Source: Planctomycetaceae bacterium (GTDB taxonomy: Bacteria > Planctomycetota > Planctomycetia > Pirellulales > Pirellulaceae). Taken from it: a stretch of DNA of 47,498 bases. Below the pieces are notes generated by a model. The model was given only the letters and a program-made list of their open reading frames with translations, ran no database searches and was not told the origin of the DNA. Shown here piece after piece: positions 1 through 47,498 of this stretch. The translations under genes and the position numbers were made by a program. The stretch spans positions 1-47,498 of the forward strand of contig PBOG01000264.1 in NCBI GenBank assembly GCA_002724245.1, read 5' to 3'. Positions within the stretch are counted from its first letter, which is position 1; each line of letters starts with the position of its first letter.

Positions 1-105
1 GGGCAACCTCTGGACGGGCAACCTCTGGACGGGCAACCTCTGGACGGGCAACCCCTGGACGGGCAACCCCTGGACGGGCAACCTCTGGACGGGCAACCCC
101 TGGCC
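1..105 (+). repeat. 15-bp tandem repeat encoding pentapeptide GQPLD
   Basis: Seven head-to-tail copies of a 15-bp unit fill the first 105 bases, and the array probably continues to the left of the window. Units 1, 2, 3 and 6 use cct for the proline codon; units 4, 5 and 7 use ccc. The last unit ends in gcc instead of gac. The unit length is a multiple of three and the array is in frame with the DUF11 coding region downstream, giving (GQPLD)6-GQPLA. Such arrays expand and contract by slippage or recombination, so copy number may differ between strains. Confidence 0.95.
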
Positions 106-1746
106 CCAGTCGATCCCACGGGAGACGAAACACGCACGCGGCCCTGGCCATCCGGCTTGCCCTTGGAAAGGTCGGCAATTGCAGAGGCAAAATCTCGGGA
201 CGCTTTCGCTGCACCCACGTCCGTTTCGGGCACTGTGGAACTGCCAGAGCCATTGGCAACATCAGAGACGGCGCGTGTCGCTGCGGTTGAATCGATCGTC
301 GAAGCGGATCCACAGGTGACGGCAAGTCGTCCTGGGAAGCGTGCGCTGGAGGGCGAGCAGGCGCCGTCCTTAATTATCGACAAATGGGCGCCGACGGAAA
401 TTACCGTTGGTGAACCGGCTTTTTTCCAGATCCGTGTGCGCAACGCGGGCGTTGTGGCAGCACACGGTGTGCGCGTGGTCGATCAGGTTCCCGAGAAGAC
501 ACAACTAGACTTGTCACGCACTAAACCGGCACCACAACGGAATCCACAAGGCCTGTTGATCTGGGAACTGGGTACGATCCAGCCAGGAGAGGAGCAGACG
601 GTTTCTTTAAGCCTGGTGGCAACCGCAGAGGGTGAGATCGGTAGTGTTGCCCAAGTGACTTTCCACGCCCAGGCTTCCGTGCGGACGGTTGCGACACGGG
701 CAGATTTGCAGATCCAGCTGGCTCCTCTTGGCGGTCCGATGCTGGTGGGTGACCGGGCTACGATGTCAATGACGGTGACCAATCGTGGCAGTGGGACGGC
801 CCGGGACGTCACCGTGGAAGTGGATTTGCCCGCGGCGTTGTCGCATCCTGCCGGCAACGAGCTGGAGAATGCGCTTGGAGATCTGCGGCCGGGCGAGTCT
901 GCCAGCATGGAGCTCGCAGTGGAAGCTGCCCAGGGAGGCGCACGGCAGGCCGTCGCAATTGCCGTTCGATCCCAAAGTCAGGCGATGGTCCAGGAGGAGG
1001 TTCCTGTCGAGGTGCGTGCTCCTCAGTTGCGTGTGAAGGCCGAGGGACCCAAACGCCGTTATTTGGAACGTGCTGCCACCATGTCGTTGTCGGTAACGAA
1101 TCCAGGTACCGCGGCGGCCCGTAATGTTCGCGTAGACGCGGCCTTGCCAGCAGGTCTGGAGTTTGCCCGGGCCGATCAGTCGGGCCAGTATTTGCGGGAT
1201 GAAAATATTGTCTCCTGGCAGATTGATACGATTGCCCCCGGCGGTGAGGTTCTGCTCAGTTTGACGATGTTACCGGTGTTACCTGGTGACCAGGCGTTGC
1301 GTCTGACCGCCGAGGGAGACCTGGGAGCGCGGGCAACCAGCCAACGCGTTTTGCAAGTCAATCGCCGAGCCGAATTACTGTTTACGGTGAAAGACCTGGA
1401 AGATCCCATTGAGGTCGGCAGTGAGACGGCCTATTTGATTGAAGTGCATAACACGGGCACCAAGCCGGAAGCGAGCATTCGTGTTGCTGCCTTATTGCCT
1501 CCAGGCATGGAGTACCTTGGCAGTCAGGGGCCGCGACCTGCGACCGTGACCAACACCAGCGAAGGCCAGCAAGTCGGCTTTGGGACGGTACCTTCGTTGG
1601 CCGCACAGGAAACAGTGGTGTTTCGCATTCGTGTGCGTGGTCGGGAGGCAGGCGGGCAAGTGATGCGTGTCCAGCTCTCCAGTGACCAGGTCCAGCGGGT
1701 TGCGGTGCGCAAAGAGGAGAGCACCGAGGTCTACCTGGACCAATGA
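1..1746 (+). CDS. DUF11-repeat surface protein, 5' end outside window
   Basis: The frame is open from base 1 to the TGA at 1744-1746 (581 residues visible). The in-frame TTG at 157 is therefore not a credible start and the gene begins left of the window. The visible part has a GQPLD pentapeptide array (residues 1-35), a linker, and then about four DUF11-type (TIGR01451) immunoglobulin-like repeats of roughly 100 residues. Each repeat carries the usual pattern of hydrophobic strands around motifs such as VTNRGSGTARDVTVEVDLP and VTNPGTAAARNVRVDAALP. DUF11 repeats are found in long secreted or surface-attached bacterial proteins and form stalk-like beta-sandwich arrays; no enzymatic motif is visible. 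The gene converges on the deacylase gene at 1795. A short inverted repeat in the gap (1764-1768/1777-1781) could serve termination, but it is weak. Confidence 0.85.
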   Translation, partial: GQPLDGQPLDGQPLDGQPLDGQPLDGQPLDGQPLAPVDPTGDETRTRPWPSGLPLERSAIAEAKSRDAFAAPTSVSGTVELPEPLATSETARVAAVESIVEADPQVTASRPGKRALEGEQAPSLIIDKWAPTEITVGEPAFFQIRVRNAGVVAAHGVRVVDQVPEKTQLDLSRTKPAPQRNPQGLLIWELGTIQPGEEQTVSLSLVATAEGEIGSVAQVTFHAQASVRTVATRADLQIQLAPLGGPMLVGDRATMSMTVTNRGSGTARDVTVEVDLPAALSHPAGNELENALGDLRPGESASMELAVEAAQGGARQAVAIAVRSQSQAMVQEEVPVEVRAPQLRVKAEGPKRRYLERAATMSLSVTNPGTAAARNVRVDAALPAGLEFARADQSGQYLRDENIVSWQIDTIAPGGEVLLSLTMLPVLPGDQALRLTAEGDLGARATSQRVLQVNRRAELLFTVKDLEDPIEVGSETAYLIEVHNTGTKPEASIRVAALLPPGMEYLGSQGPRPATVTNTSEGQQVGFGTVPSLAAQETVVFRIRVRGREAGGQVMRVQLSSDQVQRVAVRKEESTEVYLDQ

Positions 1747-1794
1747 TCAGGTCGCTGTCCAGATGCCCTTGATGTCGGGCACGCCGGACCGTTT

Positions 1795-3483
1795 TCAAGA
1801 TTCAGAGACAGGGGGTTTGCGCAAAGCCCGCCCCGGTCGTTTGCCTGTGTGTTGTCCTCGACTAAGGACCAACTCTCCGTTGACGATTACGAACTCAATT
1901 CCCGAATTGTATTGAAAAGGTTCGGTGAAAGTGGCTCGATCCATGACCCGCTGGGCGTCAAACACCGTCACATCTGCCCAGTAGCCAGGGACCAGCAGCC
2001 CGCGCTGCTGCAATCCTAATTTATTGGCATTCAGCGAAGTCATTTTACGGATCGCGTCTTCGAGTCGAAGGTGTTGTTGCTCCCGCACATACCGCCCCAA
2101 CACACGTGGAAAGGTGCCAAAGTTGCGTGGGTGTGGGTGCCCTCGACGCAGTGGACCGGAAATCGCATAGGCAGAGCCATCTGAACCAATGGAACACCAG
2201 GGTTGGCGCAGGGCGAGCTTCATATCGCGTTCGGTGTGATGGGCGTAAACCGTGCCGACCGAGCCGCCTTCTTCAATCAGCAGGTCGAACAATTCTTCGA
2301 GGAGATCAGGGCTTTCCTGACCCTGTGTACGGAGTGCCATTACACGGTCCATCGTCAGGCCCTTGAAACGATTGTTCCCACTGACCAGCATGCGGCCCCA
2401 GTCTCCCCCGATGGCGGTGAAGTGGTTGTACCAGCCAGGGAGCCCTTGCAAGATGTCGCGTTTCATACGTTGGCGAGCTTCGGGGTCACGCAGGCGTTCC
2501 AGCATGGCGCCTCGACCGCCCTCATGGGCCCAGGGTGGGATAATGCTTGACAAGTTGTTGTTGCCTCTCGTGTAGGGGTAGACATTTGCCTGGACGTTGA
2601 CCCCACGGTGACGGGCCGCTTCGATCAAGGCGATCAACTCGTTCATGCGCCCCCAGAATTGCTGATCAGCAATCTTCAAGTGAATAATATCAACCGGGAG
2701 TGCGGCGGTTTCCGCGACACGAATTGCCTCTTCGACAGCCGCGAAAACACCTGTTCCCTCGTTGCGAATGTGGGTGGAATAGATTCCTCCTTGTGCAGCG
2801 GTTGCACGACAGAGTTCGATGATTTCAGCAGTTGTGGCCAGGGAGCCGGGCGGCATCATGACCTGGCTGGAGAGCCCCCACGCACCATGCTGGATCGCCT
2901 GCGTGACCAGTTGTTTCATCGTTTCGACCTGATCACGTGTGGGTCTCTCGAACGTGTCGCCCATGACGCAGCGCCACACCGTTCCCAGGCCTACGTAGGA
3001 GGCCACGTTGGTGGCAATCCCCGCGGTCTCTGCCATCTCGAAATAATCTTCCAAGGATGCGATCTGGTGGACCTTTCCTTGTATTTCAATGGCCCGAGGT
3101 GACAACTTGCCCACGCGTGGCGCCATCGAACGGCCCTCGCCGAGAACCTCGGTTGTGACTCCCTGGCGGATTTTGCTTTGGGCATTTCCATCCTGCAGCA
3201 AAAGCGTGTCAGAGTGCGAATGCATGTCAATGAACCCGGGCGCGACGACCAGCCCTCGTACATCGAGTTCCTGCTGTCCACGTCCAGAACCAATCCGACC
3301 GACGGCCACAATACGCTGGTTTTTTATTCCGATATCTCCAGCAAACCAGGGATTACCGGTGCCGTCGATGATTTTTCCACCGCGGAGTATCAGCTCGTAT
3401 TGCGGCTCTTCGCTCTCGGCAAAATTCCAGGGAGTTAGCATCCAAACCAGGACATACCATTGCCAGATCGGTGAGTGCCTCAT
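1795..3483 (-). CDS. Exported D-aminoacylase-family amidohydrolase
   Basis: 562 residues with an N-terminal hydrophobic export segment (about 5-22). The amidohydrolase body contains the metal motif FIDMHSHSD (H88, H90, D92), H238 in STHIRNE, H268 in IIHLK and the catalytic-type aspartate D435 in SIGSDGSAY. The overall layout (GGKIIDGTGNPWF start, YPYTRGNN, GYWADVTVFD end) is that of N-acyl-D-amino-acid deacylases, which release D-amino acids from N-acylated forms. In characterised D-aminoacylases a cysteine in a GNCGFS-like loop helps bind zinc. Here the equivalent loop reads GEGRSM (115-120) with no cysteine, so metal content and substrate may differ. The family also includes dihydroorotase- and dipeptidase-like members, so I call family, not substrate. 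The ATG at 3483 is chosen because it gives a clean signal sequence. Confidence 0.85.
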   Translation of the reverse strand: MRHSPIWQWYVLVWMLTPWNFAESEEPQYELILRGGKIIDGTGNPWFAGDIGIKNQRIVAVGRIGSGRGQQELDVRGLVVAPGFIDMHSHSDTLLLQDGNAQSKIRQGVTTEVLGEGRSMAPRVGKLSPRAIEIQGKVHQIASLEDYFEMAETAGIATNVASYVGLGTVWRCVMGDTFERPTRDQVETMKQLVTQAIQHGAWGLSSQVMMPPGSLATTAEIIELCRATAAQGGIYSTHIRNEGTGVFAAVEEAIRVAETAALPVDIIHLKIADQQFWGRMNELIALIEAARHRGVNVQANVYPYTRGNNNLSSIIPPWAHEGGRGAMLERLRDPEARQRMKRDILQGLPGWYNHFTAIGGDWGRMLVSGNNRFKGLTMDRVMALRTQGQESPDLLEELFDLLIEEGGSVGTVYAHHTERDMKLALRQPWCSIGSDGSAYAISGPLRRGHPHPRNFGTFPRVLGRYVREQQHLRLEDAIRKMTSLNANKLGLQQRGLLVPGYWADVTVFDAQRVMDRATFTEPFQYNSGIEFVIVNGELVLSRGQHTGKRPGRALRKPPVSES

Positions 3484-3761
3484 ACCTGGTAACCCTCTTC
3501 AAGCGTGCCTGTGAAAAGCTAAACTGGAAGTGTTTTCAGATTGAATCCGACTGCGGGGCCCTTGTTCGTAACGATCGTTCTGCTCGTCGCTGCGTTTTTC
3601 TCGCGAGCGGTCGAGAGTCCGGCGGGAGTCGCGAGGTGGGGGGCCTGGTGACAGGAGAGGTTGCGTTTTTGTCGCAAGTCTACCCGTAACGCGGTTTCCC
3701 ATGCCAGCAGGTAGCTGCGTTTGCCGCGGGTACTCGCCCCGAGGGAGTTGCAGAATAGCCC

Positions 3762-5309
3762 ATGGCGATTGAGTTCACCAACGACGGCAGCCGGCAGCCT
3801 GCGGAGGCCAGATCAACAGCTGTGGAGGGGCCGCCGCCGCATCTGGTTTCGCCACCGCTAAGACACAAGTTGCAGCGTTGCTATGAACACGGCATGAAGC
3901 TCGTCCGAGAGGCAGGCGGTAAGCCGTATGATTGCGAGTATGCGCACACGATGTTTCTGGAGTGTGTCGTCAGCGAACCGGGAAACCTGCTGTTTGTCGA
4001 TGCTTTTCTTGACAATTTGCAATTGAAATACGAACACAATCTGCGGGGAGCACGGTTTTGGTGGCGAGGTCGTCGCGGGCCGTTCAAGAAAGCGGCGGCG
4101 CGGGGTGATTGGGATCAGGTATTACGACTTGGACCGCAGTTGCTGTATCGCAATCCCTGGGACTGGCCTGTGCTCCGTGCTATGTCTGACGCCTGTGCCG
4201 CCTACCATTACAACGAACCGGAATTGCGGTACTTGAAGAATGCGCTGGATGGGCATGCCCGTGATGTGGTTGTGACGAAATATTGTGCCCACGCTTTGAT
4301 GCGAATGGGCCAGTTTGACCAGGCGATCCTCTGCTGGCACCGTGTTGAAGATCTGCAGGTCGGTGACGTAGAAGCTGCCGAGATGATTTCGGCGCTCACG
4401 GTAGAGAAGCATCGTGTGCCGGCGGGATTCGCGGATGCCGAGCCACTCATTGAACGTGTAGGTGCTCCCCGCGCCACCCGAAAGCGCGTTCCTGCCGACG
4501 CCGAAAAAAAACTGACGCGGTCCTCATCTGCTGTGGTGAACGCGCCGGTGTCCGAGCCAGAACGCGACAGCGGCGCACGACGGCACCCTGGCGTGATTCC
4601 TCTCACCGCCCGCCAGCGGCTGGAGCAGGCGGTCCGAGAGGAACCGGGCAACCTTGACCATTATGTACAGCTGGCCGAAGTGCATACTGCGGACGGCCGC
4701 TATCAGGACGCGGAAGAGGTGCTGGAAAAGGCGTTGCCTGTCTCGGGGCATGCGCCGGCGGTTCTGGAACTCTGGGAGGACGCCACCATTCTGCGGATGC
4801 AGCAACGGTTGGCGATTGCCGAGCAGCGGGCAATGGATCACCCGGGTAGTGAGGCAGAAGACCTGGTTGAGGGGCTCCAGGAAAAGCTGAAACGGTTGGA
4901 ACTCGATATCTACAGTCGGCGCAGCCAGCTGGCGCCGCAAGACCATGAATTACGCTATCAACTGGGTTTGCGACTCAAAAACCTGGGGAATTACTCTCAG
5001 GCGGCGGCTTGTTTCCAGGCAGCGGGTGCGGCGTCTGAATTACAGGCCCGCGCGCTCGTCGCTGAAGGGGAATGTCTGCAGTACCAGAGACATTACGCCG
5101 AGGCGCTCCGTTGCTATCTGCAGGCGTTGGATCACACACGTGGCCACGAGCCAACACAGCTCGCGGATCGAAAACTCGCCTTGTACCGCGCCAGCGTGCT
5201 GGCGGTCGGTTTGGACCAGGAAGATGTCGCCCGGACACATCTGGAGGAGCTGGTTGATTTGGAGCCCGAGTACGCGGATGCCCGTCGGCGTCTGGACAAA
5301 CTCAGTTGA
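3762..5309 (+). CDS. Tetratricopeptide-repeat protein
   Basis: 515 residues, no signal peptide, probably cytoplasmic. TPR-type helical pairs are visible in the N-terminal half (for example YRNPWDWPVLRAMSDACAAY and ALMRMGQFDQAILCWHRVED). They recur in the C-terminal half (HYVQLAEVHTADGRYQDAEE, LGLRLKNLGNYSQAAACFQA, EGECLQYQRHYAEALRCYLQ). The halves are joined by a basic, low-complexity linker (about 220-280), and a charged, probably helical stretch lies at about 360-390. TPR arrays act as protein-protein scaffolds; the partner cannot be inferred. It precedes rpsT by 78 bp and might share its transcript. Start at ATG 3762; the upstream divergent gap of 278 bp holds a possible GCTAAACT promoter element at 3518-3525. 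Confidence 0.75.
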   Translation: MAIEFTNDGSRQPAEARSTAVEGPPPHLVSPPLRHKLQRCYEHGMKLVREAGGKPYDCEYAHTMFLECVVSEPGNLLFVDAFLDNLQLKYEHNLRGARFWWRGRRGPFKKAAARGDWDQVLRLGPQLLYRNPWDWPVLRAMSDACAAYHYNEPELRYLKNALDGHARDVVVTKYCAHALMRMGQFDQAILCWHRVEDLQVGDVEAAEMISALTVEKHRVPAGFADAEPLIERVGAPRATRKRVPADAEKKLTRSSSAVVNAPVSEPERDSGARRHPGVIPLTARQRLEQAVREEPGNLDHYVQLAEVHTADGRYQDAEEVLEKALPVSGHAPAVLELWEDATILRMQQRLAIAEQRAMDHPGSEAEDLVEGLQEKLKRLELDIYSRRSQLAPQDHELRYQLGLRLKNLGNYSQAAACFQAAGAASELQARALVAEGECLQYQRHYAEALRCYLQALDHTRGHEPTQLADRKLALYRASVLAVGLDQEDVARTHLEELVDLEPEYADARRRLDKLS

Positions 5310-5387
5310 ATTCGCCATAAAGTAGGCTTGGCCCGTACTTGCGAGCCTAAGAAACAAGTCTTTCCGCGTGACGACAGAGACCAGCTG

Positions 5388-5660
5388 ATGCCGAATTCGA
5401 GAAGTGCCAAGAAACGCCTACGCCAGTCATTTGACCGCCGCGGAGCCAATCGTGCCACCAAGTCGACAATGCGGACCCAGATTCGTAAAGTTCGCGAGGC
5501 AGTCGCTTCGGGTGACATCGATACCGCCAAGGATTTGTTCCAACAGGCGCAGCGTAAGATCGATCGGGCAGGTGCCAAGCGGGTGATTCATCCCAATGCC
5601 GCGGCCCGCACCAAGTCGCGCCTGCAGCGTCTAATCAAGACAGCCGAAGCGGCTTCATAG
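5388..5660 (+). CDS. rpsT: 30S ribosomal protein S20
   Basis: 90 residues, the usual S20 length. The start MPNSRSAKKRLRQSFDRR, the basic three-helix pattern and the KRVIHPNAAARTKSRLQRL segment are typical. S20 binds 16S rRNA early in 30S assembly. The frame is open further upstream to TTG 5328, but the family start is clearly ATG 5388. The following 239 bp before the PPC gene contain no gene I can support; a small GGAGCC/GGCTCC hairpin (5716-5730) lies there without a T-run. Confidence 0.96.
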   Translation: MPNSRSAKKRLRQSFDRRGANRATKSTMRTQIRKVREAVASGDIDTAKDLFQQAQRKIDRAGAKRVIHPNAAARTKSRLQRLIKTAEAAS

Positions 5661-5899
5661 TAGGGTCCTGCCAGGCCTGCGCTCTCGATGCGCGGGAACG
5701 ATCAATGAAGGCACTGGAGCCGTTGGCTCCGCAGTCCGCTGCCTTGGACCCCTCCAGCAGGTGGCTTCAATATGCGCCGCCCCCCTGCTTTTGTTGACGA
5801 ATGGTGTTGAATGGTCCAGAATAGACCCCTCGACGGCAGATTGTCCGCGGACTATTCCGTTCGACTTCCCACCGATCCTCCAGCAGAGGTCTTACCCTG

Positions 5900-8167
5900 A
5901 TGAACCGCACTTTTTGTTTCCTCTGCGGCGTGTTGCTGACAAGTTCCACGCTCCTGGCACAGCCCAGCGTCACGCATTCCACGCCACGGGCGGTGACACC
6001 GGGCAAGACGGTTGAGTTGACATTACACGGTGACAAGCTCACAGGGCCTTTGGAAGTCTGGACGAGTTTTCCCGCGAAAGTCGAACTCGCGGGGGGCGAT
6101 GCCAAAAACTTGAAGTGCAAGATCACGCTCGACGCGGCGGTGCCGTTTGGCATCGGCGGTGTTGTGGTTGGGAATGCGGCGGGGGGAAGTGACCCGCTCT
6201 TCCTGGTGGTGGATGACCTCGGTAGTGTTGCCGATAACGGCAAGAATCATGAACTTGCCCAGGCCCAAGTGCTCAATACTCCGATTGGTGTTGATGGTGT
6301 CAGCGACGGAGTGGTACTCGATTATTACAAAGTTGCCTTAAAGGCGGGGCAACGCATCAGCGTAGAGGTGCTGGCCGGACGAATCAGTTCAACGTTTGAC
6401 CCTGTGTTGAGACTCTTGACTTCAACCGGTGCGGAGATTGCGGTCGCCGATGACGATCCCGCCCTCGGTGCGGATTGTCGTTTGAGCCATATTGCCCAGG
6501 CAGACGGTGATGTGATTGTCGAAGTGGCGGACAGCAAGTTTGCCGGTGGTGCCCGTTATCGCCTCCGTGTTGGCGATTTTCCACTCGTCAGCACGGCGTA
6601 CCCACTGGGCGGGCGGGTTGGTTCAACCACCCAGTTTGGTTTTTCCGGTCCGGCGGTAGAAGGTGTGGAGCCTGTGCTGCTGACGGTCGGCAATAGCGGC
6701 AGCGGTGGTCAGGTTGGGGTAGCGGCACGTTTTCCGAGTGGCAAATCGAGTGCCTTGGCCCAGTTAGCGACCAGTTCGCTTCCAGAGGTGGTGGAATCTG
6801 AGCCCAATAATGATAAAGAGACCGCAACCCAGGTGGCGACCTCCTGTGCCGTGAACGGTGTTCTCAGTTCAGAGAAAGACCAGGACTATTACCGGTTTTT
6901 GGCAACTAAAGGACAGCGTTTGACGCTCCGCACAAAGTCGCGCAGTCTTGGTTCCCCGATGATTGCCTATGTGCAACTGCAGAAGCCGGATGGCGGCGTC
7001 GTCGGCCAGACGAATGTGGCGGGTGAGGAAGAGCAGACTGTCAGCCTGGTGATCCCGGAAACTGGCACCTATCAATTAGTTGTTGAAGATTTGCTCAAGC
7101 GTGGTGGTCCTGGCTTTGGCTACCGCGTGGAGATTGAAAACGGGAATTCGTTTTCGCTCGCTATCAAGAATGACAAGAACACCAAAGATAAGTTCCTGAC
7201 ACCAATTCACGACGGAGCTTTTGCCCTGGATGTACAATGTGCCCGTCAGGGGTATGACGGCCCTGTTGTGTTGACCTTGGAAGGTGATGCCGAGGGGTTT
7301 GAGCTGTTTAATGCGACGATTCCAGCAAAAGGAGCTGCTGCCAAGGTGATCGTCGCAGTTCCCCCTCATTTTAAGCCGGGTGATCTGCGGGTGCTGCGGT
7401 TAGTGGGGCGGGCCACTATCAACGGTCGCGAAGTCACACGTACGCTGCGTACTGCTGCCTATGTCCGGACCAAACGCCAGCAAATGATTTATCCGCCCGC
7501 TTGGACCGACGGTTTGTTGACCGTGGTGACGGGCAATAAAGCTGGGCCCTTCTTTGATGTTGCCACTGACAAGCAAGTGATTCACTTTGCTCGCGCTTTG
7601 GGGACTACCCAGTGGGCATTCACGCTGCAACGCAAGCACAAGGATTTCAAGGCGGGGATCACGGTTGCCCATAGCGAACTGCCGGCCGGTTTTACTTTGG
7701 CAGTCAAACAGGAGAAGGATAAATACAACCTGACGTTGAGCGGCCCCAAGGACCTTCCGCTGGGGCGGCAGGCGCTTAAATTGCTTTGCTACGGTGAAAT
7801 GGGCCGCGGCCAGACAGTAGTGCACACGTTGCCCGTGGAGGTGATTGACCCGGTCGCCGTTTCCTTGACGCCGGCTGGTGCTGTGGCGGCGGGCAAGACG
7901 CAGAAGGTGAAAATCACGGCGGTCCGCAAGGGCACCGATCCGCAGCCAATTACGGTGAAATTCACCAAGCTACCTCCGGGGGTGACGACTGCAGAGCAGT
8001 TTACGATCCCCGCAGACAAGAACGAGATTGAAGTGGAACTGACGGCCGCCGGTGATGCGGCGGCTGTAAAGTTTGACCAGCTGACGGTAGAAGCGGCCTC
8101 GAAGTACTCGGGCCAGGACATCAAGGCGGTCAGCGCTCCGGCTGCGATCGAAGTGACTAAAGGTTAG
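5900..8167 (+). CDS. Secreted PPC-domain protein
   Basis: 755 residues. A signal peptide (MNRTFCFLCGVLLTSSTLLA, cleavage near residue 21) is followed by an Ig-like IPT/TIG-type segment (PSVTHSTPRAVTPGKTVELT). Two PPC (bacterial pre-peptidase C-terminal) beta-sandwich domains lie at about 110-225 and 295-405. The second begins with the diagnostic EPNNDKETATQV motif and contains DQDYYRFLATKGQRLTLRT. The rest is further beta-rich repeats without a recognisable catalytic domain. PPC domains are usually removable or binding modules on secreted proteases; here they stand without a protease. Planctomycete genomes often place such genes beside DUF1549 and cytochrome-WD40 genes, as here, suggesting a shared extracytoplasmic complex (inference). 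An AGAGG at 5884-5888 could act as ribosome binding site for ATG 5900. Confidence 0.85.
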   Translation: MNRTFCFLCGVLLTSSTLLAQPSVTHSTPRAVTPGKTVELTLHGDKLTGPLEVWTSFPAKVELAGGDAKNLKCKITLDAAVPFGIGGVVVGNAAGGSDPLFLVVDDLGSVADNGKNHELAQAQVLNTPIGVDGVSDGVVLDYYKVALKAGQRISVEVLAGRISSTFDPVLRLLTSTGAEIAVADDDPALGADCRLSHIAQADGDVIVEVADSKFAGGARYRLRVGDFPLVSTAYPLGGRVGSTTQFGFSGPAVEGVEPVLLTVGNSGSGGQVGVAARFPSGKSSALAQLATSSLPEVVESEPNNDKETATQVATSCAVNGVLSSEKDQDYYRFLATKGQRLTLRTKSRSLGSPMIAYVQLQKPDGGVVGQTNVAGEEEQTVSLVIPETGTYQLVVEDLLKRGGPGFGYRVEIENGNSFSLAIKNDKNTKDKFLTPIHDGAFALDVQCARQGYDGPVVLTLEGDAEGFELFNATIPAKGAAAKVIVAVPPHFKPGDLRVLRLVGRATINGREVTRTLRTAAYVRTKRQQMIYPPAWTDGLLTVVTGNKAGPFFDVATDKQVIHFARALGTTQWAFTLQRKHKDFKAGITVAHSELPAGFTLAVKQEKDKYNLTLSGPKDLPLGRQALKLLCYGEMGRGQTVVHTLPVEVIDPVAVSLTPAGAVAAGKTQKVKITAVRKGTDPQPITVKFTKLPPGVTTAEQFTIPADKNEIEVELTAAGDAAAVKFDQLTVEAASKYSGQDIKAVSAPAAIEVTKG

Positions 8168-8261
8168 CAGTCGTAGCCAGCGGTCGCGGCAAGTGGTTTT
8201 CGAGTTAGTTTTGAATGAGTGTTGCTGGTGGCTGGGGATCGATACCCGGCGACGGCATCGG

Positions 8262-8302
8262 TTAGAGCTTTTATTGACAGATCGTATAAACTATTCGGAT
8301 GT
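8262..8302 (+). promoter_or_regulatory. Possible promoter before the DUF1549 gene
   Basis: The 165-bp gap before 8333 has an AT-rich stretch with a perfect TTGACA at 8274-8279 and TATAAA at 8285-8290. The two are only 5 bp apart, so they cannot be the -35 and -10 of one sigma-70 promoter. TATAAA could instead pair with TTAGAG at 8262-8267 (17-bp spacer). A weak call, based on motif matching only. Confidence 0.22.
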
Positions 8303-8332
8303 TCCGAATTTCCTAGGTGAAGGGGATCAGGT

Positions 8333-11155
8333 ATGCAACGGACCGCTACATCGCTGATACACGGGATGGCTTGCATGGCGGCGGGCGCCTTGTGCTGGAC
8401 AATGTTGGCATCAGTGGCCCTGAGTCAGGATGATTTGGAGGCCGTAGAGGTGGGGACGCCAGAGCGGATCGAGGTCTATCCTGCCGAGATCAAATTGACC
8501 GGGCCACGGCAGCGGATGCAGCTCGTGGTTACGGGCCATTATGCGGGTGGCATACTGCAGGATCTCACCCGAGTTGCCGAGTTTGTGTCTTCCGATGAAG
8601 CGATTGTAAAGATCACTGCAGCACGTGTGGCTCCACAAGGTGATGGGGCAGCCGAAATCGTAGTCAGAGTCGGCGGCCAGGAAGCTAAAGTGGCTGTAGC
8701 CGTCAGTGGCCAGGGCCAGCCGGAGCCGGTGAGTTTTGAATACGGGACGTTGGCGGCGCTCTCCAAGCAGGGTTGTAACGCAGGTGCCTGTCACGGCTCC
8801 CCCAGTGGCAAAGGTGGGTTCCGCCTTTCTTTGCGGGCTTTTGATCCGACTTTGGATCGGTTGACCTTGATTCGCGAGGATTTTGGCCGCAGGACAAATC
8901 CACTCGACCCAGCCGCCAGCTTGTTGTTGCTCAAACCTTTGATGAAGGTGCCCCATGGCGGTGGGTTGAAGTTGCACTCCACAGATCCCTCCTACGCGAT
9001 CTTGCGTGATTGGATTTCGGAGGGGTGTCGATTGGATCCTCCTGAAGCGCCGCGTTGTGTGAGTATTCAGGTTTATCCACCGTCGGGCCGAGTGCTGAAG
9101 CGGCCAGCCCATACCCAGCAACTGAGTGTTCTGGCGACGTTCTCCGACGGATCGGTGCGCGACATCACGCAGTTGGCGGTGTACACAAGTTCTGATACCG
9201 AAGTGGCTGACGTTTCGGTGGATGGACTGGTTGTCGGGCAGGATCGGGGTGAAACTGCTGTCGTGGTTCGTTACATGGAATTTATTGAATCGGTTTTCAT
9301 CACGTTTGTACGCGATATTGAAGGGTTTGCTTGGACGAACCCGGCTACCAACAACTATGTCGACGAGCATGTCTACGCCAAGTTGCAGCAACTCAAATAC
9401 CTGCCTTCGGAATTGTGCAGTGACGAAGAGTTTCTTCGCCGTACTTATCTGGACGTGATTGGTATTTTGCCGACCGTTGAGGAGACCAGCCGGTTTCTGA
9501 CTGATCAGGCAGCTGACAAACGCGCACGTTTGATCAATGAACTGTTAGATCGCCCCGAGTACTCCAAGTTTTGGGCGCTCAAGTGGGGTGACATCTTGCG
9601 GTTGACCAGCGGTCAGGTTGGTGGCGATGGCGTCCACAAATACTATCGTTGGGTTGAACGCGCGATTCGTGAGAACATGCCCTACGATCAGTTTTCACGC
9701 AAACTGCTGGCTTCGGCGGGTAGTACGTTGACCAATCCTCCGGCGAATTTTTATCGGACTGCTGGAGACACTAACGATTGTGTTGAAACGGTCTCCCAGG
9801 TGTTTCTTGGCGCGCGGCTTCAATGTGCAAAATGCCACAACCACCCGTTTGAACGCTGGACTCAGGACAACTACTACGGGATGGCGGCATTTTTCAATCG
9901 CGTTCAGCGAAAGAATGGCCGCCGGCCAGGCGAGAAATTTATTTTCGTATCACGGAGTGGCGAAGTAACGCAGCCACGTACCGGGAAGCAAATGAAACCG
10001 TGGCTGCCCTTGGCCGGTGATGTGGACCAGCCGAATCCCGATGACCGTCGACAAACTTTTGTCGATTGGTTGACCAAGGCAGACAATCCGTTTTTTGCCA
10101 AGATCGAGGTGAACCGCATTTGGAGCCACCTGCTTGGGCGCGGAATTGTTGAGCCGGCGGATGATTTCCGCGAATCGAATCCTCCCTCCAACGCAGCGTT
10201 GCTGGACGCGTTGGCCCTGGACTTTGTGGAACAGAAATATGATCGAAAGCATGTGATACGTACGATTCTGAATAGCCGTACGTATCAGGCGAGTTTCAAA
10301 CCGAACGCGATGAATGAAGAAGACACCAAGTACTTCTCACATTATCAGCCTCGTTTGCTCAGCGCCGAACAATTGCTGGATGCAATCTGCCAGGTCACCG
10401 ATCGGCCAGAGAGTTTCTCAGGATTGCCCGCGGGTACCCGTGCCACTCACTTGCCGGCTCCCGATCTGGTCAAACACGATTTCCTGAAAATCTTTGGCCA
10501 GCCAGAACGCCAGACGGTTTGTGCTTGCGAGCGATCGAGTGAGTCAAACCTCGGTATGGCGATCCAGTTCTTCAACGGGCCGTTGATTTACAACAAGCTC
10601 CGGGATGAAGGTAATCGCTTCCGGCAGCTGATGAAACTGGAGAAAACGGACAGCGATATCATCAAAATGTTGCATTTGGCTGCTGTGAATCGTGAACCAA
10701 CGGCCAAAGAATTGGAGGCAAGCTTGCAGCACATTGCTTCCAAGGATGGTGAATCAGCGAAGAAAAACAAGGAACTTGAAGCCAAGATCGCAGAGGTTGG
10801 CAAACAAGTTCAAGCAGTTCGTGACCCGGCCTTCCAGAAATTGCTCGATGCTAAGTTGGCAACGGTTCCAGAACCGTTGCGTGCTGACGCCAAAACGGCG
10901 GTGCTCACAGCAGAAGGGAAGCGGAGCGAGGTGCAGAAGTATCTCGTGGCGAAGTTTGGTAAAGGCCTGGTGGTTAGTGATGAAGAGGTGGTCAAGGCAC
11001 TCGACGACGCTACCAAAAAGAAACTGGAAGCGCTAAAGAAGGAGCTTGCTGAGCTGCCAAAACAAAAACTGCCACCCGGATCTGACCGAATTATGGCGTT
11101 GGAAGATATCTGCTGGGCGATCTTGAATACGAACGAGTTCCTGTTCCAGCATTAG
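8333..11155 (+). CDS. Ig-like/DUF1549/DUF1553 secreted heme-motif protein
   Basis: 940 residues with an N-terminal signal sequence (to about residue 31). A bacterial Ig-like (BIG2-type) domain covers about 44-125. Next comes a cytochrome-like segment GCNAGACHGSPSGKGGF with C148-x4-C153-H154, then a second Ig-like domain (about 245-330), DUF1549 (about 340-550) with the c-type heme motif C498-A-K-C501-H502, and DUF1553 (about 580 to the end). The last conserved helix (LEDICWAILNTNEFLF) is separated from the preceding DUF1553 part by a Lys/Glu/Ala-rich helical insert (about 785-920). Function is unproven for the family. The heme motifs, export signal and planctomycete restriction suggest an extracytoplasmic electron-transfer or surface role (inference). 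Unlike the other two copies in the window it has no DUF1501 partner; a PPC gene precedes it and a cytochrome-WD40 gene follows. Confidence 0.85.
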   Translation: MQRTATSLIHGMACMAAGALCWTMLASVALSQDDLEAVEVGTPERIEVYPAEIKLTGPRQRMQLVVTGHYAGGILQDLTRVAEFVSSDEAIVKITAARVAPQGDGAAEIVVRVGGQEAKVAVAVSGQGQPEPVSFEYGTLAALSKQGCNAGACHGSPSGKGGFRLSLRAFDPTLDRLTLIREDFGRRTNPLDPAASLLLLKPLMKVPHGGGLKLHSTDPSYAILRDWISEGCRLDPPEAPRCVSIQVYPPSGRVLKRPAHTQQLSVLATFSDGSVRDITQLAVYTSSDTEVADVSVDGLVVGQDRGETAVVVRYMEFIESVFITFVRDIEGFAWTNPATNNYVDEHVYAKLQQLKYLPSELCSDEEFLRRTYLDVIGILPTVEETSRFLTDQAADKRARLINELLDRPEYSKFWALKWGDILRLTSGQVGGDGVHKYYRWVERAIRENMPYDQFSRKLLASAGSTLTNPPANFYRTAGDTNDCVETVSQVFLGARLQCAKCHNHPFERWTQDNYYGMAAFFNRVQRKNGRRPGEKFIFVSRSGEVTQPRTGKQMKPWLPLAGDVDQPNPDDRRQTFVDWLTKADNPFFAKIEVNRIWSHLLGRGIVEPADDFRESNPPSNAALLDALALDFVEQKYDRKHVIRTILNSRTYQASFKPNAMNEEDTKYFSHYQPRLLSAEQLLDAICQVTDRPESFSGLPAGTRATHLPAPDLVKHDFLKIFGQPERQTVCACERSSESNLGMAIQFFNGPLIYNKLRDEGNRFRQLMKLEKTDSDIIKMLHLAAVNREPTAKELEASLQHIASKDGESAKKNKELEAKIAEVGKQVQAVRDPAFQKLLDAKLATVPEPLRADAKTAVLTAEGKRSEVQKYLVAKFGKGLVVSDEEVVKALDDATKKKLEALKKELAELPKQKLPPGSDRIMALEDICWAILNTNEFLFQH

Positions 11156-11289
11156 TTCGGCAGTGTGCCTCCAGAGCCGGCCTTGCGGTGTTTGCGTCGC
11201 AGGCCGGTCGCTGGCAGAGTGCGTAGTCCGCGTCTTTGTCGCCGCGGCGGAATGGTTTGTGTTTTCCCTTTTTCAGGTTGATCGAGCCA

Positions 11290-12645
11290 ATGCGTTATTC
11301 AGTCGTGGTGTTGTTGACCGTTTCAGCGGGCCTGGTGACCTCGGCGGCGGCGGAGCCAGTTAGTTTTCGCAAACAAGTTGCGCAGATTCTGTTGGACAAC
11401 TGCCTGGCCTGTCACGGTCCGAAAAAGGCTGAGGGTGGCTACCGAATTGATGCTTACGAGCGTTTGATCAAGGCCGGTGATTCTGATGAAGTTGCGGTCA
11501 CGCCGAGTAAGTTGGATGCCAGCGAGTTGTTTCGGCGCATTGTCACGGAAGATGAAAGCGAGCGCATGCCACTGGAGGGTGACCCACTCCCGGCGGAGCA
11601 GATCGCCCTGATCAAGCAGTGGATCGAGGAAGGCGCCAAGTTTGACGGTGACGATCCGAAAGCGGCACTGGCTACGATCGTGCCACCTCCAGTGCACCCC
11701 TCGCCGCCAGAAGTTTACGCCAATTCGTTACCCATTACGGCGCTCACCTTCAGCCCAGATGGTAGCCAGTTGGCAGTCAGTGGCTACCACGAATTGACAG
11801 TTTGGAACCCCGCCGATGGCAAGTTGATCAAACGCGTCCACAACATTGGTCAGCGCACCCATGCGATCACTTACAGTCCTGACGGAAAGTTGCTGGCTGT
11901 GGGCGGTGGTACCCCTGGACGACTGGGAGAAACTCGCATTTTCAATGCTGAAAACGGTGAACTGGTAAGGGTGCTGGGGTCGACTTCGGACGTGGTTTTG
12001 GATGTCGCGTTCTCTCCCCAGGGTGACCGGCTCGCCGCGGGTTCTGCAGACGGCGTCATTCGCGTTTTTGAAGTCGCTACCGGAAAACCTGTGCAGACAA
12101 TTACGAGTCATTCGGACTGGGTGATGGCGATTGCCTGGAGTGTTGATGGAGCGCGCATCGCTTCTGGAAGCCGTGACAAGACGGCAAAGGTCTTTGACTC
12201 CAAGACCGGTGAACTACAGGTGACGTTCTCAGGACATGGGCAACCAGTGAAAGGCGTAGCCTTTCATCCGGAGGGCAAGGAAGTGTTTAGCGCTGGGACA
12301 GACAAGAAGGTTCAGCGTTGGAAAATTGAGGATGGTAAAAAGACTGCTGACGTCGGCAGTTTTGGAGAAGAGGTCTATAAATTGACCGCTGGTGGCGGTT
12401 TCTTGTTCACCGGTTCGGCGGACAAATCGGCGCGACAATACGACCGCAAGAGCCATAAAGAAGTGCGGAAGTATGAAGGCCACAAAGACTGGGTCTTGTC
12501 GACCGCGTATCACGATGGAAGCAAACGCCTGGCGACAGGCAGCTTCGACGGTGAGGTCCGCGTGTGGAACACCGAAGACGGCAAGATTGTCGTTACGCTG
12601 TTGGCCGCGCCGGGCTTGAAACTGGCAGCGGCCGAGGGCTCTTGA
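11290..12645 (+). CDS. Planctomycete cytochrome c-WD40 fusion protein
   Basis: 451 residues: signal peptide MRYSVVVLLTVSAGLVTSAAA, then a PSC1-type cytochrome domain with C38-L-A-C41-H42 in DNCLACHGPKKAEGGYRID, ending near residue 125. Seven or so WD40 blades follow (about 140-440), recognisable from TFSPDGSQLAVSG, AFSPQGDRLAAGS, AWSVDGARIASGSRDKTAKV and RLATGSFDGEVRVWN. This is a periplasmic or surface protein, with heme on one side and a protein-interaction propeller on the other. ATG 11290 is preferred to the upstream in-frame start at 11236 because it leaves a normal signal peptide. It lies 134 bp after the DUF1549 gene on the same strand and is probably functionally coupled to it (inference). 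Confidence 0.9.
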   Translation: MRYSVVVLLTVSAGLVTSAAAEPVSFRKQVAQILLDNCLACHGPKKAEGGYRIDAYERLIKAGDSDEVAVTPSKLDASELFRRIVTEDESERMPLEGDPLPAEQIALIKQWIEEGAKFDGDDPKAALATIVPPPVHPSPPEVYANSLPITALTFSPDGSQLAVSGYHELTVWNPADGKLIKRVHNIGQRTHAITYSPDGKLLAVGGGTPGRLGETRIFNAENGELVRVLGSTSDVVLDVAFSPQGDRLAAGSADGVIRVFEVATGKPVQTITSHSDWVMAIAWSVDGARIASGSRDKTAKVFDSKTGELQVTFSGHGQPVKGVAFHPEGKEVFSAGTDKKVQRWKIEDGKKTADVGSFGEEVYKLTAGGGFLFTGSADKSARQYDRKSHKEVRKYEGHKDWVLSTAYHDGSKRLATGSFDGEVRVWNTEDGKIVVTLLAAPGLKLAAAEGS

Positions 12646-12729
12646 TGCTCGACGGTCTGCACGCATTGCCCGCGGGCGGGTTGGCTACCGGAACTTTTTC
12701 GTTTCGGTTTCCGCAGGGCAACTGAAGAT

Positions 12730-13812
12730 ATGTCGGATGTGTATCCCATGGTTGAGACCTTGCGATGGTCGGGTGATTGGAATGGCGAGTTAGTGCTGCT
12801 CGACCAGACCAGGTTGCCGCTGGAACATGTCGACCACACCTGTGCAGATCTGGAGTCCGTTTGGGAAGCGATTCGGTCTCTCCGTGTGCGCGGTGCCCCA
12901 GCAATTGGCATTGCCGCGGCTTACGGCGTTTGTGTCGGTGTGCAGGGAATTGAGGACGCGGACGAGGATGGTTTTTTTTTGCGTCTGGACACGGTTGTCA
13001 AGCGGCTGGGGGCGAGTCGCCCCACGGCGGTGAATTTATTCTGGGCTTTGCAACGGATGCAGTCCTGCGCTGAGCAAATGCGTGGATCAGGATCGACCAT
13101 TCAGATCCGACAAGCGCTGCTGGAAGAAGCACACGCGATTCACGCAGATGACCGTCAGATGTGTCGCGCAATTGGCACACATGGTGCCGAATTGCTGTCC
13201 GACGGAATGGGTGTGTTGACCCACTGTAATGCAGGTGGCCTGGCGACCTCCGAATATGGCACCGCATTGGCGGTGTTTTTCACAGCACAGGAACAAGGCA
13301 AACAACTCAAGGTTTATGTAGACGAGACCAGGCCTTTACTCCAAGGAGCGCGTTTAACGGCCTGGGAATTGACGCAGCGGGGCATTGATACGACCTTGAT
13401 TTGTGATTCGATGGCGGCCCAGGTGATGCGTGAGGAACGTGTTCAGGCTGTGGTCACAGGAGCCGATCGTATTGCTGCAAATGGTGATACGGCCAATAAG
13501 ATAGGGACTTACGGACTGGCGCTGCTGGCTGCAGCACACCAGATCCCCTTTTACGTTGCTGCGCCCACGAATACGTTTGATTTGACGCTAAGCAGTGGTG
13601 ATGACATTCCCATTGAAGAACGAGATGCTCGAGAGATAACCCACGGGTTCGGTAAGCAAACAGCACCCTCCAGAGTGGCCGTCTACAATCCAGCCTTTGA
13701 TGTCACTCCAGCGTCCTTGATCCACGGGCTGATTACCGAGCGTGGTCTGATTGCGCCGGTGAATCGTGAGGCGATCGCCAACCTGATTCCAGGGGGGGCG
13801 GACGCCCGGTAG
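12730..13812 (+). CDS. mtnA: S-methyl-5-thioribose-1-phosphate isomerase
   Basis: 360 residues. It converts methylthioribose-1-phosphate to methylthioribulose-1-phosphate in the methionine salvage pathway, in the cytoplasm. Signature motifs are present: RGAPAIGIAAAYG (54-66), THCNAGGLAT with the catalytic cysteine C166, DETRPLLQGARLTAWEL (198-214) and GADRIAANGDTANKIGTYGLA with the catalytic aspartate D246. Length fits the family. No other methionine salvage gene (mtnB, C, D, K) is adjacent. The 85-bp gap to the cytochrome-WD40 gene and the unrelated function suggest an independent unit. The related eIF2B-like proteins share the fold, but the Cys/Asp pair and RGAPAIG favour MtnA. Confidence 0.95.
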   Translation: MSDVYPMVETLRWSGDWNGELVLLDQTRLPLEHVDHTCADLESVWEAIRSLRVRGAPAIGIAAAYGVCVGVQGIEDADEDGFFLRLDTVVKRLGASRPTAVNLFWALQRMQSCAEQMRGSGSTIQIRQALLEEAHAIHADDRQMCRAIGTHGAELLSDGMGVLTHCNAGGLATSEYGTALAVFFTAQEQGKQLKVYVDETRPLLQGARLTAWELTQRGIDTTLICDSMAAQVMREERVQAVVTGADRIAANGDTANKIGTYGLALLAAAHQIPFYVAAPTNTFDLTLSSGDDIPIEERDAREITHGFGKQTAPSRVAVYNPAFDVTPASLIHGLITERGLIAPVNREAIANLIPGGADAR

Positions 13813-14033
13813 CAGGCCTTTCAGCCGTTTTTTCGTCTGTCAGAGCGGGTTTTCTGAAAATCGTACCTCGCCATGTTAGAGTGGCAGAGAGAGTGAGCCT
13901 GGCAAATGCGTTGACCGTGGCGCGTTCTTCGTCAGGCCTTTGATCCGGCAAACGTCTTTCTGATTTGCTTAACATCCTAAGGTAGAGCGTCGACTTGCCT
14001 GTGGCCAGGCCGCGTTCTCCAAGGAGTGCTACC

Positions 14034-17000
14034 GTGTCTTTTTCGAGTCGTTTGGTCGTGGTGATGTGCCTTGTGGCTTGCGGTTTCCAGCAGGTTCCGC
14101 TTACTGGCCACAGGGGTGCCCAGGCAAGGGCCAGTGACAATACGCAGCCGGTTGCTGGTCTGCGCACCAATACGCCTGCAGTATACGCATTGAAAGATGT
14201 ACGCATCGTGAGGGCACCAGGCGAAGTTCTTGAGCAAGGGGTGTTAGTCGTTCGTGATGGAGTGATCAGTGCGATCGGGGCCAACGTGCCGATACCGGCA
14301 GATGCCCGAGTCTGGTCACGGCCTGGTATCACACTTTATCCAGGTTTGATCGATGGCTTCAGCGAGCTGGAAATTTCTCCGGGCGACCGCCCTCAGGGTG
14401 CGCATCATTGGAACGAACTCATTCGCCCTGAAGTTCGCGTAGCGGATCGTTATCAGTCAAAGCCAACCTTGAATGCGTCCTGGCGCAGCCAGGGAATCAC
14501 AACGCGGCTTATTGCACCGCCGCAGGGAATTCTCAAGGGCCGCAGCGCTCTGGTGGCAACAGGGGATGCGTCGCGGGCGGCTTCGATCCTGGAACCGGAT
14601 GTGGCACTACATGCCCGGCTCACGGTACCCCGTGGTCGCGGGCGGAATGCGTACCCGAATTCGCCGATGGGTGCGGTGGCACTGGCGCGACAGACTATGC
14701 TCGACGCGAATTGGTACCAGCAGGCCTGGTCCGCTTTTCGCAGTCAACGCGGACTGCCACGCCCCGATCAAGATCTCGCATTGGAGGTATTGGGCGCCTA
14801 TTCAGGAAGTGGAAGGTTGGTCGTCATCGATGCGCCGAATGAACTGTACGCGCTCCGTGCGGACCGCTTTGCGCGGGAATTTTCATTGAATCTCGTGATT
14901 CGTGGATCGGGTCGCGAGTACAGGCAGCTATCAGCGATTCAGGCATTGGGACGGCCGGTGATTGTGCCGCTGAACTTTCCCAAGCCCCCTAACGTGGGTA
15001 CCGCGGAGGCCGCTTTAAATGCGTCATTGGAGAGTATGCGACACTGGGAGCTGGCTCCTGAAAACCCGGCTCGACTGTCGCGTGCTGGCGTGTCGATTTT
15101 GTTGACGCGGAGTGGACTTCCCAAAGCCGTGTCTTTGCTTGCGGCGGTTCGTAAAGCGGTACAGCATGGGCTGGCAGCCGATGCGGCATTGGCTGCACTG
15201 ACGACAACTCCGGCAAAGTTGTTTGGCGTGGAGGATCGACTGGGAACGTTACACGCTGGCAAGCGTGCTAATTTCTTGCTCACTGATGGTGCGCTCTTTG
15301 CAACAAAGACGAAAGTCCTGGAGACCTGGGTCGACGGTCGTCCTTACGAAAACATTCCGGCCCGGAACGATCCCGCTGGGCGGTGGCGTTTAGTTGGACA
15401 GCAAGAAACACGACCGCTTCTTCTCGATGTGACTGTGGCTGGGGAGAAGTTGTCTGGTGCCGTGCGGCGTGCCGAAAATCCGGATGCAGCGGATGCCGCT
15501 CCTGCGACACCGTTACTACGATTGGCGGCCGCTGGAGATCGGTTGACAGCGATTTTTGACGCCGAGGCGTTCGGTCAAAAGGGGGTGGCTCGACTGACCC
15601 TGGTGCTCTTCAAGAAAGAGAAGTGGAGCGGGCGTGGCCAGGTAATATGGCCCGATGGTGTCGCCGAGAAGATCACGGCAACTCACAACAGCCCTACGCG
15701 GCCAGGTGGTGGAGCAAACCGGGAAAAGCCGCCCCAGCCGGCTGTCACTCAGAGCAAGCCAAAGCGGGTACGGGAGCCGCTGCGTTATCCGTTAGGCGCT
15801 TTTGGCGTCTTGCAGCAGCCAGAGCAGCCGGAGCATGTGTTGTTCAAGAATGCCACGCTCTGGACTTGTGCGCAACGCGGTATTCTCAGGAATGCTGAGA
15901 TCTTGATTGGTGGCGGAAAAATCCTCTCAGTGGGGCGGCGACTGCGGACGCCACCAGGCACTCGTGTAATCGATTGTCAGGGCAAGCACATCACGCCGGG
16001 AATCGTTGATTGTCATTCACATATGGCGACGGATGGTGGTGTGAATGAAAGTGCACAGGCGATCACAGCGGAAGTGCGGATCGGCGATTTTATTGACTCG
16101 AACGATGTCAATATTTACCGTCAGTTGGCGGGAGGGGTGACTTCCTCAAACATCCTCCATGGGTCGGCAAATCCAATTGGTGGACAAAATCAGGTTATCA
16201 AACTCCGGTGGGGGGCATTGCCGGAGGATTTGAAATTTGTGGAGGCTCCAGCGGGAATCAAATTTGCGCTCGGAGAGAATGTCAAACAGAGCAACTGGGG
16301 TGATGAGTTTACGACCCGCTATCCACAGACACGGATGGGAGTTGAGCAGATTATCCGCGGCACTTTTCAAGCTGCCTTGGATTACCAGCAACGCTGGCGG
16401 GATTGGGAACGGCAGCGGCAGGGGTTGCCACCACGACGTGATCTCGAACTGGAAGCAATCTCAGAGGTGCTGGGAGGGCAACGTTGGATTCACTGCCACA
16501 GCTATCGCCAGGATGAAGTCCTGGCATTAATTCGCACGCTCGATGATTTCCAAATCACGATTGGTACCTTCCAACACATTCTGGAAGGCTACAAGGTGGC
16601 CGATGCGCTGGCACGCCACGGTGCTATGGCGTCTGCATTTTCTGATTGGTGGGCCTATAAGTTCGAGGTCTACGATGCGATTCCGTATGCCGGTGCGTTA
16701 ATGCACAACGCGGGCGTTGTCGTCTCATTCAATTCCGATGATCGTGAACTTGCCCGGCATCTCAATCATGAGGCTGCCAAGGCGGTGAAGTATGGAGGCG
16801 TGCCCCGTCAGGAGGCGCTCAAATTTGTCACGTTGAATCCCGCCAGGCAATTACGCATCGACCGGTATGTAGGCTCGCTCGAATCGGGGAAACACGCAGA
16901 CCTGGTCGTCTGGAGCAAGTCGCCGTTGTCTACTTTTTCGGTTTGTGAGCAGACTTGGATCGATGGCCGCCGGTACTTTTCGCGTAGTGAAGATCTTCGC

Positions 17001-17165
17001 AGACGAGAGTCGGTGCGTCGTAGCCGGACACGATTGGTCCAGAAAATATTGGCTTCTGGCGAGGTGATGCTCAAGCCTGGTGAAGCTACGCCACCCGACG
17101 AGCAACTATGGCCTCGGGAGGATGTGTTTTGCCACCACCATCGTCACGTTAATGGTCATGACTGA
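14034..17165 (+). CDS. Double amidohydrolase-fold protein, one barrel degenerate
   Basis: 1,043 residues from GTG 14034, which has AAGGAG at 14021-14026 and gives a short lipoprotein-like or Sec signal (MSFSSRLVVVMCLVACG). An in-frame TTG at 13995 would add 13 polar residues and is less likely. Two tandem amidohydrolase units follow. The N-terminal unit (about 45-450) keeps the beta-sandwich borders (VRIVRAPGEVLEQGVLVVRD, GTLHAGKRANFLLTDG). It has LIDGFSELE where HxH should be and LLTRSG where the beta-8 aspartate should be. The C-terminal unit (about 610-1020) looks catalytically complete: IVDCHSHMATDGG (HxH), WIHCHSYRQDE (beta-5 His), TFQHILEGYK (beta-6 His) and VVVSFNSDDREL (beta-8 Asp), ending with GSLESGKHADLVVW. 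Probably an imidazolonepropionase/prolidase-like hydrolase of unknown substrate, exported. It is followed 116 bp later by another degenerate barrel. Confidence 0.85.
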   Translation: MSFSSRLVVVMCLVACGFQQVPLTGHRGAQARASDNTQPVAGLRTNTPAVYALKDVRIVRAPGEVLEQGVLVVRDGVISAIGANVPIPADARVWSRPGITLYPGLIDGFSELEISPGDRPQGAHHWNELIRPEVRVADRYQSKPTLNASWRSQGITTRLIAPPQGILKGRSALVATGDASRAASILEPDVALHARLTVPRGRGRNAYPNSPMGAVALARQTMLDANWYQQAWSAFRSQRGLPRPDQDLALEVLGAYSGSGRLVVIDAPNELYALRADRFAREFSLNLVIRGSGREYRQLSAIQALGRPVIVPLNFPKPPNVGTAEAALNASLESMRHWELAPENPARLSRAGVSILLTRSGLPKAVSLLAAVRKAVQHGLAADAALAALTTTPAKLFGVEDRLGTLHAGKRANFLLTDGALFATKTKVLETWVDGRPYENIPARNDPAGRWRLVGQQETRPLLLDVTVAGEKLSGAVRRAENPDAADAAPATPLLRLAAAGDRLTAIFDAEAFGQKGVARLTLVLFKKEKWSGRGQVIWPDGVAEKITATHNSPTRPGGGANREKPPQPAVTQSKPKRVREPLRYPLGAFGVLQQPEQPEHVLFKNATLWTCAQRGILRNAEILIGGGKILSVGRRLRTPPGTRVIDCQGKHITPGIVDCHSHMATDGGVNESAQAITAEVRIGDFIDSNDVNIYRQLAGGVTSSNILHGSANPIGGQNQVIKLRWGALPEDLKFVEAPAGIKFALGENVKQSNWGDEFTTRYPQTRMGVEQIIRGTFQAALDYQQRWRDWERQRQGLPPRRDLELEAISEVLGGQRWIHCHSYRQDEVLALIRTLDDFQITIGTFQHILEGYKVADALARHGAMASAFSDWWAYKFEVYDAIPYAGALMHNAGVVVSFNSDDRELARHLNHEAAKAVKYGGVPRQEALKFVTLNPARQLRIDRYVGSLESGKHADLVVWSKSPLSTFSVCEQTWIDGRRYFSRSEDLRRRESVRRSRTRLVQKILASGEVMLKPGEATPPDEQLWPREDVFCHHHRHVNGHD

Positions 17166-17281
17166 GTCGGTACTGGGAAGGACTGTTTTTCTGAGGCCGT
17201 TTTGCAGGGCGATGTGAGATAAAGCAGGAACAGTAATAGCAGGGTTTTACAGATTTGTTAATCCCGCGGGAGATGGACACC

Positions 17282-18604
17282 ATGATCGGGCGGTTTGTTT
17301 GTATTGCAGTGTTCCTGTTTGGCTCCTCGATGCCTGTGGTGACGTTCGCGTCTCCAGAGATTCCTGGCGCGCCCCAGACGGCTCCAATCGCTCTCGTGGG
17401 TGGGACGGTGTACCCGGTTTCGGGGCCGACGATCGAAGGCGGTGTTGTTCTATTCCGTCGCGGACGTATTTCGTATGTGGGCCGTAAGCGGTCTTTTCCA
17501 GCAGGCACCAAAGTTATCGATGTGTCCGGGAAGCATGTTTTTCCGGGCTTATGTGATGCCTATACAAATTTGGGACTGGTTGAAGTCAACCGGGTCCGCG
17601 CGAGTGTCGATCATGCTGAAACGGGACAACTCAATCCGAACGTTCGTGCACAAGTCGCCGTCAACCCCGACAGTGAGTTGATTCCTGTGACGCGAAGTAA
17701 TGGTGTGTTATTGGCGGCCACCGTTCCCACAGGAGGTCTGATGGCAGGCAAGTCCGCTGTTCTGCAACTGGACGGATGGACTTATGAAGATCTCACGGTG
17801 AAAGCTGAGGCAGGGTTACACATCAATTGGCCCAGCATTTCTCCGCACGACGAATGGTGGGTCGAAGGAACGACGGCAAGCCGATTACGGCAAAGTACGC
17901 AGGCGTTAAAGGCATTGCAGCAGGCGTTCGACGATGCCCGAGCGTATCACCGGAGCCGTTTGGCGGATGCCAGTCAGCCGACGGATGTCCGCTGGGAGGC
18001 GATGCGTCCGGTCATCGAGGGAGAGTTGCCGGTCATTGTTTCGGCAAATGAACTTCAGCAAATTCAGGATGCGGTCGCGTTTGCAGTTCGTAATAAAGTC
18101 CGCTTGATTATCTATGGAGGTTATGACGCGGTCCACTGTGCAGCCGCGCTTGTTGAGCATGAGGTCGCCGTAATCGTTGGCAATGTGTACCGGTTGCCGC
18201 GCCGTCGCGATGATGATTACGACGCAGCCTTTACGCTTCCAGACCGATTGCGGCGGGCAGGGGTCAAGTTCTGCATTTCAGGTTCTGGCCGATTTGGGGC
18301 GGCCAATGTGCGAAATCTTCCTTATCACGCGGCCACCGCCGTTGCCTATGGTCTTCCCAAAGAGGCTGCGCTGCGGGCAATTACACTCTCACCGGCAGAG
18401 ATTCTGGGGACTGCTGATCGGGTCGGATCGTTGGCCAAAGGAAAGGATGCTACGCTGTTTGTGGCCAATGGTAACCCGTTATTGACCGCTACCAGGGTTG
18501 AGTCCGCCTATATCCAGGGGCGTCGCGTAGTACTTTCCGATCGCCACAAGAGACTCTGGCGAAAATATCGCGAGAAGTACCGTCGCATCGGCCAGCCCGA
18601 ATAG
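17282..18604 (+). CDS. Amidohydrolase-fold protein lacking metal ligands
   Basis: 440 residues from ATG 17282. A GGAG at 17269-17272 sits 9 bp upstream, and the resulting N-terminus (MIGRFVCIAVFLFGSSMPVVTFA) is a good signal peptide. The flanking beta-sandwich segments are classic for the amidohydrolase superfamily (GGTVYPVSGPTIEGGVVLFR, VIDVSGKHVFPGLCDAYTNL, VGSLAKGKDATLFVANGNPL). The HxH motif is replaced by DAYTN, the beta-5 histidine region reads IVSANELQ, and the beta-8 aspartate region reads CISGSGRFG. It is therefore probably not a metal-dependent hydrolase. The central GGLMAGKSAVLQLDGW segment resembles lines seen in uncharacterised exported amidohydrolase-like proteins of several phyla. 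Adjacent to and co-oriented with the double-barrel gene, it may form a complex with it (inference). Confidence 0.8.
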   Translation: MIGRFVCIAVFLFGSSMPVVTFASPEIPGAPQTAPIALVGGTVYPVSGPTIEGGVVLFRRGRISYVGRKRSFPAGTKVIDVSGKHVFPGLCDAYTNLGLVEVNRVRASVDHAETGQLNPNVRAQVAVNPDSELIPVTRSNGVLLAATVPTGGLMAGKSAVLQLDGWTYEDLTVKAEAGLHINWPSISPHDEWWVEGTTASRLRQSTQALKALQQAFDDARAYHRSRLADASQPTDVRWEAMRPVIEGELPVIVSANELQQIQDAVAFAVRNKVRLIIYGGYDAVHCAAALVEHEVAVIVGNVYRLPRRRDDDYDAAFTLPDRLRRAGVKFCISGSGRFGAANVRNLPYHAATAVAYGLPKEAALRAITLSPAEILGTADRVGSLAKGKDATLFVANGNPLLTATRVESAYIQGRRVVLSDRHKRLWRKYREKYRRIGQPE

Positions 18605-18685
18605 TGCACCCTGAAATGTGCAAGCAGAGCCACCAAGTCCCGGTGTGGGTTAACTTACGGTGCAAGGTGCGGAATTCGGGTCGCG

Positions 18686-19099
18686 TTAACGTTTCGAGAA
18701 CTGGGTTCCACGACGAGCACCACGCAAACCTGGTTTCTTGCGTTCTTTCATGCGCGAATCACGCGTCAGGAAGCCACCGTCCCGCAGGGCCGGAAAGCTC
18801 TCTTCGTCGTAGCTGAGCAAGGCTCGGGCAATGCCCATGCGGCAAGCGCCGGACTGACCTGTGCCACCACCACCGTTGACCTTGATCAGAATGTCGACAT
18901 CGTCGCGATGGCCGACGGAATTCAAGACCTCAGTAATCGACTTGCGCTGGTCTTCCACGGTGAAATATTCTTCGAGCGAGCGTTTATTGACGGTGATCTG
19001 GCCAGTGCCCGTTCGAATGCGAACCCGTGCGACGGAAGACTTGCGTCGACCAGTACCTAATGCGTCACCATTAATTTTGTCTTTTTTTCCCGCGACCAT
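18686..19099 (-). CDS. rpsI: 30S ribosomal protein S9
   Basis: 137 residues. The conserved blocks GTGRRKSSVARVRI, ITVNKRSLEEYF, VNGGGGTGQSGACRMGIARAL and the C-terminal RMKERKKPGLRGARRGTQFSKR identify S9; its C-terminal tail reaches the P-site tRNA. A short extra N-terminus (MVAGKKDKINGDAL) precedes the core. It follows rplM after 18 bp in the usual rplM-rpsI order, so they are co-transcribed. It converges on the degenerate amidohydrolase gene 81 bp away. Confidence 0.97.
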   Translation of the reverse strand: MVAGKKDKINGDALGTGRRKSSVARVRIRTGTGQITVNKRSLEEYFTVEDQRKSITEVLNSVGHRDDVDILIKVNGGGGTGQSGACRMGIARALLSYDEESFPALRDGGFLTRDSRMKERKKPGLRGARRGTQFSKR

Positions 19100-19117
19100 C
19101 AGTTCGCCTGCTTTCGC

Positions 19118-19561
19118 TTATTTGTCCGTGAGTTCTTTGGGCTCAGGGGTTTGTGCCAGATGCGGGTGTTCGGGGCCCGCATAAATCTTCAGCTTTGCCA
19201 ACATCTGGGTGCCGAGTTTATTCTTGGGCAGCATGCGTCGCACCGCCTCCCGAAGAATCTGTTCGGGTTTGCGGTCGCGTCTGCGTTCAGCGGTTTCGGA
19301 CCGTTGCCCCGGATAACCTGTGTACCAGGTGTAGGTCTTTTGTTGCCATTTATTCCCAGAAAACGTGACTTTTTCGGCGTTCGTGATGACCACGAAGTCG
19401 CCCGTGTCAACGTGTGGCGTATAAGTGGGCCGGTGTTTGCCCATCAAGATGACGGCGATCTGTGAAGCCAGGCGGCCCACTACCTTGTCCGTCGCGTCCA
19501 CGAGCCACCATTGGCGCTCGAAGTTTTCCGACTTGGCCATGTACGTTTTGTTCGTTGCCAC
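19118..19561 (-). CDS. rplM: 50S ribosomal protein L13
   Basis: 147 residues if GTG 19561 is the start. That codon has GGAG 7 bp upstream and yields [20 protein letters not shown], with the KTYMAK lead found in many L13 proteins. ATG 19540 (MAKSENFE...) is the alternative, but has no nearby Shine-Dalgarno sequence. Core motifs: [65 protein letters not shown] and [15 protein letters not shown]13 is an early 23S rRNA-binding assembly protein of the large subunit. First gene of the rplM-rpsI operon. Confidence 0.96.
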
Positions 19562-19609
19562 CAGTGTGCTCCAACCACGTCCGCCCGATACCAATTTTGA
19601 GAATTCAGT

Positions 19610-19638
19610 ATCCTACCGGCTTTGCAGTGGACCGACAA
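19610..19638 (-). promoter_or_regulatory. Putative rplM-rpsI promoter
   Basis: Read on the minus strand, TTGTCG (19638-19633) and TAGGAT (19615-19610) are separated by exactly 17 bp. They lie about 50 bp upstream of the rplM start and inside the gap after the glycosyltransferase gene. Both hexamers match four of six sigma-70 consensus positions. Motif-based only. Confidence 0.4.
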
Positions 19639-19684
19639 GGGTTTGCAGGCCTTCCCAGACAGGAAAGCGGCAGTTTACAGTGCC

Positions 19685-20689
19685 TCAGGCAGCGCGGCGG
19701 CCAGGGATTACTGTGGGCGACAAAGGCTGACTTGCGGGCACCGCTTCTGGCGTAAGATTTGTCAGGTCACGAATCGCGTAGTGTTGCTTTCCCTGCCTGC
19801 CGAAGTAGATTCTCGCGGCGACTTCCCCGAGCAGGCCCAGGCTCACGAATTGGACTGCCACGAGAACCAGTAGAGCGGTGAGCAGCAACAGGGGGTTGCC
19901 TGTCATGTCGACGTTGGCCAGCCATTTCATGAGCAGTGTGCTGATGCCGGTGACGCCCGAAAATACGGCACAGCAGAGTCCAATCCCGCCGAACAGCTTC
20001 ATCGGACTGGCGCTATAATCCAGCAGGTATTTGACCGTAGCCAGATCCAGAATCACGCGTGCGGTGCGAGAAATACCGTATTTTGTGGTGCCAAACCGCC
20101 GTGCGCGGTGATGGGTGACCATTTCGGTACAACGGGCTCCCAGGCGGTGGGCGAGGATCGGAATAAAGCGGTGCATTTCGCCATAGAGTTCGAGTTCCTG
20201 GGCGATCTCGCGGCGAATCACTTTTAAGGTGCAGCCGAGATCGTGTACGGGAAAACGTGTTACCCGGGAAATTAGCCAGTTGGCGATGCGGGATGGAAGT
20301 TTGCGACTTAGCCAGGCGTCCTGGCGGTCTTTGCGCCAACCATGCACCAGATCGTAGCCCGAGTCCAATTTTTCCAGCATCTTGGGGATATCACCCGGGT
20401 CGTTTTGCAGGTCACCGTCGATGGTGACAATGAATTCTCCCCGGGCCAGCTGAATCCCCGCTTCCAAGGCGGCCGTTTGGCCAAAATTTCGACGAAAACG
20501 GATAATCTTGACATCCGGGTCGCGGCTGGCGAGGTCCGCAAGGCAGCGGTAGCTCCCATCGTAGGAGCCGTCGTCTACAAACAGCATTTCACTTGGCTGG
20601 CCGATCGAGCGGAGCGTTTGGGTCAACTCGGCGTAAAGCGGCTCAATGTTCTCTTCTTCGTTGTGGATCGGAATGACAACAGAGAGCAT
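19685..20689 (-). CDS. GT2 glycosyltransferase, GtrB/ArnC/DPM type
   Basis: 334 residues. The N-terminal GT-A domain begins [19 protein letters not shown] and has VDDGSYDGS (nucleotide-sugar binding) and the [10 protein letters not shown] metal motif. [18 protein letters not shown] and [17 protein letters not shown] are typical of polyprenyl-phosphate glycosyltransferases. Two C-terminal membrane helices follow (around [20 protein letters not shown] and [20 protein letters not shown]). The likely reaction is transfer of a sugar from a nucleotide donor to a polyprenyl phosphate at the cytoplasmic membrane face; the sugar cannot be told. It lies upstream of rplM on the same strand with 123 bp between, and is divergent from ffh. 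Confidence 0.88.
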
Positions 20690-20811
20690 CTTGCCAGGTC
20701 CTTCGTAGGGGACGAGTCTCGGATCAGGTCCGTTTCAGGGTGGGCAGAGTAGGTGAAGCAAGGCCTGCACGGCAACGCCACTTTCCCGTTCTAATAGGCT
20801 GGCGGGCCGGA

Positions 20812-20841
20812 TTTACAAGAATCGCTGGGATTCGCTAAACT
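20812..20841 (+). promoter_or_regulatory. Putative ffh promoter
   Basis: TTTACA at 20812-20817 and TAAACT at 20836-20841 are separated by 18 bp, about 130 bp upstream of ffh in the 280-bp divergent gap. The -10-like element sits in GCTAAACT, a sequence also found in the intergenic region at 3518-3525. Motif-based only. The rest of the gap holds no gene I can support. Confidence 0.33.
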
Positions 20842-20969
20842 ACCACTCGTTTGCGGGGGTCTGCGATCCCTCAATTGCCTTCCAAGTGTGTGCTGCGTCC
20901 TGGCGTCCGTTGTGGTCCAGGCAGGTAGCCACGTTCTCCCACCAGCTGGCCTTCTTCGGCGGCCCTGCC

Positions 20970-22457
20970 ATGTTTGAATCCTTGAATGATGGTTTGACCG
21001 CGGCGTTCAAGACGCTGCGCGGCAAAGGCAAGTTGACCGAAGCGAATATGCGTGACGGGCTAGCGCTCGTAGAACGCTCCCTGCTGGAAGCCGATGTCAG
21101 CTACCAGGTGGTGCAGGATTTTATGGCCGCCGTCGGTGAAAAGGCGATGGGGCAAAAGGTGATGCTGGCGTTGGACCCCAGCGAACACCTGGTCGGTATC
21201 GTCCGTGACGAGCTGGTCGAGATTCTCGGTCCGGTGGATCCGTCGTTCGATCTTCGGGGAGATGTCACCACGTTGATGCTGTGTGGCTTGCAAGGGTCTG
21301 GCAAGACGACGAGCTGTGGAAAACTGGCACGCCTGTTGTTGAATAGTAAGGCGCGGCCGATGCTTGTGGCGGCGGACTTGCAGCGCCCCGCAGCCATTGA
21401 TCAATTGCATGTTCTTGGTGAACAACTCGGGATTCCGGTTTATTCAGACCGAGAGACGAAGGATCCGGTCAAAGTCTGTCAGGATGCTGTCCGTCGCGCC
21501 CGAGATGAAGGCGCCGATGTGGTGATCCTGGATACCGCAGGTCGCTTGGCCATCGATCAGGAGTTAATGGACGAACTCAGCCGCATCGACAAACGGGTCG
21601 GTCCGGATCAGTGCTTCCTGGTGGTGGATGGTATGACGGGGCAGGATGCCGTGAACAGTGCCCAGGCATTTAACGAAGCCCTGGAGCTGGATGGCGTGAT
21701 CATGACCAAGTTGGATGGCGACGCACGTGGCGGCGCCCTGCTCTCGGTCAAGCATGTTACCGGCGTCCCCATCAAGTTCATCGGGACGGGTGAACAGCTC
21801 GAGGCACTTGAGCCATTTCGCCCAGAGGGGATGGCAGAACGCATCCTCGGTCTGGGTGACATTCTCGGCCTGGTTCATACGGCACAGCAGATTGTCGACG
21901 AAAAAGAGCAGCAAGAACTTCAACAGCGGATGGAAGAAGGGAGTTTTTCGCTGGAGGATTTCAAGGGAGTTTTGACGAAGTTTTCTCAGCCCGGTTTGAT
22001 GAAGAAAATGGTCGGTCTGATGCCCGGTATGGGCGGGCTGACGGATATGATGGATCAGGCGGATGCGGATGGAGACGTGAAACGTCTCGTCGGCATCGTT
22101 GATTCCATGACACCTGACGAACGGCGTCGGCCGAAACTCATCGATGCCAGTCGTCGCAGCCGAATCGCCCGAGGCGCCGGTGTCGAAATGGGGCAGGTGA
22201 CTGATCTGATCAAGCAATTTAATACGATGGCACCGATCATGCAGAGCATGGCCGGGAAAGGTCCGCTGGCGCGGATGCAAGCCGTCAAGGAGCTACAGCA
22301 TAGTGGAATGCTCGATCCGGGCGCGCAGGCCCCTCGAGTCAAAAAGGGAACTGGAAAGCGAATGTCACCCCGTCAACGTGCTCAGGCCAAAAAACAACGG
22401 GATAAGGCGCTCCGCAGGCAGCGGCGGAGTTTACGTGGCCGGAATGCTGGTGGTTAG
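20970..22457 (+). CDS. ffh: Signal recognition particle GTPase
   Basis: 495 residues from ATG 20970 (MFESLNDGLTAAFKTLRGKG); the open frame extends further upstream, but the family start is here. NG domain: P-loop GLQGSGKTT (106-114), DLQRPAA (137-143), DTAGRL (188-193) and TKLDGDARGGA (246-256). The M domain (about 310-450) is methionine-rich (LMPGMGGLTDMMDQ) with the RNA-binding RRSRIARGAG motif. A strongly basic tail (about 455-495) makes it somewhat longer than the usual 450 or so residues. Ffh binds 4.5S/SRP RNA and signal sequences for co-translational membrane targeting. No SRP RNA gene is evident beside it. It leads the ffh-rpsP-trmD-rplS block. Confidence 0.96.
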   Translation: MFESLNDGLTAAFKTLRGKGKLTEANMRDGLALVERSLLEADVSYQVVQDFMAAVGEKAMGQKVMLALDPSEHLVGIVRDELVEILGPVDPSFDLRGDVTTLMLCGLQGSGKTTSCGKLARLLLNSKARPMLVAADLQRPAAIDQLHVLGEQLGIPVYSDRETKDPVKVCQDAVRRARDEGADVVILDTAGRLAIDQELMDELSRIDKRVGPDQCFLVVDGMTGQDAVNSAQAFNEALELDGVIMTKLDGDARGGALLSVKHVTGVPIKFIGTGEQLEALEPFRPEGMAERILGLGDILGLVHTAQQIVDEKEQQELQQRMEEGSFSLEDFKGVLTKFSQPGLMKKMVGLMPGMGGLTDMMDQADADGDVKRLVGIVDSMTPDERRRPKLIDASRRSRIARGAGVEMGQVTDLIKQFNTMAPIMQSMAGKGPLARMQAVKELQHSGMLDPGAQAPRVKKGTGKRMSPRQRAQAKKQRDKALRRQRRSLRGRNAGG

Positions 22458-22476
22458 ACGGAATTTCTCGAGAGGG

Positions 22477-22492
22477 GGGCGTTTTTTCGCCC
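22477..22492 (+). terminator. Hairpin with T6 loop after ffh
   Basis: GGGCG (22477-22481), loop TTTTTT, CGCCC (22488-22492), 20 bp after the ffh stop and followed by a short T-stretch. It could attenuate or end the ffh transcript before the rpsP leader. The stem is only 5 bp, so the call is tentative. Confidence 0.35.
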
Positions 22493-22550
22493 TTTGTCGG
22501 CTACACTGGTGGATTACGTTGAGGACAGAAGGCCGCCGTCGAGGGACATT

Positions 22551-22592
22551 CTAGAACCAAGCGGCTAGAACCAAGCGGCTAGAACCAAGCGG
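22551..22592 (+). repeat. Three 14-bp direct repeats in the rpsP leader
   Basis: Three perfect, contiguous copies of CTAGAACCAAGCGG occupy exactly 42 bp, ending 19 bp before the AAGGAG ribosome binding site of rpsP (22611-22616). A partial GCGACTAGCGG follows. The region is non-coding, and 14 is not a multiple of three. It may be a protein-binding array, an RNA leader element or a recent slippage product. Confidence 0.95.
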
Positions 22593-22623
22593 GCGACTAG
22601 CGGAACAATTAAGGAGACCATTT

Positions 22624-23178
22624 GTGGCAGTTCGGATTCGAATGAAACGACTGGGAAGGCGGCACCGGCCGTTTTATCGCATTTGTGCGATGGACTCGCG
22701 CTCTCCCCGTGACGGCAAGGTCATCGAAGAGTTGGGCTATTACGACCCCATGGTAAGCGAGACAGATGCTCGCGCGATTTTGCAGAACGAGCGGATCGAC
22801 TATTGGATCTCGCAAGGTGCGTTGCCGACGGAGAAGGTCAAGGTTTTGATCGACAAATACGGCACGAATGGCAGATGTGTGGAGCAGCAGAAAGAAGCGA
22901 TTGAGAGACTGGCGAGTCAGAAGCCCGTAGCGCCACCGCCGCAAAAGGTACCGCTTCCTGAGAAGGAAGAAGCCGCTGCGCCGGAGGCGCAGGAAGCTGC
23001 AGATCAGGCTGACACAGAAACTCCCGCTGCTGCCCCTGAATCGACGGCCAGTGAGGAAGCCACCGAATCGGCAGCCAGTGAGGCCTCTGCTGAAACAGAA
23101 GCGCTCGACGACGTGTTGGATGAACCCGCCGCCGGTGAGACTGCTACGGAGAGCGAAGAAAACAAAGAGAGTGAATAG
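22624..23178 (+). CDS. rpsP: 30S ribosomal protein S16 with acidic C-terminal extension
   Basis: 184 residues. The start is GTG 22624, with AAGGAG 7 bp upstream. The first 82 residues are ordinary S16 (AVRIRMKRLGRRHRPFYRI, GYYDPM, ERIDYWISQGALPTEKV). Most S16 proteins end near there. This one continues with a helical linker (83-100), a Pro-rich hinge (101-112) and about 70 residues composed mainly of Glu, Ala, Ser and Thr. The extension is acidic and low in complexity, unlike the basic core. S16 binds 16S rRNA and is needed for 30S assembly. trmD starts 4 bp after the stop, with no rimM between. C-terminal extensions of S16 occur in some other phyla. Confidence 0.95.
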   Translation: MAVRIRMKRLGRRHRPFYRICAMDSRSPRDGKVIEELGYYDPMVSETDARAILQNERIDYWISQGALPTEKVKVLIDKYGTNGRCVEQQKEAIERLASQKPVAPPPQKVPLPEKEEAAAPEAQEAADQADTETPAAAPESTASEEATESAASEASAETEALDDVLDEPAAGETATESEENKESE

Positions 23179-23182
23179 CCCG

Positions 23183-23887
23183 ATGCGGCTCGATCTTTTT
23201 ACCCTGTTTCCAGAAATTCTGTCTGGCTACTTGGGCCAGAGTATTCTGGCGAAAGCTATCGAGCGCAAAATCGTGGAGGTCCAGCTGCATGATTTTCGGC
23301 TTTGGACAAAGGACAAGCATAGGACAGTAGATGATCGCCCCTTTGGGGGTGGTCCGGGGATGGTGATCAAGGTTGAGCCGGTTGTAGAGTGCGTTGAGGC
23401 TGTGCGTGCGGGTCTGCCGTCATCCGGACGACTCATACTGCTGACACCGCAAGGTAGGAGGTTGACGCAACCGATCGTAGAAGAATTGGCGAGCGAATCT
23501 TCTTTGCAGTTGCTGTGTGGTCGCTATGAAGGGTTTGACCAGCGCGTAACGGAGATTCTCCAGCCGGATGAGATTTCGATAGGCGACTATATTCTCGGTG
23601 GTGGTGAAGTTGCTGCCATGGTATTGATAGATGCTGTGGCACGCCTGGTACCAGGCGTGCTGGGTGATGAGCGAAGCTCTGTTGAGGATTCTTTTTCGCA
23701 AGGAAACAGATTACTTGAATTTGCCCAGTACACACGTCCTCGGGAATATCGTGGCCACACGGTGCCTGAAGTGTTATTGAATGGGAATCACGACGCGATT
23801 TTGAAATGGCGCCAAGAACAAACGCTACAGCGGACTCGTGAAAGGCGTGCCGATTTGCTTGATCCTGGTGATGACCGACCGATCTAG
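23183..23887 (+). CDS. trmD: tRNA (guanine-37-N1)-methyltransferase
   Basis: 234 residues from ATG 23183 (MRLDLFTLFPEIL), 4 bp after rpsP. The SPOUT trefoil-knot motifs are LLCGRYEGFDQRV (111-123) and DEISIGDYILGGGEVAAMV (129-147). The catalytic-type aspartate is D169 in SSVEDSF, and the C-terminal domain contains YTRPREYRGHTVPEVLLNGNH. TrmD uses S-adenosylmethionine to methylate G37 next to the anticodon and prevents frameshifting. The neighbourhood rpsP-trmD-rplS is the conserved bacterial order, minus rimM. Confidence 0.97.
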   Translation: MRLDLFTLFPEILSGYLGQSILAKAIERKIVEVQLHDFRLWTKDKHRTVDDRPFGGGPGMVIKVEPVVECVEAVRAGLPSSGRLILLTPQGRRLTQPIVEELASESSLQLLCGRYEGFDQRVTEILQPDEISIGDYILGGGEVAAMVLIDAVARLVPGVLGDERSSVEDSFSQGNRLLEFAQYTRPREYRGHTVPEVLLNGNHDAILKWRQEQTLQRTRERRADLLDPGDDRPI

Positions 23888-23959
23888 CCAGTCCGGTAGT
23901 TGCAGCGAAAAATATTACTTTTGCACGGGCAGTGAGCCTGTCAGAAAGAGGCAGAGACG

Positions 23960-24313
23960 ATGAGCCAGCAATTGATGAATCTGGTCGAAAGTAGCTACCG
24001 GAAGTCGGAAGTGCCTTTCTTTGAAGTTGGCGATACGGTTGACGTACACACGCGAATTCTGGAAGGCGAGAAAGAGCGGATTCAGATTTTTTCAGGTACC
24101 GTGATTGCCCGCAGTGGTAGCGGGACGCGCGAGATGTTCACCGTCCGGCGCATCGTCGCTGGGGAGGGCGTGGAACGCAAGTTTCCCCTGCACTCACCAC
24201 GGATCGAGAATGTGGATGTGAAACGTTCCAGTGTCGTGCGACGCGCCAAGCTCTACTTTTTGCGTGATCGGATCGGTAAAGCTGTCCGCTTGAAAGAACG
24301 TCGGCGCGTCTAA
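23960..24313 (+). CDS. rplS: 50S ribosomal protein L19
   Basis: 117 residues, normal length. Motifs FEVGDTVDVHTRILEGEKER, FSGTVIARSGSGTREMFTVR, GEGVERKFPLHSPRIENVDV and RRAKLYFLRDRIGKAVRLKE are diagnostic. L19 sits at the subunit interface near the 16S rRNA contacts. It lies 72 bp after trmD, which is consistent with co-transcription. Confidence 0.97.
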   Translation: MSQQLMNLVESSYRKSEVPFFEVGDTVDVHTRILEGEKERIQIFSGTVIARSGSGTREMFTVRRIVAGEGVERKFPLHSPRIENVDVKRSSVVRRAKLYFLRDRIGKAVRLKERRRV

Positions 24314-24413
24314 GTCAGAGGCTCGCTACTGCGTCACTTCCTGACACAGAGTTGTGTTGCTGGCAGGCGGCGCAGCGCGGTGACGAGCAAATTTTGAGCG
24401 AGAGACTGGTCAC

Positions 24414-25247
24414 ATGAAACTCTCCCTCTCTGTGCGGGTTGCGGAAGCACTCAGCAAAACCAGTTTGAATGTGCCGTTTGCCGATATTCTCGCATTGGCA
24501 GTTGCACACGGCTATCAGGGGATCTGTCTGCGCGCCAGTGCAGGTGGCGTGCAGACGCCACGCAGTGAGTTAGTGGCCATGCGGCAGCAAGTTGACGATG
24601 CGGGACTTGTGGTTTCCATGGTGACGGCTGATTTTGACGTGCCGTTGAATAATGCGCGCGGCCCGACGAGTCTCAAAGACATAGGCCCTAGTCTGGACGT
24701 GGCGGAGGCACTCGGCTGTGATTTGATTCGGGTCTGTCTGAAGCAGCAAAGTGATATCGAGCACGCCCAGCGTGCTGCAGATCTCGCGGCGGCACGGAAT
24801 ATTCGGTTGGCCAACCAATGTCACACCACGACCTTGTTTGAGCAGGTCGAACAATCGATTGAAGTGCTGGAGCAGATTGGGAGGGATAATTTCGGGATTA
24901 TCTACGAACCCGCCAACCTGTTGCTTTGTGGGGAAGATTACGACGAGGCCGCGATTCGCCGCCTGGCTCCTTATTTGATGAACGCGTACGTGCAAAACCA
25001 CCGCTTGGACCCTGACGGCCCGGAGTCATTAGAGACCTGGTGCCTGGGCGAGCGTCGGTTTCATCACATTCCTTTGTGGGAGGCCGGTGGTGTTGACTTT
25101 CAGCGTGTCGTCGATGGGTTGCAGGCAAGTGAGTACGATGGGTTCTTTACGGTCCACCAGGCGTACGCCCATTTGATGGGGCCCGCTGAAGCCGCTCAAC
25201 GCAGCGCCGAATACCTGCGGAGCCTGGGTGGCTTTGACACGGCATGA
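24414..25247 (+). CDS. Sugar phosphate isomerase/epimerase-like TIM barrel
   Basis: 277 residues, no signal peptide. It has the xylose-isomerase-like TIM-barrel (AP_endonuc_2, PF01261) pattern: FADILALAVAHGYQGICLRA, LAAARNIRLANQCHTTTLFE, NFGIIYEPANLLLCGEDYDE (metal-type Glu), YVQNHRLDPDGPE (His) and DGFFTVHQAY. This resembles sugar-phosphate or inositol/hydroxypyruvate isomerases and epimerases; substrate unknown. The usual final-strand E/H pattern is only partly conserved. It follows rplS after 100 bp on the same strand but is not part of the conserved ribosomal block. Confidence 0.75.
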   Translation: MKLSLSVRVAEALSKTSLNVPFADILALAVAHGYQGICLRASAGGVQTPRSELVAMRQQVDDAGLVVSMVTADFDVPLNNARGPTSLKDIGPSLDVAEALGCDLIRVCLKQQSDIEHAQRAADLAAARNIRLANQCHTTTLFEQVEQSIEVLEQIGRDNFGIIYEPANLLLCGEDYDEAAIRRLAPYLMNAYVQNHRLDPDGPESLETWCLGERRFHHIPLWEAGGVDFQRVVDGLQASEYDGFFTVHQAYAHLMGPAEAAQRSAEYLRSLGGFDTA

Positions 25248-25285
25248 ACGCAGGTGTTGCCGGTTCTCAAGCCTGCGTTTCAGGC
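25247..25285. terminator. Hairpins in the convergent gap, possible bidirectional terminator
   Basis: AACGCAGG (25247-25254) pairs perfectly with CCTGCGTT (25272-25279), with a 17-nt loop. An alternative hairpin GCCTG/CAGGC lies at 25271-25275 and 25281-25285. They occupy the 63-bp gap where the TIM-barrel gene (plus) and the exporter gene (minus) converge. No strong T-run is present on either strand. Confidence 0.4.
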
Positions 25286-25310
25286 AGAGCCCAGGACGCT
25301 TCAGCAGCTG

Positions 25311-28300
25311 CTAGTGCCCGATACTTCGCTGCCGATGTGGTCCGTCAAGACGTGTTGTGTGCGGACTGGCCGGGCCGCTGCCTGTTTCGAGCATTTCAGG
25401 CGAATCGGATGGCGTTGCTTCAGTTGTCGTGCTCGCCATTGCGGGGCCGTTGGTGTGTTCGCGTGGTGGGTTTCTCTTGCCGGGGGGGCAAAAGAAACGC
25501 CCTAGCGGGCTGGCAAGCAGGCCTGGCAGCATGACCAGGTCACCAAGTAATGCCGCCGACAGGAGTGTCAGCATCAGGGTTCCGAAACGTTGTGTGGGAG
25601 TAAAGGTACTGAAGGAGAGCACCGAAAATCCGAGGCCGCCGATCAATGTGGTCTGTGTCATGGCCGCGCCAACCCGACGGTAGGCCAGGATCACTGCTTC
25701 GTGGCGGGGCAGTCCTGCGGTGACACCGTTACGGAACCAGGTCAGAAAATGGATCGTGTCGTCGACGGCGACGCCCATGGCAACGCCGGCGCACATCATG
25801 GACCCGATATCGACCACGATTCCCAAGTGCCCCATCGCTCCAAATACGAGTACGACAGGGAATACATTGGGAAGCATTGACAAGGCCCCACCACCTAGAT
25901 TGACCGCACGCAGCGGTTTGAACGGGCGTTCCCAGTTGCCCAGTAGAAAGACCATTACCCCGGCGATCATGACGAACGCCCAGAAGATACTGATCACGAG
26001 GCTGTTGAGGAGGGTGTGCTGGGCCTTGTAGACAATGGGGACGACACCGGTGTAAGTCACCCGGATCTTCTCAGTTGCGCCGGTTGTTTCGTGACGCTGT
26101 TTGGCAGTCAGGTGGGTTAGTGGGGATTGGCTGGTTATGTCGAACTGATGGCTGCGCACATCGACGAAATGCTCGCTACGCTCCTGCAACGCAGGCAGGT
26201 CGTACAAGGGGTGATCCGCGGCGAACACCAGGCAATCAAAACGCGCGGCAAACTCAGCCCATTTCTCGGGTGAGTCTTTCATGAGCTGGGCAAATTTGTC
26301 AGTTTGGGGGTCGTGCCAGAAGAGAGTCTGCTTGGCACGCAGGGTTTGGCGGTAGCCGTTGGCATGCAGTAGCCGATTGAGTGTCCTCGCAAAGAGAGCA
26401 CTTTGGCATTCGCCGATACGCCCGGATTTCCAAAGGGCAGCCAGGTCGGCCGGATTCTTGCCGCCGGGGTTTGCCACACCGAGGATTAGTAGTTTGGAGT
26501 TCAGGTATCCCACGGTACCGGGTTCTTCGTCGAGCTTGCGCAGGATTTCTTCTCGGTAACGGCAGGCCAGCAGGATCGGTTCAACGACTTTCTTTAGTTC
26601 GCTGACAAACGCGCCGTAATCGACATCGCTTAATGCAGCAACCCGAATACTGATGCGCCACAACTCGTGGTTATCGACGTCATCAATGGCGAGGTACTCT
26701 TCGGCCAGTAATTCATCCATTGCTTGCTCAATGCGCTGGTCGAAAATGCCGCGCATCCGCTTGCCCGCCCGATTCGGGAACGGTACGTCGGGTACAAAGC
26801 TCGCGACGGACATGCCGTTACCGACAACTTCCTGGCCGCCGTTACCAAATACCTCGCTCACAGCGGCCTGTATGAGTCCCACCACTTCGACGCGTTCGAC
26901 CGTGTTGAGTCGAAAGAAGAAGTCGTGACGCTGTTCGTCTGTCAACGTATCGGCTTCCCGGCGTTGCGTGATTTCTTCGCGCGTCGGTTGGATCAGATCT
27001 GGGCTGAAGTGGACAATCAACTCCATCGGGACCAGTTGACCGATCTGGTCTTCGATCCAGGCGTAGTCCTTGATCACTTTGGCGCTTGGATCGAAGAGTT
27101 TGAGCAATTTAACTGAGGTCTGAACTTTGGTCAGTCCCATCCCGATGGCAACCATCAGAAGAACACATCCCAGCGTTACAGGCCAGTGCCACCGGATGAC
27201 GAATCGTCCTGTCATTTCCCAGAACTGAGCGACCCAGCCTTCAGACTCAGCGGCGTTGGCGTTTGATTGATTACGGAAACGCGGTGGAAAGACCGCCAAT
27301 GCGGAGGGTAGAAACGCAAACAGAAAAGTGAGGCTGGCGAGTACACCGATTGCCGAATAAAGGCCGAAGTTGCTGATCGGCACTACGTTGCTGCTGTGGA
27401 GGGAAACAAGTCCCAGGGCGGTCGTAATCGCTGCCAGCGTGCACGGCCACCAGGCATGCGCCAGGGCGCGTTCCGAGGCACCGGCAACGCCGTGTTCGCG
27501 TACCGCATCCCGGTAGTAATTGACAATGTGGACGGCGCCTGAAATCCCCAGTACGTAGACCAGCGAAGGCATCGACATCAAGATCGCATCGACATTTCCG
27601 TTCGTCCAGCCGACGATTCCCAGGCTGACTACGGCGCTCATCGCACCAACCAGGAAGACTGCGGTTGTTACTTGAAAGCTGCGGAAACAGAGGTAGGACA
27701 GCACGATGCCCAGCCCGATACTGAGACCTACCAGCCGTACCAGCGTGATTTGCCCTTCTTCGTCAATGGCCACGTTGTCGACTAACGGGCCGCCTGCCCG
27801 CAAGACGGAATCTGCCAACGGTGGATCTTTGCCCCAGGGCGTCAGAGGCGGTATCGGTGGTGGCAGAATACCCGACTCGACTGCCAGGTCGACGAGTTTG
27901 CCACGCGGTTTCCCGAGAATACCGCGTCCCAATACGTTGCGGGTATCCTCCAGCCCGGCTTCACTCAGGGTGACCATGATCCCGGTCAATTTACCATTGT
28001 CTGAGTAGAGAATCCCTTTCAGCCGTTCCAGGGCGAGCCGTCGACCTTCGGCAGTCCGCTGCTCGGACTCTTCGCCGACTGGCTGAAGTTGTTCCGTCAG
28101 ACGTTTAAGCACCTCTGGACCGGAATCAATCGATTTCAACACCCGCGCAGTAAGTTTTCGCGGGTCTTCGTAGAACGGGTTACTCTGCGCTTTGGTGGTA
28201 ATGGTCTCTGTGGCAGCGGTTTCTGTCGAAGCACTTTCAGTGGGGTCTGCTTCTGTTGACGTTTGGGTGCCAAAGGTGTCAATGTAGCTGCTATTGACGT

Positions 28301-28949
28301 GTTTTCCACGGAGCAGTCGCTGGATGGAGCGGTTGGCCCAACCGAGAAAATTTTCCCGCCCTTTCCATTGGTGGAGTTCGCCGCTGGGCGTAATGAAGTA
28401 CCACTGGTTGTTGCGCCCTTTCAGCCAGCGTTCCTGTTGTCCACCCCAGTCCTGAAAGTCATCCGGAATGGTATACAGCCCCAGTTGGTCGCCAACGCGC
28501 CGAGCCCGTTCAATTTCCAGCCTCAGGTTCTGATCTGCCGTCAGTTCGTCTTCGTCGGCGGTATTGCTGGCCTCGCCGGGAACGGTGGGCGGTGCCACTT
28601 CCTGTTGCAGCTTCTTGACGAATGTGCGGAAACGTTCATCATCTTCCGAACACCCTTGCCAGGACAGGAGTACAAAGCCCTGATCTGTGACGAAGTAACG
28701 TCCGGCCCAGGCGAGGTCTTTGGTTTCCGTAAACCCGTCCGGCAACCAGTCCTTCATGTCGTTCTTCATTCCCTGCAGTGCCAGCTTGGCACCGTAGGTG
28801 CCGAACGGGTACAGGAAGAAGATCATGCACAGGATCAAGACGGCGCGATTGCCGAAGTAAGGGACGCGGCGTGCCAGAAAAGAAGAGTCCATCAGGGAGA
28901 CTGTGTCCTCTGACAACGGCTGGCTACGAGGCGTCGTACGATCGCGCAC
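25311..28949 (-). CDS. MMPL/RND-family exporter
   Basis: 1,212 residues from GTG 28949. ATG 28892 (MDSSFLARRVPYFGNRAVLI) would shorten it by 19 residues; neither start has a strong Shine-Dalgarno sequence. A first membrane helix (about 35-57) precedes a long non-membrane region (about 58-390). The first sterol-sensing-like helix bundle (about 395-580) includes LGISGAVHIVNYYRDAV. A second large extracytoplasmic domain (about 610-1000) and a second bundle (about 1010-1170) follow, with the classical GVAMGVAVDDTIHFLTWF motif carrying the DD pair associated with proton translocation in RND/MMPL proteins. It probably uses the proton-motive force to move lipids or hydrophobic compounds (family inference). 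It is larger than many MMPL proteins because of the N-terminal insert, which has no recognisable fold to me. Confidence 0.85.
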   Translation of the reverse strand: MRDRTTPRSQPLSEDTVSLMDSSFLARRVPYFGNRAVLILCMIFFLYPFGTYGAKLALQGMKNDMKDWLPDGFTETKDLAWAGRYFVTDQGFVLLSWQGCSEDDERFRTFVKKLQQEVAPPTVPGEASNTADEDELTADQNLRLEIERARRVGDQLGLYTIPDDFQDWGGQQERWLKGRNNQWYFITPSGELHQWKGRENFLGWANRSIQRLLRGKHVNSSYIDTFGTQTSTEADPTESASTETAATETITTKAQSNPFYEDPRKLTARVLKSIDSGPEVLKRLTEQLQPVGEESEQRTAEGRRLALERLKGILYSDNGKLTGIMVTLSEAGLEDTRNVLGRGILGKPRGKLVDLAVESGILPPPIPPLTPWGKDPPLADSVLRAGGPLVDNVAIDEEGQITLVRLVGLSIGLGIVLSYLCFRSFQVTTAVFLVGAMSAVVSLGIVGWTNGNVDAILMSMPSLVYVLGISGAVHIVNYYRDAVREHGVAGASERALAHAWWPCTLAAITTALGLVSLHSSNVVPISNFGLYSAIGVLASLTFLFAFLPSALAVFPPRFRNQSNANAAESEGWVAQFWEMTGRFVIRWHWPVTLGCVLLMVAIGMGLTKVQTSVKLLKLFDPSAKVIKDYAWIEDQIGQLVPMELIVHFSPDLIQPTREEITQRREADTLTDEQRHDFFFRLNTVERVEVVGLIQAAVSEVFGNGGQEVVGNGMSVASFVPDVPFPNRAGKRMRGIFDQRIEQAMDELLAEEYLAIDDVDNHELWRISIRVAALSDVDYGAFVSELKKVVEPILLACRYREEILRKLDEEPGTVGYLNSKLLILGVANPGGKNPADLAALWKSGRIGECQSALFARTLNRLLHANGYRQTLRAKQTLFWHDPQTDKFAQLMKDSPEKWAEFAARFDCLVFAADHPLYDLPALQERSEHFVDVRSHQFDITSQSPLTHLTAKQRHETTGATEKIRVTYTGVVPIVYKAQHTLLNSLVISIFWAFVMIAGVMVFLLGNWERPFKPLRAVNLGGGALSMLPNVFPVVLVFGAMGHLGIVVDIGSMMCAGVAMGVAVDDTIHFLTWFRNGVTAGLPRHEAVILAYRRVGAAMTQTTLIGGLGFSVLSFSTFTPTQRFGTLMLTLLSAALLGDLVMLPGLLASPLGRFFCPPGKRNPPREHTNGPAMASTTTEATPSDSPEMLETGSGPASPHTTRLDGPHRQRSIGH

Positions 28950-29257
28950 TCTCGGGAGGGTTCAGCTGGTGTCCCAGCATCACTGTTAAGTTAACCAGAC
29001 TAGGGACTTGCGTCCACGCCAAAACACTGGAAGTTCGGTCAACAAGACGCCATCGGGTGCCCTATTTTCGTTGTATTTGCTAACCATTCACCAGATCGGC
29101 ATGCTAGCACGCGGGCGGAGTGGGAAGGCTTGACGTTGGCACCGGTTCGGAGGCCAGCTTGAGTGTCCCACGCACGGGCTTTAGGCTGCATGCCCAAGCA
29201 GGCTGCCGACAAGTTTCCAGGGCCGGATTTCGTCCGAATCTAGGAAGGAAAAACAGT
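28950..29257. other. Divergent intergenic region, no gene seen
   Basis: 308 bp between the exporter (minus) and the alpha/beta hydrolase gene (plus). I see no supported gene. An 11-bp palindrome GTTAAGTTAAC at 28985-28995 could be an operator. The open frame running through 29120-29257 in line with the hydrolase is composed of basic, low-quality residues and is better explained as leader. Confidence 0.5.
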
Positions 29258-31543
29258 ATGTGTCGCCGTTTTGATTGGATTTTGATCACGATCTTTGCCT
29301 GGTGCTGGTTCCCCGGGTTGCTTCCACTGCATCTGTGCAGCTGGTTACCAGTGGCGTCCGCGGTGGTCTCCCGTATTGAAATCATCGAACGCAAGCCTTT
29401 TGCCGGAGGCCAGGAATTCGGATCGGTTGGTGCTTACGAGTACATTCGCGGCCGGTTGCATTACGCGATCGCCCCCCAGCATCCGCGCAATCAACCGGTG
29501 GTCGATTTGCACCTGGCAACCCAGGGCCGTTTGAGAGCGGACCTCTCCAGGATTGAGTCTGGTCGGATGATGACTGTGCTTGGTGGCGATCCACGCGACG
29601 CGCGTGGCCGTGTCCAATTTTCCGGAGATTTCATTCTGCTTAAACCGGCCGATTTGTCACGCGGCAACCATCGTTTGTTGTACGACGTGAACAATCGCGG
29701 AAACCTGTTGATGCTTTCGTACTACAACGATGCTCCGCACTCGAACCGTCCCACGGGCGTCGCAACAGCGGGTAATGGCTGGTTGATGCGACAAGGGTAT
29801 ACGCTGCTGTGGAGTGCCTGGAATTGGGATGTCGAAAAAGTCGGTCAACAACCACTACGTATCTTTTTGCCGGTGGTGATGGGCGAGCAAGGCAAGGTGT
29901 TGACTGGATTGGTCAATGCGGAACTTAGCGTGGTCGCGCGGAACGGGCAGACCGTGCAGCGATTAGCCTGGGGTGGAAGTCGTTGTTACCCAGTTGATGC
30001 GACAGGTGTGGGGCAGGCCACCTTGTCGGTGCGGAATGGCCCGGATACTCCGCGTCAGGTGTTGCCCCGCCAGGACTGGAAATTTGCATCGCTGGATAGC
30101 CAGCGGCAACCTCGGTTCGATCCACGGCATGTCTACCTCCCCTCCGGATTCAAACGCGGCAAGTTGTACGAACTCATTTACCGAGCCAGTGAACCGCGTG
30201 TGGTGGGACTGGGTTTGACGGCGGTACGGGATGCGATTTCCTTTTTCCGGTTTGAAACTCACGATGCGGAAGGTCACCCTAATCCACTCGCGGTCGCCGG
30301 TTCGCTCGACTCGCAATTTGCATACATTTTCGGAATCTCGCAATCCGGTCGGTTTATCACCCACATGATTTATCAGGGGTTTCACGTCGATGAGCAGGGA
30401 CGCCTTGTTTTTGACGGGGCGCGGCCGCACGTGGCAGGTGGCGGCAAAGGGGGCTTTAACTATCGCTTTGCGCAGACCACGCACCATGCCAAACACTTGC
30501 AAGGCAACTATTTTCCTGCAGACCACTTTCCCTTTCACTACACTCCCAACGGTAAACAGCAAGTCGATTTCGCGGGGCAGCCTGGGCGGCAGCAGGGAGA
30601 CCTGTTTGCGGTTGGCAAGCAGCTTGGCCAACTTCCCCGGATCATGATTTCGAATCACGAGGGCGAGTACTGGACGCGTTCGGCGTCTTTGGTCCACACC
30701 GATGTGACCGGCCGACGTGATGCGCAGTTGCACCCATTGGTTCGGGTTTACATGGTGAACGGTTGCCGGCACGGTGCCCCGGGGCGTGGTAGCCGACGCT
30801 CGGCAGCGGGATCGCAGCATGCGTTCAACCAGCTGGACCCGCGCCCGGTGGGACGCGCGCTGCTCGTGGCACTCGATGACTGGGTAAGTCGCCAGATACT
30901 GCCACCCGCCAGTCGTGTTCCCCGTATCGATCAGGGAGAATTGCTCACGGCAGCACAGCATCGTGAGATGTTTCCGGCAATTCCTGCTCGTCAGGTTGGC
31001 GACGTCGACTATCCCGCGCCACGGCATCCCGGCGTGAACCTGAGGCCTCCCAGAATCGACTATGGGCCGCGTTTCTGGTCGGCTGGGATCCAGGATTTTG
31101 TGCCGCCTCGCCAGTTCGGCCCGCCGATGAACACACTCGTTCCGGCGATCGATCGCGACGGTAATCCACGGGGCGGAATTCAATTGCCCCAGCTGGCGGT
31201 CCCGCTGGGTACCTGTCAGGGTTTCAATCCTCGGCATCCCCGGATCGGAGGCGAGGGCTACCTGAAAGCATTCGAGTCTTCGTTCTGGCCTTTTGCGATT
31301 TCGAAAACCGATCGGCTAAAGTACCACGACCCGCGGGAGTCAATTGAAGAACGCTATGCCAGTCATGGCGATTATGTGAAGCAGATTGGTCACGCCGCAG
31401 CTGACCTCGTGAGTGCGCGCTTGTTACTTGCCGAAGATCAGACACGGATCGTCGACTTTGCGCGTCGTCTTCACTGGCCACCGGTACCGACCGATGGTTG
31501 GCCATTCTGGAAGATGGCATCGGGCTCTTCCGATCGACGCTGA
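29258..31543 (+). CDS. Exported alpha/beta hydrolase (Abhydrolase_10 type)
   Basis: 761 residues from ATG 29258, which has GGAAGGAA at 29243-29250. The N-terminus (MCRRFDWILITIFAWCWFPG...) is a signal or anchor segment. The body matches the alpha/beta-hydrolase domain family PF20091: VSRIEIIERKPFAGGQEFGS, GAYEYIRGRLHYAI, LLYDVNNRGN, GYTLLWSAWNWDV, and a nucleophile region FGISQSGRFITHM (358-370) with serines S361 and S363. The C-terminal part contains GTCQGFNPRHP and ends near residue 761. The reaction is unknown; the family name implies ester or amide hydrolysis. It ends only 6 bp from the stop of the convergent DUF1501 gene. Confidence 0.85.
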   Translation: MCRRFDWILITIFAWCWFPGLLPLHLCSWLPVASAVVSRIEIIERKPFAGGQEFGSVGAYEYIRGRLHYAIAPQHPRNQPVVDLHLATQGRLRADLSRIESGRMMTVLGGDPRDARGRVQFSGDFILLKPADLSRGNHRLLYDVNNRGNLLMLSYYNDAPHSNRPTGVATAGNGWLMRQGYTLLWSAWNWDVEKVGQQPLRIFLPVVMGEQGKVLTGLVNAELSVVARNGQTVQRLAWGGSRCYPVDATGVGQATLSVRNGPDTPRQVLPRQDWKFASLDSQRQPRFDPRHVYLPSGFKRGKLYELIYRASEPRVVGLGLTAVRDAISFFRFETHDAEGHPNPLAVAGSLDSQFAYIFGISQSGRFITHMIYQGFHVDEQGRLVFDGARPHVAGGGKGGFNYRFAQTTHHAKHLQGNYFPADHFPFHYTPNGKQQVDFAGQPGRQQGDLFAVGKQLGQLPRIMISNHEGEYWTRSASLVHTDVTGRRDAQLHPLVRVYMVNGCRHGAPGRGSRRSAAGSQHAFNQLDPRPVGRALLVALDDWVSRQILPPASRVPRIDQGELLTAAQHREMFPAIPARQVGDVDYPAPRHPGVNLRPPRIDYGPRFWSAGIQDFVPPRQFGPPMNTLVPAIDRDGNPRGGIQLPQLAVPLGTCQGFNPRHPRIGGEGYLKAFESSFWPFAISKTDRLKYHDPRESIEERYASHGDYVKQIGHAAADLVSARLLLAEDQTRIVDFARRLHWPPVPTDGWPFWKMASGSSDRR

Positions 31544-31549
31544 ATGCGT

Positions 31550-33013
31550 TTATCCAGACCCCTGGAGAGCATCGTGGATGACTTCTCCAGCGACGTCGGT
31601 CAAGCGGAAGTCGCGGCCCTGGTGGCGATAAGTGAGTTGCTCGTGATTCAGCCCCAAACAATGGAGAATCGTGGCCTGCAGGTCGTGGATATGAACGGGG
31701 CGTTCAATTGCGTGGTAACCGAAATCGTCGGTGTCTCCGAGTACAAAGCCAGGTTTGATACCGCCGCCCGCCAGCAGCATGGTGAAACCGAACGGATGGT
31801 GGTCTCGCCCCTCTTGTCCCGGAGTGTTGCCGCGGCGGACTTCATTCATTGGGGTGCGGCCAAACTCACCACCCCAAATGACCAGGGTGTCTTCCAGCAG
31901 GCCTCGCTGCTTGAGGTCCTGAATGAGTGCGGCAGCAGGCTGGTCGGTCATCTTGCAGTTGGTCTGCAGCCGTTTGTTGAGTTGCGAGTGGTCATCCCAG
32001 GTGTAATGGTACAGTTGGATGAACCGGACGCCGCGTTCGACCATGCGGCGCGCCAGCAAACAGTTGCTGCCGAACCAGTTAGTTGATTTATCCGCGATGC
32101 CATAGTGATCGAGTGTGCGCGCCGATTCATTCGAGAAATCGATCATCTCGGGTGCCGCAATCTGCATACGAAAAGCAAGTTCGTAGGCGGCGGTTCGAGA
32201 GGCGATCGTTTCACTGGGGCGGTCTTGCAAGTGCAGGCTGTTGAGGTCAGCAACGGCTGAGATGCGGGCACGTTGGCCTGCCCGCGAAATTCCCTGCGGT
32301 GGTGTCAGGTGCAGGATGGGTTCACCGCGACTGCGAAACGTGACCCCGCGGTAGGATGCGGGCAGAAAGGCGTTTCCCCAGAGGGCTGTGCCACCGAGAT
32401 CACCGGGACCGTTGTTCGACAGCAGGACCGCGTAGGCAGGCAGGTTGCGTGATTCGCTGCCGAGTCCATAGGTAATCCAGGATCCCATGCTGGGTAGACC
32501 AAATCGGGGTACGCCGCAGTTCAACACCAGTTGCGCGGGGTGATGATTGGAGACGTCCGTAGTCATGGAGCGGATCATGCACAGGTCGTCGGCGCAGCCC
32601 GCCAGGTGGGGCAGGTAGTCGGAGAACTCCATGCCGCATTTGCCATGACGCTGAAAACGTCGTGGCGAGGCGAATACGCGGGCACTGCCTTTGATTAAAG
32701 CATCGTCCAGGTTGCCCAGGATCGATGCCGGCAGCGGCTCGCCGTGATGCTTGCGCATGACTGGTTTGGGTGTAAACAAATCAAGCTGACTGGGGGCACC
32801 GGCCATCGTCAGGAAGATCACCCGTTTGGCGAGTGGCCGAAAGTGGGGGGGGCGAGGCTGGAGGGGGTCGGAAGGCTGTACCGTTCCGCGTTTGCCATTT
32901 CCTCTGGTGTCGTTGCCAAGCAGGTCGGCCAGCGCGATCGATCCGATTCCTCCCGCACTCTTCTGCAGGAAATGGCGCCGCGAGACGTGGTCATATGGCT
33001 GCTGCTGGGACAT
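31550..33013 (-). CDS. DUF1501 protein with Tat signal (pair A)
   Basis: 487 residues. A twin-arginine-type signal, VSRRHFLQKSAGGIGSIALADLL, lies at 10-32. The DUF1501 body has RVIFLTMAGAPSQLDLFTPK, CMIRSMTTDVSNHHPAQL, LVIWGGEFGRTPMNE, GRDHHPFGFTMLLAGGGIKPG and RPVHIHDLQATILHCLGL, ending in GRDFRLTDVAGEVIHD. The family belongs to the alkaline phosphatase/sulfatase-like fold by general annotation, but its activity is not established. Tat export implies folding, perhaps with cofactor, in the cytoplasm. It starts 9 bp after the end of the DUF1549/DUF1553 gene, so the two form an operon. It is paralogous to the gene at 40290. Confidence 0.92.
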   Translation of the reverse strand: MSQQQPYDHVSRRHFLQKSAGGIGSIALADLLGNDTRGNGKRGTVQPSDPLQPRPPHFRPLAKRVIFLTMAGAPSQLDLFTPKPVMRKHHGEPLPASILGNLDDALIKGSARVFASPRRFQRHGKCGMEFSDYLPHLAGCADDLCMIRSMTTDVSNHHPAQLVLNCGVPRFGLPSMGSWITYGLGSESRNLPAYAVLLSNNGPGDLGGTALWGNAFLPASYRGVTFRSRGEPILHLTPPQGISRAGQRARISAVADLNSLHLQDRPSETIASRTAAYELAFRMQIAAPEMIDFSNESARTLDHYGIADKSTNWFGSNCLLARRMVERGVRFIQLYHYTWDDHSQLNKRLQTNCKMTDQPAAALIQDLKQRGLLEDTLVIWGGEFGRTPMNEVRRGNTPGQEGRDHHPFGFTMLLAGGGIKPGFVLGDTDDFGYHAIERPVHIHDLQATILHCLGLNHEQLTYRHQGRDFRLTDVAGEVIHDALQGSG

Positions 33014-33022
33014 GTGGGTGGG

Positions 33023-35341
33023 TCACTCTCGTGTAATAAATTCGTGTAGATTTAACAGCACGCTTGCCAGCCCGACCCACGCAGCGGCGTCTAGAGACGC
33101 GGTTTCTTTCAGAACCATCGTGTCGGTGAGCTGATTGACGGCCTGGGGATCGGTTTGCAGCTGGCTGCGAAATTCCTTCAGGTAGATCGTGAGTCGCTCC
33201 TGTTCCCGGAAGGTTGGACGACGAGCCAGGCAGATCGAGTAAGCGAAACGAAGTCGTTCCGGGAACCCCTTGGTTTTGCCTGTGAGAATGCGTTGTGCAA
33301 GGGCTTTGGCAGCATCCAGGAAGGTTGCGTCATTCAGTAACACAAGGGCTTGTAGTGGTGTGTTAGAGCGTTCTCGGCGCGTGCACGTTTCATTTGGATT
33401 GGGGGCATCAAAGATCGTCGCCTGGGCGAAGGGGGCGGTGCGTTGCACAAACGTGTAGAGACTGCGTCGGTGACGATTGGCACCTGCGCTGACTTGCCAT
33501 GGATGGTTTCCGAAAGCTTCCTTGATGACGCGTTCGGGTTGTGGTGGAAAGACACTGGGGCCTCCCACAGCAAGCGTGAGCTGACCGCTTGCCGTAAGGG
33601 TGATATCGCGCACCGTCTCGGCGGGCACGCGCAACGCGTTTTGTCGCGCCAGCCACCGATTGTCCGGGTCTCTGGTTTCGAGTTCAGGTCGTGGATGGGA
33701 CGATCTCTGGTAGGCATCGGAACTGACAATCTGACGGTGTAACTGCTTGAAACTCCACTCGCGATGCATGAATTCCCCTGCCAGCCAGTCCAGAAGGGCC
33801 GGGTGTGAGGGGCGTTCGCCCTGGACGCCAAAGTCCTCGGTAGTGAGTACCAGCCCATTACCAAACAGCTGTTGCCATGCGCGATTGACCGTGACCCGTG
33901 CTGGCAGCGGATTTTTGTGATCCACTAACCAGTGTGCCAGCTGGAGCCGGTCGTGACGTGGGTCGCCCTTCGATTGTACCGCTGCAAGAGACCCGTTGCC
34001 CACGGTGAGGCACTGCGGTGTGGCGGGAAACACGGTGGGTCCCCGGTCGCGAAAGTCGCCGGCAACGTGGAGGTAGCTGCTGCGTGGAACCTGGGTGGCA
34101 CGCATCGTTGGGGCTCGAGTGGCACGCAGGAATTCCTGCTTCAGTTGAGCGAGGTCTGCGCGCAGGGCATCGAGCTTCAGTTGGGAAGCCGCAGCAGGAT
34201 CAATGCCTCCGGTGTGGTGTAGGAAGTAATCGAGCAAGTCTTGTTGTTGTCGAAATGTACGCTGCGCGGGTTCGAGTTGCGCAATTTGGGTTCCTTCGAG
34301 CTGGCCTTCTCCCAAACCTCCGCCCCAGATAAGTCCGAGCAGTTCCCACTGACGATCCCAGTGGGCATCTTGTCCTGGTTGACGCATGGCTTGTAGCAAC
34401 CGGAGTTCCCATTTGCGCATCAGGCCATACAGGGCGTTTTGCTGTGGTGTAATGCGCGCTTGCCTTTTCTTCGCGTACTCAGGATAGGTGTGCAGGTAGG
34501 CTGTACGTTCATGTGGGAGAGGAGCGTCGATATTGACTTCGTCCGCACCATCGAGGAATGCGTAAAGCTGGTAGAATTCGCGTTGAGTGATCGGGTCGTA
34601 TTTGTGGTCATGGCAGCGGGCACACCCGACGGTCATGCCGAGCCAGATTGTGCCGACCATCTCGGTCCGATCGACAACTTGCAGTACACGGAACTCCTCC
34701 AGGTCAGCACCCCCTTCGCGGTTGCTGAGTGTTTGACGCAGGAACCCGGTAGCTAATTTTTGATCCTGCGTCGCGTCGGGTAGTAAATCGCCTGCTAATT
34801 GGTGAATCGTGAATAGATCAAACGGAAGGTCTTGATTGAGGGCGCGGACGAGCCAGTCGCGGTATCGCCAGGCGACCGGGCGACGCTGGTCTGTCAGGTA
34901 ACCGTCGCTGTCCGCGTAGTGGCACAAGTCGAGCCAGGGGCGCGCCCAACGTTCACCATACGCCGGAGAAGCAAGCAGGCGGTCAACCGCGCGCGATGCC
35001 CTGTCAGGAGTCACGGAAATCGAAAAATGCCGGCTCTCTTGCGGTGTTGGCAGGAGTCCGACAAGATCCAGGTAAAGGCGTTTGATGAGTGTTGGTGCCG
35101 CCGCGGCTGGCGAGGGAGCAACTTGTTCCCGCTGCAGTTTCTCCAGCAGAAATTGATCGATGGGCGAGGAGACGGGAACCGCCAGTTGTGTCCATGCCCG
35201 ATGCGGTTCGCGAATGGGTTGAAAAGACCAGTGTGCTGTGCCCGACGAACGGGCGTCTGCAGCCTGGGCTGAAACGAATGGCGACGCCAGCAGAGTGTAG
35301 GCCAGGGCGATGCACAGCGCGGATTGCGAGGGGATACGCAT
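33023..35341 (-). CDS. DUF1549/DUF1553 protein without N-terminal cytochrome (pair A)
   Basis: 772 residues from ATG 35341, which gives a clean signal peptide (MRIPSQSALCIALAYTLLASPFVSAQA). An in-frame GTG at 35410 would add 23 polar residues in front of it and is less likely. DUF1549 covers about 55-260 (LIKRLYLDLVGLLPTPQES, ASPAYGERWARPWLDLCHYA, DLPFDLFTIHQLAGDLLP) and includes the heme motif C240-A-R-C243-H244 in GCARCHDHKYDP. DUF1553 is C-terminal (about 460-740: VNRAWQQLFGNGLVLTTEDFG, HPALLDWLAGEFMHREWSFK, CTRRERSNTPLQALVLLND). Unlike the paralogue at 37493 it has no PSC1 cytochrome domain; the DUF1549 region starts right after the signal. First gene of a two-gene operon with DUF1501 (9-bp spacing). 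Confidence 0.9.
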   Translation of the reverse strand: MRIPSQSALCIALAYTLLASPFVSAQAADARSSGTAHWSFQPIREPHRAWTQLAVPVSSPIDQFLLEKLQREQVAPSPAAAAPTLIKRLYLDLVGLLPTPQESRHFSISVTPDRASRAVDRLLASPAYGERWARPWLDLCHYADSDGYLTDQRRPVAWRYRDWLVRALNQDLPFDLFTIHQLAGDLLPDATQDQKLATGFLRQTLSNREGGADLEEFRVLQVVDRTEMVGTIWLGMTVGCARCHDHKYDPITQREFYQLYAFLDGADEVNIDAPLPHERTAYLHTYPEYAKKRQARITPQQNALYGLMRKWELRLLQAMRQPGQDAHWDRQWELLGLIWGGGLGEGQLEGTQIAQLEPAQRTFRQQQDLLDYFLHHTGGIDPAAASQLKLDALRADLAQLKQEFLRATRAPTMRATQVPRSSYLHVAGDFRDRGPTVFPATPQCLTVGNGSLAAVQSKGDPRHDRLQLAHWLVDHKNPLPARVTVNRAWQQLFGNGLVLTTEDFGVQGERPSHPALLDWLAGEFMHREWSFKQLHRQIVSSDAYQRSSHPRPELETRDPDNRWLARQNALRVPAETVRDITLTASGQLTLAVGGPSVFPPQPERVIKEAFGNHPWQVSAGANRHRRSLYTFVQRTAPFAQATIFDAPNPNETCTRRERSNTPLQALVLLNDATFLDAAKALAQRILTGKTKGFPERLRFAYSICLARRPTFREQERLTIYLKEFRSQLQTDPQAVNQLTDTMVLKETASLDAAAWVGLASVLLNLHEFITRE

Positions 35342-35682
35342 AAGATTGTTTGTGTTTGGGTCGGAGGAAGCCACAGTGTCCAGCCGGTCTGGAAGATGTC
35401 CGACAGGCAATCCGGCGTTGATTGGCCAGAGCCTGTTGTCAAGTTTGTATTATGGCCGTCCCGGGTGGTCGCATCCAAGCCGGCGCGGCACATTGTCGTC
35501 GACGCGGGGTGACTGGCCTGGAACGCCTTGCAGGGGAGCGCATTCTGGGCAGCCGGCCGGTTTGGCTCTATGCTGGAGTGCTGCGAATCGTGAACGGTTG
35601 GCAGTTCTGCTGTGCGGGATGTGAACTCTCGCAATGAAGGCAGCGATGGTCCCCACCAGGAATCGAAAATGGTCAGCGCGCC
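35342..35682. other. 341-bp divergent gap with one doubtful small ORF
   Basis: The gap lies between the minus-strand DUF1549 gene and the plus-strand FxsA gene. Promoters for both must lie here, but I see no convincing -35/-10 pair. The only possible gene is a 61-codon ORF at 35452-35637, listed separately. Confidence 0.5.
35452..35637 (+). CDS. Doubtful small Cys-containing ORF
   Basis: 61 codons from ATG 35452 to TGA 35635-35637, 45 bp before the FxsA start on the same strand. The translation has an AHC at the N-terminal side and ends WQFCCAGCELSQ, a CCxxC cluster that could bind metal. I do not recognise a family, and there is no clear ribosome binding site. It may be chance; kept only because of its position and cysteine pattern. 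Confidence 0.2.
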   Translation: MAVPGGRIQAGAAHCRRRGVTGLERLAGERILGSRPVWLYAGVLRIVNGWQFCCAGCELSQ

Positions 35683-36147
35683 GTGATACTACGTTTGTTC
35701 ATTTTGTTTACGGTAGTTCCACTGGTTGAGCTGTGGCTGTTTCTGCAGATTGCCCAATGGACTTCGAGTTTGTTTACCATTCTGGTGGTAGTGCTCACTG
35801 GTGTTCTGGGGACGATTATGACCCGTTCCCAAGGCCTGCGGGCGCTGCAAAACCTCAAGCAGCAAATTGCCACGGGGCGCGGTGTCACCGACGCGATTTT
35901 GGATGCGGTGATGATTCTCGTCGCGGGGGTGCTGCTGATTACGCCTGGCGTGTTGACGGACGCATTCGGTTTCTCACTGTTGATACCCTGGTGCCGGCGT
36001 TGGTATCGGGCGCTGGTGGCAGCCCGTATTGCTCAACGTTTTCAAGTCAGCGAGATGCCTCGCCAGGGTGGTGATTCGGGAACGAATTCACGCGTGATTG
36101 ACTCCTACGTAGTACCGCGGCAGGATGAGTTGGATCAGCGCGGATAG
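35683..36147 (+). CDS. FxsA family inner-membrane protein
   Basis: 154 residues from GTG 35683. Hydrophobic segments at about 3-20, 26-45 and 72-98 (ILDAVMILVAGVLLITPGVL TDAFG), with TRSQGLRALQNLKQQIATGR between the second and third, give the FxsA (cytoplasmic membrane, phage T7 exclusion suppressor) pattern. The ITPGVLTDAFGFSLLIPWCR block is diagnostic. The tail after about 115 is polar. FxsA itself affects F-plasmid exclusion of phage T7 in E. coli when overproduced; its normal role is unknown. It precedes the DUF2817 peptidase by 17 bp, so they are probably co-transcribed. Confidence 0.85.
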   Translation: MILRLFILFTVVPLVELWLFLQIAQWTSSLFTILVVVLTGVLGTIMTRSQGLRALQNLKQQIATGRGVTDAILDAVMILVAGVLLITPGVLTDAFGFSLLIPWCRRWYRALVAARIAQRFQVSEMPRQGGDSGTNSRVIDSYVVPRQDELDQRG

Positions 36148-36164
36148 AGAGGTTCGTCGTTTCC

Positions 36165-37334
36165 ATGCCCATCTCTTTGGCTTCGCCTCAACCGTCCTGT
36201 GACGCGAGGTTTGCCGTTCGCTGTTACCCTCGTGATTACCAGCAGGCTCGGGATGATTTTTGCGTTGCGGCCCAGCGGTTTGGCGGGCGGTTGGCTGAGT
36301 ACGAGTTGCCTGGTCGTGGCGCCCGCGGTGAGCGGTTGGTCATCGATGTGGCTCGCATTGGCCCGCCAGCGGCTGCACGCAGGGTACTGGTTTCCAGTGG
36401 ACTACACGGTGTCGAAGGGTTTATGGGGTCCGCGATTCAGCAGGCCTGGTTGCAGTCGGCCGCACCTCACCTGCGCGAGTTTCTGGAAAACAACGGATTG
36501 GAAGTCGTACTCATCCATGCACTCAACCCGTATGGTTTTTCCCGGGAACGCCGAGTCGACGCGGACAACATTGATCTCAATCGCAATTTCCTGTTGCCTG
36601 ATCAGGCCTACACGGGTACGCCGCAGGGATACCGGGAATTAGAGCCCTTTCTCAATCCGCCAGGTCTGCCTCGACATTGGGACGGCTATCGACTGACAGC
36701 CGCTGGCTGGATTTTGCGGCGAGGTATTTCTGCTCTGAAAGAGGCGGTTGCCAGCGGGCAGTACGATTTTCCCCGTGGTTTGTTTTTCGGCGGCCAGCAG
36801 CCCTCAGCGACCGCACGCGTGGTGCGCCAGCAGAGCGCTGACTGGGTGGGTACCGCGTCTCGCGTCATACATCTCGATTTGCACAGCGGGCTGGGAAGGT
36901 GGGGCCATTGCCGTTTATTGATGCCGGTTGACGAAGTGCGTTTGCGATCGTGGTGTGCAGAGTTGTTTGGTGTTTCGCTGCTGGATGGGGCAGAGGCTCG
37001 GAAGCGGGTGAGCTATCCTGTTCGGGGGACATTAATCGGATGGTTCAACGACGTTGCCGGTGACTGCGATTATCGGGGCCTGGTGGCCGAATTTGGAACG
37101 TATTCCCCGATTCGTGTATTGGGAGCACTGCGAGCCGAGAATCGTGTTCACCATGCGACCCAGAGGCCACAGGACCAGGGGCAGGCCGTCCGCGACGAGT
37201 TAAGGGAGTGTTTTTGTCCGGGTAACCGATCTTGGCGCACTACCGTGGTACGGCAAGGTCTGGAGTTGATCGCCAGAGCGATCACCGGCGGCCTGGATGA
37301 TGCTCGACAGACGAGCCCGATCCGCTTAGAGTGA
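36165..37334 (+). CDS. DUF2817 / M14-like metallopeptidase
   Basis: 389 residues, no signal peptide, ATG start. The zinc-site pattern of the carboxypeptidase-like M14 superfamily is visible: H81 and E84 in GLHGVEGFMG, H240 in IHLDLHSGLG and the general-base-type E309 in GLVAEFGTYS. Substrate-site motifs are NPYGFSRERRVDADNIDLNRNF. These motifs and the length match DUF2817 (PF10994), uncharacterised relatives of carboxypeptidases and deacylases. It probably hydrolyses a peptide or amide in the cytoplasm; substrate unknown. Co-oriented 17 bp after FxsA and before the second DUF1549 gene. Confidence 0.85.
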   Translation: MPISLASPQPSCDARFAVRCYPRDYQQARDDFCVAAQRFGGRLAEYELPGRGARGERLVIDVARIGPPAAARRVLVSSGLHGVEGFMGSAIQQAWLQSAAPHLREFLENNGLEVVLIHALNPYGFSRERRVDADNIDLNRNFLLPDQAYTGTPQGYRELEPFLNPPGLPRHWDGYRLTAAGWILRRGISALKEAVASGQYDFPRGLFFGGQQPSATARVVRQQSADWVGTASRVIHLDLHSGLGRWGHCRLLMPVDEVRLRSWCAELFGVSLLDGAEARKRVSYPVRGTLIGWFNDVAGDCDYRGLVAEFGTYSPIRVLGALRAENRVHHATQRPQDQGQAVRDELRECFCPGNRSWRTTVVRQGLELIARAITGGLDDARQTSPIRLE

Positions 37335-37492
37335 ATCGGCTAGGCGGGCCGTTGGTCGAATCCACGGAGCTGGTTGGCTTTGTATTGTGATGTCGGCGTT
37401 CGGTGGCAACCAGCGTGCCTGCCCAATGACGCCAGGGATTGGGTTCGTATTTCTACACCGGGACGTTTCAATTTCAGGATTGTGACACCAAG

Positions 37493-40276
37493 ATGATCTT
37501 TGCACGGCCGCTCACATTACTTTCGTCGCTGTGCCTGGCCGGGCTCGTTGGGCTGGCCACATCATTTCCCGCTGCTGCAGACGACGAGTTTTTTGAACGT
37601 CGAGTCCGTCCAGTACTGGCCGCACACTGTATCTCCTGTCACGGCGCGCGTCAGCAAAAAGGTGGGCTGCGACTCGATTCCCACGCAGCGCTACTACGAG
37701 GTGGCGAACGCGGTGCCGCGGTCCGACCCGGTCAGCCGGAAGAGAGCTTGTTGCTTCAGGCGGTGACTTATCAGGGGGAATTGCAGATGCCTCCAGACGG
37801 TCCGTTACCGCCCAGTGTGGTGGCTGCACTCCAACGTTGGGTCAAAGAAGGGGCTGCCTGGCCTGCAGTAGCGGGTGAACGACTTTCGGCGGACTCTGCA
37901 GTTCGTTGGCACTGGGCTTTTCAAAAAGTGCGTGCAACGGTGCCGCCCCAGGAGGTTGCCGGAGACTGGTCGCGTAATCCGATCGATCGGTTTGTGCAGT
38001 GGCGGCAACAGGGGCGCGGTCTGCAGCCTTCGCAACTCGCTGATGCCAGGACGCTCGTGCGGCGTCTGTCATTCGACCTGTTAGGCCTGCCGCCCACTCC
38101 CGCGCAGGTCGAGCATCTGGTGAACGATCTACGCCCCGACCGGCTGTCGCGACTTGTTGACCGCTGGTTGGCTTCTCCGCAATACGGTGAACGCTGGGCC
38201 CGGCACTGGCTCGATGTGGCGCGCTATGCCGACAACAAGGGTTACGTGTTTTTCGAGGACCAGTCATTTCCCTGGGCCTACACCTACCGCGACTATGTCG
38301 TGGACGCGTTTAATCGGGATCTGCCCTACGACCAGTTTGTCAGGCAGCAATTGGCGGCCGATCAATTGGAGCTGGGGTCGGACCGCCGGCCGCTGGCGGC
38401 GATGGGGTTTTTGACGTTGGGTGGTCATTTCATGAACAATATCCACGATATTGTCGATGACCGCATCGACGTGGTATCACGCGGTTTGTTGGGGCTGACA
38501 GTGACCTGTTCGCGGTGCCATGACCACAAATACGATCCGATTTCCCAGGCCGATTACTACTCGCTGTATGGCGTTTTTCGCAGTTCCTATGAGCCGACCA
38601 CGCCCCCTTTGTTTGCACCACCTCCGCAAACCGCGGAGTACGAAAAATTCAAGGTGGAAATGGAAAGTCGGGACCAGCAATTGCGGGAATTTGTGGAGGC
38701 CAAGCACCGTGACCTGGTAACCACCACACGGCAGCGCATGGATGAGTACCTGATCGCTGTGTACAAAACACGCGGTCAGCCGCCCACCGACAATTTCATG
38801 TTGCTCACCGACACAGGGGCAATCAATCCCACCATGTTGCTGCGCTGGCAGGCATATCTGGGAAAGACAATTCAACACACCGATCCCGTTTGGCATCCTT
38901 GGCAGGCGCTCTCTGCTTTGCCGGAAGCGGATTTTTCCAGGGCGGCGACGGCACTGCTGGTAGGCTGGCGAGGTGCCCCGGGCGGGCTGTCGGTCAATCC
39001 GCTTGTCCTCAAAGCGCTCGATCCAATGCCCGCGTCGATCGAAGGAGTTGCCAAGGCGTATGGTCGCTTGTTCAAACAGATCAACCAGCAGTGGCAGACC
39101 GAATTGCAGCAGGCGATGGACGCGGAGAAGCCACAGCCGGCTGCTTTGCCCGATCCGCATGCTGAGCAAGTGCGTGACGAACTTTATGGCGCGCAGTCGC
39201 CGGTAATGGTTCCGCCCATTTTTGGTTGGGGTTTCATCACATTATTTCCTGACCGCGGCACCCAGGGAGAATACAAGAAACGGCTCAAGGCCGTGGAGGA
39301 GTGGTCTCGAAAAGGGGAAGGGGCTCCGCCTCGGGCGATGGTACTGTTGGATCGGGAACGCCCCTTTCAACCACGCATTTTCCAGCGTGGCAACCCCAAC
39401 CGCGCAGGACGATCGGTGCCGCGTCGATTCCTGGATTTTTTATCACCAGAGGGGCAGGCATTCGCCCAGGGCAGTGGACGAAAAGAACTTGCCGAAGCCA
39501 TCGTCGCCACGGACAACCCCCTGACAGCGAGGGTTCTGGTCAACCGGATTTGGCAGCATCACTTTGGACAGGGGCTGGTCACGACGGCAAGCGATTTTGG
39601 CACGCGCAGCGTGCCCCCATCCCACCCGGAGTTGCTGGACTTCCTGGCAACAGAATTTGTGGGAGGGGACTGGTCGATCAAGCGGTTGCATCGCCAGATT
39701 CTCAGTTCTGCGACCTATTTGCAGGCGAGCGATGACCGGCCTGTTGCCGCGCAGCTGGACCCAGAGAATCGGCTGCTGTGGAAGATGAATCGTCGGCGGC
39801 TGGGTTTTGAAGCGACTCGGGACTCGCTCATTGCTGTCTCCGCTGGGCTTGATTTTCAGATGGGTGGGCCTGCCGTCGAGTTGTTGAAGCCAGGATTTGT
39901 TCCCCGCCGAACACTGTACGGGTTCATCAATCGCATGGATGTGGACCCCTTGTTGACGACGTTTGATTTTCCAAACCCGGCAGCGACCAGTGGCCAGCGA
40001 GAGACAACCACGGTGGCACCACAATCACTTTATCTGATGAATAATGCATTTGTGGAGGAGGCGGCCCGTCGCCTAGTGCAGCGCGCGGAAGTCATTGGTG
40101 CCGCGGCGACTAAGGAACGATTACAGCGACTCTACGCTTTGCTGTTTGCCAGACCAGCGAGTTCGCAGGAGATGGAATTGGCCCAGGAGTTCCTGGGTGA
40201 AGACGTGAATCTCGAGAAGTGGACGCGTTATGCACAGGCATTGCTGATGGGCAACGAGTTTGTCTTTCTGGACTGA
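37493..40276 (+). CDS. PSC1-DUF1549-DUF1553 cytochrome-like protein (pair B)
   Basis: 927 residues from ATG 37493, which gives a signal peptide ending near AAAD (27-30); an in-frame TTG at 37439 would precede it with 18 extra residues. The PSC1 cytochrome domain has C46-I-S-C49-H50 in HCISCHGARQQKGGLRLDS, with MPPDGPLP as the likely axial-methionine loop. DUF1549 (about 165-370) contains RLSFDLLGLPPTPAQ, SPQYGERWARHWLDVARYAD and the second heme motif CSRCHDHKYDPISQ. A variable middle follows, then DUF1553 (about 660-900: ILVNRIWQHHFGQGL-like LVNRIWQHHFGQGLVTTASD, SHPELLDFLATEFV, RETTTVAPQSLYLMNNAF). It is 13 bp upstream of the second DUF1501 gene, and the pair is probably one operon. Electron transfer is an inference from the heme motifs. 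Confidence 0.92.
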   Translation: MIFARPLTLLSSLCLAGLVGLATSFPAAADDEFFERRVRPVLAAHCISCHGARQQKGGLRLDSHAALLRGGERGAAVRPGQPEESLLLQAVTYQGELQMPPDGPLPPSVVAALQRWVKEGAAWPAVAGERLSADSAVRWHWAFQKVRATVPPQEVAGDWSRNPIDRFVQWRQQGRGLQPSQLADARTLVRRLSFDLLGLPPTPAQVEHLVNDLRPDRLSRLVDRWLASPQYGERWARHWLDVARYADNKGYVFFEDQSFPWAYTYRDYVVDAFNRDLPYDQFVRQQLAADQLELGSDRRPLAAMGFLTLGGHFMNNIHDIVDDRIDVVSRGLLGLTVTCSRCHDHKYDPISQADYYSLYGVFRSSYEPTTPPLFAPPPQTAEYEKFKVEMESRDQQLREFVEAKHRDLVTTTRQRMDEYLIAVYKTRGQPPTDNFMLLTDTGAINPTMLLRWQAYLGKTIQHTDPVWHPWQALSALPEADFSRAATALLVGWRGAPGGLSVNPLVLKALDPMPASIEGVAKAYGRLFKQINQQWQTELQQAMDAEKPQPAALPDPHAEQVRDELYGAQSPVMVPPIFGWGFITLFPDRGTQGEYKKRLKAVEEWSRKGEGAPPRAMVLLDRERPFQPRIFQRGNPNRAGRSVPRRFLDFLSPEGQAFAQGSGRKELAEAIVATDNPLTARVLVNRIWQHHFGQGLVTTASDFGTRSVPPSHPELLDFLATEFVGGDWSIKRLHRQILSSATYLQASDDRPVAAQLDPENRLLWKMNRRRLGFEATRDSLIAVSAGLDFQMGGPAVELLKPGFVPRRTLYGFINRMDVDPLLTTFDFPNPAATSGQRETTTVAPQSLYLMNNAFVEEAARRLVQRAEVIGAAATKERLQRLYALLFARPASSQEMELAQEFLGEDVNLEKWTRYAQALLMGNEFVFLD

Positions 40277-40289
40277 ACGACGATGAGGT

Positions 40290-41723
40290 ATGTCGATGAA
40301 TGCGCCAGTAAACCCGCGAGATCTGCAGAACGCACCGGTCACCTGGACACGGCGAGAACTGCTCCGTCGCAGCGGCACGGGATTGGGGGCTTTGGCCCTG
40401 TCGACGATGTTGGCCGAAGAGCAGGCCGAAGGAGCCGCGCGTGACGCACTGGAGCCGCGCGCTCCACACTTTTCAGCGCCAGCCCGGCAGGTAGTTCACC
40501 TGTTCATGAATGGCGGACCTTCCCAAGTTGATACGTTTGATCCCAAGCCAGCGCTGGCGAAGTGGCATGGCCGTTCGTTGGAATCGGCGAACCTCCGCAC
40601 CGAGCGACGGACGGGGGGCGCGATGCGCTCACCCTACGTGTTTCGGCCTCGAGGCGAATCTGGAATCGAAGTGAGCGACTTGTTTTCAGAAACGGCGCGG
40701 CACATCGATGACATGGCGATCATCCGCTCGATGCACGCCGAGGTTCCCAATCACGAACCCTCGTTGATGCTGATGAATTGTGGCGATGGTAACTTGCCAC
40801 GGCCTTCCATGGGGGCCTGGGTCAATTATGGGTTGGGAAGCGAAAACCGCAGTCTGCCCGGCTTTATTGCGATGTGCCCAGGCGGATACCCAATCGTGGC
40901 GACCCGCAACTGGCGATCGGCATTCCTGCCAGGCGCCTACCAGGGGACGTACATCGATACCAGGCACACTGATCTCGACAAGTTGATCGCCAATATCCGC
41001 AATGGTGGCCAATCACACAACGAACAGGCCAAGCAAATGCGTTTGTTGCGTGCCCTCAACGAATTGCATTTGCAGAAACGTCAGGACGATGCGGCGCTGG
41101 ATGCGCGGATCCAGGCTTTTGAACTCGCTTTCCGTATGCAAACTGAGGCTTCCGAGGCGTTTGACCTGGGCAGAGAAAGCCAGTCCACGCGGGATCTCTA
41201 CGGGGATACACAGCATGGACGCCAGCTGCTGTTAACACGACGTTTATTGGAACGAGGTGTTCGGTTTATCCAGGTCTGGTCAGGTGCTGGCCAGCCATGG
41301 GATACGCACGACGGGCTGGAGAAGCGGCATCGCGAATTGGCTGGTCAATGGGATGGTCCCATTAGTGCATTTTTGACGGACCTCAAGCAGCGCGGACTGT
41401 TTGAAAGTACGCTCGTGTTGTGGGGCGGGGAATTTGGCCGCACTCCGACCGCTGAAATGCCAGCGCTCAACGGTCGCGATCATAATCACTACGGTTTCAC
41501 GTGCTGGCTGGCCGGCGGAGGAGTCAGGGGTGGCACGGTCTACGGAGCAACCGACGAGTTTGGGTTTCGAGCCACGGAAAATCCGGTCCATGTCCACGAT
41601 CTGCACGCGACTATGCTGCACCTGCTGGGTTTTGATCACAAACGTCTTACATACCGCTATGCGGGCCGTGATTTTCGTTTGACGGATGTCGGCGGCCGTG
41701 TGATTCACGACTTGCTGGGTTAG
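40290..41723 (+). CDS. DUF1501 protein (pair B)
   Basis: 477 residues from ATG 40290 (a second ATG at 40296 is also possible). The N-terminus carries a Tat-like TWTRRELLRRSGTGLGALAL. The body is DUF1501: VVHLFMNGGPSQVDTFDPK, MAIIRSMHAEVPNHEPSLML, FIQVWSGAGQPWDTHDGLEK, LVLWGGEFGRTPTAEM, GRDHNHYGFTCWLAGGGVRG and NPVHVHDLHATMLHLLGFDH. It is clearly paralogous to the gene at 31550 but diverged. 13 bp downstream of its DUF1549/DUF1553 partner. The next 72 bp to the decayed oxidoreductase gene hold nothing I can support. Confidence 0.92.
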   Translation: MSMNAPVNPRDLQNAPVTWTRRELLRRSGTGLGALALSTMLAEEQAEGAARDALEPRAPHFSAPARQVVHLFMNGGPSQVDTFDPKPALAKWHGRSLESANLRTERRTGGAMRSPYVFRPRGESGIEVSDLFSETARHIDDMAIIRSMHAEVPNHEPSLMLMNCGDGNLPRPSMGAWVNYGLGSENRSLPGFIAMCPGGYPIVATRNWRSAFLPGAYQGTYIDTRHTDLDKLIANIRNGGQSHNEQAKQMRLLRALNELHLQKRQDDAALDARIQAFELAFRMQTEASEAFDLGRESQSTRDLYGDTQHGRQLLLTRRLLERGVRFIQVWSGAGQPWDTHDGLEKRHRELAGQWDGPISAFLTDLKQRGLFESTLVLWGGEFGRTPTAEMPALNGRDHNHYGFTCWLAGGGVRGGTVYGATDEFGFRATENPVHVHDLHATMLHLLGFDHKRLTYRYAGRDFRLTDVGGRVIHDLLG

Positions 41724-41795
41724 ATGAGAGATGATCTGCCCGACTAGGTGCGCTGCGGTGTACTTGCGCGCACCAGTGGGTCCCTGGCAGGCGTT

Positions 41796-42283
41796 TCAGG
41801 TTGTGGTGGCCATTCCGGTCGCTTGATCGGGAAATGTGTCCAGGGACACCGGTAACCCGGAAGCGATGGATTCGCGGGCTGCCAGGCAGAGTCGCACGGA
41901 GCGTCCATCAACGCCGTTACAGAAGACGGGACTCGTGGGCTAGCGTGAGAAGCTAGTCGCACTGGTCGATTTGTAGTGCCAGAGATTTTTCCATTAACCG
42001 GTGCTTGCGGGGCTGCCGGACGGCACAACCCATTTTTGCATGCAGGTGATTGGGAACAACGACAGCGATCAATTCGATGTCTGCGCGTTCGATGATACGG
42101 CGCCAGTCGCTGTAGATGTCAGCGTTTGGATGCGCTTGCCGGGCGGCGTCCCGAGTGGCTGCGGATTGGGCTGCCACAGCAGCCCGGGGAAGTGGTCGGT
42201 GAAGCTGCGATGATGCGGGCGTAGTGCTGGCCGAACAAGCCCTATCCGGTCAGGCCTGTTTTCAGGGGTGGGGGCTGGACCAC
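41796..42283 (-). pseudogene. Decayed Gfo/Idh/MocA oxidoreductase gene
   Basis: On the minus strand a GTG at 42283 with AGGAG at 42295-42291 starts a frame reading ...[18 protein letters not shown]. The stop TAG (42244-42242) falls where a GxGxxG Rossmann motif is expected. A shift to the next frame then restores AAQSAATRDAARQAHPNADI and IELIAVVVPNHLHAKMG, ending RLMEKSLALQ, the NAD-binding domain and EKP-like motif of Gfo/Idh/MocA proteins. The central and most of the C-terminal domain are missing. A short C-terminal piece survives in another frame (NGVDGRSVRLCLAARESIAS, GLPVSLDTF) up to the TGA at 41798-41796. About 155 of an expected 330-350 residues remain. A nonsense codon, a frameshift and a deletion together argue for a dead gene, not sequencing error. 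Confidence 0.85.
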
Positions 42284-42379
42284 CTTTGTTCTCCTGAGGT
42301 TGTCGAGAGGAATGCGGGTTGCTGGTGTCGGACTGGTTTGCGCGCGGCCACTGCGTCTGCCACCACGCCGGCAGGCAGC

Positions 42380-42388
42380 TGGTATGAT
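42380..42388 (+). promoter_or_regulatory. Extended -10 element before kbl
   Basis: TGGTATGAT (TGn plus TATGAT, the hexamer at 42383-42388) lies about 46 bp upstream of the kbl start, with no clear -35, as expected for an extended -10 promoter. It follows the remains of the divergent oxidoreductase gene. Confidence 0.4.
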
Positions 42389-42434
42389 ACCCATGTTCTG
42401 TTTGATCGACACCGAGGATCACAAGGAGGAATTG

Positions 42435-43622
42435 ATGTACGGTGAAATCCGCCAGGGCCTGGCCGCGACGTTGAAGGAAATTCGCTCGGAAGGGCTCTAC
42501 AAAGCTGAACGGGTGATTACGACTGCCCAGGGTGCGCAGATTGAGGTTTCCGGAGGGCAGCAGGTACTCAATTTTTGCGCCAATAATTACCTGGGTCTGG
42601 CAGAGCATTCCGAAGTCGTTGCTGCGGCGCATGCCGCCCTTGATCGTTGGGGTTATGGACTCTCTTCGGTCCGTTTTATTTGTGGAACGCAGCAGATTCA
42701 CCGAGATCTGGAGACGAGCCTCAGCGCGTTCCTGGGCACCGAGGATACAATCCTCTACACCTCGTGTTTTGATGCGAACGGCGGATTATTTGAGACGCTC
42801 CTTTCCAGCGAGGATGCAGTTATTTCTGACGCGCTGAATCACGCCAGCATCATCGACGGGATTCGTCTTTGTAAAGCGCAACGGTTTCGCTACGAAAATA
42901 ACGACATGCAGGATCTCGAGGCAAAGTTACGTGAGGCCCAGGGAGCCCGACGTCGCCTGATTGCGACCGACGGCGTATTTTCGATGGACGGTTCGTTGGC
43001 GAACTTGCCGGAAATTTGCGACTTGGCGGACCGCTATGAAGCGCTGGTCATGGTGGACGACTCACACGCTGTGGGGTTTATGGGGCAACGCGGGCGTGGT
43101 ACGCCTGAGCATCACGGAGTTTCCGATCGTGTGGACATTTTGACCGGAACGTTAGGGAAAGCGTTAGGCGGTGCCAGTGGTGGTTACACGAGTGGTCGCG
43201 CCGAGATCGTCGAACTGCTCCGGCAAAGGTCACGACCGTACTTGTTTTCTAACTCGCTGGCTCCACCGATCGTAGCCGCCTCGTTGAAGGCGATTGAGTT
43301 GCTGTCCGCCTCAACGACGTTACGTGATCGACTGGCGAGCCATACGCAGTATTTTCGAGAGCAGATGAGTGGTGTGGGGTTGGAAGTCTTGCCCGGTGAA
43401 CACCCGATCGTTCCGATCATGCTCGGAGATGCGACGCTGGCATCCCGAGTGGCGGACCACATGCTGGAGCGAGGTGTTTACGTAATCGGGTTCTCTTTCC
43501 CTGTGGTACCGCGTGGAACCGCTCGAATTCGGACTCAGTTGTCCGCGGCGCATCACGCAGAAGACCTGGACTTTGCAGTCGCGCAGTTTACCGCGGTCAA
43601 GAAGGAGCTTGGCATCTCCTGA
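42435..43622 (+). CDS. kbl: Glycine C-acetyltransferase (2-amino-3-ketobutyrate CoA ligase)
   Basis: 395 residues from ATG 42435, which has a strong AAGGAGGA at 42423-42430; the upstream open frame from 42300 is leader. It is a PLP-dependent alpha-oxoamine synthase: [58 protein letters not shown] (D208-H211) and the PLP-binding lysine K242 in [16 protein letters not shown]. Kbl cleaves 2-amino-3-ketobutyrate with CoA to glycine and acetyl-CoA in threonine breakdown. The YGL and RFICGTQ motifs favour Kbl over BioF, ALA synthase or serine palmitoyltransferase. The usual partner tdh (threonine dehydrogenase) is not adjacent; the neighbour is a dead oxidoreductase gene of an unrelated family. Confidence 0.93.
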
Positions 43623-43662
43623 CGGGATGTTTCGTTTGATCCGTTGCGTGCCCGGCGGTGAG

Positions 43663-45174
43663 TCACACCGGCGGTACCACCTGATTCGACCAGGTGGTGT
43701 CGCGTTCAAAGGGAAACATCGGGTTGCGCCGGCGCTGGAAGTCCAGGGATTCCATGTCGGCGGTCGTACAACCCGCTGTGTTGACACGGATCAAATGCGG
43801 GCAGATGGGGGCGTAAGCGGCGACGGGTGCGTTAACGCCTTTGGCCACCAGCAGTTGGAACGCACTGGGGTCGATGTTGCAGCTGATCAGCTGTTGCAAG
43901 CTGAAAGGTGGCATCCTTTCACTGGTCAGCATCACTGTCATGCCATGGTCGGATTGCACAATGGCGGTAGGGCCCTGGTCGCAATCGGTCAGGCCGCCGT
44001 GCCGTGCCTCCGGTTCGGTGAATTTCCCGTCGTGGAGGCTGACAACGTTGAATTCAGCCGCCAGCGGTGCGCCGTGCTGTTGGTCGGTCTTACCGCCCAG
44101 CTTCATTGGTAGACGTGCCTCGGGACCGGCTGCGATGGCCTGCTGGACGCTCTCGGGATCGTAGAGACAGACAAAACTAGCGGGGATCTGGCGTCGCCAG
44201 ATCTCGTGTGCCAGGACGGTGGAATCGGCGGGTGAACCGCCGCCCACGTTATCGCCCATATCGAGCAGGCATACCGGTCCGTTGAGGGCGACGGCGCGGT
44301 CCAGTGCATCACCGGGTTCGATCATCTGGCCCAGGTATTCGTCGCGGTGAGACCACAGGTACTCACCGAGTTCTGCGGCGAGTTGCTGTGCCAGCGGTAA
44401 ATTCTGGTCGGTCACTACAATAGCTGCTGAGCCCATTTCCGCGACGTCAGCATAGGGAAAGCCCAGCATGATGCTATTACTCAGAACGGCTGGGTCGGCG
44501 CACATCCGGTCTGCCAGTTCATAGAGCGAGCGGAGTTGCGGTTCGCTGGTCAATTGCCGTTCAATGTTGATTGCCAGAGGAGGCAGGCAGGCCGCCATCG
44601 TCGGGCGGACTTCACCACGCAGGGTACGAGCCATCAGTCTGGCAGCTTCCAGGCCGCGAGCGCGTTGATCGAGATGGGGATTCGAACGATAGGAGATCAA
44701 CGCGTCACAGGCATGGACCATCTCGGGGGACAGGTTGCCGTGTGGGTCGAGCGTTGCGATTAAGGGGACTTCCAGGCCGAGGTGGGCCCGGACCATGGAG
44801 AGCCAATGGCCGTCGGCGTCGGGATATTCCTCACTGACCGTAGCGCCGTGTGGGGCCAGGAGCCAGCCGTCGAGAGGGCCGTGCTGGGCGAGCGTTTTCT
44901 CGATGGCGGTGAAGAGGCGGCTCAACAACTGGTCAAACGTTTCTGCGGTGATTGTCCCGTATGGCGTTGCCCTGCCGGCAAAGACTCCTATTGGTTCGAT
45001 GTCAGCCGCTTCCAAGCCTTCAAAGAAGCCGCCCACTTCATGGTGGGATGACTCGATGTGGGTTCTCACCTGATCACCTTCAAACAACCAGCTTTGCTCG
45101 AAGTGTTCCAGATGCGTGGGTTGCGAAATGAAAGTATTGGATTCGTGCAATAGAGCCAGGATGCCGACGCGCAT
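43663..45174 (-). CDS. M81 family metallopeptidase (MlrC-like)
   Basis: 503 residues, no signal peptide, from ATG 45174. N-terminal DUF1485-type domain: MRVGILALLHESNTFISQPT, GRATPYGTITAETF, GWLLAPHGATVSEEYPDADG, ATLDPHGNLSPEMV and SYRSNPHLDQRARG. C-terminal MlrC domain: LLDMGDNVGGGSPADSTVLA. MlrC in Sphingomonas degrades linearised microcystin peptides, but most homologues act on unknown peptides or amides. Histidines and aspartates in LDPHGN and GDNVGGGSPAD are the likely zinc site. It is divergently arranged with an RraA-like gene (116 bp apart) and converges on kbl. Confidence 0.9.
   Translation of the reverse strand: MRVGILALLHESNTFISQPTHLEHFEQSWLFEGDQVRTHIESSHHEVGGFFEGLEAADIEPIGVFAGRATPYGTITAETFDQLLSRLFTAIEKTLAQHGPLDGWLLAPHGATVSEEYPDADGHWLSMVRAHLGLEVPLIATLDPHGNLSPEMVHACDALISYRSNPHLDQRARGLEAARLMARTLRGEVRPTMAACLPPLAINIERQLTSEPQLRSLYELADRMCADPAVLSNSIMLGFPYADVAEMGSAAIVVTDQNLPLAQQLAAELGEYLWSHRDEYLGQMIEPGDALDRAVALNGPVCLLDMGDNVGGGSPADSTVLAHEIWRRQIPASFVCLYDPESVQQAIAAGPEARLPMKLGGKTDQQHGAPLAAEFNVVSLHDGKFTEPEARHGGLTDCDQGPTAIVQSDHGMTVMLTSERMPPFSLQQLISCNIDPSAFQLLVAKGVNAPVAAYAPICPHLIRVNTAGCTTADMESLDFQRRRNPMFPFERDTTWSNQVVPPV
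43676..43698. terminator. 8-bp inverted repeat at the kbl/M81 convergent ends
   Basis: ACCACCTG (43676-43683) and CAGGTGGT (43691-43698) form a perfect 8-bp stem with a 7-nt loop, inside the last codons of the M81 gene and 54 bp after the kbl stop. A smaller CGGTG/CACCG stem lies at 43656-43670. They could end the kbl transcript. There is no T-run, so intrinsic termination is uncertain. Confidence 0.35.
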
Positions 45175-45290
45175 GAAAGTTACCCAGGGAGAAATGTTTC
45201 CTGCAGCAGGTTGTTGGAAGTCGCCGCCAAATGGGGCAGAATATCAGTCGCCAGCGTTGTTTTCCACTCCTCCACCCATTGCGGAACCTC

Positions 45291-45959
45291 ATGTCGCACA
45301 CACCTCCCGGCGAAATTACGATCGCTATGATGCGCGAGGCATTTTACTCTGCGGTCGTATCTGATGCACTGGATTCACTGGGCTACAAGGCGCAATCACC
45401 AAGACTTGCTCTAACGCCCCTGACCACGCGCGGCGTGTTGATCGGCCGTTGTAAAACGACACTCTGGTCTGATCTGTTTCATGACGACCCGCGACCGTAC
45501 GAGCTCGAGCTGAAGGCGGTCGATACCTGCGTGGCAGATGATGTCTTGATTGCCGCCGCCGGCGGTTCGATGCGGTCTGGAATTTGGGGGGAACTACTCT
45601 CGACGGCAGCCATGAATCAGGGCTGTGTCGGTGCCATTGTGGATGGAGCTGCCCGGGATGTTGCCCCGATGCGTGCGATGGGTTTTCCCTGTTTTGCCCG
45701 TGGCACCTGTGTTTACGACAGCCTGCACCGTCAGCGAGTGGTCGAATGCGATGTCCCGGTCGAAATCGATGGGGTTGTCTTTAGCCCGGGTGACCTGGTG
45801 GTCGCCGACGAAGATGGGCTGGTCGTCGTCCCTCAGGCCATTGAGGAAGAGGCTGTATCCCGAGCCTGGCAGAAGGTGCATGCCGAGAATGTTACTCGTG
45901 ATGAGATTCGTAACGGAATGCGGGCTACCGAAGTCTACGAAAAGTACGGGATCTTGTAA
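45291..45959 (+). CDS. RraA-like / HMG-CHA aldolase family protein
   Basis: 222 residues from ATG 45291. The RraA/demethylmenaquinone-methyltransferase-like fold is shown by VVSDALDSLGYK, the loop GGSMRSGIWGELLSTAAMNQ, GAIVDGAARDVAPMRAMGFP (with the R-D pair that binds substrate and metal in the aldolases) and SPGDLVVADEDGLVVVPQA. True RraA (RNase E regulator) and 4-hydroxy-4-methyl-2-oxoglutarate aldolases share these motifs. The conserved GxxR-D arrangement fits the aldolase branch, but the reaction cannot be fixed from sequence. It is divergent from the M81 peptidase gene and converges on the BBP7 gene 35 bp away. Confidence 0.88.
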   Translation: MSHTPPGEITIAMMREAFYSAVVSDALDSLGYKAQSPRLALTPLTTRGVLIGRCKTTLWSDLFHDDPRPYELELKAVDTCVADDVLIAAAGGSMRSGIWGELLSTAAMNQGCVGAIVDGAARDVAPMRAMGFPCFARGTCVYDSLHRQRVVECDVPVEIDGVVFSPGDLVVADEDGLVVVPQAIEEEAVSRAWQKVHAENVTRDEIRNGMRATEVYEKYGIL

Positions 45960-45994
45960 TGCGCAGTCGATTGGGCCGTTCGGCATTCCGGAGC

Positions 45995-47498
45995 TTACCA
46001 GCGGTAATCTAACCCAGCGTGGAAGCCCTGTGCCCAGAAGTCCTGTTGCTGGAACGCAAATCCTGGCCGTTCGGGGCCGCTGAAGGGAACCGACTCGGGG
46101 GGGAGTAACTGGGGATTGAGGTCCCGGTCGATGGCGTCGGTTGGGCGGACCACGTTTGTCCAGTAGATCAGTGAGTAACCGAGGGTAAAACGTAGTTGGG
46201 GTGTGAGAAAGACCCCGACGGTGGCTTGTGCTTGCGGGATGAGCCCCAGCACATTCCGTTCGTGTATTCCGGAATTCGTACGTTGGGCCAAGAGGCCGCC
46301 GGCCAGCAGGGTTTCCGTTCCGCTGGTGTCCGTATGTACGGTCTGGCCGGAGATGTTCACCAATTGGTGGACGTTCCCCACTGCCACGCGACCTAACAGA
46401 TCGAATGTCCATACGTGGCGTTGTGCTTGCCAGTGAAAACCAATCTCGCCTCCTTGGAAATCGTTGGTGGTGTCGAACTGGTCGCTGACAGCCCAGCGTT
46501 CGATGGATCCGATGGGTTGCGTTTGACTAAGGACGGAGAGGTACTCTTCAAACTCCATAAATTGAAAACCGAGCAGCAGGTTGACGCGTGAATAATACGC
46601 GCACCCAGGGCCACACACCGACTCCTGAGGAAAGTCGCGACACCCCAGGAATCTCAGTAAATGGAGCGATGCACTTCGCATTGAGGTGCCAGCACGTACT
46701 TGTACTGCTCCATCGCTGAGCTGGGGATAGGCCAATAAATAGGCATCTTCCCCTGGAATTTCAGGGTTTTCCTGGGCATCCAGGGGGTGGATGTTGAAGA
46801 ACGGTTGGGCCAGCACGTCCACTCCGTTCAAGCTGGAGTCTTGCGCCATTTCGTAATTCAGATCGTCGAGGGCAAGATAATCCCCCTCGATACCCCAGAC
46901 ACGTGCTGGTCCCAGCCAGAGGCCAACGCGAACGCGGCCACCACCACGACGGTCTTCGAGCACGTCTTCCGCACCGATCAACGTTTGCGTTCCGGTTTCG
47001 CCCAGGATACCAGCCTGCTCAGCGGGCGTTGCAATAGGACTGGTAGTGACCAGTGGTGGAAGTGACATTCCGGCGCTGCGCCAATAGAGGTATTCAGCAC
47101 GCACCCAGGCTGCACCTGCCGGACCACAGGCATAATCGGGCAACGCACCGCATTGCGGGCAGCGATGTGACGGGTTGTCGAGGAGGTCAAGATCATGCAG
47201 CCGGGTACCGACAGGAGTGGGGATTTCCAACGTACCGAATGTGGCAACGCCATCGCTGAGTTCGCTGACAGGGGTTTCGATTGCCACGGGTGTTTGGCCA
47301 TTGCGGGACACCCACCCGGCGGGTAGTGTCTGCGGACCGCTGTCGGAGAGCAGCGCGGGTTCGGTGTGGTTTACGGGCTCGTTGTGATTGTGGTCGTGGT
47401 CGTGGTGGTGGTCGTGGTTGGCGATCCGTCGCTCTGCCGGATCAGGCTCTGGCGAGGGCACCGTGGGCTCAGCGGCTGCGCCAATTCGTAGATACCCA
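45995..47498 (-). CDS. BBP7-family outer-membrane beta-barrel, 5' end outside window
   Basis: The frame stays open through the right edge, so the in-frame GTG at 47461 is not necessarily the start. The residues before it (GYLRIGAAAEPT) look like the region around a signal cleavage site. Visible: 500 residues. A His/Asp-rich tract (HDHHHDHDHNHNEPVNH) lies near the N-terminus, then a CPQC...C cluster in HRCPQCGALPDYACG. The BBP7 (PF07585) body follows: WVRAEYLYWRSAGMSLPPLV, RVRVGLWLGPARVWGIEGDY and LLGFQFMEFEE. Alternating strands of the barrel and an aromatic C-terminus GLDYRW are typical of outer-membrane barrels. BBP7 is mainly known from planctomycetes; function unknown. Confidence 0.88.
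   Translation of the reverse strand, partial: GYLRIGAAAEPTVPSPEPDPAERRIANHDHHHDHDHNHNEPVNHTEPALLSDSGPQTLPAGWVSRNGQTPVAIETPVSELSDGVATFGTLEIPTPVGTRLHDLDLLDNPSHRCPQCGALPDYACGPAGAAWVRAEYLYWRSAGMSLPPLVTTSPIATPAEQAGILGETGTQTLIGAEDVLEDRRGGGRVRVGLWLGPARVWGIEGDYLALDDLNYEMAQDSSLNGVDVLAQPFFNIHPLDAQENPEIPGEDAYLLAYPQLSDGAVQVRAGTSMRSASLHLLRFLGCRDFPQESVCGPGCAYYSRVNLLLGFQFMEFEEYLSVLSQTQPIGSIERWAVSDQFDTTNDFQGGEIGFHWQAQRHVWTFDLLGRVAVGNVHQLVNISGQTVHTDTSGTETLLAGGLLAQRTNSGIHERNVLGLIPQAQATVGVFLTPQLRFTLGYSLIYWTNVVRPTDAIDRDLNPQLLPPESVPFSGPERPGFAFQQQDFWAQGFHAGLDYRW

Follow-up and report, generated by a model that had tools for sequence, protein, structure and literature searches.

Two adjacent genes in the window (the whole 47,498-nucleotide stretch of DNA analysed here), gene A and gene B, encode three amidohydrolase barrels, of which a single one, the second barrel of gene A (A2), carries the residues of a metal site. 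We consider it likely, with a probability of about 0.7, that the two products form an exported hetero-oligomer in which one barrel is catalytic and two (A1, the first barrel of gene A, and B) are structural pseudoenzymes, and that this set goes back to an ancient duplication, after which one copy lost its metal site. Gene fusions in other bacteria give such an assembly strong indirect support at the sequence level; what we infer is that it exists physically, that A2 catalyses, that an arm of B makes contact and that the ancestor was oligomeric.

Architecture of the two genes

The list of open reading frames and their translations put gene A, with a GTG start at 14034, and gene B, with an ATG start at 17282, where the initial annotation had placed them. 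The features of the pair are as follows.

14021-14026, + strand: Shine-Dalgarno-like AAGGAG ahead of the gene A GTG start (read by eye)
14034-17165, + strand: gene A, double-barrel amidohydrolase of 1043 aa, predicted exported (sequence and model)
14034-14174, + strand: residues 1-47 of A, predicted export signal and disordered N-terminal lead (model, hydropathy)
14175-15353, + strand: barrel A1, residues 48-440, dead (sequence comparison, model)
14358-14366, + strand: A1 beta-1 site, F-S-E where HxH is expected (alignment)
14829-14837, + strand: A1 beta-5 site, D-A-P where HxH is expected (alignment)
14904-14906, + strand: A1 beta-6 site, Gly of GSGxEY where His is expected, Gly in 55/56 rows (alignment)
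15354-15800, + strand: A1-A2 linker, predicted mostly beta strands, the least constrained part, dN/dS about 0.24 (model, dN/dS)
15801-17054, + strand: barrel A2, residues 590-1007, live (ligand alignment, model, Foldseek)
16014-16022, + strand: A2 beta-1 HSH (H661, H663), predicted metal ligands, 64/64 rows (alignment)
16275-16277, + strand: A2 beta-4 Glu (E748 of FALGEN), predicted metal ligand, 64/64 rows (alignment)
16491-16499, + strand: A2 beta-5 HCH (H820, H822), first His replaced by Q or N in 3/34 phylum rows (alignment)
16575-16577, + strand: A2 beta-6 His (H848), 64/64 rows (alignment)
16737-16739, + strand: A2 beta-8 Asp (D902), 64/64 rows (alignment)
17268-17273, + strand: Shine-Dalgarno-like GGGAGA ahead of the gene B ATG (read by eye)
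17282-18604, + strand: gene B, single dead barrel of 440 aa, predicted exported (sequence comparison, model)
17561-17569, + strand: B beta-1 site, Y-T-N where HxH is expected (alignment)
17573-17701, + strand: B beta1-alpha1 arm, residues 98-140, candidate contact with A2 (conservation, single-chain model)
18041-18049, + strand: B beta-5 site, S-A-N where HxH is expected (alignment, 3ooq comparison)
18116-18118, + strand: B beta-6 site, Gly of GGYDA where His is expected, Gly in 79/80 rows (alignment)
18284-18286, + strand: B beta-8 site, Ser where Asp is expected, D in 10/80 rows (alignment, 3ooq comparison)

The predicted structures of gene A (pLDDT 84.3) and gene B (pLDDT 89.7) both find Thermotoga maritima 3ooq as their best match, at 33% identity and a TM-score of 0.89 on the target for A and a Z of 46.9 (runner-up 25.3) for B. 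The beta1-alpha1 arm of B exceeds the B average in conservation, even though the single-chain model gives residues 102-108 a pLDDT below 50; in related dead partners the arm is conserved to an average degree, in A1 less than that. The linker of gene A in the window has no match in Pfam; a single chance-like match to CDC45 (E 0.025), in the linker of one homologue, was rejected as its identity.

Metal-site residues in homologues

Seven ligand-equivalent columns, corresponding to the putative metal-site residues, were scored in a main set made up of the window and loci from 80 named contigs, from which rows covering less than 85% of the query barrel were dropped (for B, one of 80 loci), and in a phylum set of 34 loci taken from 49 genomes with a match. 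All seven residues are kept in 64/64 A2 rows of the main set, while A1 keeps none in 53 of its 56 rows and one in the other 3, and B keeps none in 40, one in 34 and two in 6 of 80. The phylum set gives the same picture, with seven residues kept in 31 and six in 3 of the 34 A2 rows; none in 25, one in 3 and two in 1 of the 29 A1 rows; and none in 20 and one in 14 of the 34 B rows. As an exception, four B rows (L105, L106, L125 and L128) still have HxH on beta-1, with the other five residues all absent. The full catalytic arrangement (HxH on beta-1, an acid or Lys on beta-4, His on beta-5 and beta-6, Asp on beta-8) is thus found in A2 and in neither A1 nor B, as the initial annotation had proposed, and all the motifs that it quoted are present: LIDGFSELE, DAPNE, RGSG and LLTRSG in A1; HSH, HCH, QH and D in A2; and CDAYTN, VSANE, YGG and SGSG in B. 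The beta-4 Glu of FALGENVK in A2, kept in neither dead barrel, had gone unmentioned there. Metal ligands shifted to other positions would have told against the initial annotation; in the ligand-equivalent columns of the dead barrels no conserved substitute set of His, Asp, Glu or Cys was found among main and phylum rows, although a new metal site elsewhere in a dead barrel is conceivable.

Export and selection

Export of both proteins, predicted earlier from the window, is supported among homologues by a hydrophobic N-terminal core, as judged by simple hydropathy, in 51/53 A and 54/56 B proteins. The gene A N-terminus has a lipobox-like LVAC; such a motif occurs in only 3/53 A homologues, and in 1/56 B proteins.

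Both dead barrels are under purifying selection, in line with the earlier view that they are selected and not decaying. Comparison of the window with G002 gave dN 0.060 and dS 0.61 for A1 (dN/dS about 0.10) and dN 0.041 and dS 0.62 for B (dN/dS about 0.07), with dN 0.021 and dS 0.68 for A2 and dN 0.127 and dS 0.54 for the linker.

Phylogeny of the barrels

The two dead barrels had been linked by a shared style of loss, APNE in A1 and SANE in B, but this does not survive comparison, as only 18/80 B rows have Glu at the last position of SANE; their common origin was therefore tested by a tree. The middle A of both motifs is also present in 3ooq (HAH), so it may simply be ancestral.

With ligand columns removed and the tree rooted on 3ooq, a single distant outgroup on a branch of about 1.2, A1, B and related dead partners from other genomes group together (support 100/96), and A1 groups with B (98/97). 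The two thus sit close together in the tree, where a wide separation would have told against the initial annotation. Topology tests rejected A1 with A2 (p 0.017) and A2 with B (p 0.0004); B with the related dead partners, at p 0.052, is not clearly rejected. The grouping of A2 with related live barrels has weak support (85/47), a value read after re-rooting, so that labels near the root may be shifted, with the dead-lineage and A1+B values coming from a separate run on the same alignment. The groups are unchanged when three long A1 rows are dropped. In this tree the dead barrels thus appear to be one lineage. Given the single outgroup, the weak A2 support and the p of 0.052, more than one order of duplications fits the tree, and long-branch attraction among the dead barrels is possible.

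Conservation of the gene pair and related systems

Conservation of the pair, which the initial annotation had suggested checking, is extensive: A and B are neighbours in 68/70 loci with room upstream. Among 40 relatives of the same order, B was found at E below 1e-60 in 29 and A2 in 28, the mismatch being G007, whose A gene is split over contigs; 11/40 have neither gene. In L085 and L088 B is present with A on a separate contig, so that both genes are kept though unlinked; no A was found in genome G206 (L099), which has B.

The 34 phylum loci comprise 12 with A1 and A2 fused ahead of a separate B, as in the window; 10 with a separate A1 followed by A2 fused to B; 7 with A1, A2 and B in a single open reading frame of 1321-1663 aa; 1 with A2-B at a contig edge; and 4 with a live and a dead gene in which A1 was not detected. 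Wherever seen in these split and fused forms, the order A1, A2, B is constant, and the set is retained across records titled Planctomycetota, Zixibacteriota, Calditrichota, KSB1, TA06, Ignavibacteria and Bacteroidota. Because the same three-barrel set occurs in many other bacteria, sometimes as one chain, A1 and B are probably long-term partners of A2.

Related systems of two barrels, one live and one dead, were found at L056, L057, L059-L063, L067, L069 and L070. Like the window, they place an A2-like live barrel ahead of a dead one that resembles B, adjacent or fused (live first in 10/10, fused in three); unlike the window, they have no A1, and the dead partner belongs to a clade separate from B. 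Judged by eye, these dead partners retain about two metal-site residues of the seven at most. At L058 one genome has a cluster of about ten barrels, one of them live.

Family placement and comparison with known systems

Both proteins belong to the amidohydrolase fold, scoring 85.5 (A) and 33.0 bits (B) against Pfam Amidohydro_1 (cut-off 25); against Amidohydro_3 (cut-off 29.7) A scores 93.9 bits and B, at 29.6, falls just below. Thermotoga maritima 3ooq is the nearest solved relative of A1, A2 and B in sequence and fold, and both proteins fall in a 3ooq-like subgroup (B by phmmer at 1.6e-32, next 4.8e-9; A by Foldseek at 2.4e-31, next other entry 7.6e-16). It shares with A2 the HSH, GEN, HAH/HCH, H and D residues, but is a single intact barrel, whereas the window has one live and two dead barrels, a signal sequence and a beta linker. 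We take its locus name to be TM0814, under which our literature search found no paper.

Exported or soluble dipeptidases and prolidases of the COG1228 type (PDB 3feq, 3n2c, 3mtw, 2qs8) share superfamily and fold, with a Z of about 24-25 for B; A and B score far under the cut-offs of the named families. Rejected against NCBIfam cut-offs were Xaa-Pro dipeptidase NF051886 (A 92.3, B 46.9 bits; cut-off 500), imidazolonepropionase TIGR01224 (78.1, 41.9; 298.15), N-acetylglucosamine-6-phosphate deacetylase TIGR00221 (80.4, 25.4; 225.65) and dihydroorotase TIGR00857 (52.7, 20.4; 279.05). A related bile salt hydrolase is described in passages of PMC13081902 with a carboxylated Lys, in contrast to the beta-4 Glu of A2; there, Ala mutants at six metal-site residues abolish the activity of the related enzyme, and no dead partner barrel is described in those passages.

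For the dead barrels a likeness in role, not in membership, is offered by the pseudo-dihydroorotase (kin of TIGR00857) of the Pseudomonas aeruginosa aspartate transcarbamoylase complex, an inactive chain of amidohydrolase fold that, according to PMC7053772, is needed for its partner's activity. That chain supports an unrelated enzyme, whereas the partner proposed for A1 and B is their own live paralogue, and the protein is exported. Our literature search, which reached few subscription papers, found no paper on an arrangement of live and dead amidohydrolase barrels.

Proposed mechanism and alternative explanations

We propose that a 3ooq-like ancestor, itself an oligomer of like subunits, was duplicated, and that the metal site was kept in one copy and lost in the other, which would have been retained as an assembly partner; the dead lineage would later have given rise to A1, fused ahead of A2, and B, behind it. 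A2 would be the sole catalytic barrel, a predicted metal-dependent hydrolase akin to 3ooq. Keeping the subunit contacts, the dead copies may prop up A2, both its fold and the loops around its active site, B perhaps through its conserved arm and A1 through other surfaces, while the chemistry stays with A2.

The dead barrels could instead be ligand sensors that regulate A2, with a substrate or effector bound, in the absence of metal, in their old pockets. Near-invariant strand motifs of their own (GSGxEY in A1, GGYDA in B) and the selection on both would suit such a role, but the former-ligand neighbourhoods are no more conserved than random blocks: 2624 of 5000 draws were equally conserved for A1, which is average, and 3667 of 5000 for B, slightly under average, against 23 of 5000 for A2. 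As these neighbourhoods are not specially conserved, a structural role fits better, and we regard sensing as unlikely. More doubtful still is a new active site, perhaps metal-free or relocated, that would make A1 or B an enzyme in its own right. Conserved polar residues that might serve one exist (for example R104, D177 and E248 in A1 and E70, D79, E82, R107 and D133 in B, in the numbering of the conservation analysis); those of B, however, lie mostly in the arm and not at strand ends, and no conserved His/Asp/Glu set takes the place of the ligands at the expected sites. Side-by-side duplicates are common, and the protein sequences of A1 and B change two to three times faster than that of A2, as would be expected if a plain tandem duplication of independent enzymes had left dead copies to drift and hitch-hike beside A2. 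The low dN/dS values, retention across several phyla, order-keeping fusions and the keeping of both genes where unlinked make this very improbable.

Beyond the assembly of A1, A2 and B proposed for the window, these genes may represent an ancient and widely distributed class of exported amidohydrolases, heteromeric in make-up, whose live barrel needs dead paralogues to complete or order its active site, founded by one duplication and one metal-site loss and spread to two- and three-barrel forms, split or fused with their order kept, and to the cluster in L058; this we offer tentatively, as somewhat less than an even chance. Pseudoenzymes are usually studied singly; this family allows parallel comparison of a live barrel with its dead paralogues, and its two- and three-barrel versions, split or fused in nature, offer a direct test of the point at which, and the reason why, a dead copy can no longer be dispensed with. 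For annotation there is a warning, as A and B both score as amidohydrolases, yet catalysis is not expected of two of the three barrels.

Flanking sequence

No functional partner besides A and B was found among 466 flanking open reading frames at 80 loci, the commonest cluster occurring at 10/80 and at varying distance. Upstream of gene A in the window lies an IF-2B-like gene. A promoter scan gave 2 sites against 2.0 expected, and terminator-like sites numbered 11 against 5.2 expected, mostly within genes.

Gene organization

The two adjacent genes encode three amidohydrolase barrels, arranged as follows.

14034-17165, + strand: gene A, 1043 aa, with a predicted export signal at the N-terminal end of its product, ahead of barrel A1
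Gene A residues 48-440: barrel A1
Gene A residues 441-589: beta-rich A1/A2 linker
Gene A residues 590-1007: barrel A2, followed by a short tail
17282-18604, + strand: gene B, a 440-aa single barrel

Gene B lies 116 bases downstream of gene A. Pfam assigns amidohydrolase families to both, every score against named NCBIfam families falls far under cut-off, and the closest solved relative of A1, A2 and B alike is Thermotoga 3ooq, a single-barrel amidohydrolase. Elsewhere in the window, a 1212-aa ORF (25311-28949, minus strand) gives weak hits to RND transporter families, each score lying under the family's cut-off; the genome also has a further ORF, of 1158 aa (L203, G000:C236, 2904-6377), that carries an amidohydrolase domain and weakly matches the A1 profile.

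One putative metal site among three barrels

The initial annotation placed metal ligands only in the second barrel of gene A and none in gene B, and scoring of seven putative ligand or catalytic columns bears this out. Among loci found by scanning one genome per species with the alignment of B (the best 80 of at least 584 confirmed relatives; barrel rows counted only if covering at least 85% of the barrel), A2 keeps 7/7 columns in 64/64 rows, A1 at most one of seven in 56 rows, and B at most two of seven in 80. The same pattern of one "live" barrel (metal-site residues kept) and two "dead" ones (residues lost) is seen by eye in barrel rows from within the order (29 for A1, 29 for A2, 27 for B; some are fragments), where even the most divergent A2 (L054) retains HxH, HVH, EH and SD; all 34 A2 rows of the phylum set keep six or seven columns. 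These putative ligands are so named from their likeness to the superfamily. In a related enzyme, whose beta-4 residue is Lys rather than the Glu of A2, alanine substitutions at the six metal-site residues are reported to abolish activity (PMC13081902). Four B rows (L105, L106, L125, L128) retain the beta-1 HxH with the other five residues gone, which may reflect either an early state or one regained in part.

Pairing, distribution and fusion

The gene pair is conserved: among the same best 80 of at least 584 relatives, A2 is encoded directly upstream of B in 68, the contig ends within 600 bases of B in 10, and the remaining two (L085, L088) lack an adjacent A2 gene and carry A on another contig, so that both genes are retained though unlinked. 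A1 was not found in eight of the 68 loci with adjacent A2, nearly all on contigs that start inside A. Gene A was present in five of six genomes checked and not found in the sixth (G206, L099). Of 40 relatives, 29 have B, 28 have A2 and 11 lack both, the mismatch being G007 (by contig numbers and lengths apparently the same genome as G203), where A lies in pieces on two contigs. At the locus L055 of one relative (G033:C85, 4507-9106), assembly errors or decay have split both A and B into overlapping ORFs. Record labels outside Planctomycetota (Zixibacteriota, Calditrichota, TA06, Ignavibacteria, KSB1, Bacteroidota) occur at 14 of the best 80 loci, mostly metagenome-assembled genomes whose labels need care, and four more are labelled just "bacterium".

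Of 149 genomes sampled from the phylum, each scored for no more than 11 candidates, 49 contain a match to B at E <=1e-60, and these yielded 34 loci whose barrels were classified with profiles. A1, A2 and B form a single ORF in seven (L169, L170, L172, L173, L176, L178, L179; the A1 match of L172 is weak); A1 stands apart from a fused A2-B in ten (L171, L177, L180-L185, L188, L200), the two ORFs overlapping in L171 and L177; A1-A2 stands apart from B in twelve (L174, L175, L189-L198); L199 has A2-B at a contig edge; and four (L186, L187, L201, L202) have a live and a dead gene with no A1 detected. Barrel order is constant wherever it is seen. The occurrence of these barrels in both split and fused forms is the strongest sign that A1, A2 and B may work as one assembly.

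A dead amidohydrolase-fold partner has a precedent in the pseudo-dihydroorotase of P. aeruginosa, which is reported to be inactive, yet needed for aspartate transcarbamoylase activity (PMC7053772). A literature search of partial coverage found no description of a live and dead amidohydrolase paralogue arrangement; what is new here is that dead paralogues are paired with a live barrel from their own family, in a system predicted to be exported and retained across several phyla in several fusion states.

Selection and possible role of the dead barrels

The view that the dead barrels are selected rather than decaying at random is supported: between the window and the relative G002, dN/dS comes to ~0.10 (A1), ~0.03 (A2), ~0.07 (B) and ~0.24 (linker). 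Against G001, where synonymous sites are near saturation, protein identity is 75% for A1, 89% for A2 (part of A2) and 80% for B; from both comparisons, A1 and B are constrained, less so than A2.

Conservation around the A2 metal site is far above that of random blocks (23/5000 draws as conserved), whereas draws matched the former metal-site neighbourhoods 2624/5000 times in A1 and 3667/5000 in B. The old pockets are thus not specially constrained, a result that favours a structural role for A1 and B. B residues 98-140, after beta-1, have an entropy of 1.08 vs 1.46 overall; the matching stretch has 2.36 vs 1.80 in A1 and 1.08 vs 1.18 in the dead partners of paralogous two-barrel systems. B residues 102-108 are conserved yet have pLDDT <50 in the single-chain model, as do A2 residues 876-878 inside a conserved stretch; a partner may bring order to such loops, or the low values could stem from a shallow alignment. 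On the strength of these conserved but low-pLDDT loops in B and A2, we propose that B would pack on A2 via an arm (residues 98-140), and A1 via other surfaces.

Ancestry and related two-barrel systems

In a 74-row tree, A1, A2, B, related live and related dead barrels (those of the paralogous systems) each form one clade. With 3ooq added as outgroup and 11 ligand columns removed, A1, B and related dead fall on one side of a branch (support 100/96) and A1 groups with B (98/97), in agreement with the single dead-barrel lineage suggested earlier. Groupings of A1 with A2 (p 0.017), A2 with B (p 0.0004) and all three together (p 0.022) were rejected; that of B with related dead is borderline (p 0.052). 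Removal of three long A1 rows left the groups unchanged, and related live with A2 is weakly supported (85/47; 90/57 without those rows). One duplication and one metal-site loss would be the simplest history, probable rather than certain because the single outgroup lies on a long branch.

In ten loci picked from paralogous matches (L056, L057, L059-L063, L067, L069, L070), an A2-like live barrel always precedes a B-like dead one, in three as one chain of 873-887 aa, and the dead partners keep, by eye, up to about two of seven residues. In L058 (G033:C16, 4224-16207), excluded from this count, about ten amidohydrolase-like barrels are spread over a seven-ORF cluster, and a single barrel, at 7160-8503, appears live by eye.
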